From positions 1 to 64,000 of the forward strand of contig NZ_BBXE01000014.1 in assembly GCF_001570565.1 (NCBI RefSeq): a stretch of 64,000 nucleotides of DNA, given 5' to 3'. This document shows, piece after piece, positions 1-64,000 of this stretch; within the stretch, counting starts at the first letter, position 1; every line of letters begins with the position of its first letter. Origin of the DNA: Herbidospora yilanensis (GTDB lineage: Bacteria > Actinomycetota > Actinomycetes > Streptosporangiales > Streptosporangiaceae). The notes under the pieces are model-generated. The model was not told the origin of the DNA. It made no database searches and saw only the letters and a program-made list of their open reading frames with translations. The translations under genes and the position numbers were made by a program.

Positions 1-902
1 TGCTGCGGCGGCGGCGTGTGGCGCGGCTCCTGGGGCTCGGGCGTCGCGTAGCTCGCGGGTGCGCTGACCTGTGGCTCCGCGTAGCGCGGCTCCTGGTAGG
101 GGGACGGGGCGGCGCGGGGAGGCTCGGGCTCGTGGAAGGCCGCGGGGGCGGGGTCGGGGGTGAAGCGGGGGGAGAAGTGGTCGGGCAGGTTGCCGGTCGG
201 GGCGACCCTTAACGGCGGCGGCTCGGCCAGGTCGTAGTCGTAGTCGCGCGGCGGCACCGGGGCGAGCTTGCCCGCTATCCGGGGCACGAACGGCCGGACC
301 GTCGCCTCTTCGGCCTGCGGCTCGACGTAGTCGTCGGCCGACAGGCGCATCGCCTCGTCGTCGTAGGGGGAGACGTGGCGGCGGCGCGGGTCGAAGAGCC
401 ACTCGGCGTGGCGGGTGTGGCCGTTCCAGACGTACCCGAGCTTGATGCGCCACAGGTTGTCGTCGCGCTTGCAGGAGTCCCAGTCGATCTCGTCGGCGGG
501 CACGCCGCGCCGGGTGAGGCGCTCGGCGACGAGCTCGCCGAGCGTGGGGCGGGCGGCGGCCTCGCCGGGGAGGCGGACGGCGCACCGCTGGGCCTGCTGG
601 GCCATGTATTCGCGTTCCTGGAGCACCGGCCCCTCGAACCAGCGGACCCTCTCGACCGGGATGCCCGCCGTGGCGGCGATCTCCTCGGCGGTCTCACCGG
701 CGCGGATCCTGGCCTGGATCTCCTTGGGACGCAACGGGCTCTCCACTTCGATCTCATATTGACCGAGACGGGAGAAGTTGCCGCGGACGGCAGCACGGAG
801 CCGGTCGTCGACGGGCAGCGTGAAGCGGGTACCTCTCCCGGCCGTGGCCAGGACGAGATAGGTGCCGTCCTCACTCACCGCGACGAGACGGAGCTCCTGC
901 AT
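1..902 (-). CDS. sepH: Cell-division regulator SepH (DUF3071), 3' end outside window
   Basis: About 300 codons are present from an ATG at 902 with GAAGGGAC upstream; the frame is open to the window edge, so the C-terminus is missing. The protein starts MQELRLVAVSEDGTYLVL and carries a DUF3071-type N-terminal region with a helix-turn-helix-like segment at about residues 55-90 (RPKEIQARIRAGETAEEIA). From about residue 180 it becomes a proline- and acid-rich low-complexity tail. In Streptomyces and mycobacteria SepH binds FtsZ and stimulates its assembly during septation; that function is taken from the family. Neighbouring hemH, suhB-like and cutRS genes match the region around S. coelicolor sepH as I recall it. 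Confidence 0.9.
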   Translation of the reverse strand, partial: MQELRLVAVSEDGTYLVLATAGRGTRFTLPVDDRLRAAVRGNFSRLGQYEIEVESPLRPKEIQARIRAGETAEEIAATAGIPVERVRWFEGPVLQEREYMAQQAQRCAVRLPGEAAARPTLGELVAERLTRRGVPADEIDWDSCKRDDNLWRIKLGYVWNGHTRHAEWLFDPRRRHVSPYDDEAMRLSADDYVEPQAEEATVRPFVPRIAGKLAPVPPRDYDYDLAEPPPLRVAPTGNLPDHFSPRFTPDPAPAAFHEPEPPRAAPSPYQEPRYAEPQVSAPASYATPEPQEPRHTPPPQ

Positions 903-1219
903 GCGAGTCCCTTCGTCGTGCGAAATCTTCCCCCGGACCCTTGAGTCTCTCGCGTGAGCCGGTTGCCTTCCAAGCACCGTACCCGGCATGTCCGAACATC
1001 GCCTTCTCCAGGGGCTGCGGAGGCGACATGAAGCCGGTCACATTTCCATAGGGCGGATTGGCGGCGCGGGCCACGGCCGGCCGGTGGCCGCCCGCGTCTC
1101 GCTTCGTCGCGTTCACCCTGCTATAGACGGGCTGGTTGAGCAAGCGATTCAGGGTCCTGGTCGGATTCTCGCGTGAGACGTACTGGATGGAGGTGAACTT
1201 GGGTCAACTGAACGGAGAA
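903..1219. other. Intergenic region upstream of sepH
   Basis: No gene is supported here. The stretch must contain the leftward sepH promoter and the 3' flank of the FAD oxidase. The short overlapping reading frames lack ribosome sites and family resemblance. I see no convincing hairpin or operator. Confidence 0.5.
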
Positions 1220-2497
1220 CTAGGCGCCCAGGACACGGTCCAGGTAGGCGTTGGCGAAGAGGCGGTCCGGGTCGAGCCGGTCACGTAGTGCGAGGAAGTC
1301 AGTGAAACGCGGATATACCTGGGAAAGGTAGGCGGCGTCCGTGTTGTGCAGTTTGCCCCAGTGGGGCCGCCCGCCCAGCCCGGTCATGATCTCCTCGACG
1401 GCGGCGAAGTAGCCGGGGTTCGGCGTGCGCCGGTAGACGTGGCAGGCGATGTACGCCGAATCGCGGTCGTAGGCGGTCGAGAGCCAGGCCGTCGAGGGCG
1501 GCGTGACCCGCACCTCCACCGGGAACGAGATCCGCCACGGCGACCGCTCCACCAGGGCGCGGACCTCCCGCAGGGCGTCGGCCAGGTGGCGGCGCGGGAT
1601 CGCCCACTCGGTCTCCAGGAACCGCACCTCGCGCACGCTGGTGAACACCTTGTACGCCGTGTCGGAGCTCTCCGACGTGCCGAGCACCACCCCCGACAGC
1701 CGGTTGACCGGCGGGATGATCGCGGGGAACCGCGCCCCCACCCGGTTGGCCGCCCCGAACAGGGTGTTCTCCACGAAGACGTCGTCGAGCCAGGTGCGGA
1801 ACCGGCCCGGCGCGTGCTGCCCGCCGGTCGCCCGGTTGTTCCGCTTCACCAGGCACAGGTCGGTGTGGGGGAGCCAGAAGAAATCGAGGTGCTCGTTCTC
1901 CAGCGTGAGCGTGTCGAGGGCGTCGAGGATCTCCCCGAACCGCATCGGCGAACGCTGGTTGCGCAGCAGGAAGGCCGGCTCGACCCGGAAGGTCACCGCC
2001 GTCACCACGCCCAGCGCCCCCAGCCCGACCCGGGCCGCGTCGAACAGGTCGCCCTCCGAGACCGTCACGGTCGAGCCGTCGGCCAGCACGAGGTCGAGCG
2101 CGGTCACCTGGTCGGCCAGCCCGCCGACCGACCGGCCGGAGCCGTGGGTGCCGGTCTGGACGGCGCCCGCCACGGTCTGGAGGGTGATGTCGCCCATGTT
2201 GGCCAGCGCCAGCCCGCGCCGGTCGAGCTCGACGTTCAGCACGTGGATCGGCGTGCCGGCGGCCACGGTGACGGTGTCGTCGCCGATCGACAGGATCCCG
2301 GTCAGGCCCTCGGGCCGGAGCATGATCCCGTCGGTGAGGGCCACGCCCGTGAAGGAGTGGCCCGTGCCGACCATGCGGACCGTGCGGCCCTGCCGCCCGG
2401 CGGCGGTCACCGCCTCGGCGACCTCGGCGGGTGAACGGGGCGTGCGCGTCTCAGCCGGAGTGATCGACTGGTTGCCCGCCCAGTTCGTGAACGTCAT
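1220..2497 (-). CDS. FAD-linked D-arabinono-1,4-lactone oxidase family protein
   Basis: A 425-residue protein of the aldonolactone/alditol oxidase family. The N-terminal FAD-binding (PP-loop) domain covers about residues 10-180 and includes the GTGHSFTG stretch near residue 45, where many relatives attach FAD covalently to the histidine, and TGTHGSG near residue 118. The C-terminal ALO domain ends with the family's HWGK motif (GGRPHWGKLH). Such enzymes oxidise sugar lactones or polyols with oxygen; the substrate cannot be read here. Its start codon overlaps the stop of the upstream MFS gene by 4 bp, so the two are probably co-translated and the permease may import the substrate or export the product. 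Confidence 0.85.
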   Translation of the reverse strand: MTFTNWAGNQSITPAETRTPRSPAEVAEAVTAAGRQGRTVRMVGTGHSFTGVALTDGIMLRPEGLTGILSIGDDTVTVAAGTPIHVLNVELDRRGLALANMGDITLQTVAGAVQTGTHGSGRSVGGLADQVTALDLVLADGSTVTVSEGDLFDAARVGLGALGVVTAVTFRVEPAFLLRNQRSPMRFGEILDALDTLTLENEHLDFFWLPHTDLCLVKRNNRATGGQHAPGRFRTWLDDVFVENTLFGAANRVGARFPAIIPPVNRLSGVVLGTSESSDTAYKVFTSVREVRFLETEWAIPRRHLADALREVRALVERSPWRISFPVEVRVTPPSTAWLSTAYDRDSAYIACHVYRRTPNPGYFAAVEEIMTGLGGRPHWGKLHNTDAAYLSQVYPRFTDFLALRDRLDPDRLFANAYLDRVLGA

Positions 2498-3696
2498 GAA
2501 CGCGAACGATACTCAGAAACGACCGGCGTGCGTAGCCACCCGGATCCCAGCAGGCCCACGAGGGCCGCCAGCAGGGCGCAGCCGAAGGCGAAGCCGTAGG
2601 CGTTGGAGGCGCCGAAGGTCTCCGCCAGGTGCCCGCCCGCCCACGCGCCGATGGCCACGCCGAACCCGATCGAGGTCGACAACCACGACATGCCCTCGTT
2701 GAGCTGCGGGGCCGGGACCAGCCGCTCGATCAGCGAGAAGCCGGTGATCAGGGTGGGCGAGATGGCCAGGCCCGCGAAGAACAGCGCGACCGCCATCGGG
2801 GCCGGCTCGCCGATCAGCACGATCGGGGTCAGGCCGACGGCGAATACGCCCAGGCCGCGCACGAACCGGCTGCGGAGGGTGAGCTTCCAGGCGCGGGAGC
2901 CGTACCAGAGACCCGAGACCATCGACCCGGCGCTGAACGAGGCCAGCAGCAGCCCCGCCACGGCCTTGTGCCCGTGCTCCTGGGCGAACGCCACGGTGAC
3001 GATGTCGACCGTGCCGAACACCGCGCCCATGCCGAGCAGGACGACCGACAGCAGCGCCACACCCGGGATCGCGATCGGCGAGCCCCGGTGCTCCCGGTGC
3101 CGCACGACCGGCGGCTGGCTCGACTTGAGCAGCGAGAACGCCAGGGTGCCCGACACCGCCAGGACGACGGCGACGATGAGACCGGCGTACACGTTGAGCG
3201 AGGTGGCCACCAGCGCGGTGAAGGCCGGGCCGGTGACGAAGATGACCTCGTCGGCGACCGACTCGAACGAGAACGCGGTGTGCAGCCTGGCCGGGTCGTC
3301 GAGCAGGTGCGACCAGCGCGCCCGCACCATCGACCCGAGCTGCACCGCCGTCATGCCGGCCAGCGCGGCGGCGGCGAACAGCGTCCACACCGGGGCCTCG
3401 GCGTGGGCCAGCAGCATCAGCGCCACCAGCGCGCCGCCGTGCGCCAGCACGGCCGGCACGACGATCCGGGCCTGCCCGAAGCGGTCGCTCAGCCGCCCCA
3501 TGACCGGCGCGCCCACCGCGGTGGCGAGAGCGAAGGCGGCCGCGACGGCGCCCGCCGTCGCGATGGATCCGGTGACCGCCGAGACGAGCAGGGTGATCCC
3601 GATGCCCAGCATGGACATGGGGATACGCCCGACGAAACCGGAGATGACGAAGCCCTTCGCACCTGGCGTGCGGAACAGACCTCGATACGTACGCAT
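2494..3696 (-). CDS. MFS transporter
   Basis: A 400-residue integral membrane protein with about 12 predicted transmembrane helices and the MFS motif between helices 2 and 3 (GAPVMGRLSDRFGQARIV). The halves are joined by a basic loop (VVRHREHRGSP). It resembles the actinobacterial single-component MFS permeases often labelled drug exporters or sugar permeases; the substrate is unknown. It is first in a two-gene leftward operon with the lactone oxidase, overlapping it by 4 bp. The 173-bp gap to the divergent transglycosylase must hold both promoters. Confidence 0.85.
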   Translation of the reverse strand: MRTYRGLFRTPGAKGFVISGFVGRIPMSMLGIGITLLVSAVTGSIATAGAVAAAFALATAVGAPVMGRLSDRFGQARIVVPAVLAHGGALVALMLLAHAEAPVWTLFAAAALAGMTAVQLGSMVRARWSHLLDDPARLHTAFSFESVADEVIFVTGPAFTALVATSLNVYAGLIVAVVLAVSGTLAFSLLKSSQPPVVRHREHRGSPIAIPGVALLSVVLLGMGAVFGTVDIVTVAFAQEHGHKAVAGLLLASFSAGSMVSGLWYGSRAWKLTLRSRFVRGLGVFAVGLTPIVLIGEPAPMAVALFFAGLAISPTLITGFSLIERLVPAPQLNEGMSWLSTSIGFGVAIGAWAGGHLAETFGASNAYGFAFGCALLAALVGLLGSGWLRTPVVSEYRSRS

Positions 3697-3869
3697 GAGA
3701 GCAGTCCTCTACCCGTTCCCAAGCGTCCGGGCGAGCCGATGACGGCTGCGGCCATGGGGGATTGGGATGGCACGCGGACGACTACTGCTTACTCCCCTTG
3801 AAACTCTTCTGACCATGGCTCACGGCCGATGTGGATGGCAAGTGAGTTTCCGGTCGATAAGGTACCAAC

Positions 3870-5024
3870 GTGAACCAGGCTCCCCGTCATCCCCGGTTCA
3901 CGCCGCTCCGTGCCCTCGTGACCGGGCTCGCCGCGACCATCGTGCTGACGGTTGCCGCCGGCGGTGTGTTCCTCCTCAACGACACCGGCCGTCCCGTCTC
4001 CGGCGAGGCCGCCGTGTCGCCACCGCCGCCGGCCGCGCCGCCCCAGCCGATCGCGCCGTCGGCGCCGCCCCGGCAGATCGGCGGGCCGGGCGTCCCGGTC
4101 ACCCCGCCGCAGTTGCTCGGCATCGCGCCGCGGCCGGTGCCCCAGGAGACGGTGCTGCGCATCGCCAAGGTGAAACACGTCGAGAAGGTCGCCCTGGTGG
4201 GCGGCGGCGGGGTCAGGTTGTCGGGCCACCCGCTGCAACTGCTCGCGGTCGAACCGGCCCAGTTCCGTTCCTGGACGCCCGAGCCGGTCGCCCAGCATCC
4301 GGAGGTGTGGAGCGCCATCGCGCGCGGCGAGGTGGTCGCCGACCCGGCCGTGATGAAGCGGCTCGGCATGGTGCTCGGCAAGGAGTACCAGGTCGACAAC
4401 GGCCCCCGCCTGCGCATCGCCGCCTCGGCCCACCTCGGCTTCCCCGACATCGACGGCCTGATCTCCAAGGACCTCGGGGCGCGGCTCGGCTTCTCCGACG
4501 GCGTCGTGGTGCTCGTGCACGGCGACAACGTGAGCGGGACGCGGGTCCGCAAGCTGATGGGCGACGGCTCCAGCGTCGTGCCCATCGGGAAGGTCAAGGA
4601 GGAGGCGGCGCGGCAGCCCGCCGCCCGGACCACCCTCGTCGGCCGCCCGGCCAGTTACCTGGAGCTGTACCAGAAGGCGGCGGCCGTCTGCCCGGGGTTG
4701 TCGTGGACGGTCCTGGCCGCGATCGGCCAGGTCGAGAGCGGTCACGGGCGCAACAACGGGCCCTCGTCGGCCGGGGCCCTCGGGCCGATGCAGTTCATGC
4801 CGGCCACCTGGCGGGCCTACGGCGTCGACGGCGACGGCGACGGGGTGGCCGACATCTGGAACGCCTACGACGCCGTGCCCGGCGCGGCCAACTACCTGTG
4901 CGCCACCGGCGCGGCCGGTGGCGGCGAGAGCCTCAGGAAGGCCGTGTGGGCCTACAACCACTCGTGGGACTACGTGAACAAGGTGCTGGGACTGGCCGGC
5001 GCCTACGCCCGCGCCTACCCCTGA
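3870..5024 (+). CDS. Membrane-anchored lytic transglycosylase (SLT domain)
   Basis: 384 residues from a GTG start. One membrane segment lies at about residues 12-35, followed by a proline-rich linker to about residue 85. The middle region (about 90-240, including LQLLAVEPAQFRSWTP and GLISKDLGARLGF) resembles the extracytoplasmic MacB/FtsX-type domain of ABC permeases rather than a known wall-binding module. The C-terminal SLT domain (about 265-384) has the catalytic-type GQVESGHGRN segment, GALGPMQFMP, and GDGVADIWNAYDA. It probably cleaves peptidoglycan glycan strands outside the membrane. The 3' end overlaps the convergent ferrochelatase gene by 10 bp. Confidence 0.85.
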   Translation: MNQAPRHPRFTPLRALVTGLAATIVLTVAAGGVFLLNDTGRPVSGEAAVSPPPPAAPPQPIAPSAPPRQIGGPGVPVTPPQLLGIAPRPVPQETVLRIAKVKHVEKVALVGGGGVRLSGHPLQLLAVEPAQFRSWTPEPVAQHPEVWSAIARGEVVADPAVMKRLGMVLGKEYQVDNGPRLRIAASAHLGFPDIDGLISKDLGARLGFSDGVVVLVHGDNVSGTRVRKLMGDGSSVVPIGKVKEEAARQPAARTTLVGRPASYLELYQKAAAVCPGLSWTVLAAIGQVESGHGRNNGPSSAGALGPMQFMPATWRAYGVDGDGDGVADIWNAYDAVPGAANYLCATGAAGGGESLRKAVWAYNHSWDYVNKVLGLAGAYARAYP

Positions 5025-5977
5025 GGCCGAGGGCGCGAGGGAGCGGGGCAGCAGGTGACCGGACAGGCCGTCGGCTCGGGCTCGTTCATCAGGTCGCGGA
5101 TCATCTCGACGAACCTCGGGTGGGTGCCGGCCGTGCCCGCGCGGGCCAGGCGCATGCCCAGCTCGCCGGCGCGGTCGCGGGCCTCGACGTCGAGGTCGTA
5201 GAGCACCTCCATGTGGTCGGAGACGAACCCGATCGGCACCAGCACGACCGACTCGACCCCCTTGGCGTGGAGGGTCTCCAGGTGGTCGCACACGTCGGGC
5301 TCCAGCCACGGGATGTGCGGCGGCCCGCTGCGGCTCTGCCAGACCAGGTCGAAGTCGCCGGCCCCGACCTCGGCGGCGACCAGCGCGGAGGCCTCCCGCA
5401 ACTGCCGCTCGTACCCGTTGCCCCGCGGCCCGGCCGAGGCGGCCATCGACACCGGGATCGAGTGGGCCGTGAACACCAGCCGCGCCTCGCCGCCGACCTC
5501 GGCGAGGGCCGCGCGGGTGCGGTCGGCCATGGCCGCCACGAACCCCGGATGGTCGTAGAAGTGGCGCATCTTGACCAGCTCGGGGCCGCCGGGCACCGCC
5601 GCGGCGGCCCGCGCGATGTCCTCGCGGTATTGGCGGCAACTCGAATAGGACGCCGTGGCCGCCGTCGCGAACGCCGCCGCCTTCCGGACCCCGTCGGCCT
5701 TCATCTGGGCGACGGTCTCCTCCAGGAAGGGGTGCCAGTTGCGGTTGCCCCAGTAGACCGGCAGGTCGACGACCTTGCGCAGCTCCTCGACCAGCGCCCG
5801 GTTCTGCGCGTTGATCGGGCTGGCCCCGCCCATCGACTGATAGTGGGCCTCGACCTCCAGCAGCCGCTCGGGCGGCACACCCCGTCCGCGCACCACGTTC
5901 TCCAAGAACGGGAGCACGTCCTCGGGCCGCTCGGGCCCGCCGAACGACAGCACGACGATCGCGTCGTAGTTCCCCAT
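5015..5977 (-). CDS. hemH: Coproporphyrin ferrochelatase
   Basis: 320 residues. Ferrochelatase signatures: LSFGGPERPEDV at the N-terminus, catalytic His172 in FTAHSIP, and Glu257 in GFVSDHMEVLYD. In Gram-positive bacteria this enzyme (also called CpfC) inserts iron into coproporphyrin III in the coproporphyrin-dependent haem pathway. Four cysteines are placed like the [2Fe-2S] ligands of actinobacterial ferrochelatases: Cys114 in YSSCRQYRED and Cys305, Cys309 and Cys310 near the C-terminus (ACPVTCCPAP). It is transcribed away from the S9 peptidase gene, only 30 bp separating the two start codons. Confidence 0.95.
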   Translation of the reverse strand: MGNYDAIVVLSFGGPERPEDVLPFLENVVRGRGVPPERLLEVEAHYQSMGGASPINAQNRALVEELRKVVDLPVYWGNRNWHPFLEETVAQMKADGVRKAAAFATAATASYSSCRQYREDIARAAAAVPGGPELVKMRHFYDHPGFVAAMADRTRAALAEVGGEARLVFTAHSIPVSMAASAGPRGNGYERQLREASALVAAEVGAGDFDLVWQSRSGPPHIPWLEPDVCDHLETLHAKGVESVVLVPIGFVSDHMEVLYDLDVEARDRAGELGMRLARAGTAGTHPRFVEMIRDLMNEPEPTACPVTCCPAPSRPRPQG

Positions 5978-6007
5978 GTGCCCAGCTTAGGGGGGTAGGT
6001 TCGACGG

Positions 6008-7933
6008 ATGAGCTCGATCTTCCAGGATGTGCGTGACTACGTCGCCGTCCCCCGGACGGCGTCGTTGCGACTCGCCCCCGACGGCTCCCGGCTCGTGGCC
6101 GTCACGCAGTCCCTGAACCCCGACCGCAAGAGCTACGGCACCGCGATCTACGACATCCCCCTCGACCCGTCCGGCGAGCCCACCCGGCTGACCCGGTCGG
6201 CGAAGGGAGAGGGAGGCGCCGTCTTCACCCCGGACGGCGACCTGCTCTTCGTGTCCGCCCGCCCCGACCCCGCCGAGAAGGACGCGGACGACCGGCCCGC
6301 CCTGTGGCTCCTGCCGAAGACGGGCGAGGCCCGCCGCCTGGCCACCCGCCCGGGAGGGATCTCCGGCGTGCGGGCCGGCGGCTCCTCGATCGTGTACGCC
6401 GCCGACGTCTTCCCCGGCGACCTCGACTCCGAGCGCGACCGCCGCAAGGAACGCGAGGAGGCCGGGATCAGCGCGATCCTCCACGAGGGCTACCCGGTCC
6501 GCTTCTGGGACCACGACATCGGCCCCGGCGGCCCCCGGTTGTTCTCGCTGGAGCACGGCGACCTGACCCCCGACGCGGGCAACGCCCTGCAGCGGACCTC
6601 CTTCGACGTCACCCCCGACGGCGCGACCGTCGTGGCGCTGTGGCGCGACGACTTCCCCGGCGGCGACTACCGCGCCCGCGTGGTCGCGCTGACGGGCGGC
6701 GAGCGCCGGGTCCTGGCGAGCGACGACGACCACAACTTCGAGGGCCCCGTCGTGGTCTCGCCCGACGGCCGCTACATTGCGTGCCACCGTGAGCGCCTCA
6801 CCTCGGAGACGGTCTCGGCCAGGGGCGAATTGTGGCTGATCGACCTGGAGACCGGCGACCAGCGCGCCCTGGGCGACTCCGGCTACTCGATCGCCTGGGC
6901 CCCCGACTCCTCCTTCCTGTACGCCGCCTGCGACGACCGCGGCCGCCGCCCGATCTTCGCGGTGTCCCTCGACGGCGAGCGCCGCCGGGTCACCCCCGAC
7001 CACGGCGCCTACACCGAGATCAACGTGGCCCCCGACGGCACCGTCTACGCCCTGCGCGGCGCGGTCGACCACCCGCCGGCGCCGGTCAAGCTCGTCGAGG
7101 GCGGTTACGTCGTCCTGCCGTCGCCGACCCCGGTCCCCGACCTGCCCGGCACGCTCACCGAGATCACCGCCACCGCGGAAGACGGCACCGAGATCCACGC
7201 CTGGCTGGTGCTGCCCGCCTCCGACGAGCCCGCCCCGCTGCTGCTGTGGATCCACGGCGGCCCGCTCGGAAGCTGGAACGACTGGTCGTGGCGCTGGAAC
7301 CCGTGGATCATGGCCGCGCGGGGCTACGCCGTCCTGCTGCCCGACCCCGCCATGTCGACCGGCTACGGCCAGGAGATGATCGACCGGGGCTGGGGCGAGT
7401 GGGGCCCGGTCACCTTCGGCGACCTGATGGCCGTCACCGACGCGGCGTGCAAGCTCCCCGAGATCGACGAGACCCGCACCGCCGCCATGGGCGGCTCGTT
7501 CGGCGGCTACATGGCCAACTGGGTGGCCGGCCACACCTCCCGCTTCAAGGCGATCGTCACCCACGCCTCCCTGTGGAACCTCGACCAGTTCGCCGGCACG
7601 ACCGACGTCTCCTCCTACTGGCAGCGCGAGTTCGGCCTGCCCGGCTCGCCGCGCTACGAACGCCTGTCGCCGCACCACCGGCTCGACCGGATCAGCACGC
7701 CGATGCTGGTCATCCACGGCGACAAGGACTACCGCGTGCCGATCGGCGAGGCCCTGCGGTTGTGGTGGGACCTCCAGCGCACGGGGGCCGAGGCCAAGTT
7801 CCTGTACTTCCCCGACGAGAACCACTGGATCCTCAAGCCCGGCAACACCGTCGCCTGGTACGAGACGATCCTCGCCTTCCTGGCCCACCATGTGCGGGGC
7901 GAGGAGTGGCGGCGGCCCGGCTCGGTGGCCTGA
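6008..7933 (+). CDS. S9 family serine peptidase (prolyl oligopeptidase/acylaminoacyl-peptidase type)
   Basis: 641 residues without a signal peptide, so probably cytoplasmic. The N-terminal half (to about residue 380) is a beta-propeller with repeated SPDG/TPDG turns. The C-terminal alpha/beta-hydrolase domain carries the full catalytic triad: Ser497 in GGSFGGY, Asp574 in HGDKDYRVP, and His606 in ENHWIL. Such enzymes cleave short peptides or remove N-terminal acyl-amino acids. A G-rich ribosome site (GGGGGGTAGG) precedes the ATG. The oxyanion-hole HGGP motif (WIHGGPLG) is intact. Confidence 0.9.
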   Translation: MSSIFQDVRDYVAVPRTASLRLAPDGSRLVAVTQSLNPDRKSYGTAIYDIPLDPSGEPTRLTRSAKGEGGAVFTPDGDLLFVSARPDPAEKDADDRPALWLLPKTGEARRLATRPGGISGVRAGGSSIVYAADVFPGDLDSERDRRKEREEAGISAILHEGYPVRFWDHDIGPGGPRLFSLEHGDLTPDAGNALQRTSFDVTPDGATVVALWRDDFPGGDYRARVVALTGGERRVLASDDDHNFEGPVVVSPDGRYIACHRERLTSETVSARGELWLIDLETGDQRALGDSGYSIAWAPDSSFLYAACDDRGRRPIFAVSLDGERRRVTPDHGAYTEINVAPDGTVYALRGAVDHPPAPVKLVEGGYVVLPSPTPVPDLPGTLTEITATAEDGTEIHAWLVLPASDEPAPLLLWIHGGPLGSWNDWSWRWNPWIMAARGYAVLLPDPAMSTGYGQEMIDRGWGEWGPVTFGDLMAVTDAACKLPEIDETRTAAMGGSFGGYMANWVAGHTSRFKAIVTHASLWNLDQFAGTTDVSSYWQREFGLPGSPRYERLSPHHRLDRISTPMLVIHGDKDYRVPIGEALRLWWDLQRTGAEAKFLYFPDENHWILKPGNTVAWYETILAFLAHHVRGEEWRRPGSVA

Positions 7934-7997
7934 CCCCCGCGTCGTGAGGACCGAGGCGCGAAACGAGCCGTTCAACCGGCCTCGATAGCCTGGGCGC

Positions 7998-8807
7998 ATG
8001 CCGCTGAACCCGGACAAATTCCTCGATCTCGCCCGGAGCATCGCGATCGAGGCGGGCGACCTGCTCCTCGCCGAACGAGCCGCGCTGTCGGCCCGCCCCG
8101 AAGTGGTGGAGACCAAGTCCAGCCCCACCGACGTCGTGACCGCCCTCGACCGCGCCGCCGAGGACCTGATCCGGGCCCGGATCGCCGAGAACCGCCCCGA
8201 CGACGCGATCCTCGGCGAGGAGGGCGGCGACACCCCCGGCGCGGGCGACGCACGCTGGGTCGTCGACCCGATCGACGGGACCGTCAACTTCCTCTACGGG
8301 CTGCCCGCCTGGTCGGTGTCGATCGCCGTCGAGGTCGACGGGGAGATCGTGGCCGGGGTGGTCAACGTGCCGCCGATGGGCGAGGTCTTCACCGCCGTGC
8401 GCGGCGGCGGGGCCTTCCTCGACGACCGGCCGATCACCTGTTCGACCGGGGTGCCGCTCGACCGGGCGCTGGTCGCGACCGGCTTCGGATACGCCGCCGG
8501 GCGGCGGGCCGTCCAGGCCCAGGTGCTGGCCGAGGTGCTGCCCCGGGTGCGGGACATCCGCCGCGGCGGCTCGTGCGCGGTCGACCTGTGCTCGGTGGCG
8601 GCCGGGCGGGTGGACGCCTACTACGAGCGCGGCACCAACTACTGGGACCACGCCGCCGGCGGGCTGATCGCCCAGGAGGCGGGCGCGAAGGTCGGCGGGC
8701 TGCGCGGGACGGCGTACAACGTCGAAATGGGCCTGGCCGCCGCGCCCGGGCTGTTCGGGCAGCTCCACGACCTGCTGCTGACGCTGGACCCGGAACGAGA
8801 CCGGTAG
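7998..8807 (+). CDS. suhB: Inositol monophosphatase family protein (SuhB-like)
   Basis: 269 residues with all metal-binding motifs of the family: EEGGD (about 75), WVVDPIDGTVNF (about 92-103) and NYWDHAAGGLI (about 214-224). It should be a magnesium-dependent, lithium-sensitive sugar-phosphate phosphatase, acting on inositol-1-phosphate or a related ester; substrate choice cannot be read. It corresponds in position to M. tuberculosis suhB (Rv2701c) next to DUF4193. A strong perfect hairpin follows 6 bp after the stop codon. Confidence 0.9.
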   Translation: MPLNPDKFLDLARSIAIEAGDLLLAERAALSARPEVVETKSSPTDVVTALDRAAEDLIRARIAENRPDDAILGEEGGDTPGAGDARWVVDPIDGTVNFLYGLPAWSVSIAVEVDGEIVAGVVNVPPMGEVFTAVRGGGAFLDDRPITCSTGVPLDRALVATGFGYAAGRRAVQAQVLAEVLPRVRDIRRGGSCAVDLCSVAAGRVDAYYERGTNYWDHAAGGLIAQEAGAKVGGLRGTAYNVEMGLAAAPGLFGQLHDLLLTLDPERDR

Positions 8808-8813
8808 GAAGAC

Positions 8814-8847
8814 GGACCCCGCCCGGCCGGTCGGCCGGGCGGGGTCC
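8814..8847. terminator. Bidirectional terminator between suhB-like gene and small ORF
   Basis: Perfect 15-bp inverted repeat (GGACCCCGCCCGGCC and its complement) around a 4-nt loop. It lies between two convergent genes, 7 bp after the suhB-like stop and about 30 bp beyond the stop of the leftward small gene. There is no long T tail, which is usual in high-GC actinobacteria. Confidence 0.85.
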
Positions 8848-8876
8848 GCCGCTGCTCGGAGTTCAGCCTGGGTCAG

Positions 8877-9041
8877 TCAGCGCTGAAGCGGGATGCCGTG
8901 GTCGTCGGCCAGCCTCCGAAGATCCTCGATCTCGGCGGTGAGGGTGTCGGCGAGGAAGACGTCACCGGACGACTCGGCCTCCTGGAGTCCCTTGTAGGCC
9001 TGGTCGAGCCGGGTTTCGATCGTGGTCGTGAACTCGCCCAT
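8877..9041 (-). CDS. Small acidic hypothetical protein (54 aa)
   Basis: A 54-residue protein starting MGEFTTTIETRLDQA and ending DDHGIPLQR. The reading frame is open further upstream, but the ATG at 9041 is preceded by a good ribosome site (GAAAGAAGGTGAG), which decides the start. The composition is helical and acidic, without membrane segment or cysteine; it reads as one or two amphipathic helices. I do not recognise the family. It converges on the suhB-like gene and shares its terminator. Confidence 0.7.
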   Translation of the reverse strand: MGEFTTTIETRLDQAYKGLQEAESSGDVFLADTLTAEIEDLRRLADDHGIPLQR

Positions 9042-9232
9042 CTCACCTTCTTTCCTATGGGGTTTCATCGAGCCGACGCGGAAGCGGACGCGCAGGCTCG
9101 GGGGTATGACCACCTCTACCCACCCCGCTTAAACGCCTAAACATGGAAATTTCTCCATCTCGGGATGCGGCTTACCGTGCACTTACGGTCACTGCCGCGA
9201 GAATGAACCCACCTGATGAAGGAGGAAGCCCG

Positions 9233-9886
9233 ATGCGGGTGCTTGTGGTGGAGGACGAGCGGGTGCTCGCCGACGCGATCGCGACCGGTCTGCGCCGGGA
9301 GGCCATGGCCGTCGACGTCGCCTATGACGGTGCCGCGGCCCTGGAGAAGACGGGCTACATCGACTACGACGTGATCGTGCTCGACCGCGACCTGCCCAAG
9401 GTCCACGGCGACGAGGTGGCCCGGCGCCTGGTGGCGCAGCGCAGCGCCTCGCGGATCATCATGCTGACCGCCAGCGGCGACGTCGACGACAAGGTCGAGG
9501 GCCTGGAGCTGGGGGCCGACGACTACCTCGCCAAGCCGTTCGTCTTCATGGAGCTGGTGGCGCGGGTGCGGGCCCTCGGCCGCCGGTCGGCCGCCGCCCT
9601 GCCGCCGGTCCTCGAACGTTCGGGCATCCGGCTCGACCCGGGCAAACGCCTGGTCACCCGGGACGGCGGCGAGATCACGCTGACGAAGAAGGAGTTCGCG
9701 GTCCTGGAGGAGCTGCTGCGCGCCGAGGGGGCCGTGGTCAGCCAGGAGGACCTGCTCGACAAGGCGTGGGACGAGAACATCGACCCGTTCACCAACGTGG
9801 TCCGCGTGACGATGATGACGCTGCGGAAGAAGCTGGGCGAGCCCCAGGTGATCGAGACGGTGCCTGGAGTGGGGTACAAACTGTGA
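9233..9886 (+). CDS. cutR: Two-component response regulator CutR (OmpR family)
   Basis: 217 residues from the ATG at 9233, chosen because GAAGGAGGAAG sits just upstream; the frame stays open 30 codons further. The receiver domain (1-115) has the acidic pair VVEDE, the phospho-acceptor Asp in IVLDRDLP (about residue 51), and Lys in AKPFVF. The winged-helix DNA-binding domain (about 125-217) contains NVVRVTMMTLRKKLGEP. The sequence agrees closely, as I recall it, with S. coelicolor CutR, a regulator of protein secretion. The stop overlaps the cutS GTG start by 4 bp. Confidence 0.92.
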   Translation: MRVLVVEDERVLADAIATGLRREAMAVDVAYDGAAALEKTGYIDYDVIVLDRDLPKVHGDEVARRLVAQRSASRIIMLTASGDVDDKVEGLELGADDYLAKPFVFMELVARVRALGRRSAAALPPVLERSGIRLDPGKRLVTRDGGEITLTKKEFAVLEELLRAEGAVVSQEDLLDKAWDENIDPFTNVVRVTMMTLRKKLGEPQVIETVPGVGYKL

Positions 9887-11241
9887 CCGACTGGACCGAA
9901 CGCAAAGAAGAGGTGACCGCGGAGCGCCCCAAGCCAGCCGACCGCATGACGTCGCCGGTGGGCACCGGCCCCTACCGGAGCCAGCAGCCCCCGCCGCCGA
10001 GCGGCCCGCCCGCCTGGGACGGGCCGCCGCCCAGCGACGCCCAGCCGGTCAGGCCGCCGCTCGCCGAGCAGGTCAAGGAGCTGGCCGGCCGCCTCAGCAT
10101 CCGGTGGCGGCTGACCATCACCTACGGCGCCATGTTCTTCGCCGCCGGGGCGCTCCTGGTGTTCGTCATGTACTCGCTGGTCGGCTGGGCCATCAAGGAC
10201 GCCTGGACGCCGGTGCCCCTGGGCGGCGACGTGCCGGCGGAGCTCGCGCAGATGTGGGACGACTACTGGATCGGCCAGCGCAGCGCGACCATCGAGGCGG
10301 CCCAGACCTACGTGCTCCAGCGGTCGCTGATGGCCCTGCTCGGGGTGGGCATCCTCGCCCTGATCCTCGGCTACGTCGTGGCCGACCGGGCGCTGAAGCC
10401 GGTCATGCAGATGACCGCGACCGCCCGCAAGCTCTCGGAGACCTCGCTGGCCCACGAGCGCATCGACCTCCAGGGCCCCGACGACGAGCTCAAGGAGCTG
10501 GCCGACACCTTCGACGCCATGCTCACCCGGCTCAACAGCGCCTTCGACGCCCAGCGCAGGTTCGTCGGCAACGCCTCCCACGAGCTCAGAACGCCGCTGG
10601 CGATCAACCGGACCGTCCTGGAGGTCGCCCTGTCCGACCCGGAGGCCTCCGAGGACCTGAAGGTGCTCGGCCGGACCCTGCTCGGCACCAACGCCCGGCA
10701 CGAACGCCTCATCGAGGGCCTGCTGCTGCTCGCCCGCAGCGAACGCGACCTGTCGGTGCGCAAGTCCGTCGACGTCCAGGACGTCGTGAAGACCGCCGTC
10801 GACCAGCTCGCGCCCTTCGCCGCCGAAGCGGGCGTCGACGTCGCGTACGATCTCCACCCGGCCCAGGCCACCGGCGATCCGGTGCTGCTCGAACGGTGCG
10901 TCAGCAACCTGGTCGAGAACGCGATCAAGTACAACAACGAGTCCGGCGGAAAAGTCTGGGTGCGATCGGGAATCGTTGACGGGGCCTCCGTTGTTCAGGT
11001 CGCCAACACCGGCATTCTGGTCCCTGCCTACGAGGTCGACGCGCTCTTCGAGCCCTTCCGGCGGCTGCACGCCGACCGGATCGAGTCGGCCAAGGGGGCG
11101 GGACTGGGACTGTCCATCGTGCGTGCCATCGTGCGCGCCCACGGGGGGACGGTCACGGCGGTCCCGCGTGACGGCGGCGGCCTCGTGGTGACGGTGCGAC
11201 TGCCGGGCTCGGCCCCCGCGGCGACTCCCTCGGCGCGGTGA
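9883..11241 (+). CDS. cutS: Sensor histidine kinase CutS
   Basis: 452 residues from the GTG that overlaps the cutR stop (GTGA). A proline-rich cytoplasmic N-terminus (to about residue 65) leads to TM1 (about 84-105), an extracellular loop of about 40 residues, TM2 (about 150-170), HAMP, the H-box NASHELRTPLA with the phospho-acceptor histidine, the N-box VSNLVENAIKYNN, and the G-box GAGLGLSIVRAI. It phosphorylates CutR. The extracellular loop holds many acidic and aromatic residues but no cysteine, which differs from what has been reported for Streptomyces CutS. Confidence 0.9.
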   Translation: MTDWTERKEEVTAERPKPADRMTSPVGTGPYRSQQPPPPSGPPAWDGPPPSDAQPVRPPLAEQVKELAGRLSIRWRLTITYGAMFFAAGALLVFVMYSLVGWAIKDAWTPVPLGGDVPAELAQMWDDYWIGQRSATIEAAQTYVLQRSLMALLGVGILALILGYVVADRALKPVMQMTATARKLSETSLAHERIDLQGPDDELKELADTFDAMLTRLNSAFDAQRRFVGNASHELRTPLAINRTVLEVALSDPEASEDLKVLGRTLLGTNARHERLIEGLLLLARSERDLSVRKSVDVQDVVKTAVDQLAPFAAEAGVDVAYDLHPAQATGDPVLLERCVSNLVENAIKYNNESGGKVWVRSGIVDGASVVQVANTGILVPAYEVDALFEPFRRLHADRIESAKGAGLGLSIVRAIVRAHGGTVTAVPRDGGGLVVTVRLPGSAPAATPSAR

Positions 11242-11474
11242 TCGTGCCCTGCTGCACATCCACTCGCGCAATGTGGTTGGATGTGCCGTCGAACGCGGTG
11301 GGTCATCCCGCCAATGCTGTGGTTTCGCCATATTTGGCTAACCGGAGCCGAGGTGGGGAACACCCTCGCGAGTCGGGAGGTTCAGCGTCCATTCATCCGG
11401 GGTACCGAATGCCCGGTATGGGCGCCACCCTCCCGAAGCGTCAGAGATATAGATGAGGGGGATGGAGTACGCAA

Positions 11475-11774
11475 ATGGCTACCGACTACGACAGCCCGCG
11501 CAAGACTGACGACGACCTGAGCGAAGACAGCCTTCAGGAACTCCAGGCGCGGCGCAGCGACAAGTCGTCGGGCAGCATCGACATCGACGAGACCGATCTG
11601 GCCGAGTCGCTCGAGCTGCCGGGGGCTGACCTGTCGAACGAGGAGCTCTCGCTCCGAGTGATCCCTCGGCAGGCCGACGAGTTCACCTGTTCACGGTGCT
11701 TCCTGGTGCATCACCGCAGCCAGCTCGCCTCCGAGAAGAACGGACAGCAGGTCTGTCGCGAGTGCGCGGCCTGA
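11475..11774 (+). CDS. DUF4193 family zinc-ribbon-like protein
   Basis: 99 residues, the normal length for DUF4193, a family nearly confined to actinobacteria. The N-terminal two thirds is acidic and probably disordered. The C-terminus has two cysteine pairs, FTCSRCFLVHH and VCRECAA, a likely zinc knuckle. The function is unknown; the family has been noted near RNA polymerase- or division-related genes. M. tuberculosis Rv2699c occupies the equivalent position. Confidence 0.9.
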   Translation: MATDYDSPRKTDDDLSEDSLQELQARRSDKSSGSIDIDETDLAESLELPGADLSNEELSLRVIPRQADEFTCSRCFLVHHRSQLASEKNGQQVCRECAA

Positions 11775-11793
11775 TTCCGGGAAGGGTCCGTTG

Positions 11794-12591
11794 ATGGCTT
11801 CGGAAGCGGATCAGACCAGAGATCAGAACAGAGATCGCGAAGGCGACGACGAAGTCGCCGAGATCATCGGCAAGCTTGTCAGGCAGGATGAACCGGGGGA
11901 AACTGACGGCGCCGAGCGGCGCAGGCTGCTCGGCCGCCTCAGCGGGGCACTGGCCACGTCCGCCAGGAAGGCGGGCGCCAGCGGGGTCGGCCGCGGCCGC
12001 TGGCTGGCCGACCTGTTCGTGACCGTCGCCATGCGGCTGCCGATCCGCGATCTGGCGACCCTGCAGGAACATCACTACGGTCTCACCGGCGAGCAACTGG
12101 CCGACGACCTCGTCCGCACCGCGACGAAGGCCACGATGGCCGTCGGCGCCGTGGGCGGCGCCCTGGCCGCGGCGGAGTTCGCCGCGCCCCCTCTCCTCCT
12201 CTCCGCTCCGGCGCAGCTCGTCGCCGAGACCGTCGTCGTGGCCGCCATCGAGGTCAAACTGCTGGCGGAGCTCCACGAGGTCTACGGCGTGCAGGTGCCC
12301 GGCACCCGGCCCGCGCAGGCGGCGCAGTTCGCCGTCGCCTGGTCCAAACAGCGTGGGGTCGACCCCCTGACACCCTCGTCGCTCACGCTCGCCCTCGGGG
12401 CGGCGGCCAAGACCTCGCTGCGCAACCGGCTCATGCGGACCCTCGGCCGCCACCTCACCACCCTCGGCCCCTTCCTCACCGGCGCCGTCGCCGGAGGAAC
12501 GCTCAACCGGCTCGCCACCAAGCGGCTGGCCCAGGCCGTGCGCGCCGATCTGCGCCGTCAGCGCGGTCTTCCCCCTGCTCCGCAGAGCTGA
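11794..12591 (+). CDS. Conserved actinobacterial hypothetical protein
   Basis: 265 residues from the ATG at 11794; a TTG directly before it is a less likely start. The first 45 residues are charged. The middle (about 105-160) is alanine-rich and moderately hydrophobic, perhaps two membrane-associating helices, and the C-terminus (about 200-265) is basic. I recognise no catalytic motif. It follows DUF4193 by 19 bp, so the two are likely co-transcribed. A fold like the EcsC family (membrane-associated, function unclear) is possible, but this is a guess. Confidence 0.7.
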   Translation: MASEADQTRDQNRDREGDDEVAEIIGKLVRQDEPGETDGAERRRLLGRLSGALATSARKAGASGVGRGRWLADLFVTVAMRLPIRDLATLQEHHYGLTGEQLADDLVRTATKATMAVGAVGGALAAAEFAAPPLLLSAPAQLVAETVVVAAIEVKLLAELHEVYGVQVPGTRPAQAAQFAVAWSKQRGVDPLTPSSLTLALGAAAKTSLRNRLMRTLGRHLTTLGPFLTGAVAGGTLNRLATKRLAQAVRADLRRQRGLPPAPQS

Positions 12592-12597
12592 TATCAA

Positions 12598-12634
12598 ACC
12601 GTTACCCCATGGTCTAAACCATTCGGTAACAGGT
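12598..12634. promoter_or_regulatory. Imperfect nested dyad upstream of otsA
   Basis: Outer arms ACCGTTACC and GGTAACAGGT (one bulged A) enclose an inner perfect dyad ATGGT-CTAA-ACCAT, with two mismatched pairs between them. It lies 6 bp after the stop of the previous gene and 120 bp before otsA, so it could be a terminator of the first or an operator of the second. A TTGACG at 12663 is a possible -35 element for otsA. Confidence 0.45.
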
Positions 12635-12753
12635 CACGACCTGCGGGAGATCATTCTCACACTTGACGTAATGAATTGTGCACGTCGATGGGGGTATGGG
12701 CGGTTCCGGGGACCTTACGTATGGTTGTTCGTAAGGCGATAACTGGAGGGCTC

Positions 12754-14127
12754 ATGCGTGGCACCAGCTCGTTCCTGATCGTCGCGAACCGGTTGCCGGT
12801 CGACCGTGTGGGCGAAAAACAATGGCGTCGCAGTCCCGGCGGCCTCGTGACCGCGATCGCTCCGGTGATGCAGCGGAGGGACGGGGCGTGGCTCGGCTGG
12901 CACGGCGCGGCCGGGGAGGAGCTCAAGCCGTTCGACCACGACGGGATGCACCTCATTCCCGTGCCGTTGTCGCAGCTTGAAGTCGAGTTCTATTACGAGG
13001 GATTCTCCAACGCCACGCTGTGGCCCCTCTATCACGACGTCGTCGCCACCCCCGTCTACTCGCGGGTGTTGTGGGACGCGTACCGGGCGGTGAACGACCG
13101 GTTCGCGCGGGCGGCGGCCGACGCGGCGGCCCCCGGGGCGGTGGTGTGGATCCAGGACTACCAGCTCCAGCTCGTGCCGGCGATGCTGCGCAAGCTGCGG
13201 CCCGACCTGAAGATCGGTTTCTTCCTGCACATCCCCTTCCCGCCCGCCGAACTGTTCTGGCAGCTTCCCTGGCGCAAGGAGATACTGGAAGGCCTGCTGG
13301 GCGCCGACCTCGTCGGGTTCCAGCGCCCCGGCGGCGCCTCCAACTTCGTCCGGCTCGCCCGGCGGGTGCTCAACCTGCCCGCCAGCCGCAACGAGATCCA
13401 GGTCGACGACCGGATCGTGCGTGCCGAGGCCTACCCGATCTCGGTCGACTTCGGCTCCCTCGACCAGCTCGTCCGCGAACCCCACATCATGACGCGGGCC
13501 AAGGAGATCCGGGCCGAGCTCGGCAACCCCGACCACGTGCTGCTGGGCGTCGACCGGCTCGACTACACCAAGGGCATCGGGCAGCGCCTCAAGGCCTACG
13601 GCGAACTGCTCGCCGAGGGCCGGATCGAGCCCGGCGAGGCGGTGTTCGTGCAGATCGCCACGCCCACCCGGGAACGGGTCGAGGAGTACATCCGGCTGCG
13701 CAACGACATCGAGCTCCAGGTCGGCCGCCTCAACGGGGAGTACGGCCTGTTCGGCTGGTCGCCGATCAACTACATGCACCAGTCGTACAACAGGGAGGAA
13801 CTGGCGGCCCTGTACTGCGCGGCCGACGTCATGGTCGTGACGCCGCTGCGCGACGGCATGAACCTGGTCGCCAAGGAGTACGTCGCCTGCCGCCACGACC
13901 TGCGCGGCGCCCTGGTGCTCAGCGAGTTCGCCGGGGCCGCCGACGAGCTCAAGCACGCCTACATGGTCAACCCCTACGACATCGAGGGCATGAAGCGGGC
14001 CATGATGACCGCCATGCACGAACCGCCCCACGAGCTGGGCCGCCGGATGCGTTCCCTGCGCCGCCGCGTCGCCACCCACGACGTCGACCGCTGGGCCAGC
14101 GACTTCCTCAAGGGCCTCGAAGCCTGA
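12754..14127 (+). CDS. otsA: Trehalose-6-phosphate synthase
   Basis: 457 residues from the ATG at 12754, preceded by GGAGGG; the upstream in-frame extension is not needed. GT20 family signatures: N-terminal VANRLPVDR with the GGLVTA glucose-6-phosphate loop, [34 protein letters not shown], and the UDP-glucose-binding [17 protein letters not shown]. It condenses UDP-glucose (or GDP-glucose) with glucose-6-phosphate to trehalose-6-phosphate, for stress protection and spore reserves. No otsB phosphatase gene follows. Confidence 0.95.
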
Positions 14128-14141
14128 GGGGTGAGGCACGA

Positions 14142-14156
14142 CCGGCCTCCGGCCGG
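14142..14156. terminator. Short hairpin between convergent otsA and DUF4235 genes
   Basis: Perfect 6-bp stem CCGGCC/GGCCGG with a 3-nt loop, placed 14 bp after the otsA stop and 14 bp beyond the stop of the leftward DUF4235 gene. The short stem makes it a modest candidate. Confidence 0.45.
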
Positions 14157-14170
14157 CCGCGTCTCCCGTT

Positions 14171-14470
14171 TCAGTCCTTGAGTTCCTCCGTCACGTCCTG
14201 GGCCATGTCCTTCCAGTTCTTCCAGCGCTTCGCCGCGGCCCTGGTGGCGACGATGCGGGTGACCTCCATGCCCAGGCCCATCACGACCGCGTAGGCGATG
14301 GCCTCGCCGAGGCTCACGTCGGGGGAGTCGACGCTGGCCGGGGGCTTCCTGCCGGTGGCCTTCTCCCAGGCGAAGGACAGGGCCTTCTTGGCGACGAAAC
14401 CGACGGCCAGCCCCACCAGGCCGCCGACGATGCGCCACTGCATGTCCGGTTTCTCTTCCTTACCCGCCAT
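14171..14470 (-). CDS. DUF4235 family membrane protein
   Basis: 99 residues. A hydrophobic segment at about 12-28 and a second at about 55-75 frame a short soluble loop (WEKATGRKPPASVDSPDVS), followed by a basic C-terminal helix (AAAKRWKNWKDMA). This fits the DUF4235 family of small actinobacterial membrane proteins of unknown function. It is transcribed away from valS; 68 bp separate the two start codons. Confidence 0.85.
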   Translation of the reverse strand: MAGKEEKPDMQWRIVGGLVGLAVGFVAKKALSFAWEKATGRKPPASVDSPDVSLGEAIAYAVVMGLGMEVTRIVATRAAAKRWKNWKDMAQDVTEELKD

Positions 14471-14538
14471 GATCCCTCCTCGGTAACGACCTTATTCTGG
14501 TGCGTCCGCCAGGCCCGTACGCCATAACATCTGGTGGC

Positions 14539-17061
14539 ATGACGACTCAGCGACCACTGCCCCCCGACAGGCCCTCCCTCGACGGCTTGGAGCAGGCGTG
14601 GGTAGACCGCTGGGCCGCCGACGACCTCTATCGGTTCGACCGGTCGCGTCCGCGCGAGCAGATCTTCTCGATCGACACGCCGCCTCCCACCGTCTCCGGA
14701 TCACTCCACGTCGGCCACGTCTTCTCCTATACCCACACCGACACGATCGCCAGGTTCCAGCGGATGCGCGGCAAGGCCGTCTTCTACCCCATGGGGTGGG
14801 ACGACAACGGCCTGCCGACCGAACGCCGGGTCCAGATCGTGTTCGGCGTCCGGTGCGACCCCTCGGTCCCCTACGACCCCGATTTCCAGCCGCCCGACAA
14901 GCCCGGCAAGCAGCAGGTGCCGATCTCCCGGCGCAACTTCATCGAGTTGTGCGAGCGGCTGACGGTCGACGACGAGAAGGCGTTCGAGGAGCTGTGGCGG
15001 CGCCTCGGGCTGTCGGTCGACTGGTCGATGACCTACCAGACGATCGACGCGAACGCGCGGGCGGCCTCCCAGCGGGCGTTCCTGCGGAACCTGGAGCGCG
15101 GGCAGGCCTACCTCGCCGAGGCCCCGACGCTCTGGGACGTCACCTTCCGGACCGCCGTCGCCCAGGCCGAGCTCGAAGACCGCGAGTGGCCGGGCGCCTT
15201 CCACCGCATCGCCTTCCACCTGTCGCCCGAGCAGCAGGCGCAGGGGTTCGCCGGCCGAGTCTGGATCGAGACGACCCGGCCCGAGCTGATCCCGGCCTGC
15301 GTCGCGCTGGTCGCCCACCCCGACGACGAGCGCTACCGGCCGCTGTTCGGGTCGACCGTGCGCACCCCCCTCTTCGGGGCCGAGGTGCCGGTCCTGGCCC
15401 ATCACCTGGCCGAACCCGACAAGGGCTCGGGCATCGCGATGATCTGCACCTTCGGCGACGTCACCGACGTCACCTGGTGGCGCGAGCTCGAACTGCCCAC
15501 CCGCGCCGTCGTCGGCTGGGACGGCCGGATGCTGCCGGACGCGCCGGAGGGCGTGAACGCGGAGCCGTACCAGGAACTGGCCGGGAAGACCATGCACAGC
15601 GCCCGCGAGCGCATCGTCGAGATGCTCGCCGCGAGCGGCGAGCTCGAAGGGCAGCCCCGGCCGGTGAAGCGGCCGGTCAAGTTCTACGAGAAGGGCGACA
15701 AGCCCCTTGAGATCGTGACCACCCGCCAGTGGTACATCCGCAACGGCGGGCGCGACCCCAAGCTGCGCTGGGAGATGCTCGACCGTGGCCGCGAGCTGAT
15801 CTGGCACCCCGCCCACATGCGGGTCCGCTACGACAACTGGGTCGAGGGGCTGGCCGGCGACTGGCTGATCTCCCGGCAGCGGTTCTTCGGCGTGCCGATC
15901 CCGGTCTGGTACCAGCTCGACTCCGAGGGCGAGATCGTCTACGAGGCGCCGATCGTGCCGCCCGAGAGCATGCTGCCGATCGACCCGTCGAGCGACGTGC
16001 CGCCCGGCTTCACCGAAGACCTGCGCGGCAAGCCCTTCGGCTTCGCCGGCGACCCCGACGTCATGGACACCTGGGCGACCTCGTCGCTGACGCCGCAGAT
16101 CGCGGGCGGCTGGGAGCGCGACGCCGACCTGTTCCGGCGGGTCTTCCCGATGGACCTGCGGCCCCAGGCCCACGAGATCATCCGCACCTGGTTGTTCTCC
16201 ACGATGGTCCGGGCCCACCAGGAGGAGGGCGTGCTGCCGTGGAAGCACGCCGCCATCTCGGGCTGGATCCTCGACCCCGACCGCAAGAAGATGTCGAAGT
16301 CCAAGGGCAACGTGGTCACGCCCATGGGTCTGCTGGAGGAGTACGGCTCCGACGCCGTCCGCTACTGGGCCGCGAACGGCCGTCCGGGCACCGACACCAC
16401 CTTCGACACCGGGATGATCAAGATCGGCCGCCGGCTGGCCATCAAGATCCTCAACGCGTCGAAGTTCGTGCTCTCCTTCGACGACAACCCCGGCGAGATC
16501 ACCGCGCCGCTCGACCTGTCGATGCTGGCCGCCCTCGACGAGGTGGTCCGCGACGCCACCCGCGCCTTCGAGGCCTTCGACTACACCAAGGCCCTCGAAC
16601 GGACCGAGCGGTTCTTCTGGGCGTTCTGCGACGACCACCTCGAACTGGTCAAGGCGCGCGCCTACGACGGCGACGCCTCGGCGGTGGCCGCGCTGCGGGC
16701 CGCGCTCGACACGCTGCTGCGGCTGTTCGCGCCGTTCCTGCCGTTCGTGACCGAGGAGGTCTGGTCATGGTGGCGGGAGGGCTCCGTCCACACCGCCGCC
16801 TGGCCCTCCGTCGCCGGTCGCGGCGGCGACCCCGAGGTGCTCGAAGCGGTGGCCGACGTGCTGGCGCGGGTGCGCAAGGCCAAGTCGGCGGCCAAGGTGT
16901 CGATGCGGGCCGAGGTGACCCGGCTCGACGTGCGCGGGGAGAAGGCCGAACTGGTCAGGCTCGCCCAAGACGACCTGTGCGCGGCGGGCAACGTCGAGGA
17001 GTTCGTGCTGGAGCGGGCCGAAGGCCCGCTCGTGGTCAACACCGTCCTCGAAGAAGCCTAA
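14539..17061 (+). CDS. valS: Valine--tRNA ligase
   Basis: 840 residues from the ATG at 14539. Class I synthetase motifs: the HIGH-type GSLHVGHVFSYTHTD at about residues 55-70 and KKMSKSKGNVV at about 585-595. The editing domain lies between about 200 and 360 (WIETTRPELIPACVA). It charges tRNA-Val with valine. Length and sequence match the shorter ValS type found in archaea and many actinobacteria rather than the E. coli type (951 aa); I see no long C-terminal coiled coil. Confidence 0.95.
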   Translation: MTTQRPLPPDRPSLDGLEQAWVDRWAADDLYRFDRSRPREQIFSIDTPPPTVSGSLHVGHVFSYTHTDTIARFQRMRGKAVFYPMGWDDNGLPTERRVQIVFGVRCDPSVPYDPDFQPPDKPGKQQVPISRRNFIELCERLTVDDEKAFEELWRRLGLSVDWSMTYQTIDANARAASQRAFLRNLERGQAYLAEAPTLWDVTFRTAVAQAELEDREWPGAFHRIAFHLSPEQQAQGFAGRVWIETTRPELIPACVALVAHPDDERYRPLFGSTVRTPLFGAEVPVLAHHLAEPDKGSGIAMICTFGDVTDVTWWRELELPTRAVVGWDGRMLPDAPEGVNAEPYQELAGKTMHSARERIVEMLAASGELEGQPRPVKRPVKFYEKGDKPLEIVTTRQWYIRNGGRDPKLRWEMLDRGRELIWHPAHMRVRYDNWVEGLAGDWLISRQRFFGVPIPVWYQLDSEGEIVYEAPIVPPESMLPIDPSSDVPPGFTEDLRGKPFGFAGDPDVMDTWATSSLTPQIAGGWERDADLFRRVFPMDLRPQAHEIIRTWLFSTMVRAHQEEGVLPWKHAAISGWILDPDRKKMSKSKGNVVTPMGLLEEYGSDAVRYWAANGRPGTDTTFDTGMIKIGRRLAIKILNASKFVLSFDDNPGEITAPLDLSMLAALDEVVRDATRAFEAFDYTKALERTERFFWAFCDDHLELVKARAYDGDASAVAALRAALDTLLRLFAPFLPFVTEEVWSWWREGSVHTAAWPSVAGRGGDPEVLEAVADVLARVRKAKSAAKVSMRAEVTRLDVRGEKAELVRLAQDDLCAAGNVEEFVLERAEGPLVVNTVLEEA

Positions 17062-17103
17062 TCCGGTTGCGCGTCCGGCCCGTTCCCGTGCCAGGCTGGA
17101 CGC

Positions 17104-18273
17104 GTGATCGCAGAACGTGAGCACGCCCATCCGGTGAAGGGCCGGCGGGCGAGCGTGCCGCCCACCCTGAACATCGTCGCGGCCTGGTCGTGGCGGCTCA
17201 TCGTCGTCGGCGTGGTCGTCTACTTCTTCGCCATGATCCTCGCGCGGCTCAGTTTCGTGACCCTCCCGGTCGCGATCGCGTTCCTGCTCACGGCGCTGCT
17301 CTACCCGATCACCAGCCGCCTGCGCCGGGCCGGGTTCCGGCCGATATACGCCACCTGGACGACCATGTTCGTCGCGCTGGCGTTCATCGGCGGGCTCGGC
17401 TTCCTGATCGGCAACCGGGCCAACGACGAGTTCCCCGGGCTGGTCGCGCAGATCCAGAAGACCGCGCGCGACGTGCAGGCGTGGCTGCTCACCGGGCCGC
17501 TCCACCTGCGCGAGGCGCAGATCGCCGACTTCGTCGAGGAGCTGACGCGGCAGATCAACGAGCAGCGCAGCCAGATCACCGACACCGTGCTGACCGGCGC
17601 GACCGCCCTCGTCGAGGCGCTGGCCGCGATCGTGCTGCTGCTGTTCGTGACGTTCTTCCTGCTCAAGGACGGCGACCGGATCTGGGCATGGTTCCTGCGG
17701 GCCTTCGGCGGCGTGGCCGACCGGGTCGACCGGGCCGGCCGGGCCGCCTGGCGCACCCTGTCCCACTACGTCCTGGGCACCGTCGCGGTCGCGGCCGTCC
17801 ATGCCCTGGTCATCGGCATCGTGCTGGCCGGGATGCGGGTGCCGCTGTGGGCGCCGCTCGCGGTGCTGATCTTCTTCGCGTCGTTCATCCCGATCGTCGG
17901 CATCTTCTTCGCCGGCGGCGTCGCCACCCTCGTCGTCTTCGGCTCGCAGGGCTGGGTGTACGCCCTGATCTTCGTCGGCGTCCTGGTGGTCGAGCAGCAG
18001 TTGGAGAACCACGTGCTCCAGCCGCTGATCGTCGGCCGTGCGCTGGAGTTCCACCCGCTGGCCATCATCATCGTGCTGGCGGTCGGCGGCATCATCGGCG
18101 GCATCGCGGGGGCCGTGGTGGCCGTCCCGGTCACGGCCGTGATCTACCGGGCGCTGCCCGAGCTGCGCCGCGACCGGCCCGAGGAGCCGCCCAAGCCGGT
18201 CGAACCCGACCCGCCCGAACCAGAGCCCTCACCAGGCGCGGGAGACGCGGCTCCGGGTGGTCCCAACCGGTAG
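17104..18273 (+). CDS. AI-2E family (PerM/UPF0118) membrane transporter
   Basis: 389 residues from a GTG start. About eight membrane segments: two near the N-terminus (about 20-65), one at about 80-100, then after a soluble amphipathic stretch (about 105-155) five more to about residue 345. The tail is proline- and acid-rich. Family features include the central loop LLFVTFFLLKDGDRIW and the C-terminal PIVGIFFAGG. Members export small molecules or sodium; the AI-2 link applies to a few only. It stands 42 bp after valS and 11 bp before dut. Confidence 0.85.
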   Translation: MIAEREHAHPVKGRRASVPPTLNIVAAWSWRLIVVGVVVYFFAMILARLSFVTLPVAIAFLLTALLYPITSRLRRAGFRPIYATWTTMFVALAFIGGLGFLIGNRANDEFPGLVAQIQKTARDVQAWLLTGPLHLREAQIADFVEELTRQINEQRSQITDTVLTGATALVEALAAIVLLLFVTFFLLKDGDRIWAWFLRAFGGVADRVDRAGRAAWRTLSHYVLGTVAVAAVHALVIGIVLAGMRVPLWAPLAVLIFFASFIPIVGIFFAGGVATLVVFGSQGWVYALIFVGVLVVEQQLENHVLQPLIVGRALEFHPLAIIIVLAVGGIIGGIAGAVVAVPVTAVIYRALPELRRDRPEEPPKPVEPDPPEPEPSPGAGDAAPGGPNR

Positions 18274-18284
18274 GGTTGCGATCC

Positions 18285-18722
18285 ATGAGTGTCGAGGTGC
18301 TGATCCACCGGCTCGACCCTGAGCTGCCGCTACCCGCATACGCCCATCCGGGTGACGCGGGTGCCGATCTCTACGCGGCCGAAGACGTCGAGCTGCTCCC
18401 GGGCGAGCGGGCCATGGTCGGCACGGGCGTGGCGATCGCGCTGCCCGACGGCTACGCCGCCTTCGTCCACCCACGTTCCGGGCTGGCCGCCAAGCACGGC
18501 GTGACGCTGGTCAACGCGCCTGGAACGGTCGATGCCGGATATCGAGGCGAGATCAAGGTGACGCTGCTCAACACCGACCTCAAGGAGGCCGTCCGGCTGC
18601 GGCGCGGTGACCGCGTCGCCCAGCTGGTCATCCAGCGGGTCGAGAAGGCGGCGTTCTACGAGGTGGAGCGGCTCCCCGGATCGGCGCGCGGCGCCGGCGG
18701 CTTCGGCTCCACCGGCAGATAG
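18285..18722 (+). CDS. dut: Deoxyuridine 5'-triphosphate nucleotidohydrolase (dUTPase)
   Basis: 145 residues, typical for trimeric dUTPase. All five motifs are visible: AHPGDAGADLYA, PRSGLAAKHG, NAPGTVDAGYRGEIKV, RGDRVAQLVI, and the glycine-rich C-terminal arm RGAGGFGSTGR. It hydrolyses dUTP to dUMP, keeping uracil out of DNA and supplying thymidylate synthesis. It leads the conserved series dut-DUF3710-OB fold-DUF3159, also seen in mycobacteria (Rv2697c-Rv2693c) and Streptomyces. Confidence 0.97.
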   Translation: MSVEVLIHRLDPELPLPAYAHPGDAGADLYAAEDVELLPGERAMVGTGVAIALPDGYAAFVHPRSGLAAKHGVTLVNAPGTVDAGYRGEIKVTLLNTDLKEAVRLRRGDRVAQLVIQRVEKAAFYEVERLPGSARGAGGFGSTGR

Positions 18723-18736
18723 GAAAGGTGACCATC

Positions 18737-19417
18737 GTGTTCCGACGCCGACGCGGCGCGGCCGAGACCCCGTCCGAGCCCACTCCAGGCCAGCAGACGG
18801 CCACCGCACCCGAGGGCCCCGCCCGCGAGTCCGGCCCGTGGGACGCCGCCGACAGCTACCCCCAGGCCGACCGGGTCGACCTGGGCGGGCTCCACCTGCC
18901 CATCGGGCCCGACTTCGAGGTCCAGCTCCAGGTGGCCGGCGACCAGATCGTCGGCGCGCTGGTGCTGGCCCACGAGAGCGCCCTGCAACTGCACGCCTAC
19001 GCCGCCCCGAAGAGGTCGGGCCTGTGGGACGACCTTCGCGTCGAGCTCAGCCGCGACGTCGAGTCGGCCAAGGGCACCGTCGAGGAGGCCGAGGGCCCCT
19101 TCGGCACCGAGCTCCACGCGGTCGTGCCGCAGCAGAACGGCCCCGCCGCGTCCATCCGCTACATCGGCGTCGACGGGCCGCGCTGGTTCCTGCGGGCCGT
19201 GATCACCGGCCGGGCCGCCGTCGACCCGGCGGCCGCCGCGGTCCTCGAAGGCGTGGTGCGCGAGGTCGTGGTCGTCCGGGGCGACGACCCGATGGCGCCG
19301 CGCGAGGGCATCCCGCTCCAGCTTCCGCCCGAGGCCCGCCAGGCCCTGGAGGAGCAGTCCGAAGACAAGGGCTACGACCCCTACGAACGCGGCCCGGAGA
19401 TCACCGAGACCCGGTGA
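18737..19417 (+). CDS. DUF3710 family protein
   Basis: 226 residues from the GTG at 18737, which has AGGAAAGG eight bases upstream; an in-frame GTG at 18728 overlaps that ribosome site and is less likely. It begins with a basic MFRRRRG patch and a low-complexity segment to about residue 35, then a globular DUF3710 region (VDLGGLHLPIGPDFEVQLQ onward). No catalytic residue is evident. The family is restricted to actinobacteria and almost always follows dut. Confidence 0.9.
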   Translation: MFRRRRGAAETPSEPTPGQQTATAPEGPARESGPWDAADSYPQADRVDLGGLHLPIGPDFEVQLQVAGDQIVGALVLAHESALQLHAYAAPKRSGLWDDLRVELSRDVESAKGTVEEAEGPFGTELHAVVPQQNGPAASIRYIGVDGPRWFLRAVITGRAAVDPAAAAVLEGVVREVVVVRGDDPMAPREGIPLQLPPEARQALEEQSEDKGYDPYERGPEITETR

Positions 19418-19486
19418 ATTCCCGCTTTGCCCGGTCGATATGGGACCGTTATGCACCTGGACGCCCATCGCCTAGGCTGAAGCATC

Positions 19487-19873
19487 ATGAGCACACAGGA
19501 GCCCGTCAAAAAGGGCGGACTACGCGGCTTCTTCCGCCGGCTGGCCACCAGCCAGGCCGAGCTGGAGGCGGCCGAACTCCGGGAAGACCTCGAAAGCCAC
19601 GGGGCCACCCCCATCGCGGCGTGTGGCGAGCGCCAGCGTTTCTGCGTGGCCGGTACCCTTCGTACGGTGACCCTCCGGCCACGAGGCGGCGCCCCGGCCC
19701 TGGAAGCCGAGTTGTACGACGGCTCCGACGTCATCGACCTGGTCTGGCTGGGCCGACGCAAGATCGTCGGCATCGAGCCGGGCCGGGTGGTCCGCGCCGA
19801 GGGCCTCGTGAGCCTGCAAGACGGTCGCAAGGTCATGTTCAACCCGCGGTACGAACTGCGCCCAACCGGGTGA
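19487..19873 (+). CDS. OB-fold nucleic-acid-binding domain protein
   Basis: 128 residues. A basic, helical N-terminus (about 1-40, GGLRGFFRRLATS) precedes an OB-fold of about 85 residues (RQRFCVAGTLRTVTLRP to KVMFNPRYELRP), like the small OB-fold proteins found at this locus in mycobacteria (Rv2694c) and Streptomyces. It presumably binds single-stranded nucleic acid; no partner is known. It lies 69 bp after DUF3710 and 20 bp before DUF3159. Confidence 0.85.
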   Translation: MSTQEPVKKGGLRGFFRRLATSQAELEAAELREDLESHGATPIAACGERQRFCVAGTLRTVTLRPRGGAPALEAELYDGSDVIDLVWLGRRKIVGIEPGRVVRAEGLVSLQDGRKVMFNPRYELRPTG

Positions 19874-19893
19874 CGAGGAACGGTGAACCACAC

Positions 19894-20562
19894 GTGAGCA
19901 CTGCCGAAGAGGCCGCACCCCCACCCCCGGTGAGCGCCCACGAGACCGTCGAGGCCGTGGTCCGGGCCCAGATCGCCAAGGCGTTCGGCGGCAGGCGGGG
20001 CACCGTCGAGGCGGCCGTGCCGACCATCGCCTTCACGCTGACCTGGATCTTCACCGAAGACCTGAAGTTCTCCGTGATCCTCTCGGTGGCCCTGTCGGTG
20101 GTGCTGCTGGTCGCCCGCATCGTGCAGCGGTCGACGCCGCAGTTCGTGCTCAACAGCCTCTTCGGCATCGGCATCGGCGCGTTCTTCGCGCTGCGCAGCG
20201 GCAACGCGGAGGACGCGTTCCTGCCCGGCATGCTCTGGATCGCCGTCGTCGAGGCGCTGATGATCCTGTCGATCCTGGTGCGCTGGCCGTTCCTGGGTTT
20301 CCTGCTGGGGGCCACCAACCCCGACGACCCGATCGCCTGGCACCGCGACAAGGGCATCGTCGACCTGTGCGTGAAGTTGTCGTGGATCATGGCCCTGCCC
20401 GGCCTCATCAAGCTGGGCGTGCAGATCCCGCTCTACCTGGCGGGCAACGTCTTCTGGCTCGGCATCGCCAAGGTCGCCCTCGGCTGGCCGGTCTACCTGG
20501 CCGCGCTGGCCACGGTGGGCTGGATGCTGGCCCGCGGACGGACCGTCCAGCCCACCACCTGA
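19894..20562 (+). CDS. DUF3159 membrane protein
   Basis: 222 residues from a GTG at 19894. Five or six hydrophobic segments between about residues 35 and 215, with the family's WIFTEDLKFSVILSVALSV near the start and FLLGATNPDDPIAWHRDKG in a central loop. DUF3159 proteins are actinobacterial integral membrane proteins of unknown function. Conserved neighbourhood with the RCK/TrkA genes and the KimA-like permease hints at a link to ion homeostasis, but this is inference. It converges on ceoC with 15 bp between stops. Confidence 0.88.
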   Translation: MSTAEEAAPPPPVSAHETVEAVVRAQIAKAFGGRRGTVEAAVPTIAFTLTWIFTEDLKFSVILSVALSVVLLVARIVQRSTPQFVLNSLFGIGIGAFFALRSGNAEDAFLPGMLWIAVVEALMILSILVRWPFLGFLLGATNPDDPIAWHRDKGIVDLCVKLSWIMALPGLIKLGVQIPLYLAGNVFWLGIAKVALGWPVYLAALATVGWMLARGRTVQPTT

Positions 20563-20577
20563 CCCGCCGGTGACCCG

Positions 20578-21237
20578 TCAGTGGGGCGCGAGGAGCTGGC
20601 TCAGCTCCTCCTCGACCTCCTGGCTGGCCACGAACAGCAGTTCGTCGCCGGCCTCCAGCGGGTCGTCGGCCGAGGGCACCAGCACCCGGCCCTCGCGCAG
20701 GATCGCCACCAGCGCCGAATCGGTCGGCCACGGCACCGAACCGGCCCGCTGGCCCACCACGGGCGCGTCTTCGGGCAGGGTCAGCTCGACCAGGTTGGCC
20801 TGACCCTGGCGGAAGGTCATCAGCCGCACCAGGTCGCCGACGCTGACCGCCTCTTCGACGAGCGCGCTGATCAGGCGCGGCGTGGAGACCGCGACGTCGA
20901 CGCCCCACGACTCGTTGAACAACCACTCGTTCTTCGGGTGGTTGATGCGGGCGACCACCCGCGGCACGCCGTATTCGGTCTTGGCCAGCAGCGAGACGAC
21001 CAGGTTGACCTTGTCGTCGCCGGAGGCGGCGATCACGACGTGGCAGGCGTTCAGCCCGGCCTCGTCGAGCGCGGAGATCTCACACGCGTCGGCGAGCAGC
21101 CACTCGGCCCTCGGCACGCTGTCGATCTTGATGGCCTTGGGGTCGATGTCGATCAGCAGCACCTCGTGGCCGTTCTCCAGGAGCTCGGCCGCGATCGAAC
21201 GGCCGACGGCGCCCGCCCCGGCGATCGTGACGCGCAT
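20578..21237 (-). CDS. TrkA-type potassium regulatory protein (CeoC-like)
   Basis: 219 residues from the ATG at 21237; this codon shares a base with the stop of the upstream gene (TGATG). The RCK_N Rossmann domain (1-140) starts with VTIAGAGAVGRSIAAELL and the acidic NAD-site end LIDIDP. RCK_C covers about 150-219 with the ligand-site region ALVAILREGRVLVPSADDPLEAGDE. Such proteins gate potassium channels or transporters in response to NAD(H), ATP or cyclic di-AMP. Together with its neighbour it matches mycobacterial CeoB/CeoC. Confidence 0.9.
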   Translation of the reverse strand: MRVTIAGAGAVGRSIAAELLENGHEVLLIDIDPKAIKIDSVPRAEWLLADACEISALDEAGLNACHVVIAASGDDKVNLVVSLLAKTEYGVPRVVARINHPKNEWLFNESWGVDVAVSTPRLISALVEEAVSVGDLVRLMTFRQGQANLVELTLPEDAPVVGQRAGSVPWPTDSALVAILREGRVLVPSADDPLEAGDELLFVASQEVEEELSQLLAPH

Positions 21238-21908
21238 CAGTTCTCCTCGGTCTCGGCCGGCGTGCCGGACAGCACCTTGTTGATGTGGTCCATGTGGCCC
21301 CCCACGGCGACGACGTGGAGCACGTCGCCCTCCTGGAGCACGGTGTCCTGGGCCGGCACGACCGCCTCGCCCATCCGGTTGAAGAACGCGACCCGGCCGC
21401 CGACGGCGCTCTCCAGGTCGACGGCGCGGGTGCCGATCCAGGCCGGGTTGTAGGTGACCTCGGCCAGCACGACGGTGCCCGTCGGGTCGCGCCACAGCGG
21501 CTCGGCGCCCTCGGGCAGCACCCGGCGCAGGATCTGGTCGGCCGTCCAGCGCACGGTGGCCACGGTCGGGATGCCCAGCCGCTGGTAGACCTCGGCGCGG
21601 CGGGGGTCGTAGATGCGGGCCACGACGTTGTCGACGCCGAAGGTCTCGCGGGCGACGCGGGCGCTGATGATGTTGGAGTTGTCGCCGCTGGACACGGCGA
21701 CGTAGGCCTGGGCCGACTCGATGCCCGCCTCTTCCAGGACGTCTCGGTCGAAGCCGATCCCGGTGACCCGGCGCCCCCGGAACCCCGCGCGCAGGCGGCG
21801 GAACGCCTGGGGATCACGATCGATGATCGCGACCGAATGGCCGTTGTCCTCCAGGATGTGGGCGAGCGTGGATCCCACGCGCCCGCACCCCATGATCACG
21901 ATGTGCAT
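21237..21908 (-). CDS. TrkA-type potassium regulatory protein (CeoB-like)
   Basis: 223 residues from the ATG at 21908, preceded by GGGGAG; an upstream extension is open but unneeded. The Rossmann NAD site is IVIMGCGRVGSTLAHIL with IIDRDP at the end of the second strand, followed by an RCK_C domain (about 145-223). It is the first gene of the leftward pair and diverges from the KimA-like permease across 98 bp that must carry both promoters, suggesting the pair regulates that transporter. Confidence 0.9.
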   Translation of the reverse strand: MHIVIMGCGRVGSTLAHILEDNGHSVAIIDRDPQAFRRLRAGFRGRRVTGIGFDRDVLEEAGIESAQAYVAVSSGDNSNIISARVARETFGVDNVVARIYDPRRAEVYQRLGIPTVATVRWTADQILRRVLPEGAEPLWRDPTGTVVLAEVTYNPAWIGTRAVDLESAVGGRVAFFNRMGEAVVPAQDTVLQEGDVLHVVAVGGHMDHINKVLSGTPAETEEN

Positions 21909-22006
21909 GCTCCCCGCCGATGTCGAGACGTCGATGGGGACAGTATCCCGTCTACGGGCACCGCCGCGTGCCGTGTCCCTGGTCAGGGCGGCTACGCTTC
22001 TCAGTC

Positions 22007-24055
22007 GTGCCAAAGGTGACGGATCTCGTCAAGCGCCTTGTCGTCGGGCGGGCCTTGCGCAGCACCGAGCTGCACGGGCAGCTCCTGCCCAAGCGCGTCG
22101 CCCTGCCGGTCTTCGCCAGCGACGCGCTCTCCTCCGTGGCCTACGCGCCGCAGGAGATCCTCGTCATCCTCTCGATCGCCGGTGTCGCCGCCTACAACTT
22201 CAGCCCGTGGGTCGCCGTGGGCGTCGTCGTGATCATGCTGACGGTGGTGGCGTCGTACCGGCAGAACGTGCACGCCTACCCGTCGGGCGGCGGCGACTAC
22301 GAGGTCGCCACGGTGAACCTCGGGCCCAACGCCGGGCTCACGGTGGCCAGCGCGCTGCTGGTCGACTACGTGCTCACGGTGGCCGTGTCGGTCGCCAACG
22401 GCGTCGACTACGTCGGCGCCACGATCCCGTTCGTGGCCACCCACAAGCCGCTCGTGGCGATCGTCATCGTGGTGGTCCTGACGCTGATGAACCTGCGGGG
22501 CATCCGCGAGTCGGGCATCGCGTTCGCGGTCCCCACCTATCTCTTCATGGCGTCGGTCATCGGGATGATCCTGTGGGGGCTGTTCCGGCTGGTCGTCCTG
22601 GGCGACCAGTTGCGCGCCCCGACCGCCGGGTTCGACGTGGTGCCCGAGGAGATGGACCTGGCCGGGTTCGCCCTGGCGTTCCTGGTGCTGCGGGCCTTCG
22701 CGTCGGGCTGCGCCGCGCTGACCGGGGTCGAGGCGATCAGCAACGGCGTGCCGGCCTTCCGCAAGCCCAAGAGCCGCAACGCCGCCACCACGCTGCTGCT
22801 GATGGGCACCGTGGCCGTCAGCATGTTCGGCGGCATCATCTTCCTGGGCCTGAAGGCGGGCGTGACGGTCGCCGAGCCGGCCCACGTCGCGGGCGGCCTG
22901 CTGCGGCCCGACGGCACGGCGGTCGGCCCGAACTACTACCAGGAGCCGATCATCTCGCAGGTCGCCTCGGCCGTCTTCGGGCCGGGAACGCTCCTGTTCA
23001 TCCTCGTCTCGGCCGTGACGGCGCTGATCCTGTTCCTGGCGGCCAACACGGCGTTCAACGGCTTCCCGGTGCTGGGCTCGATCCTGGCGCAGGACCGCTA
23101 CCTGCCCCGCCAGCTCCACACCCGGGGCGACCGGCTGGCCTTCAGCAACGGCATCATCATCCTGGCCGCCGGGGCGGGCCTGCTGATCTGGGCGTTCGAC
23201 GCCGACGTCAGCAAGCTGCTGAACCTCTACATCGTGGGCGTGTTCGTGTCGTTCACGCTCAGCCAGACGGGCATGGTCCGCCACTGGACCCGGATGTTGC
23301 GCACCGAGACCGACGCAAAGGTCCGGTTCGAGATGATGCGCGCCCGGGTGATCAACGGGTTCGGCGGCGTGATGACCGGGATCGTGCTCGTGGTCGTGCT
23401 GATCACGAAGTTCACCCACGGCGCCTACATCGTCTGCATCGCCATGCCGGTGCTGTTCCTGATGATGAAGGGCATCCGGCACCACTACGACGCGGTCGCG
23501 ACCGAGTTGTCCGCGCCCGAGGACGACATCGACGCCTCGATGCTCCCGGCCCGCAACCACGCGATCGTGCTGGTCTCCAAGATCCACAAGCCGACGCTGC
23601 GGGCCCTGGCCTACGCCCGCGCCACCCGCCCCTCGACCCTGGAGGCCGTCTCGGTCGGCGTCGACCCGGCCGAGTCGCAGCGCCTCCAGGAGGAGTGGGA
23701 CCGGCGCGGCATCCCCGTGACGCTGAAGATCCTCGACTCGCCCTACCGCGAGATCACCCGGCCCATCCTCGAATACGTCAAGTCGCTGCGCCGCCGCTCC
23801 CCGCGCGACGTGGTGACGGTCTACATCCCCGAATACGTCGTCGGCCGCTGGTGGGAGCACCTGCTCCACAATCAGAGCGCGCTGCGGCTGAAGGCCAAAC
23901 TTCTGTTCAAGCCCGGGGTCATGGTCACCAGCGTGCCCTGGCAGCTCCAGTCGGCCGACCGGGTCATCGGCCGGGTCGAACCGGCCGCCCCGGGGTCCGT
24001 GCGGCGGCCCTACGGATCTTCGTCCGGTCGGTCCGATGGCCAGCCCAAGGCATGA
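22007..24055 (+). CDS. APC-superfamily permease, KimA-like potassium transporter
   Basis: 682 residues from a GTG start. About 12 membrane helices to roughly residue 480, with the unwound-helix motif FASDALSSVAYAPQEI near the N-terminus that marks the KimA group of APC transporters, and YPSGGGDYEVA. The cytoplasmic C-terminal domain (about 490-665) contains HAIVLVSKIHKPTLRAL. Bacillus KimA is a proton-coupled high-affinity potassium importer controlled by cyclic di-AMP. The divergent RCK pair supports a potassium role here. M. tuberculosis Rv2690c is the positional equivalent. Confidence 0.85.
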   Translation: MPKVTDLVKRLVVGRALRSTELHGQLLPKRVALPVFASDALSSVAYAPQEILVILSIAGVAAYNFSPWVAVGVVVIMLTVVASYRQNVHAYPSGGGDYEVATVNLGPNAGLTVASALLVDYVLTVAVSVANGVDYVGATIPFVATHKPLVAIVIVVVLTLMNLRGIRESGIAFAVPTYLFMASVIGMILWGLFRLVVLGDQLRAPTAGFDVVPEEMDLAGFALAFLVLRAFASGCAALTGVEAISNGVPAFRKPKSRNAATTLLLMGTVAVSMFGGIIFLGLKAGVTVAEPAHVAGGLLRPDGTAVGPNYYQEPIISQVASAVFGPGTLLFILVSAVTALILFLAANTAFNGFPVLGSILAQDRYLPRQLHTRGDRLAFSNGIIILAAGAGLLIWAFDADVSKLLNLYIVGVFVSFTLSQTGMVRHWTRMLRTETDAKVRFEMMRARVINGFGGVMTGIVLVVVLITKFTHGAYIVCIAMPVLFLMMKGIRHHYDAVATELSAPEDDIDASMLPARNHAIVLVSKIHKPTLRALAYARATRPSTLEAVSVGVDPAESQRLQEEWDRRGIPVTLKILDSPYREITRPILEYVKSLRRRSPRDVVTVYIPEYVVGRWWEHLLHNQSALRLKAKLLFKPGVMVTSVPWQLQSADRVIGRVEPAAPGSVRRPYGSSSGRSDGQPKA

Positions 24056-24062
24056 TGGGAGA

Positions 24063-25295
24063 ATGCTTGAACTGACGGTGGGCCAGGTGGCCAATGGCGG
24101 ATGGTGCGTCGCCCGGCACGACGGGCGGGTGGTGTTCGTCAGGCACGCGCTCCCGGGAGAGCGCGTGCGGGCCGAGGTCACCGAGGAGACGGCCCGGTTC
24201 CTCCGCGCCGACGCGGTGGAGATCCTTGAGGCCTCGCCCGACCGGGTGACCCCGCCCTGCCCCTTCAGCGGGCCCGGCAGGTGCGGCGGCTGCGACTGGC
24301 AGCACGCCTCTCTGGAGGCGCAGCGGCGCCTGAAGGCCGACGTGGTGGCCGAACAACTCTCCCGCCTGGCGGGCATCGACCGGGAGATCACGGTCGAGGA
24401 GGTGCCCGGCGCGCCCGACGGCCTCGGCTGGCGCACCCGCGTCCAGTACGCGACCGGCCGCGACGGCCTCCTGGGCCTGCGCCGCCACCGCTCCCACGAC
24501 GTCGAGCCGGTGACCGACTGCCTGATCGCCGACCCGGCGATCGAGGAGCTGCGCGTCGCCACCGAGGGCTGGCGCGGCGCCGCCTCGGTGGAGTTCATCG
24601 CCTCGACCGGCGGCGACCACGCGGTCGTCGTGACCCCCAAGCCCCATCGCGACGTGCGCATCCCCGACATCGACGCCAGCGTGATGCTCGACGAGGGCCG
24701 GCGCGGCACCCGCGTCCTCCAGGGCCACGGCACCCTCACCGAACGCGTGGGCGACCGCGACTTCCGCGTCTCGGCCAGCGGCTTCTGGCAGGTCCACCCC
24801 GGCGCCGCCGCGACCCTGCTCGACGCCGTCCTCGACTTCGCCCAGCCCAAGCCGGGCGAGTGGGCCCTCGACCTCTACTGCGGCGCCGGCCTGTTCGCCG
24901 CCGGCCTGGCCGAGGCCGTCGGCCCGTCGGGAGCCGTGCTGGGCATCGAGAGCGAGGCCCAGGCGGTGCAGGACGCCCGCTGGAACCTGCGCGGCGTCGC
25001 CCAGGTCTCCTTCGAACGCGGACGCGTGGAGGAGGCCCTCGACCGGCTGGAGATCGAACGCGCCGACCTGGTCGTGACCGACCCGCCCCGGGCGGGGCTC
25101 GGGCGCGAGGTGGTCGACCGGGTGGCGGGGCTGCGGGCCTCCCGGATCGTGTACGTGTCGTGCGACCCGGCGACTCTGGCGCGGGACATCAAGTGGTTCG
25201 GGGAGCTCGGGTACGAACTGGCGGACATCCGCGCCTTTGATCAATATCCGATGACGCACCACGTGGAGTGTGTGGCGCTGCTGGTCAGAGGCTAG
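24063..25295 (+). CDS. TrmA/RlmD family class I RNA 5-methyluridine methyltransferase
   Basis: 410 residues from the ATG at 24063. Begins with a TRAM-like RNA-binding domain (MLELTVGQVANGGWCVARHDGR), followed by the iron-sulfur cysteines CPFSGPGRCGGCDWQH, then a SAM domain with ALDLYCGAGLFAAGLA and the catalytic region VSCDPATLARD near the C-terminus. It methylates C5 of a uridine in tRNA or rRNA; which one cannot be decided. It follows the permease by 7 bp, the same order as M. tuberculosis Rv2690c-Rv2689c. Confidence 0.9.
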   Translation: MLELTVGQVANGGWCVARHDGRVVFVRHALPGERVRAEVTEETARFLRADAVEILEASPDRVTPPCPFSGPGRCGGCDWQHASLEAQRRLKADVVAEQLSRLAGIDREITVEEVPGAPDGLGWRTRVQYATGRDGLLGLRRHRSHDVEPVTDCLIADPAIEELRVATEGWRGAASVEFIASTGGDHAVVVTPKPHRDVRIPDIDASVMLDEGRRGTRVLQGHGTLTERVGDRDFRVSASGFWQVHPGAAATLLDAVLDFAQPKPGEWALDLYCGAGLFAAGLAEAVGPSGAVLGIESEAQAVQDARWNLRGVAQVSFERGRVEEALDRLEIERADLVVTDPPRAGLGREVVDRVAGLRASRIVYVSCDPATLARDIKWFGELGYELADIRAFDQYPMTHHVECVALLVRG

Positions 25296-25306
25296 GGCCT
25301 GCGGCT

Positions 25307-25352
25307 GACCTGGGGTTTTGCATCTCTCGATAGTTCCGCAAAACTCCAGGTC
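25307..25352. terminator. Inverted repeat downstream of the TrmA-family gene
   Basis: Arms GACCTGGGGTTTTGC (25307-25321) and GCAAAACTCCAGGTC (25338-25352) match at 14 of 15 positions around a 16-nt loop, starting 12 bp after the methyltransferase stop. It probably serves as its terminator; the long loop and AT-rich inner arms are unusual for this genome. Confidence 0.6.
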
Positions 25353-25366
25353 GCTCCATCAAGCGC

Positions 25367-25400
25367 CAAGATCATTGCGCATTGAGTGCGCACGATCTTG
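25367..25400. repeat. Second inverted repeat with CAAGATC core
   Basis: Arms CAAGATCATTGCGCA (25367-25381) and TGCGCACGATCTTG (25387-25400) pair with one bulge around a 5-nt loop. A third CCAAGATC follows near 25410. The two dyads within 100 bp at the border between conserved and accessory DNA resemble a dispersed palindromic repeat or a decayed mobile-element end. Confidence 0.5.
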
Positions 25401-25433
25401 CCGCATCATTCCAAGATCACGACTCTGGGCCGG

Positions 25434-25664
25434 TCACTCAGGGTGGTCGACAACCCAGGTACCCCGGCGCGCCTCCGTCACTACCCGACCCTCCGCGCGG
25501 ACGACGCTTAGCGCCTGACGAACCGTGTCCCGGGCCGCGTCGTAGATGTCCATCAGGTCCGGCTCGGAGGGAAGGCGCCGGCGCCACTCGCCCGACTCGA
25601 TGCGGGCGCGCAGAAATCCAGCTATCTGCTGGTAGAGGGGTGTCTGCGAGTCCCGGTCGAGCAT
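25434..25664 (-). CDS. Short GntR-family winged-helix regulator
   Basis: 76 residues from the ATG at 25664 (MLDRDSQTPLYQQIAGFL). It contains only the GntR DNA-binding domain: helix-turn-helix RLPSEPDLMDIYDAARDTVRQAL and the wing EGRVVTEARRGTWVV, with no effector domain. Such mini GntR proteins are frequent in actinomycete accessory regions beside small genes. The frame extends upstream by 43 codons without a family match. Target and ligand are unknown. Confidence 0.75.
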   Translation of the reverse strand: MLDRDSQTPLYQQIAGFLRARIESGEWRRRLPSEPDLMDIYDAARDTVRQALSVVRAEGRVVTEARRGTWVVDHPE

Positions 25665-25863
25665 CCTCGGAGGCCACCCCGCCGACTTCCGGCAGGTGCT
25701 TTCACAGCGGAAGGTCGGTGAGTGAGGTGGGTTCGTGCGCCACAAAATGCCTTCTGGAGGGCTCTCTGAGGGTCTGCTCCAACCCCGCCTCACTACCTAA
25801 CATCGCTCACTTTTCCAGGTCGCAGCCTTGTCGGCCCGGGTTGGCCAGGGAAGGGGATCAGTA

Positions 25864-26124
25864 ATGCCGTTAGCGCCCCATGGTCACCCTCAGACGGAAG
25901 TCTGCGGGGTCCAGGCGGGGAACGTTGTGGGTGTTCGTGTGACCGTCTCCCAGAACGGATGCCGGAGCTTGGCATCGACGGCGGCCCGCTGGCCCGCCAA
26001 GGCCTTGGGTCACGCCTCGCGGGTCGCCGCTGCGGCGGCCGACGAAAACGGGCGCGAGCCACGCCTGCGTTCTCGCCTCAATCCCCGGAGCTGGACCGGG
26101 GGAGCGCGATTCTCGGCAGCTTGA
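25864..26124 (+). CDS. Hypothetical ORF (86 aa), doubtful
   Basis: From an ATG at 25864 with AGGGG upstream (MPLAPHGHPQTEVCGVQ) to a TGA that lies inside the first arm of a strong terminator hairpin. The fit of stop codon and terminator is the main argument for a real rightward gene, and it is divergent from the GntR gene. The protein has two cysteines and a basic, low-complexity C-terminus and resembles nothing I know. Third-position GC is lower than in neighbouring genes. It may be noncoding. Confidence 0.3.
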   Translation: MPLAPHGHPQTEVCGVQAGNVVGVRVTVSQNGCRSLASTAARWPAKALGHASRVAAAAADENGREPRLRSRLNPRSWTGGARFSAA

Positions 26125-26163
26125 AAGGCCCATGACCAAGGGTTCCGGTCATGGGCCTTTCAA
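26121..26163. terminator. Strong perfect terminator hairpin
   Basis: Perfect 17-bp stem (TTGAAAGGCCCATGACC and its complement) with a 9-nt loop AAGGGTTCC. The AT-rich base CTTTCAA gives a short U-containing tail on either strand. It closes the doubtful rightward ORF. Confidence 0.8.
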
Positions 26164-26454
26164 CGTGCCGGACTCTGCCGACCTGAGCGCTTACCGAGGG
26201 GCGAGCGACCCCGGCCCCGTGTCCTCGTAGGTGATGGAGCTCGTGTTCACATAGGCCGACGGGTCGGTCTTGGTCGCTGTCTGTCCCACCCCTTGATCCC
26301 TAGCTGGCACAGCGGGAGGCAGAAATCCGCCCCGGGAACGCGGAAACGCCCTGCCTCCACGAGGGAGACGGGGCGCAGCCTTGCGACGGGCGAGCCCTCG
26401 GACCGCGCATCGGCGCGGGCCTCTTTCCGATCGTCTGCCGGAAGGCACCGGCGG
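26164..26454. other. Gene-poor stretch downstream of terminator
   Basis: No gene is supported. A leftward reading frame ending at 26191 has a C-terminal stretch TKTDPSAYVNTSSITYEDTG whose composition looks protein-like, while its upstream part looks like noncoding DNA; it could be the remnant of a broken gene. No hairpin or ribosome site was recognised. Confidence 0.35.
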
Positions 26455-26784
26455 TCAGTAGCCGGGCTTGCCCGTGACCCCCGGCAGGCCGGGGAGCAGC
26501 TTCCCCATGTCGGCAGGGTTGGGCATGCCCGCACCCATGCCGGGGATCGCCTTCGCCAGGTCGACGAGGCTGCCAGGAGGCACCGGGGTCGCCCCGAGCA
26601 TGTTCGCCGGGACCTTCGACACGGCATCACCAATGTCAGGCAGCGTCAGCGGTGCCAGCAGGCCCCCCTTGTCCGGGGCAGGGTCGGCATGAGCCGGTCC
26701 GGCCAGCATCACGGCGATGACGGCGGCTACGGCGGCGGCCACCGTGAGACCCGCCTTCACCGGGCGGAGCGTTCCCTTCGGCAT
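26455..26784 (-). CDS. Small secreted protein with Sec signal peptide (109 aa)
   Basis: 109 residues from the ATG at 26784 (MPKGTLRPVKAGL). A clear signal peptide (hydrophobic about 14-33, cleavage after AHA) releases a mature chain of about 75 residues rich in proline, glycine and leucine (LTLPDIGDAVSKVPANML, PGMGAGMPNPADMGKLLPG). It has no cysteine. It starts 2 bp after the stop of the upstream gene, which has a similar signal peptide and DPSPSG mature start, so the two are probably a duplicated, co-translated pair. Function unknown. Confidence 0.7.
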   Translation of the reverse strand: MPKGTLRPVKAGLTVAAAVAAVIAVMLAGPAHADPAPDKGGLLAPLTLPDIGDAVSKVPANMLGATPVPPGSLVDLAKAIPGMGAGMPNPADMGKLLPGLPGVTGKPGY

Positions 26785-26786
26785 CT

Positions 26787-26993
26787 CTAGTACCGCCCCC
26801 ACGCGGGCGGGGCGACCAGGCCGCCGAGGAGGTTCGCGGAAGCGCCCGCGAATGGCTCCACCACAGGGAACAGGTCGCCGAGGACGCCGGAGGGTGACGG
26901 GTCGGCGTGGGCTGTTCCGGCCAGCATGACGGTGACGGCGGCCAGGGTGAGTCCGGCCGTCCCCACCACCCTTCGGCGCGTTCCCTTAAGCAT
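26787..26993 (-). CDS. Small secreted protein with Sec signal peptide (68 aa)
   Basis: 68 residues from the ATG at 26993, with GGAAG as ribosome site. The signal peptide (MLKGTRRRVVGTAGL, cleavage after AHA) is followed by only about 35 mature residues, ADPSPSGVLGDLFPVVEP onward, ending APPAWGRY. The start MxKGT, the AHADP cleavage region and a hydrophobic mature part are shared with the following gene. Possible roles include a surface or hyphal-wall peptide; it lacks the chaplin cysteines and glycine-asparagine motif. Confidence 0.7.
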   Translation of the reverse strand: MLKGTRRRVVGTAGLTLAAVTVMLAGTAHADPSPSGVLGDLFPVVEPFAGASANLLGGLVAPPAWGRY

Positions 26994-27120
26994 CTGCTCG
27001 CTTCCTTTCGCTCTTGATCTTCTGGCAGCAGAAGATTGGCAGGGACGATCAGGCAGAAGTGCATGGTGCGACGGGCATGGATGAACGTTGACGGCACGCG
27101 TGCCATCTAGTGATGAAGAA

Positions 27121-27164
27121 GAAGCGCCCCACCCCCCGGCCTGGAGCCAGAGGTAGGGCGCTTC
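27121..27164. terminator. Terminator hairpin downstream of holin-like gene
   Basis: Arms GAAGCGCCCCACC and GGTAGGGCGCTTC pair at 12 of 13 positions around an 18-nt loop. On the plus strand GTTTTG follows; on the minus strand TTCTTCTTC follows, so it may work in both directions. It lies 105 bp beyond the stop of the leftward holin-like gene. Confidence 0.65.
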
Positions 27165-27269
27165 GTTTTGTCCAGAGCGGGCAACCGCCATGTGAAGGCA
27201 GAGTCGGGGTTACCCGATGCGGGGCGCGGTCATCTCCGGGCCGGCGTGCGGCTCGACATGGCCACGCAC

Positions 27270-27605
27270 CTACGCTGACGTCAGGACGGCGACGAAGCCC
27301 ATGACGCTGGCCACCTGCACGGCCGACCAGTCCAGGCCGAACGTCGCCCCGAGCGTGAGCAGCGCCTGCGCGACACCAAGGATGGCGGCCTGCAGCGACG
27401 AGCCGCCGTCGGTGGCCCGGGTCGCCCACGCGGTGGCGAAGCCGAGCAGGGCCGCCGCGGCGGCGTTGACGACGGCCGGCCACTGTCTCGAAGACGTCCC
27501 CAGGGGCCGGTCGCGGAGCCGGTCGGGTGCGTGCGGCTGGGTCCAGGCCATCGCACGCACCCAGGCTGCCTCGTCGGGTATCACAGTGCGGCCCCACCAG
27601 TGCAT
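27270..27605 (-). CDS. Holin-like small membrane protein
   Basis: 111 residues. A soluble N-terminus of about 45 residues (MHWWGRTVIPDEAAW) is followed by two hydrophobic segments: NAAAAALLGFATAWATRA at about 46-63 and AAILGVAQALLTLGATFGL at about 73-91, then VQVASVMGFVAVL. The second half resembles actinophage holin-like proteins, which usually continue with a short tail ending RQVTP; here the chain stops earlier. It may be a phage remnant. The upstream flank carries CCGGTAT-AGGT-CCGGTAT, a spaced heptamer repeat. Confidence 0.45.
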   Translation of the reverse strand: MHWWGRTVIPDEAAWVRAMAWTQPHAPDRLRDRPLGTSSRQWPAVVNAAAAALLGFATAWATRATDGGSSLQAAILGVAQALLTLGATFGLDWSAVQVASVMGFVAVLTSA

Positions 27606-27676
27606 ATACCGGACCTATACCGGCGTCCCCGACAGTCGTCCCACGCCAGATAATCCGCTTTCAGGCAGGAGACGAC

Positions 27677-27961
27677 GTGAAGTCGAGGACCAGAAGAGCA
27701 GTCATCGCCGCCGTGATGGCGGCCGGAATCTCGGGAATCGGCCTGGGGGTCACGACACCCGCTTATGCCGCTCCGACGGCCGCCACGGCAGGCCCGCCCC
27801 ACGACTACCCCCGCATTTACAAGGGGTATCCCACCCAGTTCGCCTGCGTCCTCAACAAGACCGTGCTGAGCAGCCAATACGGCTGGTACCAGTCCTGGTG
27901 CGAGTACAACTGGAACTCGCCGGAGGACTCGGACTACTGGCTCTGGTACGTCGAAAAGTGA
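27677..27961 (+). CDS. Small secreted two-cysteine protein (94 aa)
   Basis: 94 residues from the GTG at 27677, with GCAGGAGA five bases upstream. A Sec signal peptide (MKSRTRRAVIAAVMAAG, cleavage after AYA) leaves a mature chain of about 60 residues. This is rich in tyrosine and tryptophan and holds two cysteines (QFACVLNKT and QSWCEYNWN) that probably form one disulfide. It ends SDYWLWYVEK. I do not recognise the family; the aromatic, disulfide-bonded character suggests a secreted peptide or inhibitor. Confidence 0.7.
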   Translation: MKSRTRRAVIAAVMAAGISGIGLGVTTPAYAAPTAATAGPPHDYPRIYKGYPTQFACVLNKTVLSSQYGWYQSWCEYNWNSPEDSDYWLWYVEK

Positions 27962-28020
27962 TGCGCCGACAGCGGGCAGGCGGCGATGAGGCCGCATCAG
28001 GCGCTCACTGCGCGTGAGCG

Positions 28021-28050
28021 CCGCACCGCGCCGCACCGCGCCGCACCGCG
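28021..28050. repeat. 10-bp tandem repeat
   Basis: Three perfect copies of CCGCACCGCG followed by a partial one, between the small secreted gene and the GH18-like gene. Probably slippage in GC-rich noncoding DNA. Confidence 0.8.
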
Positions 28051-28154
28051 CCGCGCCACACGGACCGCGCCGTCCAGGCCGCCGACGGTGAGGTGGTGGC
28101 GGCGGTCGAGGGGGCGTGCCGGAGACCGGGCACGCCGATCGAGGTGCCGTTCGG

Positions 28155-29126
28155 CTACTGACGCGGGGCGGTCAGGATCTGGGCGACCGCCTCGGCCGGG
28201 GCCGCGCCTCTGATCGACAGTTCGCCCAGGCTGTTCTTGGTCTGGAAGGCGACCAGGGTCTTGGCGTCGGCGACCGTCAAATCGTCGGCGCTGGCCAGGA
28301 CCGGGGTCAGGCCCAGGTGGGGCCAGGCCGGGCGGTTCAGCAGGCGGGTGAGCTGGCGGTTGGCGGCGTGGGCGGCGTCGGCGAGGGCGCGGAGGTTGTC
28401 GCGGGCGCCGGGGCTGAACGGCACCAGCACGTTCACCCTGCCGATCTCGGCGCCCGCCGCGCGGGTGGCCCTGAGCATCGCGCGGTCGGCGATCGACAGG
28501 CCCGCCCTGGTCGCGGGGAGGGTCATCGTCACCGTCAGTTCGGAGCCGACCCGGCGGGCCTCCTCCTGGAGGCGCTGGATGGCGGCGGCGCGGCGGCCCG
28601 TCGTGGCGGGGTCGGCCGAGTCGGTGACCTCGAAGTCGATCAGCTCGGGGCGGTAGGCCTTCAGGACCGACCGGTAGGCGCGCAGCAGCCGGGCGGGGCC
28701 GGCGCAGGTCGCGGCCAGTTCGGCGCCACGGGGGCCGCCGAACGACAGGCCCACGGGGCGGCCGGTCTTGTGGAGGGTCGAGACGAGGGGTTTCTTCGCC
28801 GAGGCGGGCAGGCCGCTCCACGTGGGGAGGCAGCCGGTGGCGTTGACGTGGCCGACCAGGTAGGACGGCGCCCGCGAGACCCCGCCCTCGGCGCGGATCG
28901 CGTCGACGAACGTCACGTAGGGGACGGTCTGTTCGGGTTTGGGGGCCACCGCGACGGCGGGGGCGGCGGCCACCGGCGGGGAGACCGGCGCGGCCCATTC
29001 GGGCAGCGGCTCGGCGGGGAGCAGCACCAGGGCGGCGGCCGTGGCGCCGGCGAGGGCGGTCGCCGCGGCCATGACGAGGGCGCGCGGAGGGGTGCCCACG
29101 GGGCGGGGCCGAGGAGCGGAATCCAT
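28155..29126 (-). CDS. Membrane-anchored or secreted GH18-like (chitinase-fold) protein
   Basis: 323 residues from the ATG at 29126; a more distal ATG at 29168 is less likely. One membrane or signal segment at about 18-38, an alanine/proline linker, then a TIM-barrel region. Features such as YVTFVDAIRAEGG, PVGLSFGGPRGAELAATC and ELIDFEVTDSAD follow the actinobacterial GH18 chitinase-D-like pattern. The catalytic DxxDxDxE motif appears degraded: the segment reads LIDFEVTD, without the acid at the final position. It may be a carbohydrate-binding pseudo-enzyme. Confidence 0.65.
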   Translation of the reverse strand: MDSAPRPRPVGTPPRALVMAAATALAGATAAALVLLPAEPLPEWAAPVSPPVAAAPAVAVAPKPEQTVPYVTFVDAIRAEGGVSRAPSYLVGHVNATGCLPTWSGLPASAKKPLVSTLHKTGRPVGLSFGGPRGAELAATCAGPARLLRAYRSVLKAYRPELIDFEVTDSADPATTGRRAAAIQRLQEEARRVGSELTVTMTLPATRAGLSIADRAMLRATRAAGAEIGRVNVLVPFSPGARDNLRALADAAHAANRQLTRLLNRPAWPHLGLTPVLASADDLTVADAKTLVAFQTKNSLGELSIRGAAPAEAVAQILTAPRQ

Positions 29127-29205
29127 TTGATTCACCACCGAGCGTCGCGCTACGACTACTATCCGCAAGGGACCCTAGCAAGGGCCGGACGGCGATAATG
29201 GCCGA

Positions 29206-30117
29206 ATGAAGTTGAGGATCTTCACCGAGCCCCAGGAGGGCGCGACCTACGACGACCTGCTCGCGGTCGCGCGGGCGGCCGAGCGGCTGGGGTTCGACGC
29301 GTTCTTCCGGTCCGACCACTATCAGGCCATCGGCGGCGGCGACCCCGGGCCGGGGTCCACCGACGCCTGGCTGACGCTCGCCGGGCTGGCCCGCGAGACC
29401 ACGACGATCCGGCTCGGCACCCTCGTCACGCCCGCGACCTTCCGTCTCCCCGGGCCGCTGGCGATCAGCGTCGCGCAGGCCGACCAGATGAGCGGCGGCC
29501 GGATCGAGCTCGGCCTGGGCACCGGCTGGTACGACGCCGAGCACCACTCCTACGGCATCCCGTTCCCGCCGGTGAAGGAGCGCTTCGACCGCTTCGAGGA
29601 GCAGCTCGCGATCATCACCGGCCTGTGGGCGGCCGAGAAGCCGTTCTCGTACGCCGGCACGCACTACCGCCTCACCGACTCCCCGGCGTTGCCGAAGCCG
29701 GTGCAGAAGCCCCTGCCGATCATCATCGGCGGCTTCGGCGCCACCCGCACCCCCAGGCTGGCGGCCACCTACGCGGCCGAGTACAACATCCCCTTCCGCT
29801 CCCTCGACGACGTCGCCACGGGCTTCGCCCGGGTCCGGGAGGCCAGTGCGGAGACCGGCCGGTCGCTGATCTACTCGGTGGCCCAGACCGTCTGCGTCGG
29901 TGCCGACGAGGCGGAGGTGGCCCGCCGCGCCGCCGCCATCGGGAAGAGCCCGGAGAAGTTGCGGTCGGACGGGATCGCGGGCACGCCGGAGGAGGTCGTC
30001 GACAAGATCGGCAGATTCGGCGAACTGGGCGCCGGGCGCGTCTACCTCCAGGTCATGGATTTGTCCGACCTCGACCACCTCGACCTGATCGCCCGCGAGG
30101 TCATGCCCCACGTCTGA
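29206..30117 (+). CDS. LLM-class F420- or flavin-dependent oxidoreductase
   Basis: 303 residues forming a luciferase-like TIM barrel. Recognisable parts: N-terminal LRIFTEPQEGATYDDLL, FFRSDHYQAIGG, RLGTLVTPATFRLPGPLA, QMSGGRIELGLGTGWYDAEH, and the cofactor region PLPIIIGGFGATRTPRLAA. Actinobacterial members mostly use coenzyme F420 for hydride transfer; the substrate is unknown. It stands alone, divergent from the GH18-like gene across 79 bp. Confidence 0.88.
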   Translation: MKLRIFTEPQEGATYDDLLAVARAAERLGFDAFFRSDHYQAIGGGDPGPGSTDAWLTLAGLARETTTIRLGTLVTPATFRLPGPLAISVAQADQMSGGRIELGLGTGWYDAEHHSYGIPFPPVKERFDRFEEQLAIITGLWAAEKPFSYAGTHYRLTDSPALPKPVQKPLPIIIGGFGATRTPRLAATYAAEYNIPFRSLDDVATGFARVREASAETGRSLIYSVAQTVCVGADEAEVARRAAAIGKSPEKLRSDGIAGTPEEVVDKIGRFGELGAGRVYLQVMDLSDLDHLDLIAREVMPHV

Positions 30118-30318
30118 CCCTTCGAGCCACCCGCGACGCGTGAATTTCGGGCGGCGTCAGCCGCCCGGCCCCATCCGGCCATTTCCCGCGGGCGGTGGCG
30201 GGGGGACGCGCCTCGGTCGCGCCGGCCGGCCGGCCTCTGATTCGAGGGCGATTCGTACGGACGACGGTGCGGGAAACCCGGTCGCTCGCGGCATTTCCGG
30301 CAAGGCACACTTCTCCCT

Positions 30319-31704
30319 GTGCTGATGACCATCTCGACCACCCGTGAACCGGCGACCGATCTCGGCTTCCTGCTGCACAAGCATCCGGATCGAGTGCAGG
30401 AGTTCCCACGGGCGTTCGGGGTCGCGCACGTCTTCTATCCCGAGGCCACCGACCAGAGGTGCACCGCGGCGCTGCTGCTCGACGTCGATCCGGTACGGCT
30501 CGCGCGCACCCGCGGCAGGACGACCCCCGACTTCAGCCTCGGCCAGTACGTCAACGACCGGCCCTACGCCGCGTCGTCGCTGCTGTCGACCGCCATGGCC
30601 GAGGTGTTCCGCACGGCCAGGTCGGGCCGGTGCGACGCCCGGCCGGAACTGGCCCGGTCGGCGATCCCGCTGGAGATCGTGCTTCCGGCGTTGCCGTGCC
30701 GGGGCGGGCCGACGCTGGCCCGGCGGCTGTTCGAGCCCATGGGCTGGGACGTCACGGCCGACCCGATCCCGCTCGACCCGGCCTTTCCCGAATGGGGCGA
30801 CTCCCGCTACGTCACCCTCACGCTGAAGGGCGAGCTCCGGCTCGCCGACGCGCTCAACCACCTCTACGTCCTGCTGCCGGTCCTCGACGACGCCAAGCAC
30901 TACTGGATCGCCGAGGACGAGGTCGACAAGCTGATCCGCGCGGGGGAGGGCTGGCTGGCCGCCCATCCCGACCTCACCCTCATCACCCGCCGGTACCTCA
31001 ACCGCCGGACCGCCCTGACCAGGGCCGCCTTCGCCCGGCTGGCCGAGGTGGGCGACGACGAGGAGGAGACGCTGGAACCGCCGGCCGAGGAGGAGGTGCG
31101 CATCCCCCTCAACACCCTCCGCCGGGACGCCGTGGTGGAGACCCTCGCCGAACTCCAGGCGCGGAGCGTCATCGATCTCGGCTGCGGGTCGGGACAACTG
31201 ATCTCGGCCCTGCTCGACCAGGGCGTACCGAAGATCACTGGAGTGGACGTCTCCGCCCACACGCTCATGATCGCGGCGCGGCGGCTCAAACTCGACCGCA
31301 TGGGGAGCCGGACCCGCGAGCGGGTGGACCTCTTCCAGGGCTCGGTCACCTACACCGACGCCCGGTTCGCCGGATATGACGCCGCCGTGCTGATGGAGGT
31401 CGTCGAGCACCTCGACCCGCCCCGGCTCCCGGCCATGGAGCGGGTCGTCTTCGGCGCCGCCAAGCCCACGTACGTGCTGGTCACCACGCCCAACGCCGAA
31501 TACAACCCGCGCTACGCGAACCTGACCGGCCTGCGCCACCCCGACCACCGCTTCGAGTGGACCCGCGCCGAGTTCCGCGAATGGGCCGGGAGCGTCGCCG
31601 AACGGTACGGCTACCAGGTCGAACACCGCCCCGTCGGCGACGACGACCCCGACGTCGGCTCGCCCACCCAGATGGCCGTCTTCGTGAAGGAGGGTTCGGC
31701 ATGA
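30319..31704 (+). CDS. hen1: Hen1 3'-terminal RNA ribose 2'-O-methyltransferase
   Basis: About 461 residues from the GTG at 30319 (an ATG two codons later is equally possible). The N-terminal half (to about 240) is the bacterial Hen1-N domain. The C-terminal methyltransferase has the SAM loop VIDLGCGSGQLISALL and the metal-binding motif EVVEHLD with Glu360, Glu363 and His364, plus a later histidine in RHPDHRFEW. It marks the 2'-OH of a broken RNA end before ligation, making the repaired junction resistant to recutting. It overlaps pnkp by 4 bp (ATGA), the classical operon. Confidence 0.95.
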   Translation: MLMTISTTREPATDLGFLLHKHPDRVQEFPRAFGVAHVFYPEATDQRCTAALLLDVDPVRLARTRGRTTPDFSLGQYVNDRPYAASSLLSTAMAEVFRTARSGRCDARPELARSAIPLEIVLPALPCRGGPTLARRLFEPMGWDVTADPIPLDPAFPEWGDSRYVTLTLKGELRLADALNHLYVLLPVLDDAKHYWIAEDEVDKLIRAGEGWLAAHPDLTLITRRYLNRRTALTRAAFARLAEVGDDEEETLEPPAEEEVRIPLNTLRRDAVVETLAELQARSVIDLGCGSGQLISALLDQGVPKITGVDVSAHTLMIAARRLKLDRMGSRTRERVDLFQGSVTYTDARFAGYDAAVLMEVVEHLDPPRLPAMERVVFGAAKPTYVLVTTPNAEYNPRYANLTGLRHPDHRFEWTRAEFREWAGSVAERYGYQVEHRPVGDDDPDVGSPTQMAVFVKEGSA

Positions 31705-34154
31705 CCGAGATCCGTGTCCCCGCGCTGTCGCTGGTCGTGCTGGTCGGGGTGTCCGGCAGCGGCAAGTCCACCTTCGCGCGCAAGCACTTCAAGCCCACCC
31801 AGATCGTCTCCTCCGACCACTGCCGCGGGCTGGTCTCCGACGACGAGAACGACCAGGCCGCCACGCCGGAGGCGTTCGACCTGCTGCACCACATCGTCGG
31901 CGTGCGGCTGCGGCGCGGGCTGCTGACCGTGGTCGACGCGACCAACGTCCAGTGGAAGGCCCGGGAGGCGCTGGTCGCCCTGGCCAGAAGTCACGACGTG
32001 TTGTGCGACGCGATCGTGCTCGACGTGCCCGAGGAGGTGGCGGTCGCCCGGAACGCCTCCCGGCCCGACCGCGACTTCGGCTCCCACGTCATCCGCAGGC
32101 AGCGGAACGACCTGCGGAAGTCGCTGTCGAAGATCTCCCGCGACGGGTTCCGCCGCGTCCACGTGCTGCGCGGCGGCGAGATCGACGACGCCGTGATCGG
32201 CTACGAGAAGGCGTGGACCGACAAGAGGGAACTGACCGGGCCGTTCGACGTCATCGGCGACGTGCACGGCTGCGCCTCGGAGCTGGAGACCCTGCTCGCC
32301 ACCCTCGGCTACCAGGACGGCGTGCACCCCGGCGGCCGGACGGCCGTGTTCGTCGGCGACCTCGTCGACCGGGGGCCCGACAGCCCGGGGGTGCTGCGCC
32401 GGGTCATGGGCATGGTCGAGCGCGGCACCGCGTTGTGCGTCTCGGGCAACCACGAGCAGAAGCTGGTACGCGCCCTCAACGGCCGCAAGGTGCGGGTCGC
32501 CCACGGCCTGGAGACGTCGCTGGAGCAGTTCGCCCGCGAAGACGACGTGTTCACCGGCCGGGCCAAGGCCTTCATGGAGGGCCTGATCAGCCACTACGTC
32601 CTCGACGGCGGCCGGCTCGTGGTCGCGCACGCCGGTCTCAAGGAGGCCTACCACGGCCGGGCCTCGGGCCGGGTGCGGTCGTTCGCGCTCTACGGCGACA
32701 CCACCGGCGAGACCGACGAGTACGGCCTGCCGGTCCGCTACCCGTGGGCCGAGGAGTACCGGGGCCGGGCCATGGTCGTCTACGGCCACACCCCGACCAC
32801 CCACGCCGAATGGGTCAACAACACCATCTGTCTCGACACCGGCGCCGTCTTCGGCGGCCGGCTCACCGCGCTGCGCTACCCGGAGAGGGAACTCGTCTCG
32901 GTCCCGGCCGAGCGGGTCTGGTACGAACCGGCCCGCCCGCTCGCCTCGCGGGGCCGCGAGCCCGACGTGCTGGACATCCGCGACGTCACCGGCGACCGCT
33001 ACGTCGAGACCTCGACCGGCACGGTCAAGATCAGGGAGGAGAACGCCACCGCCGCCCTGGAGATCATGAGCCGGTTCGCGGTCGACCCGCGCTGGCTGGT
33101 CTACCTGCCGCCCACGATGGCCCCGCCGGAGACCTCGAAGAAGGACGGCTACCTCGAACACCCCGACGAGGCCTTCGCCGAGTTCGCCGCCGCCGGGGTC
33201 ACCCGGGTGGTGTGCGAGGAGAAGCACATGGGCTCGCGGGCGATCGTCGTGCTGGCCCGCACGCCGGCGGACGCCCAGGCGAAGTTCGGCGTCGAGGGCA
33301 CCGGCACGATCTTCACCAGGACCGGCCGCCCCTTCTTCGGCGACCTCCAGGAGGAGTTCGTGGCCGGGCTCCGCGAGGCCTTCGCGCCGCTGCTGGAGGA
33401 CTCCCCGTGGGTGGTGCTCGACGGCGAGCTGCTGCCCTGGTCGGCCAAGGCCGGCGAGCTCATCCGCAGCCAGTACGCCTCGGTCGGCGCCGCCGCCGGG
33501 GCCGCGCTGCCCGTGGTGGTGACGGCGCTGGAGGCGGCGGCCGGGCGTGGCCTGGATGTGGGACCGGTACTGGACCGCGCCCGGCGCCGCGAGAGCAACG
33601 CTGCCCGGTTCCGCGAGGCGTATGCCCGTTACTGCGAGCCCGTTTCCGGTGTTTCCGGGCTGCGCTTCGCGCCCTTCCAGATCCTCGCCTGCGCCGAGGG
33701 CGCCACCGCGGTGACCCGGCCGCACGACTGGCACCTCGACCGGCTGGCCGCCGTCACGCATCCGCTGGTGCGCGCGACCCGGCACACGTACGTGGACCTG
33801 GAGAAGGAGGACCGGCGCCAGGCGGCGGTCGACTGGTGGACGGCGCTCACCGACGCGGGCGGCGAGGGCATGGTGGTCAAGCCGGTCGCCCACCCCGGCG
33901 GCCGGGTGCAGCCGGGGATCAAGGTGCGCGGGCCCGAGTACCTGCGCATCATCTACGGCCCCGACTACCTGGAATCGCTCGACGAGCTGCGCCGGCGTTT
34001 TCTCGGCCGGAAGCGGTCGCTGGCGCTGCGCGAGCATAGCCTGGGGATCGAGGCGCTCTCGCGACTGGCGGCCGGCGAGCCGTTCCACCGCGTCCACGAG
34101 GCGGTCTTCTCCGTGCTCGCCCTGGAGTGTGAGCCGGTCGATCCCCGGTTGTGA
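31701..34154 (+). CDS. pnkp: Polynucleotide kinase-phosphatase-ligase Pnkp
   Basis: 817 residues from the ATG at 31701, with GAAGGAGGG upstream. Three catalytic modules in order. The 5'-kinase (1-170) has a P-loop ending GSGKST with Lys22 and Ser23. The metallophosphatase (about 180-410) contains Asp187 and His189 in GDVHGC, GDLVDRG at 219 and GNHE at 249. The ligase/adenylyltransferase (about 470-817) has nucleophile Lys508 in EEKHMGSRA and VVLDGELL near 571. It heals and, with Hen1, seals RNAs cut by ribotoxins. No module is truncated and all key residues are present. Confidence 0.95.
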   Translation: MTEIRVPALSLVVLVGVSGSGKSTFARKHFKPTQIVSSDHCRGLVSDDENDQAATPEAFDLLHHIVGVRLRRGLLTVVDATNVQWKAREALVALARSHDVLCDAIVLDVPEEVAVARNASRPDRDFGSHVIRRQRNDLRKSLSKISRDGFRRVHVLRGGEIDDAVIGYEKAWTDKRELTGPFDVIGDVHGCASELETLLATLGYQDGVHPGGRTAVFVGDLVDRGPDSPGVLRRVMGMVERGTALCVSGNHEQKLVRALNGRKVRVAHGLETSLEQFAREDDVFTGRAKAFMEGLISHYVLDGGRLVVAHAGLKEAYHGRASGRVRSFALYGDTTGETDEYGLPVRYPWAEEYRGRAMVVYGHTPTTHAEWVNNTICLDTGAVFGGRLTALRYPERELVSVPAERVWYEPARPLASRGREPDVLDIRDVTGDRYVETSTGTVKIREENATAALEIMSRFAVDPRWLVYLPPTMAPPETSKKDGYLEHPDEAFAEFAAAGVTRVVCEEKHMGSRAIVVLARTPADAQAKFGVEGTGTIFTRTGRPFFGDLQEEFVAGLREAFAPLLEDSPWVVLDGELLPWSAKAGELIRSQYASVGAAAGAALPVVVTALEAAAGRGLDVGPVLDRARRRESNAARFREAYARYCEPVSGVSGLRFAPFQILACAEGATAVTRPHDWHLDRLAAVTHPLVRATRHTYVDLEKEDRRQAAVDWWTALTDAGGEGMVVKPVAHPGGRVQPGIKVRGPEYLRIIYGPDYLESLDELRRRFLGRKRSLALREHSLGIEALSRLAAGEPFHRVHEAVFSVLALECEPVDPRL

Positions 34155-34251
34155 TCGGGGCTTCACGGGAGCGACACGTTCGTCACCCCCGGGGTCCTCT
34201 AGGAGGCCCTAACATCGGGGCAGACGACAGAGCGTGAACTTGCGATCACTC

Positions 34252-34380
34252 ATGAATGAACGCCAACCCAGAAGGCCATGGTTCCATCTGCGTCATGACT
34301 GGCAGGACACCGAGCGCATCGGCAATGTCGTGGTGCAGCACTGCACTGTGTGCCTGAAAAGCAGAGTACGAATCCGGTAA
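34252..34380 (+). CDS. Very small CxxC protein (42 aa)
   Basis: An ATG at 34252 opens a 42-residue frame (MNERQPRRPWFHLRHDW) ending in TAA; an in-frame GTG at 34234 would add six residues. It contains HDW and a CTVC pair near the end (VVQHCTVCLKSRVRIR), resembling half of a zinc ribbon. The ribosome site is weak and codon use is less GC-rich than around it. It lies 97 bp after pnkp, so it may belong to the RNA-repair operon or be independent. Confidence 0.5.
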   Translation: MNERQPRRPWFHLRHDWQDTERIGNVVVQHCTVCLKSRVRIR

Positions 34381-34437
34381 TGGCCCCTTAGTGTAGCCAT
34401 TGCGCTACTTGCCGTAATTGTGGGGCAGGTAGGCTGC

Positions 34438-35847
34438 ATGGGGGGTCCACCGGTAGCCGCGCAACGGCAGGAGCGTCTCGGCTACGTCACGTTCATCGCG
34501 GCGGCCGGTGCCATCGGCGGTTTCCTGTTCGGCTACGACAGCGCGGTGATCAACGGCGCCGTGGTCGGCATCCAGCGCTATTTCAACGTGGGCCCGGTCA
34601 CCATCGGCGTGGTGGTGGCCATCGCACTGCTCGGCTCGGCCGTCGGGGCCTGGTTCGCCGGCAGCCTCGCCGACCGCTGGGGGCGCACCAAGACCATGCG
34701 CCTGGCCGCGGTCATCTTCGCCGTCAGCTCGATCGGGCAGGCGCTGCCGTTCGCGATCTGGGATCTGGCCTTCTGGCGTGTCCTCGCCGGCGCCGCGATC
34801 GGCATGGCCTCGGTCCTCGGGCCCGCCTACATCGCCGAGGTCGCCCCGCCCGCCTACCGGGGGCGGCTCGGGTCGTTCCAGCAGCTCGCGATCGTGCTCG
34901 GCATCGCCGTCTCCCAGTTGGTGAACTTCACGATCAACCTGTGGGCCGGGGGAGAGGTCAACAACCACCTCGGCCCCCTGGAGGCCTGGCAGTGGATGCT
35001 CGGCGCCTGCCTGGTGCCCGCCCTGATCTTCCTCGTCTTCGCCAGCGTCATCCCCGAATCGCCCCGCTACCTGGTCGCGGCCGGGCGCGAAGGGCAGGCC
35101 CGCGAGGTGCTGCGCGAGATCGAGGGCGACCACGTCGACCTCGACGACCGGGTGACCGAGATCAGGAGCGTGCTGCGCACCCGGCGGCCTCCCCGCCTCG
35201 CCGACCTGCGCGGACCCCGCTTCGGGCTGCTGCCGGTCGTCTGGGTCGGCGTCCTCCTGTCGGTCTTCCAGCAGTTCGTCGGCATCAACGTGATCTTCTA
35301 CTACTCGACGGTGCTCTGGCAGTCGGTCGGCATCACCCAGTCGGACTCGCTGCTGATCAGCTTCTCCAGTTCGATCATCAACATCGTCGGCACGTTCATC
35401 GCCATGGCCCTGGTCGACCAGGTCGGCCGCCGCCCGCTGCTGCTGGTCGGCTCGGCCGGCATGGCGATCGCGCTGGCGGTGGCGTCGTGGTCGTTCAGCT
35501 ACAGCCGCACCGTCGACGGGATCGTGCAGCTCCCCGCCACGCAGGGCGCCGCCGCCCTGATCGCGGCCAACGCGTTCGTGTTGTTCTTCGCGTTGTCGTG
35601 GGGGGTCATCGTGTGGGTGCTGCTGGGCGAGATGTTCCCCGGCCGGATCAGGGCGGCGGCGCTGTCGGTCGCGGCGGCGGCGCAGTGGCTGGCCAACTGG
35701 GTGATCACCGTGACGTTCCCGCCGCTGGCCACCTGGAACCTGGCGCTCACCTACCTGTTCTACGCCGTGTTCGCCGCGTTGTCGTACCTCTTCGTGGTCT
35801 TCATCGTGAAGGAGACGAAGGGCCGAAGACTGGAGGAGATGGGGTAG
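34438..35847 (+). CDS. Sugar porter family MFS transporter
   Basis: 469 residues from the ATG at 34438 with GGCAGGTAGG upstream; an in-frame GTG at 34420 is an alternative. Twelve helices with sugar-porter signatures: FLFGYDSAVINGA in TM1, GSLADRWGRTKTM, IPESPRYLVAAGR after TM6, QQFVGINVIFYYS in TM7, DQVGRRPLLLVG, and the C-terminal KETKGRRLEEM. It is a proton-coupled sugar or polyol importer like XylE/GalP. The 3' end overlaps the convergent DUF6879 gene by 47 bp. The family type argues against a role as exporter of the nearby peptide. Confidence 0.9.
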   Translation: MGGPPVAAQRQERLGYVTFIAAAGAIGGFLFGYDSAVINGAVVGIQRYFNVGPVTIGVVVAIALLGSAVGAWFAGSLADRWGRTKTMRLAAVIFAVSSIGQALPFAIWDLAFWRVLAGAAIGMASVLGPAYIAEVAPPAYRGRLGSFQQLAIVLGIAVSQLVNFTINLWAGGEVNNHLGPLEAWQWMLGACLVPALIFLVFASVIPESPRYLVAAGREGQAREVLREIEGDHVDLDDRVTEIRSVLRTRRPPRLADLRGPRFGLLPVVWVGVLLSVFQQFVGINVIFYYSTVLWQSVGITQSDSLLISFSSSIINIVGTFIAMALVDQVGRRPLLLVGSAGMAIALAVASWSFSYSRTVDGIVQLPATQGAAALIAANAFVLFFALSWGVIVWVLLGEMFPGRIRAAALSVAAAAQWLANWVITVTFPPLATWNLALTYLFYAVFAALSYLFVVFIVKETKGRRLEEMG

Positions 35848-36409
35848 CCTCCGTCAGCCACGGGTCGAGGGCGTCGGCCTGGTCGTAGAGGGTCTCCAGC
35901 TCCGCCAGGCAGGCCGCGATCACCTCCCGCTCGACGATCCGCCGCCCGCCCAGATGGGCGCCGACGTCGTCGTAGCGGACCTCGTACATGAGGTCGCGGG
36001 ACAGGATAAGGATCTCCGGGAGCGGCCCCGCCCGCTCCAGGTGCCGCACCGCTCCGGCGTCGAGCACGCGGGTGCGTTCGCCCGCCCTGGCCCGGGCCTT
36101 CAGCACCTGAAGCTCCCATCGCAGGTACGCCGTCAGCGGCCGTTCGGCGATCCGCAACCGCCGCAGCTCCACCGAATCGGGCACGTCGGCGGCGATCTCC
36201 CCGGCCGACTCCTCGATCAGTTCCATCGCCCGGTCCCAGTCTCCCTCGGACCAGGCCACCCAGCTCGGGCTGTAGGGCTCGTGAAAGTGCTGGGCCCGCT
36301 CCAGCTTCCAGAGCACTCCTTCCATCTCGCGGTAGAGGCCGTAGAACTCGGTCGTGTACGCCTGCCGGTCGAGCGTGACCCCGGGTGCGCCTTGCACGAT
36401 CTCCCGCAC
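35801..36409 (-). CDS. DUF6879 family protein
   Basis: 202 residues from the GTG at 36409, chosen because CCAGGAGG lies four bases upstream; the longer frame would begin with TTG and no ribosome site. It matches the DUF6879 pattern: an early FYGLYREMEGVLWKLE helix, RRLRIAERPLTAYLRWEL in the middle, LPEILILSRDLMYEVRYDD, and a C-terminal helical acidic tail. DUF6879 proteins are abundant in actinomycetes, often beside HTH/DUF397 pairs, and are of unknown function. Here it is the last gene of an operon with a ThiF-type enzyme and a small peptide, 53 bp after the peptide. Confidence 0.8.
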   Translation of the reverse strand: MREIVQGAPGVTLDRQAYTTEFYGLYREMEGVLWKLERAQHFHEPYSPSWVAWSEGDWDRAMELIEESAGEIAADVPDSVELRRLRIAERPLTAYLRWELQVLKARARAGERTRVLDAGAVRHLERAGPLPEILILSRDLMYEVRYDDVGAHLGGRRIVEREVIAACLAELETLYDQADALDPWLTEATPSPPVFGPSSPSR

Positions 36410-36462
36410 ACATCCTCCTGGCGGTCCGGCGATCCGCGCCACTCGCCGGCCCGAAGTGGTGG

Positions 36463-36576
36463 TCAGTTCCCGTACGAGTTGCTGCAAATGGCTGTTTCGT
36501 TACGCTCCAGGCGGCGAATGGTGATCTGCCGTCTGACGGGCGTACTGGGCGTGGCGTCGTTTTGCGACTGTTTCAT
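36463..36576 (-). CDS. 37-residue putative RiPP precursor peptide ending in Asn
   Basis: ATG at 36576 with an excellent ribosome site (GGAAGG, seven bases upstream). The peptide starts MKQSQNDATPSTPV, has a basic central stretch RRQITIRRLERNE, and ends AICSNSYGN, so the last residue is asparagine. No signal peptide or membrane segment. It sits between the ThiF-like gene (61 bp upstream) and DUF6879, all leftward. MccB-type ThiF enzymes adenylate the C-terminal Asn of their peptide in microcin C synthesis; that would make this the substrate, with QITIRRLE as the leader part bound by the RRE-like domain. This is inference. Confidence 0.65.
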   Translation of the reverse strand: MKQSQNDATPSTPVRRQITIRRLERNETAICSNSYGN

Positions 36577-36637
36577 CCCGTTACCTTCCGTCCCGGTTCC
36601 CCGACACGAGGTGATCGTAAAGCGGCCCTCGGAGCCG

Positions 36638-37717
36638 TCAAGGCCCAAAGCACGTCGGGCAGCCCGCGCGGGCGGCGTGGCGGGCGTAGACGTGGTGGTC
36701 GGGCGAGAGCAGATTGATCCCGTGGACGTAGCCCGGCGCCACCTCGGGCACCCCGGTGACCAGGGAGATGATCGCCTGCGCGACGAGATGGCCGGAGATC
36801 CCGGCCGACGTGCCGGTCACGCCGGGGCCGCCGAGATCGGGCACCCCGCCGTCGGGCCGGTGGGCCTGCTCGGCCGCGGCGACGCACTCGTAGCAGGCGC
36901 CCTTGGGCGGGTCGAAGACGCCGACGGTGACGAGCGGCCCGTTGTAGCCGCCGCCCGCCCACGGCACCCGGGCCGCCGCGCAGGCCCGGCTGGCCCAGAC
37001 GCGGATGCCCTCGCCCCTGGGCTCGTCGGCGCAGAGGGCGAGGGCGTCGTAGCCGTCGACCAGTGATCGCAGGTCGGCCTCGCCGGTGACGCGGTGGCGG
37101 GCCGAGGTGACCACGATGTCGCTGTTGGCCTCGCCCAGCCGGTCGCGGGCCAGGTCGGCCTTGGGCCGGCCGACGTCGGCCTCGGTGTAGAGCAGTTGCC
37201 GGTTCAGGTTGGAGAGCTCGACCAGGTCGGGGTCGACGCAGTGGAGCCGCCCGACGCCGGTCGCGGCCAGCGCCCAGGCGGCGTGACTGCCGGTGCCGCC
37301 GAGCCCCACCACGACGACACGCGCCCGTTTCAGGGCGAGCTGGGTCTCCCACGCGCTGTGGCCGGGCACCAGGTCGACGCCCCGGAAGAAGGCCTGGTTG
37401 CGGCTGTAGCGGTCGACCTCACGCGGGGTGAGCCCACGCGGCGGGGGAGCGGTGGCCTCCTCCAGGTAGCCGGAGCCGACCAGGTCGTCGACGACGCCGC
37501 GCGCCTCGCCGGGACTGAGCTCGGGGAACATCACGATCAGCCGCGCGGCCACCGCCTCGGGCGCGCGCCGCCCGTCGAGCAGCGACAGGGCCGCCCAGAC
37601 CCAGCCCTCCGGATCGTCGATCTCGGCGGCGAGCCCGTAGATCTCGCCGCCGATGCGGACGGTCCCCCCGGTGGTGCGGAACGGGCGGTGCTCCGCTTTG
37701 ACCCGCGGGAACCGCAA
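36638..37717 (-). CDS. ThiF/MccB-like peptide-adenylating enzyme with N-terminal RRE-like domain
   Basis: 359 residues from a TTG at 37717 with GGGGGAG upstream. Residues about 20-88 form a PqqD/RRE-like winged helix (EGWVWAALSLLDGRRAPEA to LVGSGYLEE). The E1-type adenylation domain follows: ATP loop VVVGLGGTGSHAAW (about 135-148), VDPDLVELSNLNRQ (161-174), and DVGRPKADLA. Two CxxC pairs (Cys275/278 and Cys353/356) make the structural zinc site. This order, peptide clamp then E1 domain, is that of MccB. It is the first gene of the operon with the Asn-ending peptide and DUF6879. A sulfur-carrier role seems less likely because no ThiS/MoaD gene is near. Confidence 0.8.
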   Translation of the reverse strand: MRFPRVKAEHRPFRTTGGTVRIGGEIYGLAAEIDDPEGWVWAALSLLDGRRAPEAVAARLIVMFPELSPGEARGVVDDLVGSGYLEEATAPPPRGLTPREVDRYSRNQAFFRGVDLVPGHSAWETQLALKRARVVVVGLGGTGSHAAWALAATGVGRLHCVDPDLVELSNLNRQLLYTEADVGRPKADLARDRLGEANSDIVVTSARHRVTGEADLRSLVDGYDALALCADEPRGEGIRVWASRACAAARVPWAGGGYNGPLVTVGVFDPPKGACYECVAAAEQAHRPDGGVPDLGGPGVTGTSAGISGHLVAQAIISLVTGVPEVAPGYVHGINLLSPDHHVYARHAARAGCPTCFGP

Positions 37718-37741
37718 TCTCGATCTCCCCCGTGCGACGCC

Positions 37742-38227
37742 TTATCTGTACCGCGTGGGTGTACGGCGCCCGTGCCGCGTGGCCGCCCCCACGACCAGCG
37801 AGATGATCCACAGGAAGAACAGGACCTTGAACACCGTGAACACGCCACCCACAAGGATCATCGCGATCAACGCCCCGACGATCAAGGGCACGAACGGCCC
37901 GATCCCCGGCCCGCGCCGGACGCGGGCGTAGGGGGGACGGGCGAGGTGGTATCCCCAGTTGCCCATGTCGATCCCGGGGGGCGTGCGCATCTGGGGGACC
38001 GGAGGCGCGCCGAGGCCCTGCCCGCCGGGCAGGTCGGCCAGGACCACCCCCAGGTCGCCGGCGGTCTTGGCGGCGAGCGTGACGTCGAGGCGCTCGTCGA
38101 GCTCCTCGCGGGTGAGCCGCCCCTGCGCGAACGCGTCGTGCAGGAAGGCGGTCACCTCGTCGCGCTCCTTGTCGCCGATTCGCATCGCGGCGGGCGGAAC
38201 GCCGGGCGGAACACGGTCAGCGGTCAT
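37742..38227 (-). CDS. DUF1707 domain membrane protein
   Basis: 161 residues. The DUF1707 (SHOCT-like) module is at about 14-66 (MRIGDKERDEVTAFLHDAFAQ...RLTREELDERLD), followed by a proline-rich linker and two membrane segments (about 107-125 and 128-148) with a basic tail. Such proteins are common in actinobacteria, and the module is thought to mediate protein contacts. It follows the PadR gene by 9 bp, so it is likely its co-transcribed partner. It stops 24 bp before the ThiF gene starts. Confidence 0.88.
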   Translation of the reverse strand: MTADRVPPGVPPAAMRIGDKERDEVTAFLHDAFAQGRLTREELDERLDVTLAAKTAGDLGVVLADLPGGQGLGAPPVPQMRTPPGIDMGNWGYHLARPPYARVRRGPGIGPFVPLIVGALIAMILVGGVFTVFKVLFFLWIISLVVGAATRHGRRTPTRYR

Positions 38228-38236
38228 GACGGGTCA

Positions 38237-38959
38237 CTACTCCTCGTCGGTGTCGCCGTCGGCCAGGACCTGGTAGAGCTTGCGCCGGGTCTCGGCCAGG
38301 ATCTTCTTGGCCTGACGCACCTGGCTCTCACTCCCAGTCTGCGCGATCTGGAACAAAGCGGACGCTGCCTGACGCGACAAATCAAACAATTCGTGGACGT
38401 TGTCTCCGATGTCGGGAGTCATCTCCTCCCACGGGGCGCGGACCTCGTCCTGGTGCTCGGCCACGTAGGCGCGGCCGGCGTCGGTGAGGGTGAAGGTCTT
38501 GCGGCCGTCTGCCTCCTCCGCGCGCACCAGCCCCTCGTCGGTGAGCTGCTGGAGCGCCGGGTAGACGGCGCCGGGGCTGGGCTTCCAGCCGCCCTGCGAC
38601 CGCTCGGCGATCTCCTGGATGATCTGGTAGCCGTTGCGCGGCTCCTCCGACAGCAGGGCCAGGATGGCGGCCCGGACGTCGCCGCGCTTGGCCTTGCGCC
38701 CCCGGCCGAAGCCGCGCGGCCCGAACGGGAAGCCCGGGCCGAAGGGCCCGCCGGGGCCGAACCCCGGCCCGCCGCCCCAGGGGCCGCCCCGGCCGCGGTG
38801 GCCTCGATGACGGTGGTCGTGCGGGCCGCCGCCCCCGGTCTCCCAGGTGGCGGCGAAGCCGCGCAGGTTCTCCTTGAGCGCGGCCTTGAGGTTGCGGATC
38901 TCCCGGTGGAACTCGTGCGGGTGGGCCCAGGGGCCACCCGCGGCGTGGGTGTTGGTCAT
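38237..38959 (-). CDS. PadR family transcriptional regulator
   Basis: 240 residues. The first 90 include a histidine- and glycine-rich low-complexity segment (GGGGPHDHRHRGHRGRGG, GGPGFGPGGPFGPGFPFG). The PadR winged helix covers about 93-170: RGDVRAAILALLSEEPRNGY, ERSQGGWKPSPGAVYPALQQL, and LVRAEEADGRKTFTLTDAGR. A C-terminal helical dimerisation region follows. It probably represses its own operon with the DUF1707 membrane protein; a perfect palindrome lies 31 bp before the start codon. The His-rich insert might bind metal. Confidence 0.92.
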   Translation of the reverse strand: MTNTHAAGGPWAHPHEFHREIRNLKAALKENLRGFAATWETGGGGPHDHRHRGHRGRGGPWGGGPGFGPGGPFGPGFPFGPRGFGRGRKAKRGDVRAAILALLSEEPRNGYQIIQEIAERSQGGWKPSPGAVYPALQQLTDEGLVRAEEADGRKTFTLTDAGRAYVAEHQDEVRAPWEEMTPDIGDNVHELFDLSRQAASALFQIAQTGSESQVRQAKKILAETRRKLYQVLADGDTDEE

Positions 38960-39325
38960 GTTTCCTCCAGAGTGTTACGCGATGCCTCAACGATATATCG
39001 AGAACATGTCGAATGCGAGAAAAACCCTGAAGTGACCCAAGTCACGAAAAAAGATGGGATGTCGGGGAACAGGTGCTGAGACCGCTCCGTTACATTGGGC
39101 AGAGACGGGATTGTTCCGCGCTGAGAGGGCTGGGGGGTGCTCTTGGAGCGGAGCGATCCCGTCTTGTATTTCCGGGCGGATCCGGATCCGGGGGTCCGGC
39201 CGCGCACGCGGGCCGTCCAAGTGGTTCGCCCACATGTGCCCGTTGGTCACGGCCGGGCGTAGGCGGGCCGTGTCGCCCGCTTTTTGTCGGTCCTTTGCCG
39301 TACGCTGCCGTGTCGTGATCTCGAC
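38960..39325. other. Intergenic region between padR and ydjM-like gene
   Basis: Divergent promoter region of 366 bp. It holds the palindromes near 38991-39009 on the padR side. The remainder is of average composition; short reading frames within it show no ribosome site or family resemblance. No convincing RNA gene was seen. Confidence 0.5.
38991..39009. promoter_or_regulatory. padR operator: Probable PadR operator
   Basis: A perfect 10-bp palindrome CGATATATCG (38991-39000) is followed after three bases by the palindrome ACATGT (39004-39009), in AT-rich DNA 31 bp upstream of the padR start codon. ATGT/ACAT half-sites are typical PadR contacts, and PadR genes are usually autoregulated; the assignment is inference. 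Confidence 0.5.
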
Positions 39326-40045
39326 ATGATGGGCCACTCCCACGCGCTGACCGGGGCGATCGTCTGGCTGGGCATCGCGCCCGGGCTCTCCGCGCTTCCC
39401 TCGGTGCTCGACTTCCAGCCGTCGCTGGCGTTCGCCACCGCGATGTCCCCGGCCGAGTTGATCGCCGGGGCGATCATCTGCGCCGGGGCGGCCATGCTGC
39501 CCGACCTCGATCACCCCAGCGCCACGATCGCGCAGACCTTCGGGCCGGTCACGTGGCTCCTCAGCAAGGGGGTGAACTTCGTCAGCGGGGGGCATCGCAA
39601 GGCGACCCACTCGCTGCTGTTCGCGATCCTCATGGGGGTGGGGGCCCACCTGCTGGCCGAGCGGTTCACCGTGGGGCAGGACATCCTCGTCGTGTTGTCG
39701 ATCGGGCTGGCGTTACGCGCGGTCGGCATCGGCGTGCCGGGGAACAAGATCGCTTCGGCGGTGGTCAACATCGTGCTGACCGGGGGCATATTCGCGGCGT
39801 TCTGGGGGCTGGGGGTGACCTACGCCTGGCTGGGGTTCGCGATCGGGATCGGCTGCTTCGTCCACGTTCTCGGCGACTGCCTGACCGAGCGGGGGTGCCC
39901 GGTGCTCTGGCCGCTCAAGCACAAGTGGCTGCTGCCGTGGGACTGGGGGCTGAAGACCGGGCAGAAGTTCGAGACCAAGATCCTCGCGCCGACGTTGTCG
40001 GTCGCCGTGTTCGCGCTGCTGTTCCTGCGGCTCATGCCGATGTGA
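39326..40045 (+). CDS. YdjM/DUF457-type membrane-bound metal-dependent hydrolase
   Basis: 239 residues from the ATG at 39326 (a second ATG follows immediately). The N-terminal MMGHSHALTGAIVWL and the PDLDHPSATIAQTFG and GGHRKATHSLLFA segments supply the histidines and aspartates of the LexA-regulated YdjM family. About five to six membrane helices. The biochemical role is unknown; in E. coli the family belongs to the SOS regulon. No SOS box was recognised here. The ribosome site is poor, so the transcript may be leaderless. Confidence 0.82.
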   Translation: MMGHSHALTGAIVWLGIAPGLSALPSVLDFQPSLAFATAMSPAELIAGAIICAGAAMLPDLDHPSATIAQTFGPVTWLLSKGVNFVSGGHRKATHSLLFAILMGVGAHLLAERFTVGQDILVVLSIGLALRAVGIGVPGNKIASAVVNIVLTGGIFAAFWGLGVTYAWLGFAIGIGCFVHVLGDCLTERGCPVLWPLKHKWLLPWDWGLKTGQKFETKILAPTLSVAVFALLFLRLMPM

Positions 40046-40064
40046 GATCCCGCGGCGGAATGCG

Positions 40065-40086
40065 ATATCTTGACATCAAGAGATAT
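40065..40086. promoter_or_regulatory. Dyad operator in aconitase promoter
   Basis: The core TCTTGA-CA-TCAAGA (40068-40081) is a perfect 6+2+6 dyad, flanked by ATA on the left and GATAT on the right. It contains a TTGACA that could be the -35 hexamer, so a protein bound here would block initiation. In S. coelicolor the acnA gene is controlled by the MarR-type regulator TamR; whether this is its site cannot be decided from sequence. Confidence 0.55.
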
Positions 40087-40092
40087 TCGCCC

Positions 40093-40112
40093 AAGGTTAG
40101 GCGAGCCTGACC
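40093..40112. promoter_or_regulatory. Iron-box-like sequence (IdeR/DmdR type) before aconitase
   Basis: AAGGTTAGGCGAGCCTGACC is a near-palindrome that agrees at 13 of the 19 positions with the actinobacterial iron box TTAGGTTAGGCTAACCTAA. It lies about 77 bp upstream of the acn start, just after the dyad. An iron-regulated aconitase would be sensible since the enzyme holds a 4Fe-4S cluster. Confidence 0.5.
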
Positions 40113-40120
40113 GATCAACC

Positions 40121-40140
40121 CCTCCCGTGCGTACGGGAGG
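40121..40140 (+). other. Leader hairpin upstream of acn
   Basis: Perfect 8-bp stem CCTCCCGT/ACGGGAGG with a GCGT loop, probably in the 5' untranslated leader 48 bp before the start codon. It could stabilise the mRNA or affect translation. Confidence 0.5.
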
Positions 40141-40188
40141 ATGGCCGGGCGAGTTGTCAACAGAGAACCTTTGGGGAGGCGAGACTTC

Positions 40189-42927
<2,739 letters not shown>

Positions 42928-42938
42928 CCACGTCTCAC

Positions 42939-42977
42939 CCCGGAAGCCGCCCGGACGCGATCCGGGCGGCTTCCGGG
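42939..42977. terminator. Terminator of acn
   Basis: Perfect 17-bp stem CCCGGAAGCCGCCCGGA and its complement with a 5-nt loop CGCGA, beginning 12 bp after the acn stop. Confidence 0.9.
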
Positions 42978-43897
42978 CTTCCATTCCGTTACGGCTCCGC
43001 CCGCCCGGCCCCTACCGCCGCCCCCGCTCCGCGCCGCCCGGGGCGCCGGCCACCCGCTCCCGCCTCGCGCCGCGACGCCGGGGAGCTCCGGCGAACACGG
43101 GCCCCACGGGATCGTATGCGCCGCCGGCCGTCGCGAATAGCGGTCGAATTCTTTTCGCCCCTCTCCGAATTGTGCGGAGATGAGCACCGGCCGTCCTGAA
43201 ATCGCCGCTCTGACGCCCTTCTTCCGTGGCCTGCCGAAACGATCCGGTCGGCTTTGTTTCGCCGCTCGCCGAACCTTCGGTGCGGAGCGGACCGCATGGA
43301 TTCCCTGTGCCAGGTAACTCTCCGCTACTCCGCTCGCCGAAGGTTGGGGGGCTCTACCGGCGGCTCTGGTCGATCCCACCAGAGGTCCGTCACCTACGGT
43401 AGCCATCGGCCGAAATGACCGAGCATGCACACCCCATTCCCGCATGCATTCGGTGGGTTGTCGCAGATATGAATGGCTCGTACCCAAATATCGGCGAGTG
43501 CCGTCTTGTTCGGTAAATCCGAAGCCTCGGTAAGTGTCCGCCCGCGGCAGGCGGGTTCGGCGGGGCCGGAACTCGTCGCGGTGGCCATGACGCCGGGGGG
43601 TGCCGCCGGTCATCGTGCGGTCATGATCACGTCCACCAAGCTCGGCGACCGGCTCAAGCCGCACGGCCGCCCCCGCCTGGCGGCCGGCTCCGACGCGCGG
43701 GGTCCGGGTCATCGACACGCGGCTGGTCGTGATGCGCACCGGCTTCCCGCCGGAGGGGGCGCGCCGTCGGGTTCGGGGTGCCGCCGCCGGGCGTCACCGG
43801 TTCACCGGGGGCCGCTCAGGTCTGTGACCTGGGCGGCTGCGTGGTTTTTACCCGGCCTTGGTGGGGTGGCCGGGTTCTTTGCGGGTACGTTTCTTCA
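42978..43897. other. Gene-poor region between acn and the xyl-type operon
   Basis: About 0.9 kb with no supportable gene. GC content is uneven, with AT-richer patches near 43130-43280 and 43420-43540. Long antisense and sense frames exist but show arginine/proline-rich shadow composition. Near 43621-43770, pieces in two frames (MITSTKLGDRLKP, then IDTRLVVMRTGFPPEG in another) look protein-like, which could indicate a small frameshifted pseudogene. No RNA gene was recognised. Confidence 0.4.
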
Positions 43898-43916
43898 TTG
43901 TTACCCCGGGCAACAA
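43898..43916. promoter_or_regulatory. Operator-like palindrome upstream of sugar ABC operon
   Basis: TTGTTACCCCGGGCAACAA is a 19-bp palindrome with one mismatched pair around a central C, 121 bp before the binding-protein gene. A second shorter dyad GTTGT-CTCAA-ACAAC lies at 43961-43975. Both are sensible sites for the ROK regulator encoded at the operon's end or for a LacI-type protein. Confidence 0.55.
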
Positions 43917-44037
43917 ACGTTACCGTCCCGTGTCTTTCCCCCAAGTTCCCTTGGGCTTACGTTGTCTCAAACAACATTCACCCATTAGGTGAGTCACACC
44001 CCCCGATAGACCCCCGGCCAGAAAGGACCCACGCATC

Positions 44038-45165
44038 ATGCGCAAGGGGATCCTCAGCATCGGCGCCGCCTTCGCGGCCCTTTCCCTCGGTCTCACCGCG
44101 TGTGGCGGGGGTGACGAGGGCACCGGCGCAGCTCCCGAGACGACCGGCGCCGCCCCCGCGACGTCCGCCGCCGCCCCGGCTGGCAAGATCGGCGTCATCC
44201 TCCCCGACAGCAAGTCCTCCGCCCGGTGGGAGACCGCCGACCGCAAGTACCTCGAAGAGGCGTTCAAGGCCGCGGGTGTCGCCTACGACATCCAGAACGC
44301 CCAGGGTGACAAGACCCAGTTCCAGACCATCGCCGACCAGATGATCACCGGCGGCGTGACCGTGCTCGCGATCGTCAACCTCGACTCGGGCACCGGCAAG
44401 GCCGTCCTCGACAAGGCGAAGGCCCAGGGCATCGCCACCATCGACTACGACCGCCTCACCCTCGGCGGCAACGCCGACTACTACGTCTCCTTCGACAACA
44501 CCGCCGTGGGCAAGCTCCAGGGCGAGGGCCTGTCGAAGTGCCTCGACGACGCCAAGGCCGAGAAGCCGATCATCTCCTACCTGAACGGCTCGCCGACCGA
44601 CAACAACGCCACCCTCTTCAAGGAGGGTTACGACGGCGTGCTCAAGCCGAAGTTCGACTCGGGCGACTACGTCAAGGGCCCCGAGGACTCGGTTCCCGAC
44701 TGGGACAACGCCCAGGCCGGCACCCTCTTCGAGCAGCAGCTCACCAAGGAGCCGAAGATCGCCGGCGTGCTCGCCGCGAACGACGGCCTCGGCAACGCCG
44801 CCATCGCGGTGCTGAAGAAGAACAACCTCAACGGCAAGGTCCCGGTCACCGGCCAGGACGCCACCGCGCAGGGCCTGCAGAACATCCTCGCCGGCGACCA
44901 GTGCATGACCGTCTACAAGGCCGTCAAGCAGGAGGCCGACGCCACCGCGCAGCTCGCCATCGCGCTGGCCAAGGGTGAGAAGCCCGCCGCCACCGGCACC
45001 GTCAAGGACAGCGAGACCGGCGCCGACGTGCCGGCCGTCCTGCTGACCCCGGTCGCCATCTACAAGGACAACGTGAAGGACGTCGTCGCCGACGGCTACG
45101 TCACGAAGGAAGAGCTCTGCACGGGCGACTTCGCCGCCCTGTGCACCGAGGCCGGCATCAGCTAA
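44038..45165 (+). CDS. xylF: Sugar ABC transporter substrate-binding lipoprotein (XylF-like)
   Basis: 375 residues. The lipobox LTAC with Cys at about residue 22 directs lipid anchoring on the outer membrane face, followed by a low-complexity linker (to about 50). The periplasmic-binding-protein fold of the xylose/ribose type follows (IGVILPDSKSSARWETAD, ANDGLGNAAIAVLKKN, GQDATAQGLQNILAGDQCMTVYK). The RBS is AGAAAGGA. It is the first gene of an operon with ATPase and permease; the ROK gene behind it matches S. coelicolor rok7B7-xylFGH. Xylose as substrate is likely from this match but not proven. Confidence 0.9.
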   Translation: MRKGILSIGAAFAALSLGLTACGGGDEGTGAAPETTGAAPATSAAAPAGKIGVILPDSKSSARWETADRKYLEEAFKAAGVAYDIQNAQGDKTQFQTIADQMITGGVTVLAIVNLDSGTGKAVLDKAKAQGIATIDYDRLTLGGNADYYVSFDNTAVGKLQGEGLSKCLDDAKAEKPIISYLNGSPTDNNATLFKEGYDGVLKPKFDSGDYVKGPEDSVPDWDNAQAGTLFEQQLTKEPKIAGVLAANDGLGNAAIAVLKKNNLNGKVPVTGQDATAQGLQNILAGDQCMTVYKAVKQEADATAQLAIALAKGEKPAATGTVKDSETGADVPAVLLTPVAIYKDNVKDVVADGYVTKEELCTGDFAALCTEAGIS

Positions 45166-45179
45166 GTCGCTCCGCGGGT

Positions 45180-45220
45180 ACGGCCCACGCACGCTCCCCC
45201 CGGCACAGGGCGTGGGCCGT
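45180..45220 (+). terminator. Intercistronic hairpin between binding protein and ATPase genes
   Basis: Perfect 11-bp stem ACGGCCCACGC/GCGTGGGCCGT with a 19-nt loop, 15 bp after the binding-protein stop and 31 bp before the ATPase start, followed by CCCCTTTCT. Such hairpins attenuate or stabilise transcripts so that the binding protein is made in excess over the membrane components. Confidence 0.7.
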
Positions 45221-45250
45221 GCCCCTTTCTGGAACCAGGAGTAGCCCATC

Positions 45251-46027
45251 GTGTCCACGGCACCCGTTCTGGAACTGCGCGGAATCGACAAGAGCTTCGG
45301 CCCCGTGCAGGTCCTCCACGATGTCGCCTTTTCGGTGTACCCCGGAGAGGTGACCGCTCTTGTCGGCGACAACGGCGCCGGTAAGTCCACCCTCGTCAAG
45401 TGCATCGGGGGCATCCACCCGTTCGACTCGGGCGAGTACTACTTCGAGGGCAGGCAGGTCCACGTCAGCGGCCCCCGCGACGCGGCCGCGCTCGGCGTCG
45501 AGATCGTCTACCAGGACCTCGCGCTCTGCGACAACCTCGACATCGTCCAGAACATGTTCCTCGGCCGGGAGCGCAAGCGCGGCCTGGTCCTCGACGAGGA
45601 CACGATGGAGGAGATGGCGGCCAAGACCCTCGTGGGCCTGTCGGTCCGGACGGTCAAGTCCCTCCGCCAGCACGTCTCCAGCCTGTCCGGCGGCCAGCGG
45701 CAGACCGTCGCGATCGCCAAGGCCGTCCTGTGGAACAGCAAGGTCGTCATCCTCGACGAACCGACCGCCGCTCTGGGCGTCGCGCAGACCGCGCAGGTCC
45801 TGGAGCTGGTCCGCCGCCTGGCCGACAAGGGCCTGGCGGTCGTGCTCATCTCGCACAACATGAACGACGTCTTCGCGGTCTCCGACCGGATCGCCGCGTT
45901 GTACCTCGGCCGGATGGCCGCCCAGGTGAAGACCTCCGACGTCACCCACTCCCAGATCGTGGAGCTCATCACGGCCGGGCGCAGCGGGGAGCTCGGCCTG
46001 CAGAATGGCAAGGAAGCGACCGCATGA
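45251..46027 (+). CDS. xylG: Sugar ABC transporter ATP-binding protein (XylG-like, single domain)
   Basis: 258 residues from a GTG, with CCAGGAG upstream. One complete ABC domain: Walker A GDNGAGKST (about 40-48), Q-loop YQDLALCDN, signature SLSGGQRQT, Walker B VVILDEPTAAL, and H-loop LISHNM. Unlike E. coli XylG or RbsA, which fuse two ATPase domains in about 500 residues, this one has a single domain, so it must act as a homodimer; that is usual for the actinobacterial FrcA/XylG type. Its stop overlaps the permease start by 4 bp. Confidence 0.92.
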   Translation: MSTAPVLELRGIDKSFGPVQVLHDVAFSVYPGEVTALVGDNGAGKSTLVKCIGGIHPFDSGEYYFEGRQVHVSGPRDAAALGVEIVYQDLALCDNLDIVQNMFLGRERKRGLVLDEDTMEEMAAKTLVGLSVRTVKSLRQHVSSLSGGQRQTVAIAKAVLWNSKVVILDEPTAALGVAQTAQVLELVRRLADKGLAVVLISHNMNDVFAVSDRIAALYLGRMAAQVKTSDVTHSQIVELITAGRSGELGLQNGKEATA

Positions 46028-47277
46028 CCACCACAACCGCTCCGGAGGAGAAGGCCGTCGCGACCTCCGCCGGGCTGAACCAGCAGGTCCGCGACTACGT
46101 GGAACGGGTGCGCGGAGGTGAACTCGGCGCCCTCCCGGCGGTCATCGGGCTCATCGTGCTGTGCACGGTCTTCGCGATCCTCTCGCCGGTCTTCCTGTCG
46201 CCGGTCAACTTCGCCAACCTGTTCACCCAGGGCGCGGGCGTCACCGTCATCGCGATGGGCCTGGTGTTCGTCCTGCTGCTGGGCGAGATCGACCTGTCGG
46301 CGGGCTTCGCCTCCGGCGTCTGCGCGGCCTTCCTCGGCGTGCTGCTCACCAACGAGGGCTGGCCCTGGTACGCCGCCGTGCTGGCCGCGATGCTGGTCGG
46401 CGTCGTGATCGGCCTGATCATCGGCTGGCTGGTGGCCAAGCTCGGCATCCCGTCGTTCGTCGTGACGCTGGCGGCGTTCCTGGCCTTCCAGGGCGTCGTG
46501 CTGATCCTGCTCGACGAGGGCACCAACATCTCGATCCGCGACTCGGTCATCCTGGCCATCGCCAACGAGAACATGTACCCGTGGCTCGGCTGGGCGCTCG
46601 TGGTCGTCGGTGTGCTCGCCTACGCCGGTCTCCAGCTCCTCAACAACCGCCGCAGGGCGGCCCGGGGCCTGGTCGCCGACCCGCTGTCGCTGATCGCCGT
46701 CCGCGTCGGCGCCCTCGCCGTCGCGTCGGGCTTCGCGGTGTACGTGCTGAACCTGGAGCGCAGCCGCAACCCGGGCGTCATCTCCCTGACGGGCGTGCCG
46801 GTCGTGGTGCCGATCATCCTGGTGCTGCTGCTGGTCTGGACGTTCGTGTTGCGCCGCACCCGTTTCGGCCGGCACATCTACGCCGTCGGCGGCAACGCCG
46901 AGGCGGCCCGCCGGGCCGGCATCAACGTCGACCGGATCAAGATCTCCGCGTTCGTCATCTGCTCCTTCATGGCGTCCGTCGGCGGCATCATCGCGGCCTC
47001 GCGGGCCAACTCCGTCGACCCCAACACGGGCGGCAGCAACGTGCTGCTGTTCGCGGTCGGCGCCGCGGTCATCGGCGGCACGTCGTTGTTCGGCGGCAAG
47101 GGCCGGGCCCTCGATGCCGTCCTCGGTGGCGCGGTCGTCGCGGTCGTCATCAACGGCATGGGCCTGATGGGCTACAGCTCCAGCGTGAAATACGTGGTCA
47201 CCGGCGCGGTGCTGCTGCTCGCGGCGGGTGTGGACGCCCTCTCCCGCAAGCGGGCGTCGGCATCCGGCCGCCGATAG
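46024..47277 (+). CDS. xylH: Sugar ABC transporter permease (XylH-like)
   Basis: 417 residues from the ATG at 46024, which overlaps the ATPase stop. A soluble N-terminus of about 35 residues precedes ten or more membrane segments. BPD_transp_2 family features: GEIDLSAGFASG, KLGIPSFVVTLAAFLAFQGV, and the coupling loop region RRTRFGRHIYAVGGNAEAARRAGINVDRIK. The length exceeds the usual ~330 residues of RbsC and fits the XylH type with extra helices. Confidence 0.92.
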   Translation: MTTTTAPEEKAVATSAGLNQQVRDYVERVRGGELGALPAVIGLIVLCTVFAILSPVFLSPVNFANLFTQGAGVTVIAMGLVFVLLLGEIDLSAGFASGVCAAFLGVLLTNEGWPWYAAVLAAMLVGVVIGLIIGWLVAKLGIPSFVVTLAAFLAFQGVVLILLDEGTNISIRDSVILAIANENMYPWLGWALVVVGVLAYAGLQLLNNRRRAARGLVADPLSLIAVRVGALAVASGFAVYVLNLERSRNPGVISLTGVPVVVPIILVLLLVWTFVLRRTRFGRHIYAVGGNAEAARRAGINVDRIKISAFVICSFMASVGGIIAASRANSVDPNTGGSNVLLFAVGAAVIGGTSLFGGKGRALDAVLGGAVVAVVINGMGLMGYSSSVKYVVTGAVLLLAAGVDALSRKRASASGRR

Positions 47278-47320
47278 GGTGGGCGCGAACGACGACCCCC
47301 CGGCACCAGAGGCAGGACGC

Positions 47321-48541
47321 ATGTTGCGCGCAGGTCCCTCTCAGGAGGAGATCCGCCGTCACAACCTCGGCACCCTCCTGCGCCACGTCCACCTCGGCGG
47401 CCCGACCTCGCGGGCCGAACTGACCAGCCGCATGGGGCTGAACCGCAGCACCATCATGGCGCTGACGGCCGACCTCACCGCGGCCGGTCTGGTACGCGAG
47501 GAACTGCCGAAGGAGACCGGCCGGGCCGGCCGCCCCTCGCTGGTGGTCCGGCCCGAGTCCTCGCGGGTCTACGTCCTCGCCTTCGACGTGGGCGTCGACC
47601 GGCTGGTCGCCGCCCGGGTCGGGCTGGGCGGGGTCATCCTCGACCGCCGCTGGGCGGTGCGCCCCCGCGGCGCCTTCGACCTGAACGAGTCGGTCGCCAC
47701 GCTGGCCGGGTTCGCCCGCCAGATGCACCGCAAGACCAGGGCCGACACCGTCTGCGTCGGCGCGGCGGCGGCGTTCTGCGGCGCGGTCCGCAAGGCCGAC
47801 GGCCTGGTCCGCTTCAGCCCCAACCTGGAGATGGAAGACGGCCCGTTCGGCGAGGAGTTGTCCAAGCGCCTGGCGATGGGCCTGCCGGTGACCGTCGGCA
47901 ACGACGCCAACCTGGGCGCGCTCGCCGAGCACACCCGGGGCACCGGGACGGGCTGCCGCGACCTCGTCTACCTGCACGGCGACGTCGGCATCGGCGGCGG
48001 CATCGTGGTCAACGGCCAGTTGCTCGGCGGCGCGGCCGGCTACGGCGGCGAGGTCGGCCACATGGTGGTCAACCCCGGCGGCCGGGCCTGCGGCTGCGGC
48101 TCCCACGGCTGCCTGGAGGCCGAAGTGGGGGAGCGGGCGCTGCTCGAACACGCCGGCAGCTCCGGCGTCCACCGCCTGGCGGCGGGCCGGGGCCGCGACG
48201 GCATCCACGCGGTCGTCGAGGCGGCCGACCGCGGCGACATAATCGCTCAGGACGCGCTCCACCGGGTGGGCGACTGGCTCGGCATCGGCGTCGCCAACCT
48301 GGTGAACGTCTTCAACCCCGAGGTCGTCATCTTCGGCGGCACCCTGCGCGAGATCTATCTCGGCTCGGCCGCGCAGGTCCGCAGCCGCCTCAACCTGGCC
48401 ACCCACCCCGCGCTGCGGGAGGCGCTGCGGCTGCGCACCTCGGAGCTCGGCGACGACGCGACGCTGGTCGGGGCCGCCGAGCTGGCCTTCACGAAGGTAC
48501 TCGCCGACCCTCTTGAGGTGCTCGCGCGGATGAGCGGGTAG
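47321..48541 (+). CDS. rok7B7: ROK family transcriptional regulator (Rok7B7-like)
   Basis: 406 residues from the ATG at 47321. The N-terminal winged helix (about 12-70) includes SRAELTSRMGLNRSTIMALTADL. The ROK domain has the sugar-kinase ATPase-like motif YLHGDVGIGGGIVVNG and the zinc site CGCGSHGCLEAEVG. In S. coelicolor, Rok7B7 next to xylFGH controls xylose uptake and antibiotic and carbon responses; the same arrangement here suggests local control of the ABC operon. The last 53 bp overlap the convergent MFS gene. Confidence 0.9.
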   Translation: MLRAGPSQEEIRRHNLGTLLRHVHLGGPTSRAELTSRMGLNRSTIMALTADLTAAGLVREELPKETGRAGRPSLVVRPESSRVYVLAFDVGVDRLVAARVGLGGVILDRRWAVRPRGAFDLNESVATLAGFARQMHRKTRADTVCVGAAAAFCGAVRKADGLVRFSPNLEMEDGPFGEELSKRLAMGLPVTVGNDANLGALAEHTRGTGTGCRDLVYLHGDVGIGGGIVVNGQLLGGAAGYGGEVGHMVVNPGGRACGCGSHGCLEAEVGERALLEHAGSSGVHRLAAGRGRDGIHAVVEAADRGDIIAQDALHRVGDWLGIGVANLVNVFNPEVVIFGGTLREIYLGSAAQVRSRLNLATHPALREALRLRTSELGDDATLVGAAELAFTKVLADPLEVLARMSG

Positions 48542-49910
48542 CCGGGCGCAGCACCACGAGAGCCACCACGAAGGCGACCGCGAGCAGCCCCGCCGACACG
48601 GTGAACGCCAGCCGGTAGCCCTCGGTCAGCGCGACCGCCCCCGGCGCGCCCTCACCCAGCAGGCTCTCGGTGCGGCCCGCCGCCAGGGTCGACGCCACCG
48701 CCACGCCGAGGGCCATGCCGATCTGCTGGGTGGTGTTGAACAGGCCCGAGGCCAGCCCGGCGTCGTCGTCGCGGGCGTCCGACATGCCGAGGTTCGTCAG
48801 GGCGGGCAGCACCAGCCCGCCCCCGGCGATCAGCAGCATCACCGGCAGCAGGTCGGTGACGTAGACGGCCTCCACGGGCACGCGGGTCAGCCAGCCCATC
48901 GCGGCCACCAGCAGCACCAGGCCCGTGAGCAGCACCGCGCGGGTCCCGTACCGGTTGTTGAGCCGGGCCGAGACGAACAGCGACACCCCGCCGATGGCCA
49001 CGGCGGCGGGCAGCATGGCCAGGCCCGTCGCGAGAGCGCCGTACCCGAGGACCCGCTGCATGTAGAGGGCGACCAGGACCTGGAAGGAGAACATGGCCGA
49101 CAGCGCCAGGATCTGCACCGCGTTCGCGCCCGACACGTTCCTCGACCGGAACACGCGCAGCGGCATCAGCGGGGTGCGCGCGGTCGCCTGGCGGACGAAG
49201 AAGCCGGCCAGCAGCGCGACCGACAACCCGCCGTAGGCGAGGGTCTGCCCGGCGCCGTGTCCTTCGATCCCGACCACGGTGTAGACGCCCAGCATCAGCC
49301 CGGCGGTGACCAGCGCCGCTCCGGCGACGTCGGCCCCGGCGGACCGGCCCGCGCCGCGTTCGGCGGGCAGCGCCCTGATCGCGAGCAGGATCGTGGCCAG
49401 CCCGATCGGCACGTTGATGAAGAAGATCCAGTGCCAGTCGAGGGTGTCGGTGAGCACGCCGCCGAGCACCTGCCCGATCGAGGCGCCGGCCGCGCCGGTG
49501 AAGCTGAACACCCCGATCGCCTTCGCCCGTTCGGCGGGGTCGGTGAAGAGCGTCACCAGGATGCCCAGCACGACCGACGAGGCCAGCGCGCTGCCCACGC
49601 CCTGCAGGAACCGGGCGGCGACCAGCATTTCGGGGGTGCCGGCCAGCCCGGCCAGCAGCGAGGCCGCGACGAAGACGGCGTTCCCGGCGAGGAACACGCG
49701 TTTGCGGCCGATCAGGTCGCCGAGCCGCCCGGACAGCAGCAGCAGGCCGCCGAAGGGGATCAGGTAGGCGTTGACCGTCCAGCTCAGGGCGGCCGAGCCG
49801 AAGCCGAGGTCGTGCTGGATGGCGGGCAGCGCCACGGTCACGATGCTGCCGTCGAGGATGGTCATCAGCATGGCGGTCGACAGGACCGCCAAGGCGAGCC
49901 AACGGGACAT
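48489..49910 (-). CDS. DHA2 (EmrB/QacA) family MFS multidrug efflux transporter
   Basis: 473 residues with 14 predicted helices. Motif A GRLGDLIGRKRVFLAG after TM2, motif D1-like ILDGSIVTVALPAIQHDL in TM1, and motif C GAAGASIGQVLGG in TM5 place it among proton-driven drug exporters. It lies 72 bp downstream of a MarR gene in the same direction. The gap holds a perfect TATC-A-GATA palindrome at 49946-49954, a possible operator. The 3' end overlaps the rok gene by 53 bp. Confidence 0.92.
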   Translation of the reverse strand: MSRWLALAVLSTAMLMTILDGSIVTVALPAIQHDLGFGSAALSWTVNAYLIPFGGLLLLSGRLGDLIGRKRVFLAGNAVFVAASLLAGLAGTPEMLVAARFLQGVGSALASSVVLGILVTLFTDPAERAKAIGVFSFTGAAGASIGQVLGGVLTDTLDWHWIFFINVPIGLATILLAIRALPAERGAGRSAGADVAGAALVTAGLMLGVYTVVGIEGHGAGQTLAYGGLSVALLAGFFVRQATARTPLMPLRVFRSRNVSGANAVQILALSAMFSFQVLVALYMQRVLGYGALATGLAMLPAAVAIGGVSLFVSARLNNRYGTRAVLLTGLVLLVAAMGWLTRVPVEAVYVTDLLPVMLLIAGGGLVLPALTNLGMSDARDDDAGLASGLFNTTQQIGMALGVAVASTLAAGRTESLLGEGAPGAVALTEGYRLAFTVSAGLLAVAFVVALVVLRPATRSSARAPQEGRRVPS

Positions 49911-49982
49911 GGTCGTCTCCTGTTCGGGGGGAACGGAAACGACCGTATCAGATAGTTTTGTTGTAGACGATCCCCGTCGGAC

Positions 49983-50471
49983 CTACTTGGCGCGCTGCCG
50001 TGCCCGCCGGGCGCCCTGCGGCGCTTCGACGGGGGTCGCCAGATGTCCTTCGGTCAGCCGGGTCAGCAGCCCGACGAGGACGCGCCCCTCCTCCGGGGAC
50101 AGGGCGTCGAGGGCCTCGCGGTGGACGCGGTCGGCGATGCGCTGACTCCGCGCCGCCACCTCGGCGCCCTTCTCGGTGACCGCGATGATCCGGGCCCGGC
50201 GGTCGGTGCTCGACGGCCGCCGTTCGGCCAGGCCCGCCTGCTCCAGGGCGTCGACGGTGACCACCATCGTGGTCTTGTCCATGTCGCCGATCTCGGCGAG
50301 CTGGATCTGGGTGCGCTCCTCTTCGAGCGCGTGCACCAGCACGCAGTGCATGCGGGCGGTCAGCCCGATCTCGGCCAGCGCGGCCGCCATCCGGGTCCGC
50401 AGCACGTGGCTGGTGTGGTCGAGCAGGAAGGAAAGGTCCGGTTCGGTACGGGAGGGCGCCATCGCGGTCAT
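49983..50471 (-). CDS. MarR family transcriptional regulator
   Basis: 162 residues. The winged helix covers about 45-115: LAEIGDMDKTTMVVTVDALEQAGL, then the wing RRPSSTDRRARIIAVTEKG. N- and C-terminal helices form the dimer interface; the last 15 residues are strongly basic. Position directly upstream of a DHA2 efflux gene suggests drug-responsive repression of that pump. The ligand is unknown. Confidence 0.92.
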   Translation of the reverse strand: MTAMAPSRTEPDLSFLLDHTSHVLRTRMAAALAEIGLTARMHCVLVHALEEERTQIQLAEIGDMDKTTMVVTVDALEQAGLAERRPSSTDRRARIIAVTEKGAEVAARSQRIADRVHREALDALSPEEGRVLVGLLTRLTEGHLATPVEAPQGARRARQRAK

Positions 50472-50522
50472 CTGCCCAGGATAGACAACCGCTCCCGTAC
50501 CGGATCGTCTCCGACGGGAGGA

Positions 50523-51395
50523 CTAGGCGACCCGCGCGTTGGGCGCGGTCCAGGTGTTGCACGACAGGAACGACTGCGAGTCGTAGCCCCGCTCCAGCCA
50601 GAAGGCCTGGTTGCGGCCCTTGCCGTGGACGGTGTCGGAGGCGTGCTTGGCGGCCCAGTCGACGACCTGGTCCCACTCCTCGAACACGACCGGCAGGCTC
50701 TCCTGCACCGCGCCGAGGAAGACGCCGGCCATGCACTCGGCCTGCTGCTCGACCCGGTGGCTCAGGTAGTCGCGGGCCGTCTTGGTGCGCGCCTGCGCGT
50801 AGAGCCGGTTGTACGCCGGCACGATGCCGGCGCGCTGCTGGGCGTGGTGGCCGATCTCGTGGGCCATGGTCTTGGCCAGCGTGAGACCCCACGGGTTGCG
50901 GACCGTGGCCTTCGGGAGGAACTGGTAGATGGTCTGGGACGACGGGCAGTAGTGGGCGGTGTAGGTGTTGCTGAGCTTGCCGCACGGCGTCCTGGTGCCG
51001 CTGGCCCGGATGATGATCTTCGGTACCCGGTAGGCGCCCAGGCCGGCCGCCCTGAACTGGCGGGCGTACATCTGGTTCACGCAGCGGGCGACCTTGAGCA
51101 GGTAGGCCTTGAGGGAGTTCGCGCTGCCCTTGCGCGGCTCGCCGGGGGAGCAGGTGAACGAGTCGACGGCGCCCGACCGGTAGAGCCGGTTCTTCGTCAG
51201 CACTGTCGGGAACCCGCGCTTCGCGGCGGCCGGCGCGGCCATCGGGGCCTGGGCGGCGGCGGGCCCTGCGGCCGACGGTGCGGCCGACGGTGCGGCGGCC
51301 AGGGGCGGGGGAGAGGAGGTGGCCTGGGCGGCGGAGCCCGTCACGACGAGGACGGAGAGCGCGCCGGAGGCCAGTGCGATCAGGGGAATTCGCAT
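50523..51395 (-). CDS. Secreted neutral zinc metallopeptidase
   Basis: 290 residues with a Sec signal peptide (to about residue 25) and an alanine/proline-rich linker. The mature domain has the zincin motif HEIGHHAQQ (about 180) with the third ligand probably in the downstream QQAECMAG. Cysteines at CSPGE, ARCVN, TPCGK, HYCPS, AECMA and SCNTW suggest disulfides. It belongs to the putative neutral zinc metallopeptidase family (YpfJ-like). It is a paralogue of the next gene, which has the same architecture. Confidence 0.85.
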   Translation of the reverse strand: MRIPLIALASGALSVLVVTGSAAQATSSPPPLAAAPSAAPSAAGPAAAQAPMAAPAAAKRGFPTVLTKNRLYRSGAVDSFTCSPGEPRKGSANSLKAYLLKVARCVNQMYARQFRAAGLGAYRVPKIIIRASGTRTPCGKLSNTYTAHYCPSSQTIYQFLPKATVRNPWGLTLAKTMAHEIGHHAQQRAGIVPAYNRLYAQARTKTARDYLSHRVEQQAECMAGVFLGAVQESLPVVFEEWDQVVDWAAKHASDTVHGKGRNQAFWLERGYDSQSFLSCNTWTAPNARVA

Positions 51396-51494
51396 GGTGT
51401 GCAGACCATATTGCAGGTCTTATTGGAGAGTAAAGTCGGGTAAATACGGATATTTACGGCGGCCATCCCGCGTGGATGACCGCCGCACCGCAGG

Positions 51495-52265
51495 TCAGGC
51501 CACCTGTGAGGCAGGAGCCTTGTAGGTGTTGCACACGCTGGGCGAACCCGCCTTGAAGCCGCGGTCGGTCCACGCCGCCCGGCTCTTGCCGCCGCCGTGG
51601 CTGGGGTCCCCCATGTCCTCCTTGATGTAGGTCAGCAGTTGCCGCCAGTCATGGGAGTCGCGCCCCGTGGAGGCCCAGATGCTGCGCAGGAACGCCCCGG
51701 AGAGGCAGTCGGCCTGCAGTTCCAGGCGGGCGTGCCACTTGTAGGCGGCCTTCGTGTTCTTCGGCATCAGCTTGTAGTGGGCCTTGATGATCCCCGACCG
51801 CTGCTGCACGTGGTGGCCGTACTCGTGGGCCAGCACGTAGAAGAGGAAGGGCGTGCCCTCGTACTCGAGCATCCAGCCGTCGACCAGGACGACGAGGCCC
51901 TGGGTGTCCTGGCAGTAGGCGCCGCCCCAGAAGCCGTCCATGTTCCCGCACGCTCGGGTCCTGGTCGGCTTGCTGATGAACTCCATGCCCGGCTGGCGGA
52001 ACGGGAGCTTGGCCTTCTTGAAGAAGGAGGTCCAGGTGGCGTCGAGGCACTCGGCGCCCTCGCGCAGGTAGTTCTGCGCGGTCAGGAAGTCCTCGATCGT
52101 CACGGAGTATTCGGGACACGACCGGACCGGCAGCTTGCCGGACGTGTAGATCGGGTTCTTCGTCAGGGCGGACAGACCGGTCGGAACAGGCCGTGCGTGG
52201 ACCGTTCCGGGCGCCAGCAGGGGCGCCACCAAACCTGCCACCAGTAAGGGGATGATTTTTCGCAC
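51495..52265 (-). CDS. Secreted neutral zinc metallopeptidase, paralogue
   Basis: 256 residues with a signal peptide ending near VHA-RP (about 25). The active site is HEYGHHVQQ with ELQADCLSG downstream. It shares LTKN(P/R)(I/L)Y, the cysteine pattern, a GKSRAAW/GRNQAFW segment and the C-terminal [17 protein letters not shown] with the neighbouring metallopeptidase, so the two arose by duplication. Gap between the genes is 99 bp and both run leftward. Substrates are unknown. Confidence 0.85.
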
Positions 52266-52389
52266 GAATTCAGGAGGGTACGGGACAAGTCAACCACCCG
52301 TAAAGGGATTCTCCAGGCCTCGGAGCCGGAAGCCGGGCGTTGTCGAACTACACTCCTACTGTTCGACGGCGAACGGGAAAGGAATCGCA

Positions 52390-54267
52390 GTGGGCCTTCT
52401 GGAGTCCCTGAGCGGACCGACCGACCTCAAAGCACTCGACGCGAGCGAGCTGCCCCGGCTCGCCGAGGAGATCCGTGACCTTCTGGTCCGCTCCGTCGCG
52501 AACTCGAAGGCGGGTGGTCACCTGGGTCCGAACCTCGGGGTGGTCGAGCTGACGATCGCGATCCACCGCGTCTTCGACTCCCCCCACGACCGCGTCGTCT
52601 GGGACACCGGCCACCAGTCCTACGTCCACAAGATGCTGACCGGCCGCGCCGACCAGTTCGACGGCCTGCGCCAGGAGGGCGGCCTGTCGGGCTATCCGAG
52701 CCAGGCGGAGTCGCCCCACGACATCGTGGAGAACTCCCACGCCTCCACCGCCCTCTCGTGGGGCGACGGCATCGCCAAGGGCTTCCGCCTGACCGGAAGC
52801 GACCGCCACGTCGTCGCGGTCATCGGCGACGGCGCCCTCACCGGCGGCATGGCGTGGGAGGCGCTCAACAACATCGCGCTGACCAAAGACCTGCCGCTGG
52901 TCATCGTGGTCAACGACAACGGCCGCTCCTACTCCCCGACGATCGGCGGCCTGGCCACCCACCTGGCCAAGCTGCGCGTCACCCAGAGCTACGAGCAGGT
53001 CCTGGAGTTCGTGAAAGACAAGTTCGGCAACGTGCCGGTCCTCTACGACACCCTCCACGGCATCAAGAAGGGCCTCAAAGACGTCCTGGCCCCGCAGGTC
53101 ATGTTCGAAGACCTCGGCATCAAATACGTCGGCCCGATCGACGGCCACGACGAGCCCGCGATGGAGACCGCGCTCCGCAAGGCCAAGTCCTACGGCGGCC
53201 CGGTCATCGTCCACGTCGTGACGAAGAAGGGCCAGGGCTACGAACCGGCCGAGAACCACGACGAAGACTGCTTCCACGCGCCGCAGCCCTTCGACATCCT
53301 CACCGGCGAGGAGCGGCCCAAGCAGCTCGGCTGGACCGACGTCTTCAGCGAGGAGATGGTGCGCGTCGGCGCCGAGCGCCCCGACGTTGTCGCCATCACC
53401 GCCGCGATGCTCCACCCGACCGGCCTGGCCCACTTCGCCGCCCTCTACCCCGACCGCATCTTCGACGTCGGCATCGCCGAGCAGCACGCCCTGACCAGCG
53501 CGGCCGGCCTGTGCATCGGCGGCCTGAAGCCGGTCGTCGCGGTCTACGCGACCTTCCTCAACCGCGCCTTCGACCAGTTGCTCATGGACGTCGCCCTCCA
53601 CCGGCTCCCGGTCACCGTGGTGCTCGACCGCGCCGGCGTGACCGGCGACGACGGCGCCAGCCACAACGGCATGTGGGACCTGTCGATCCTCCAGGTCGTG
53701 CCCGGTCTCCAGGTCGCGGTGCCGCGCGACGCCACCCGGCTGCGCGAACTGCTCGGCGAGGCGCTGCGGGTCACCGACGGCCCGACCGTGGTGCGCTTCC
53801 CCAAGGGCGCCCTGGTCAAAGAGGTCGAGGCGATCGGCGAGATCGGCTCGATGGAGCTGCTGCGCGAGGGTGAGGGCGAACCCGACGTGCTCATCGTCGC
53901 GGTCGGCCCGATGGCCGAGGTCAGCCTCGACGCCGCCGGGCTGCTGGCCGCCCAGGGCATCTCCGTCACGGTCGTCGACCCGCGCTGGGTCAAGCCGCTC
54001 GACGAGTCGCTGACGCTGCTGGCCGCCGCCCACAAGCTGGTCGCGGTGGTCGAGGACAACGGCCGCGTGGGCGCGGTCGGCGACGCCGTGTCGCGGCTGC
54101 TGCGCGACCACGACATCGACGTGCCGGTCCGCAACTTCGGGCTGGCCCAGGAGTTCCTCGACCACGCCAAGCGGCCGAAGATCCTGGCCGACGCCGGGCT
54201 GACCGCGATCGACCTGGCGGGTGAGCTGGCCGACGCGCTGCGCCGCCGCGCCGCCGTCGAGTTCTAA
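52390..54267 (+). CDS. dxs: 1-deoxy-D-xylulose-5-phosphate synthase
   Basis: 625 residues from the GTG at 52390 with AAAGGAA upstream. Transketolase-like fold: N-terminal [13 protein letters not shown], thiamine-diphosphate motif [16 protein letters not shown] (about 150-170), the pyrimidine-domain Glu in [16 protein letters not shown], and a C-terminal domain from about residue 490. It condenses pyruvate and glyceraldehyde-3-phosphate in the first step of the MEP isoprenoid pathway. It overlaps the convergent DedA gene by 4 bp. Confidence 0.97.
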
Positions 54268-54869
54268 CGCCTCTCGACGACCCGGCTGACCACGAAGCCG
54301 ATCGTGGCCGCGACCAGCGCGACCCCGGCCGCGATCGGCATGATCAGCCCCTCGTTCCGGCGGGCCGCCTCACCGGCGAGCGCGCCGAGGGCGACGTAGC
54401 CGACGACCCAGATCGTGCCGCCGGCCATGGCCCAGAGGCCGAACCGGCGGCGCGGCATGGCCAGGATCCCGGCCAAGACCGGGGTCAGCGCGTTGAGGCC
54501 CGGCACGAAATAGGTCAGCGCGATCAGCCAGCCGCTGCCGTGGAGCACCTCTTCGGCCTGTTTCCACTTCTCGTCGCCGACCCACCGGCCCAGCCGGCTC
54601 GCCCGCACGCGCGGCCCGAAGCGGCGTCCGATCCAGTGGCCCGAGAACGCACTCACCGCGACGCCGCCCACTCCGCCCGCGACCACCAGCGGGCCTTCGG
54701 CGAGGGTGTCGACCGTCGTCCCGGCGATGATCAGCGACAGGTCGCCGGGCACGATGACGCCGATGAGCAGCATGCCTTCGAGGGCGACGTACAGGAGGGT
54801 GACGGCGGCGACGAGGTAGGGGCTCTGGTCGGTCAGCCAGTCGAGGAGCTGGTCCACGGCATCGAGCAT
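54264..54869 (-). CDS. DedA family membrane protein
   Basis: 201 residues from the ATG at 54869. Four to six membrane segments with the DedA (SNARE-associated) pattern: [34 protein letters not shown], and [23 protein letters not shown]. DedA proteins are linked to lipid-carrier recycling and membrane potential; specific members flip undecaprenyl phosphate. It follows the LysE-type gene by 20 bp in the same direction. Confidence 0.88.
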
Positions 54870-54889
54870 CGTCTCCCTCTGCCCAGCGG

Positions 54890-55492
54890 CTATCCGGTCA
54901 CGCCTTGGACCACGAGCCACAACCCGGCCCCGGCCAGCAGCAGCCCGCTCGCGGCCAGCGTCGCGCGGTAGGCGCGCGGGCCCAGCCGGTGCCGCCCGGC
55001 GGCGACGAGCCCGGCCAGGACCACCTTGGCGCCGACGAGGAGCAGATAGAAGCCGATCAGGAACGCGGCGGCCGGGCCGAGGCCCCGCTCCCAGGCGGCC
55101 ACGACGAGCGGCCCGCCGACGGTGATCCAGAACAACCACGGGTGCGGGTTGGTCAGGTTGACCAGCACGCCTTTGCCGACCTGCGAGGGCACCCTCTCGC
55201 CGGGCGCCGGGAGGACGGCCGTGCGGGCCGCCGTGACGGCCTCGGCGCCGAGGTAGACGACGTACAGGCCCCCGGCGATCGACAGACCCCGCAGCAGACC
55301 GGACGGGAGCGCGCCCGCGAGCACGATCGACGACACCACGACGGGCAGGTCGGAGAGCAGCGGCACGCACGCCATGCGCAGCCCGGCCGGGAAACCCCCG
55401 CGAAGGCTCGCGGTGATGACCAGGCCGAGCAGCGCGCCCGGGGCGACCCCGGCGCCGAGGCCGAGGCCGATTCCGAGCATCAGTTCCCGCAC
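54890..55492 (-). CDS. LysE family translocator
   Basis: 200 residues from a GTG at 55492 (an ATG four codons later is an alternative). About six hydrophobic segments. LysE signatures: LGIGLGLGAGVAPGALLGL at the N-terminus, VYLGAEAVTAAR, and VLVNLTNPHPWLFWITVG in the middle. Members export amino acids or related metabolites. It begins 11 bp after the fadB stop, so it may be part of one long leftward transcript fadA-fadB-lysE-dedA. Confidence 0.85.
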   Translation of the reverse strand: MRELMLGIGLGLGAGVAPGALLGLVITASLRGGFPAGLRMACVPLLSDLPVVVSSIVLAGALPSGLLRGLSIAGGLYVVYLGAEAVTAARTAVLPAPGERVPSQVGKGVLVNLTNPHPWLFWITVGGPLVVAAWERGLGPAAAFLIGFYLLLVGAKVVLAGLVAAGRHRLGPRAYRATLAASGLLLAGAGLWLVVQGVTG

Positions 55493-55503
55493 ATCACGGG
55501 AGC

Positions 55504-57495
55504 CTAGGGGAGGAACCGGGCTCCGTTGACCGCCTCGGAGACGCCCGTCCGGTCGAGGTAGGGCGTGATGCCGCCCAGGTGGAACGGCCAGCCCGCGCCC
55601 AGGATCAGGCACAGGTCGATGTCCTGCGGCGCGGAGACGACCCCCTCGTCGAGCATGATGCGGATCTCCTCCGCCAGCCCGCGCAGCGCCCGTTCCCGCA
55701 CCTCCTGCTCGTTCGAGACGAACCCGCGGCCCGGGTGGAGCGTGTCGCCGCCGGTGGCCACCATCGTGGCCAGCGCGGCCGAGACCGGGAACCGGTCGGG
55801 GTAGGCGGCGTTCATGGTCTCGGCGACGTGCAGCGCGACCGCCGGGCCGACCAGCTTGAGCAGCGTGAACGGCGTCATCGGCAGGCCGAGCCCGTCGAGC
55901 GCGTGGTCGGCGACGTCGGCGGAGGTGCCCGAGTCGACCGACGCCAGCACCTCGCCCATGAACCGGGTGAGCAGCCGGTTCACCACGAACGCGGGCGCGT
56001 CCTTGACCAGCACCGCCGACTTGCGGAGCTGCTTGGCCGCGGCGAACGCGGTCGAGACGGTCACGTCGTCGGTCCGCTCGCCGCGCACGATCTCCAGCAG
56101 GGGCATGACCGCGACCGGGTTGAAGAAGTGGAACCCGACGAGCCGCTCGGGGTGGCGCAGCCGCGACGCCATTTCGGTGACCGACAGGGAAGAGGTGTTG
56201 GTCGCCAGCACGCAGGTGTCGGAGACGACCTCCTCGACCTCGGCGAACACCTGCTGCTTGACCTTCAGGTCCTCGAACACCGCCTCGATGACGAAGTCGG
56301 CGTCGGCGAACGCCTCCTTGGTCAGCGACCCGGTGACCAGCGTCTTCAGGCGGGTGGCCTGGTCGGCGGTGACGCGGCCCTTGGCCCGGAGCGTGTCGAT
56401 CTCCTGGTGGACGTGGCCGACGCCCCTGTCGACGCGTTCCTGGTCGAGGTCGGTCAGCACGACCGGCACCTGCAGCCGCCGCGCGAACAGCAGCGCGAAC
56501 TGCGAGGCCATCAGCCCCGCGCCGACCACGCCGATCTTGGTGATCGGGCGGCCCGGCACCCCGGGCACCCCGGCCGGCTTCTTGGCCCGCCGCTGCGTCA
56601 GGTCGAAGGCGTAGAGCCCGGCGCGCAGCTCGTCGCTCATGATGAGGTCGGCCAGCGCGTCGTCCTCGGCCGCGAACCCGGTGTCGCGGTCGCTCGTGCG
56701 GGCCCGCTCGATGAGCTCCAGGGCCCGGTACGGAGCCGGCGCCGCCCCCCGGATCTTCAGGTCGACCAGCTCGCGGGCCTGGGCCACGACGGGCGCCCAG
56801 TCGGTGGACTCGTGCCCCGGCCGCTCGACCAGGACGTCGCCGTTGACCACCCTGGCGGCCCAGCGCAGCGACTCCTCCAGGAAGTCGGCCGGCTCGAACA
56901 GCGCGTCGGCGAGCCCCAGCCCGTAGGCCTCCGGCCCCTTGATCATGCGGTTCTGCGACAGCGGATTCTCGACGATCAGCTTGATCGCCTTCTCCGGCCC
57001 GATCAGCCGCGGGGTCAGGTAGGTGCCGCCCCAGCCCGGCACCAGCCCGAGGAAACACTCGGGGAAGGCGACCGCGGGCACCCCGGCGGAGATCGTCCGG
57101 TACGTGCAGTGGAGCGCCAGCTCCAGGCCGCCGCCCATCGCGGCGCCGTTCACGAACGCGAACGAGGGGACCGTCAGCTCCCCGAGCCGCCGGAACACGT
57201 CGTGGCCGAGCCGCCCCACGAGGTGGGCCTGCTCCCGGCCGGAGATGGTGGCGGCCTCCTTGAGGTCGGCCCCCACCGCGAAGATGAACGGCTTGCCGGT
57301 GACCCCGACGGCGGCCAGGTCGGTGCGCTTCTCGATCGAGTCGAGGGCGTTCTTCAGCTCGTTGAGCCCGCCCTCGCCGAAGGTGTTCGGCTTGGTGTGG
57401 TCTTCGCCGTTGTCGAGGGTGATCAGCGCCATCGTGCCCGCGCCGTAGGGCAGTTCGACGTCGCGGACCAGGGCGTGCGTTACCAGCTCGCTCAT
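55504..57495 (-). CDS. fadB: Fatty acid oxidation complex alpha subunit (enoyl-CoA hydratase/3-hydroxyacyl-CoA dehydrogenase)
   Basis: 663 residues from the ATG at 57495. The N-terminal crotonase domain (to about 230) has NGAAMGGGLELALHC (oxyanion hole) and FPECFLGLVPGWGGT (catalytic Glu). The NAD-binding dehydrogenase domain begins at about residue 325 (KIGVVGAGLMASQFALLFA) with GFHFFNPVAVMPLLEIV holding the catalytic His. It performs two steps of beta-oxidation and pairs with the thiolase encoded by the overlapping upstream gene (4-bp overlap). Confidence 0.95.
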   Translation of the reverse strand: MSELVTHALVRDVELPYGAGTMALITLDNGEDHTKPNTFGEGGLNELKNALDSIEKRTDLAAVGVTGKPFIFAVGADLKEAATISGREQAHLVGRLGHDVFRRLGELTVPSFAFVNGAAMGGGLELALHCTYRTISAGVPAVAFPECFLGLVPGWGGTYLTPRLIGPEKAIKLIVENPLSQNRMIKGPEAYGLGLADALFEPADFLEESLRWAARVVNGDVLVERPGHESTDWAPVVAQARELVDLKIRGAAPAPYRALELIERARTSDRDTGFAAEDDALADLIMSDELRAGLYAFDLTQRRAKKPAGVPGVPGRPITKIGVVGAGLMASQFALLFARRLQVPVVLTDLDQERVDRGVGHVHQEIDTLRAKGRVTADQATRLKTLVTGSLTKEAFADADFVIEAVFEDLKVKQQVFAEVEEVVSDTCVLATNTSSLSVTEMASRLRHPERLVGFHFFNPVAVMPLLEIVRGERTDDVTVSTAFAAAKQLRKSAVLVKDAPAFVVNRLLTRFMGEVLASVDSGTSADVADHALDGLGLPMTPFTLLKLVGPAVALHVAETMNAAYPDRFPVSAALATMVATGGDTLHPGRGFVSNEQEVRERALRGLAEEIRIMLDEGVVSAPQDIDLCLILGAGWPFHLGGITPYLDRTGVSEAVNGARFLP

Positions 57496-58676
57496 GCCAG
57501 GTTCTCCCAGATGACGGTGCCGCCCATGCCGAGGCCGACGCACATGGTGGTGATGCCGTAACGGACCTCGGGGTGCTCGGCCATGCTGCGCGAGAGCTGC
57601 GTCATCAGCCGCACGCCGCTCGACGCGAGGGGGTGGCCGTAGGCGATCGCGCCGCCGTAGGGGTTCACCCGGGGGTCGTCGTCGGCGATGCCGAAGTGGT
57701 CGAGGAAGGCCAGCACCTGGACCGCGAACGCCTCGTTGATCTCGAACAGCCCGATGTCGCCGATCGACAACCCCGCCAGCCGCAGCGCCCGCTCGGTCGA
57801 GGGGATCGGCCCGACGCCCATCAGCTCGGGGTCGACGCCCGCGAAGGCGTAGGAGACCAGGCGCATCCGCCCGGTCAGCCCCAGTTCGGCCGCGACGTCC
57901 TCGGCGGCGACGACGCAGCCGGTGGCGCCGTCGTTGATGCCGGAGGCGTTGCCCGCCGTCACGTTGCCGTGGGGCCGGAAGGGCGTCTTGAGGTTGGCCA
58001 GCCCCTCCATGGAGGTGCCGGGCCGCATGGCCTCGTCGGCGGTGGCCAGGCCCCAGCCCTCTGCGGCCTTCCGGGTGGCCATCGGCACCAGGTCGGGCTG
58101 GATCACGCCGTCGGCGTAGGCCTTGGCGGCGCGCTCCTGTGAGAGCACGGCGTAGGCGTCGGCCCGCTGCTTGGTGATCGCCGGGTAGCGGTCGTGCAGG
58201 TTCTCCGCCGTCATGCCCATGACCAGGGCCGAGCCGTCGACCAGTTGCTCGGACAGGAAACGCGGGTTGGGGTCGACCCCCTCGCCCATCGGGTGGCGGC
58301 CCATGTGCTCGACGCCGCCGGCGATGGCGACGTCGTAGGCGCCGAAGGAGATCCCGCCCGCCACGGTGGTCACGGCGGTCATCGCGCCCGCGCACATGCG
58401 GTCGATGGCGTAGCCGGGAACGGTCTTGGGCAGGCCCGCCAGGATCGCGGCCGACCGGCCGATCGTGAGGCCCTGGTCGCCGATCTGGGTGGTGGCCGCG
58501 ACGGCGACCTCGTCGACCCGCTCGGGCGGCAACGACGGGTTGCGGCGCAGCAGTTCGCGGATGACGCGGACGACCAGATCGTCCGCCCTGGTCTCGGCGT
58601 AGAGGCCCTTGGGCCCCGACTTGCCGAACGGCGTGCGAACGCCGTCGACGAAGACGACTTCACGTGACGCGGGCAC
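57492..58676 (-). CDS. fadA: Acetyl-CoA C-acyltransferase (thiolase)
   Basis: 394 residues. Thiolase residues: nucleophile Cys95 in IDRMCAGAMT, NEAFAV, catalytic His in YGHPLASSG, and the C-terminal Cys in TTMCVGLGMGG. It cleaves 3-ketoacyl-CoA to acetyl-CoA at the end of each beta-oxidation round. First gene of the fadA-fadB operon, as in S. coelicolor SCO6027-SCO6026. A palindrome lies 38 bp upstream. Confidence 0.95.
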   Translation of the reverse strand: MPASREVVFVDGVRTPFGKSGPKGLYAETRADDLVVRVIRELLRRNPSLPPERVDEVAVAATTQIGDQGLTIGRSAAILAGLPKTVPGYAIDRMCAGAMTAVTTVAGGISFGAYDVAIAGGVEHMGRHPMGEGVDPNPRFLSEQLVDGSALVMGMTAENLHDRYPAITKQRADAYAVLSQERAAKAYADGVIQPDLVPMATRKAAEGWGLATADEAMRPGTSMEGLANLKTPFRPHGNVTAGNASGINDGATGCVVAAEDVAAELGLTGRMRLVSYAFAGVDPELMGVGPIPSTERALRLAGLSIGDIGLFEINEAFAVQVLAFLDHFGIADDDPRVNPYGGAIAYGHPLASSGVRLMTQLSRSMAEHPEVRYGITTMCVGLGMGGTVIWENLA

Positions 58677-58713
58677 GGTATCTCCCTATCTGCGTGGGCT
58701 GACACCCTAATGC

Positions 58714-58725
58714 TACTCGTGAGTA
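58714..58725. promoter_or_regulatory. Putative fatty-acid-regulator operator upstream of fadA
   Basis: TACTC-GT-GAGTA is a perfect 12-bp dyad 38 bp before the fadA start codon, where it would overlap the promoter. TetR-type regulators of fatty acid degradation in actinobacteria bind TTACTC/GAGTAA-like dyads. Assignment is inference. Confidence 0.5.
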
Positions 58726-58749
58726 ACCAACGGGATGTGCGGCATACTG

Positions 58750-58763
58750 GGAAATCGCTTTCC
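58750..58763. promoter_or_regulatory. LacI operator upstream of the lacI-type gene
   Basis: GGAAATCGCTTTCC has arms GGAAA/TTTCC around TCGC, 11 bp before the lacI GTG start, so binding there would block its own expression. A fully palindromic version is present at 63451. Confidence 0.75.
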
Positions 58764-58774
58764 GGGAGGATGTC

Positions 58775-59755
58775 GTGGTCACGCTCGAAGACGTCGCACG
58801 CCATGCCGGGGTGTCCCTCGCCACCGCCTCACGGGTGCTGAACGGCAGTGCCCGCCAGGTGGGCGCCGGGCTCCGGGCCAAGGTCGAACAGGCCGCGGCC
58901 GAACTCGGCTACCGCACCAACGTCGCCGCCCAGACCCTCGCCCGGGGGGCCGGGAACGTGATCGGCCTGGTCGTCCACGACCTCGTCGACCCCTACTTCG
59001 CCGCCATCGCCGACGGGGCCGTGCGGGCGGCCGAGGCCCACGGGATGGTCGTCATGGTCGGCACGACCCACCGCGACCCCGCCAAGGAGATCGCCTACGT
59101 CTCCTCCCTGGGGGCGCAGCGGGCCCGCGCGGTGATCCTGGCCGGGTCGCGGACGGACGACCCCTCGGCCGCGGGCCTGCGGGCCGAGCTGGACCGTTAC
59201 CGGAACGGCGGCGGCCGGGTCGCGGTCATCGGCCAGGATCTTCTCGGCACGGACACCGTCGCCGTCGCCAACCGCTCGGGGGCGGCCGCGCTGGCGGAGG
59301 CCCTGACGGCCATGGGGCACCGGCATTTCGCCATCCTGGCGGGGCCGCCCCGGCTGATCACGGCCGTCGACCGGTGCGAGGGGTTCGCGGCGGCGCTCCC
59401 CGGGCCGGCCCCGCAGATCATCCACGGGCCGTTCGACCGCGACGGCGGCCACACCGCCGCCCACTCGATCGGGCCCGACGTGACGTGTGTGTTCGCGGTC
59501 AACGACGTCATGGCGGTGGGGGCGCTGGCGGCCTTCCGCGAGCGCGGGATCCGGGTGCCCGAGGACGTCTCGCTCGCGGGCTTCGACGACATCGCGACCC
59601 TGCGCGACCTCGTCCCGGCCCTCACCACGGTCCGGCTCCCGCTGGCCGACCTGGGCGCACGGGCGGTGGAACTGGCCCTGGCCGACGACGACGGGCCCAC
59701 GGTGGTGCACGTGGAGGGCGAGGTCGTGATCAGGGAGAGTGTGCGAGCCCGGTGA
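58775..59755 (+). CDS. LacI family transcriptional regulator
   Basis: 326 residues from a GTG. N-terminal LacI helix-turn-helix (TLEDVARHAGVSLATASRVLNG), hinge helix NVAAQTLARG, then a ribose-binding-protein-like sensor domain (NVIGLVVHDLVDPYFAAIADG ... VFAVNDVMAVGALAA). Probably represses itself and the sugar genes to its right through GGAAA/TTTCC sites. Its stop overlaps the start of the next gene by 4 bp. Confidence 0.93.
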   Translation: MVTLEDVARHAGVSLATASRVLNGSARQVGAGLRAKVEQAAAELGYRTNVAAQTLARGAGNVIGLVVHDLVDPYFAAIADGAVRAAEAHGMVVMVGTTHRDPAKEIAYVSSLGAQRARAVILAGSRTDDPSAAGLRAELDRYRNGGGRVAVIGQDLLGTDTVAVANRSGAAALAEALTAMGHRHFAILAGPPRLITAVDRCEGFAAALPGPAPQIIHGPFDRDGGHTAAHSIGPDVTCVFAVNDVMAVGALAAFRERGIRVPEDVSLAGFDDIATLRDLVPALTTVRLPLADLGARAVELALADDDGPTVVHVEGEVVIRESVRAR

Positions 59756-60471
59756 GATTCGCGATCAGCACGCTCGGGCTGCCGGGTTCGTCTCTCGCCG
59801 AGGCCGTCGAGGTGGCGGTCCGGCACGGGGTCGGGGGGCTGGAGCTGCGGCTTCACCCGGACATGCCGCTGGACGCCGATCCCCGCGAGGCCGGGCTGGA
59901 GGTCGTCTCGATATGCGGATACATCCGTATCGCCGAGACCGGTCCCGACGAGCCGGTGATCGACGCGCTGCGGGCACAACTCGCCCTGGCCGATCGGTTC
60001 GGGGCGCTCGGGGTGCGGGTCTTCCCCGGCGGGCCGGACGCCGAGGCCGCGCTGCGGCGGCTCGCGGCCGTCGCGGGGGAGAGCCGGGCGCGGGTGCTGG
60101 TCGAGACGCACGACCACATGGCCACCGGAGCCGCCGTGGGAGCGCTGCTCGACCGGTTCGGGCGGCCCGAGGCAGCCGGGGCGATCTGGGACGTCCTGCA
60201 TCCCTGGCGGAACGGGGAGGACCCGGCCGCCACGTTCGAGGCGCTCGCGCCGCATCTCGCCTACGTCCAGATAAAGGACGCCGCCGGCGCCACGCCCCGG
60301 CCGATGGGGCTGGGCGAGGTGCCGCTGAACGTGGTCGGCGCGCTCCTGCGGGACTATCCCGGGTGGTTCTCCCTCGAATGGGAGAAGGCCTGGCATCCCG
60401 AGGTCGAGCCCCTCGACGAGGTCATACCGGGGGCTCGGGAGTGGGTGCGATCAGTCGTTCGTAGCGGGTGA
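59752..60471 (+). CDS. TIM-barrel sugar isomerase/epimerase family protein
   Basis: 239 residues from the GTG at 59752, which overlaps the lacI stop. Xylose-isomerase-like (AP_endonuc_2) fold: RFAISTLGLPGSSLAEAVEVA, LELRLHPDMPLDADP, VLVETHDHMATGAAVGALL, and metal-site candidates IWDVLHPWRNGEDP, YVQIKDAAG and FSLEWEKAWHPE. It is shorter than typical members (about 270-290). It overlaps the next, convergent gene by 50 bp. Substrate unknown; the operon context suggests a sugar or sugar acid. Confidence 0.85.
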   Translation: MRFAISTLGLPGSSLAEAVEVAVRHGVGGLELRLHPDMPLDADPREAGLEVVSICGYIRIAETGPDEPVIDALRAQLALADRFGALGVRVFPGGPDAEAALRRLAAVAGESRARVLVETHDHMATGAAVGALLDRFGRPEAAGAIWDVLHPWRNGEDPAATFEALAPHLAYVQIKDAAGATPRPMGLGEVPLNVVGALLRDYPGWFSLEWEKAWHPEVEPLDEVIPGAREWVRSVVRSG

Positions 60472-61255
60472 TCATCTCGGCCACGACCTCGTCGGGGTCC
60501 CTGGCCCAGACGTCGGCGTTGAAGATCTCGACCTCGACGTCGCCGTCGTATCCGGCCGCGCGGACCGCCTCGGTCAGCGGCCCGAAGTCGATCACGCCGT
60601 CGCCCATCATGCCCCGGCCCAGCAGGACGTCGGCCGGGAGCGGGACCAGGAAGTCGCACACCTGGTAGCCGAAGATCCTGGCGCGGGCGATCTCGGTGAG
60701 GACCTCCGGGTCCCACCACACGTGGAAGGTGTCGACCACCACCCCGACGTTCTCGTAGGGCTCGGCCAGGTCGTTGGCCTGCTTCAGGGTGGACAACACG
60801 GCCCGGTCGGCGCAGTACACGGGATGGAGGGGTTCGAGCGCCAGGCGCACCCCCGCCTGGGCCGCGTAGGGGGCGAGGACCTGGAGGGACTCCGCCACGC
60901 GGGACCGGGCGGCGGGCAGGTCCCGGGAGAAGGCGCCCAGTCCTTCGCCCGGCACCACGCCCGGAAGGCCGCCGACGACCATGACCAGGCACGACGCGTT
61001 CAGGGCCGCCGCCTCGTCGATGGCGCGGCGGTTGTCGTCGAGGGCGTCGTCTCCGCCGGTCAGGAAGCCGCCCCGGCACAGGGAGGAGACCCGCAGGCCC
61101 GCGTCGCGGACCAGCTTGACCGACTCCTCCAGGCCCTGGTCGGCGACGTTCTGCCGCCACAGGCCGATCGCCTCCAGGCCGTGCCGGGCGCAGCCCTCGA
61201 CGGCCTCGCGGACGGTCCACCGTCTGGTCGTCCACTGGTTCAGGGACAGGCTCAT
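60422..61255 (-). CDS. Sugar phosphate isomerase/epimerase (TIM barrel)
   Basis: 277 residues. AP_endonuc_2 fold with SLNQWTTRRWTVREAVEGC at the start, LALEPLHPVYCADRAVL, VGVVVDTFHVWWDPEV, and DVEVEIFNADVWARDPDE supplying likely metal ligands (Glu, Asp, His, Glu). Last gene of the leftward operon with a Gfo/Idh/MocA oxidoreductase and DUF993, overlapping the latter by 4 bp. It probably isomerises the keto-sugar made by the oxidoreductase; this is inferred from context. Confidence 0.87.
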   Translation of the reverse strand: MSLSLNQWTTRRWTVREAVEGCARHGLEAIGLWRQNVADQGLEESVKLVRDAGLRVSSLCRGGFLTGGDDALDDNRRAIDEAAALNASCLVMVVGGLPGVVPGEGLGAFSRDLPAARSRVAESLQVLAPYAAQAGVRLALEPLHPVYCADRAVLSTLKQANDLAEPYENVGVVVDTFHVWWDPEVLTEIARARIFGYQVCDFLVPLPADVLLGRGMMGDGVIDFGPLTEAVRAAGYDGDVEVEIFNADVWARDPDEVVAEMITRYERLIAPTPEPPV

Positions 61256-62301
61256 CGGCCGTACACCGCCTCAAGCGAGCTCATGCGGGCGGCGGCGAGG
61301 TCGGGGTCGGCGATCAGGCCGGCGCGCCCGGCCAGGCGGTGCACCTCGCGGAGGTGGGGGAGGGAGCGGGCCGACTGGGCGCCGTTGACCATGACGAAGG
61401 CGTCCTGGTGGCCGTTGAGCCAGGCCAGGAAGACGATGCCCGTCTTGTAGTGGAAGGTGGGGGCTTCGAAGATCTTCCGGGACAGGTCGACCGTGGGGGC
61501 CAGGAGGCGGTCGTACTCGTCGAGGTCGCCGGCGTCCAGGGCGGTCAGGGCCGCCGACGCCACGGGGGCGATGGCGTCGAAGATGCCGAGCAGGGCGTGC
61601 GAGCCCGACTTGATCAGGGACGGGTAGTTGAAGTCGTCGCCCGTGTAGAGGCGCACCCCCTCCGGCAGCGCCGCGCGCAGCGCGACCTCGTGGGCCTCGT
61701 CGAGCAGCGAGACCTTCACCCCCTCGATCTTCGCGGCGTTCTCCCTGACCAGGGTCAGGAACTCGGCCGTCGCCTTCTCGACGTCCGGGGAACCCCAGTA
61801 GCCCGCCAGGTTGGGGTCGAACATCTCGCCGAGCCAGTGGAGGATGGCCGGGCGGCCGACCTCGGCCAGCAGGCGGCCGTAGATCCGGTGGTAGTCCTCC
61901 GGGTGCCGGGCGGCCGCCGCGAGCTGCCGCGACGCCATGATGATCACACCCGCCCCGGCCTCCTGGACGGTGGCGATCTGCTCCAGGTAGGCGTCGAGCA
62001 CGTCTTCCAGGCCGGCCGGGCCGGTGAGCTGGTCGGTGCCGGCGCCGCAGGCCACCAGGTCGGGGGCCTCGGCCGCGCTCAGCCTGATCAGCTCCTTGGT
62101 CGCCGCCCAGTCGAGGCCGGCGTTGCGCTGGGCGGTGTCCATGGCGTCGGCGACGCGGAAGCCGTGGGACCACAGGTGCCGGCGGTAGTGGAGCGTGGCC
62201 TCCCAGTCGACGACGGCCGGTCTGCCCGGTGTGTTGTCGGCGAGCGGATCGGCCACGACGTGGGCGGCGGCGTACACGACCCTGCTTTTGAAGGTCTTCA
62301 C
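61252..62301 (-). CDS. DUF993 family (dihydrodipicolinate synthase-like) protein
   Basis: 349 residues from the GTG at 62301, which overlaps the oxidoreductase stop by 4 bp. A TIM-barrel protein of the DUF993 family: [67 protein letters not shown] and [13 protein letters not shown]. The Lys in GVKVSLLD aligns with the position of the Schiff-base lysine in dihydrodipicolinate synthase-type aldolases. It is probably a carbon-carbon lyase in sugar or sugar-acid breakdown. Confidence 0.85.
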
Positions 62302-63434
62302 GACGTCACCGCCATGCGGCGGCCCTCGGCCGCCGAGCGGAGGCCCAGCTCGGCCAGCAGCACCCCGCGCGCGCCGGAGCGCAGCGTGTAGGGGAACGGC
62401 GCGTCGTCGACCACGTGGCGCACGAACCGCTCCCACTGGACCTTGAAGCCGTTGTCGAACTCGGTGTTGTCGGGGACCTCCTGCCAGCCGTCGCGGAACC
62501 TGGCCGTGGCGGGCAGGTCGGGGTTCCAGACCGGTTTGGGGGTGGCGCTGCGGTGTTGTACGCGGCAGCCGCGCAACCCGGCGACCGCGCTGCCGTGGGT
62601 GCCGTCGACCTGGAACTCCACCAGTTCGTCGCGGTTCACCCGGACCGCCCACGACGAGTTGATCTGGGCGACCGCGCCGCCGCCGAGCTCGAACACCGCG
62701 TAGGCGGCGTCGTCGGCGGTCGCCGCGTAGGCCTGCCCGCGCTCGTCCCACCGCTCGGGGATATGGGTCGTGACGTGGGCGTAGACCGAGGTGACCGGGC
62801 CGAACAGGTTCTCCAGCACGTAGGCCCAGTGGGGGAACATGTCGAGCACGATCCCGCCGCCGTCTTCGGCGCGGTAGTTCCACGACGGGCGCTGCGCGGC
62901 CTGCCAGTCGCCCTCGAACACCCAGTAGCCGAACTCGCCCCGGATCGACAGGACACGCCCGAAGAACCCGCCGTCGATGAGCCGCTTCAGCTTCAGCAGG
63001 CCCGGCAGGAACAGCTTGTCCTGCACGACGCCGTTCTTCACCCCGGCGTTCTCGGCCGTGGCGGCCAGTTCCAGCGCCTCGGCCGAGGTCTCGGCGGTCG
63101 GCTTCTCGCAGTAGACGTGCTTGCCGGCCGCGATGGCCTTCTTCGTCGCCTCGACCCGGGCCCGGGTGATCTGCGCGTCGAAGTAGATCGTGTTGGCCGG
63201 GTCGGCCAGCGCGGCGTCGAGATCGGTGGTCCAGTCGGCGACGTCGTGCGTGGCGGCGAGCTCCTTGAGCTTGGCCTCACTCCGCCCGACCAGCACCGGC
63301 CGCAGCCTGACCTTCGAGCCGTCGGCGAGCACGACCCCGCCCTCGGCGTTGATCGCCAGCACCGACCGCACCAGATGTTGCCGGTATCCCATCCGCCCGG
63401 TGACCCCGTTCATCACCACGCCAAGCTCGGCCAT
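62298..63434 (-). CDS. Gfo/Idh/MocA family oxidoreductase
   Basis: 378 residues from an ATG with GAAGGAGG upstream. N-terminal Rossmann domain ([17 protein letters not shown]) and the conserved [18 protein letters not shown] with the catalytic Lys of the EKP motif; the C-terminal domain has [15 protein letters not shown]. The dinucleotide loop is atypical (NGVTGRMGY rather than GxGxxG), a variant shared by a subgroup in sugar operons. First gene of the three-gene operon; the palindromic operator at 63451 lies 16 bp before its start codon. Confidence 0.9.
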
Positions 63435-63450
63435 GCGGTCCTCCTTCAGT

Positions 63451-63464
63451 GGAAAGCGCTTTCC
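63451..63464. promoter_or_regulatory. Perfect LacI operator between oxidoreductase operon and GH13 gene
   Basis: GGAAAGCGCTTTCC is a perfect 14-bp palindrome, the same site type as at 58750. It lies 16 bp before the leftward oxidoreductase start and 75 bp before the rightward alpha-glucosidase, so one LacI dimer could control both. Confidence 0.8.
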
Positions 63465-63539
63465 GCACGGTACGTCGGCGCGCTCCCGGAACGCAAGGGT
63501 TCTGATTAACTAGGCAAACGACCAGCAAAAAGGGAGTGT

Positions 63540-64000
63540 GTGTTGAGTCAGTGGTGGCGTGACGCCGTCGTCTACCAGGTCTACCCCCGCAGCTTCGCCG
63601 ACGGCAGCGGCGACGGCACCGGCGACTTCGCCGGAGCGCTGGCCCGGCTGCCCCATCTGGCCGATCTGGGCGTCGAGGCCGTCTGGTTCTCGCCCTTCTA
63701 CCCCTCGCCGCTGGCCGACGGCGGCTACGACGTGGCCGACTACTGCGACGTCGACCCCCGCTTCGGCACCCTCGCCGACTTCGACGCCTTCGTCGCCGCG
63801 GCGGCCGGCCACGGCATCCGGGTGATCGTCGACATCGTGCCCAACCACTGTTCGTCGGCCCACCCGGCGTTCCAGGCGGCCCTCGAAGCCGGTCGGGGCA
63901 GCCCCGAGCGCGACCTGTTCATGTTCCGCGACGAGCCCAACAACTGGCAGTCGATCTTCGGCGGCCCGGCCTGGACGCAGGTCGACGACGGGCAGTGGTA
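63540..64000 (+). CDS. Alpha-glucosidase/GH13 family, 3' end outside window
   Basis: The first 153 codons are present, from a GTG at 63540 (or TTG at 63543) behind AAAAAGGGAG. WWRDAVVYQVYPRSFADGSG is the classical GH13 oligo-1,6-glucosidase/alpha-glucosidase start, followed by WFSPFYPSPLADGGYDVADY and conserved region I VIVDIVPNHCS. The catalytic residues lie beyond the window. It hydrolyses alpha-glucosides in the cytoplasm (no signal peptide) and probably belongs to the same LacI regulon as the oxidoreductase operon. Confidence 0.93.
   Translation, partial: MLSQWWRDAVVYQVYPRSFADGSGDGTGDFAGALARLPHLADLGVEAVWFSPFYPSPLADGGYDVADYCDVDPRFGTLADFDAFVAAAAGHGIRVIVDIVPNHCSSAHPAFQAALEAGRGSPERDLFMFRDEPNNWQSIFGGPAWTQVDDGQW

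Follow-up and report, generated by a model that had tools for sequence, protein, structure and literature searches.

A 64,000-nucleotide stretch of the Herbidospora yilanensis genome (the window) encodes a ThiF-like enzyme with an RRE-like N-terminal region and, behind it, a 37-residue peptide, and the two very probably (about 0.93) form a RiPP pair of the ThiF-like-adenylyltransferase class. In RiPPs of this class, as described in a 2025 review, the leader is bound by an RRE and adenylation is carried out by an E1 domain (PMC12250964). The gene pair, its conservation, the predicted fold, the invariant catalytic residues, and the partner genes were established directly. The system is apparently a distinct actinobacterial group of such RiPPs with its own leader and partners. 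An initial annotation had proposed a pair of an RRE-plus-E1 enzyme and a leader-bearing short peptide, which conservation and linkage support; this part of its overall reading stands as a real, informative RiPP-type gene pair, but its MccB-type requirement for a C-terminal Asn does not hold as a family rule. The features of the locus are as follows.

34438-35847, strand opposite to the operon: sugar-transporter-type MFS gene (Pfam scan)
35801..36409, minus strand: DUF6879 protein P0003, 202 aa, GTG start
36463..36576, minus strand: precursor peptide MKQSQNDATPSTPVRRQITIRRLERNETAICSNSYGN, 37 aa (purifying selection and family profile)
36466..36489, minus strand: putative core I30-N37, ICSNSYGN, presumed to begin after the E-T-T position
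36490..36525, minus strand: leader motif I18-A29, ITIRRLERNETA, which is how I-x-I-R-x-L-x-x-x-E-T-T reads at this locus (27-peptide alignment)
36584..36589, minus strand: ribosome binding site GGAAGG, 7 bases 5' of the ATG (sequence; unchanged in 7/7 Herbidospora)
36614..36641, minus strand: sigma-70-like promoter site TTGACG-16-TACGAT ahead of the peptide gene (sequence match and conservation)
36638..37717, minus strand: RRE-ThiF adenylyltransferase P0002, 359 aa, TTG start
37742..38227, minus strand: DUF1707 protein (Pfam 2e-18), directly upstream of the enzyme gene
38237..38959, minus strand: PadR-family regulator (Pfam 4e-21), upstream neighbor

The Herbidospora locus

Both ORFs of the pair had been called in the initial annotation, with coordinates, strand, and reading frames correct. 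The DUF6879 gene, which it had not mentioned, comes after the peptide gene and is the sole DUF6879 match of the genome. The DUF1707 gene ends 24 bases from the enzyme gene and is possibly part of the same operon. The PadR, DUF1707, YdjM-type, and aconitase neighbors (window 37742-42927) recur in subsets at peptide loci of other genera (L053, L057, L059, L105, L114, and L197), and the operon therefore seems to have been kept for long at one chromosomal place. An RNA repair pair adjoins at 30319-34154 on the plus strand: a Hen1-type RNA methyltransferase (Hen1_L 9e-120), with a Pnkp kinase-phosphatase-ligase protein after it. Rfam gave no match at gathering score over positions 35000-39500.

The peptide frame is intact in seven Herbidospora sequences, whose differences fall mostly at third codon positions; between the window copy and the most divergent of the six others, pS is 0.35 and pN 0.06. 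The core ICSNSYGN shows a single change among the seven, I to V in H. cretacea, and all end in Asn. The promoter site was found once in the real sequence compared with a mean of 0.1 in shuffles, and both hexamers are unchanged in 7/7 sequences while the spacer varies, although part of the conservation of the first hexamer arises because it overlaps the enzyme stop codon. The window peptide scored 46.4 bits against the family profile and still 26.2 bits when the profile's only Herbidospora row was removed, whereas the best score in 1.79 Mb of shuffled flanks was 7.1 bits and real hits scored at least 23.2 bits. By these sequence measures, the 37-aa ORF is a real gene, beyond chance. The earlier call of a 37-residue ORF with a good ribosome site and a terminal Asn is thus upheld by the unchanged GGAAGG, purifying selection, and profile score, and QITIRRLE, suggested at the time as the leader segment, coincides with the conserved leader motif. 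With HMMER's filters in force, the 27 profile peptides had no NCBIfam match up to E 10.

The enzyme, P0002, belongs to the ThiF family (Pfam, E 6e-47) and is 88-97 percent identical to its counterparts in named Herbidospora records; that of H. cretacea has a GTG start where the window copy has TTG. The N-terminal part is predicted to fold as b-b-b-a-a-a, RRE-like (whole-model mean pLDDT 90.4). The structure model aligns with MccB, its best PDB match, over residues 2-358. R173, K186, and D231, equivalent to the ATP-binding Arg and Lys and the metal-binding Asp, are invariant in 25/25 aligned enzymes (the Arg and Lys correspondence was counted on the PaaA alignment, and the Asp was assigned by motif), as are the CxxC pairs C275/C278 and C353/C356. 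The annotated ThiF/E1-type enzyme with an N-terminal RRE-like region is therefore supported by Pfam, the PaaA alignment, and the predicted fold, its two CxxC pairs by their conservation, and its MccB-like RRE-plus-E1 architecture by the model match. In a tree with reference enzymes, 17 of 24 family members formed a clade that excludes MccB (98 percent SH-aLRT), with MccB, PaaA, and the other seven rows on long branches of unsure placement.

Enzyme-peptide linkage and peptide anatomy

An enzyme search of 149 related genomes returned 31 near-full-length places in 25 genomes, including 7 of Herbidospora. Outside Herbidospora, 23 of 24 such places have a peptide matching the family profile at most 1,500 bases away, this profile being built from such enzyme-linked loci (profile A1 comprises 27 peptides, all enzyme-linked); the exception is L063, a near-full-length relative at which the peptide was not detected. 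Homologous loci lacking a conserved short ORF, an outcome that the initial annotation had set against its own reading, are thus not what was found. A fairer measure of linkage is the first seed profile, which recovered 13 of 14 loci that had contributed no seed peptide (E up to 0.012). Profile A1 matched 97/341 genomes of the window's family, Streptosporangiaceae, and 28/295 genomes of genus g87, which is probably Streptomyces (both at E 0.001), then 12/394 genomes of a class sample (E 0.01) and, in an even phylum sample, 1/346 (E 0.001), the window's own genome. The enzyme-peptide pair also occurs in a second family within the order (L068, from genome G090). Here, four tandem precursors with E-C-T for E-T-T and differing tails lie behind one enzyme (8296-8825, minus strand), one of them with a repeated D-K-L stretch ahead of the E.

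Starting from the peptide, 40 loci chosen from the family and g87 matches contained the enzyme in 38 cases and an M50 protease match in 31; L169 and L195 were without the enzyme, as were L101, L108, L111, and L112 among 15 loci from the class-sample matches. At L101 and L169, the peptide is present and the enzyme is absent from the surrounding DNA examined. At L108, L111, and L112, peptides ending CSNSTGN adjoin DUF6879 with no enzyme within 19 kb, and the same genomes (G228, G248, and G070) carry a full locus elsewhere. L195 (minus strand, near 7277-7905) combines a leader match inside a longer reading frame with an M50-like fragment, lacks the enzyme, and resembles a decayed locus. The distant or truncated enzymes L073, L075, L076, and L077 had no peptide at threshold. 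L076 (near 7709, plus strand) and L077 are very distant enzyme-M50 pairs beside short ORFs ending KIEVRKVEAVKATQFMT, which are leader-like with Lys at the Glu position, reading K-A-T (E 0.18).

An ordinary MoeB/ThiF-type sulfur-carrier E1 next to an unrelated peptide is a most improbable explanation. ThiF and MoeB are recognizable as relatives of the E1 domain, but the enzyme here has an extra RRE domain, it is linked to the peptide in both directions (23/24 and 38/40 loci), and 37 residues are too few for a ubiquitin-fold carrier. A separate MoeB/MoeZ-like enzyme is encoded elsewhere in the Herbidospora genome, which speaks against the other outcome raised by the initial annotation, adenylation of a sulfur carrier in place of the peptide. 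The 14 window proteins scanned gave no Pfam match to a sulfur carrier of the ThiS/MoaD type.

The family profile gave 101 hits in 86 loci, of which 100 rows were counted; L195 was left out of the end counts, being a 36-bit leader match (ETTGLR) in a 178-aa frame with no readable tail end. Loci from named records partly duplicate the G genomes, so that row counts are redundant, and distinct cores were used where relevant. All 100 rows read E-[TC]-[TAS], with Thr (96) or Cys (4) at E+1 and Thr (89), Ala (9), or Ser (2) at E+2, and 98 follow [IVL]-x-[IVL]-[RK]-x-[LVA]-x-x-x-E at strict spacing. Tails beyond this motif are short, with 8 residues in 52 rows, 9 in 26, 6 in 10, 7 in 6, 10 in 4, and 11 in 2. 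The 58 distinct tails are rich in Ser, Gly, and Asn, and their last residues are N (16), G (12), A (10), S (9), T (4), C (3), and E, D, M, and Q (1 each); by rows, they are N (34), G (19), A (17), S (14), T (6), C (4), E (3), and Q, D, and M (1 each). Core interiors are likewise rich in Ser, Gly, and Asn, and a small last residue is therefore weak evidence.

Terminal Asn, DUF6879, and the M50 protease

C-terminal Asn was rejected as a family trait, since 66/100 rows and 42/58 cores end in another residue. The initial annotation had named variable C-terminal residues as a finding that would count against its reading; such variation is what the family displays. Enzyme trees were built by a quick method (78 rows) and by the default method (74 rows, with L072, L073, L076, and L077 excluded); the Asn end state shows a minimum of seven changes along the enzyme tree. 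Asn ends were found in 23 of 25 rows with DUF6879 within 1.5 kb vs. 11 of 75 rows without (Fisher p 5e-5 on distinct entries), but only about two independent pairs agree on the tree, which is not significant.

A microcin C-like reading, in which the C-terminal Asn would pass through a succinimide to an N-P-linked AMP (a peptidyl-nucleotide), in the Asn-ending branch if not throughout, has to be weighed against these counts, and we consider it unlikely. It is favored by the Asn end here and in a third of the rows (34/100), by the DUF6879 association, by MccB as the best PDB match, and by the proven MccA peptides of Hyalangium minutum, 36 and 46 aa long, which are leader-bearing and end in Asn (PMC7157772). 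The other last residues, the repeated state changes, the lack of significance on independent pairs, and the clade of 17/24 enzymes without MccB (long branches notwithstanding) argue against it. Of the microcin C exporter and immunity genes, neither MccC, MccE, nor MccF was recognized among the 14 Pfam-scanned window proteins, the opposite-strand sugar-transporter-type MFS gene being the exception. The microcin C label thus fails as a family rule and may apply only to the Asn-ending branch, which holds Herbidospora. L184 (ETTSDSQGSSN), the sole Asn-ending peptide of 30 g87 peptides examined, fits as well: among these g87 loci, only that of L184 has DUF6879, placed after the enzyme and M50 genes and just beyond 1.5 kb, and it is a possible independent pairing of Asn end and DUF6879.

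DUF6879 was also considered as a dedicated RiPP partner and rejected. In g87, 30 of 58 DUF6879 matches were examined with about 1.5 kb on each side, and 0/30 had a peptide, enzyme, or M50 match; the protein looks recruited rather than dedicated. An active phospholipase-D-type nuclease was likewise rejected, as the fold is similar but the HxKx4D motif is missing in 9/9 proteins. Several g87 DUF6879 genes (L208-L237) have a short ORF in front, with a VIGRDL...ERLVVIPR-type sequence.

Many loci of relatives contain an M50 membrane protease that bears its own RRE. No M50 match was found in 7/7 Herbidospora genomes, whereas 3/3 chosen control genomes matched, two strongly and one at 27-29 percent identity. 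Thr occupies E+2 in 43/44 distinct entries with M50 vs. 13/20 without; on the tree, this association is borne out by about 1.6 independent pairs with none against it, which is not significant. Because Thr at E+2 goes with M50, the protease probably cuts after E-T-T in relatives that have it. Eep-type M50 proteases process peptide pheromones, and the relatives' protease likewise stands next to a precursor whose C-terminal tail is short; unlike Eep, it carries an RRE and accompanies an E1 enzyme, and Herbidospora is without it. The lack of an M50 match in Herbidospora weighs against the pathway proposed below.

Proposed mechanism and relation to known RiPPs

From these data, we infer the modification site, the product, the cleavage, and the role of the parts. 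The RRE of the ThiF-like enzyme would bind the 37-aa precursor through the leader I-x-I-R-x-L-x-x-x-E-T, and the E1 domain would use ATP to adenylate a precursor carboxylate, most likely the C-terminal one, brought to the active site by a narrow range of leader-to-end distances. The acyl-AMP would then be captured by a small nucleophile or within the peptide, where an imide, lactone, or thiolactone would form with a net loss of water. The RRE-fused M50 protease of many relatives, which presumably recognizes the same leader, would release a Ser/Gly/Asn-rich peptide of 6-11 residues by cutting after E-T-T. Herbidospora has no M50, and DUF6879, with its phospholipase-D-like fold lacking the catalytic motif, is perhaps a binder or self-protection factor. 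For this explanation as a whole, with a leader-bound precursor, carboxylate adenylation favoring the C terminus, and capture, we see an even chance.

Given a RiPP pair of this class, C-terminal activation stands at about one in two, the Glu27 side chain is a tentative alternative, and some other site is rather doubtful. The C terminus is favored because of the MccB and EnfB precedents, the narrow leader-to-end distance, the mostly small last residues, and the likely M50 cut. In a pantocin- or GRC-like alternative, possible at lower odds, the side chain of the invariant Glu27 would be adenylated and attacked by a backbone amide, giving a glutarimide, or by Thr, Cys, or Ser, with the tail acting as a follower. 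The Glu is present in 100/100 rows, at strict spacing in 98, and is followed by Thr (96) or Cys (4), although the profile that found the rows includes it and the pattern that admitted them demands it, so that its invariance is partly built in; that pattern rejected only 1/101 hits, because of its tail. The RRE is PaaA-like in that the sequence match to PaaA extends through it (query 4-228 to PaaA 8-230), whereas the match to MccB begins only past it, and there are precedents in PaaA, which acts on Glu16/Glu17, and GrcB, which joins Glu35 to Cys39 (reported in the review, PMC12250964). Against Glu27, the weak precursor candidates of the distant L076 and L077 enzymes show Lys there (E 0.18), and a cut after E-T-T, if real, would drop the Glu from the product. 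We therefore keep the C-terminal carboxylate as the favored site.

The review deals with four kinds of ThiF-like-adenylyltransferase RiPPs, namely microcin C, pantocin A, GRC, and enterofaecin (PMC12250964), and the present family shares features with each. It resembles microcin C MccB/MccA in its RRE (peptide clamp) plus E1 domain, with the structural match over residues 2-358, and in a short precursor that ends in Asn here; it differs in the variable last residue, the I-x-I-R-x-L...E-T-T leader, and a mostly separate enzyme clade. As in pantocin A PaaA/PaaP, the RRE-ThiF enzyme is similar through the RRE, the Arg and Lys required in PaaA are conserved, and the precursor has a Glu at a fixed place. 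Unlike pantocin A, there is no E-E core, with E-T-A in Herbidospora and Thr or Cys after the E in the family; none of the 14 window proteins matched a PaaB-type oxygenase or PaaC-type EamA transporter (Pfam). The GRC system of GrcB likewise has an RRE-ThiF enzyme and a Glu ahead of a short C-terminal tail, and the Herbidospora core contains Cys, but the Herbidospora peptide ends in Asn, only 3/58 distinct cores end in Cys (the thiolactone pair), Cys occurs in 17/56 distinct cores, and the hosts are actinomycetes where GRC hosts are streptococci. The 14 scanned window proteins show no match to a radical SAM family. Enterofaecin EnfB/EnfA shares the RRE-ThiF enzyme, an (I/V)-R type leader motif, and C-terminal carboxylate activation (the reading favored here); it differs in organisms and partners and in its W-W-I-V-I core, as Trp is found in 0/56 cores here.

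The main text of the review does not mention actinomyce-, Streptomyces, Streptosporang-, or Nocardia (PMC12250964), and we found no description of this actinobacterial peptide-enzyme family in the open-license PMC literature covered. A bolder view, which we regard as a long shot, is an undescribed actinobacterial class in which two RREs (those of the E1 enzyme and M50) recognize a single leader and which exports peptides of 6-11 residues with an activated or cyclized C terminus; in its Asn-ending DUF6879 branch, which includes Herbidospora, the product would be a peptidyl-nucleotide or succinimide peptide and DUF6879 would provide self-protection. The pair probably belongs to a little-noticed family of chemically capped short peptides rather than clearly being another microcin C. 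Across the loci examined, one type of leader carries 58 distinct natural cores, a collection well suited to testing the choice of carboxylate by an RRE-E1 enzyme and the tolerance of that enzyme.
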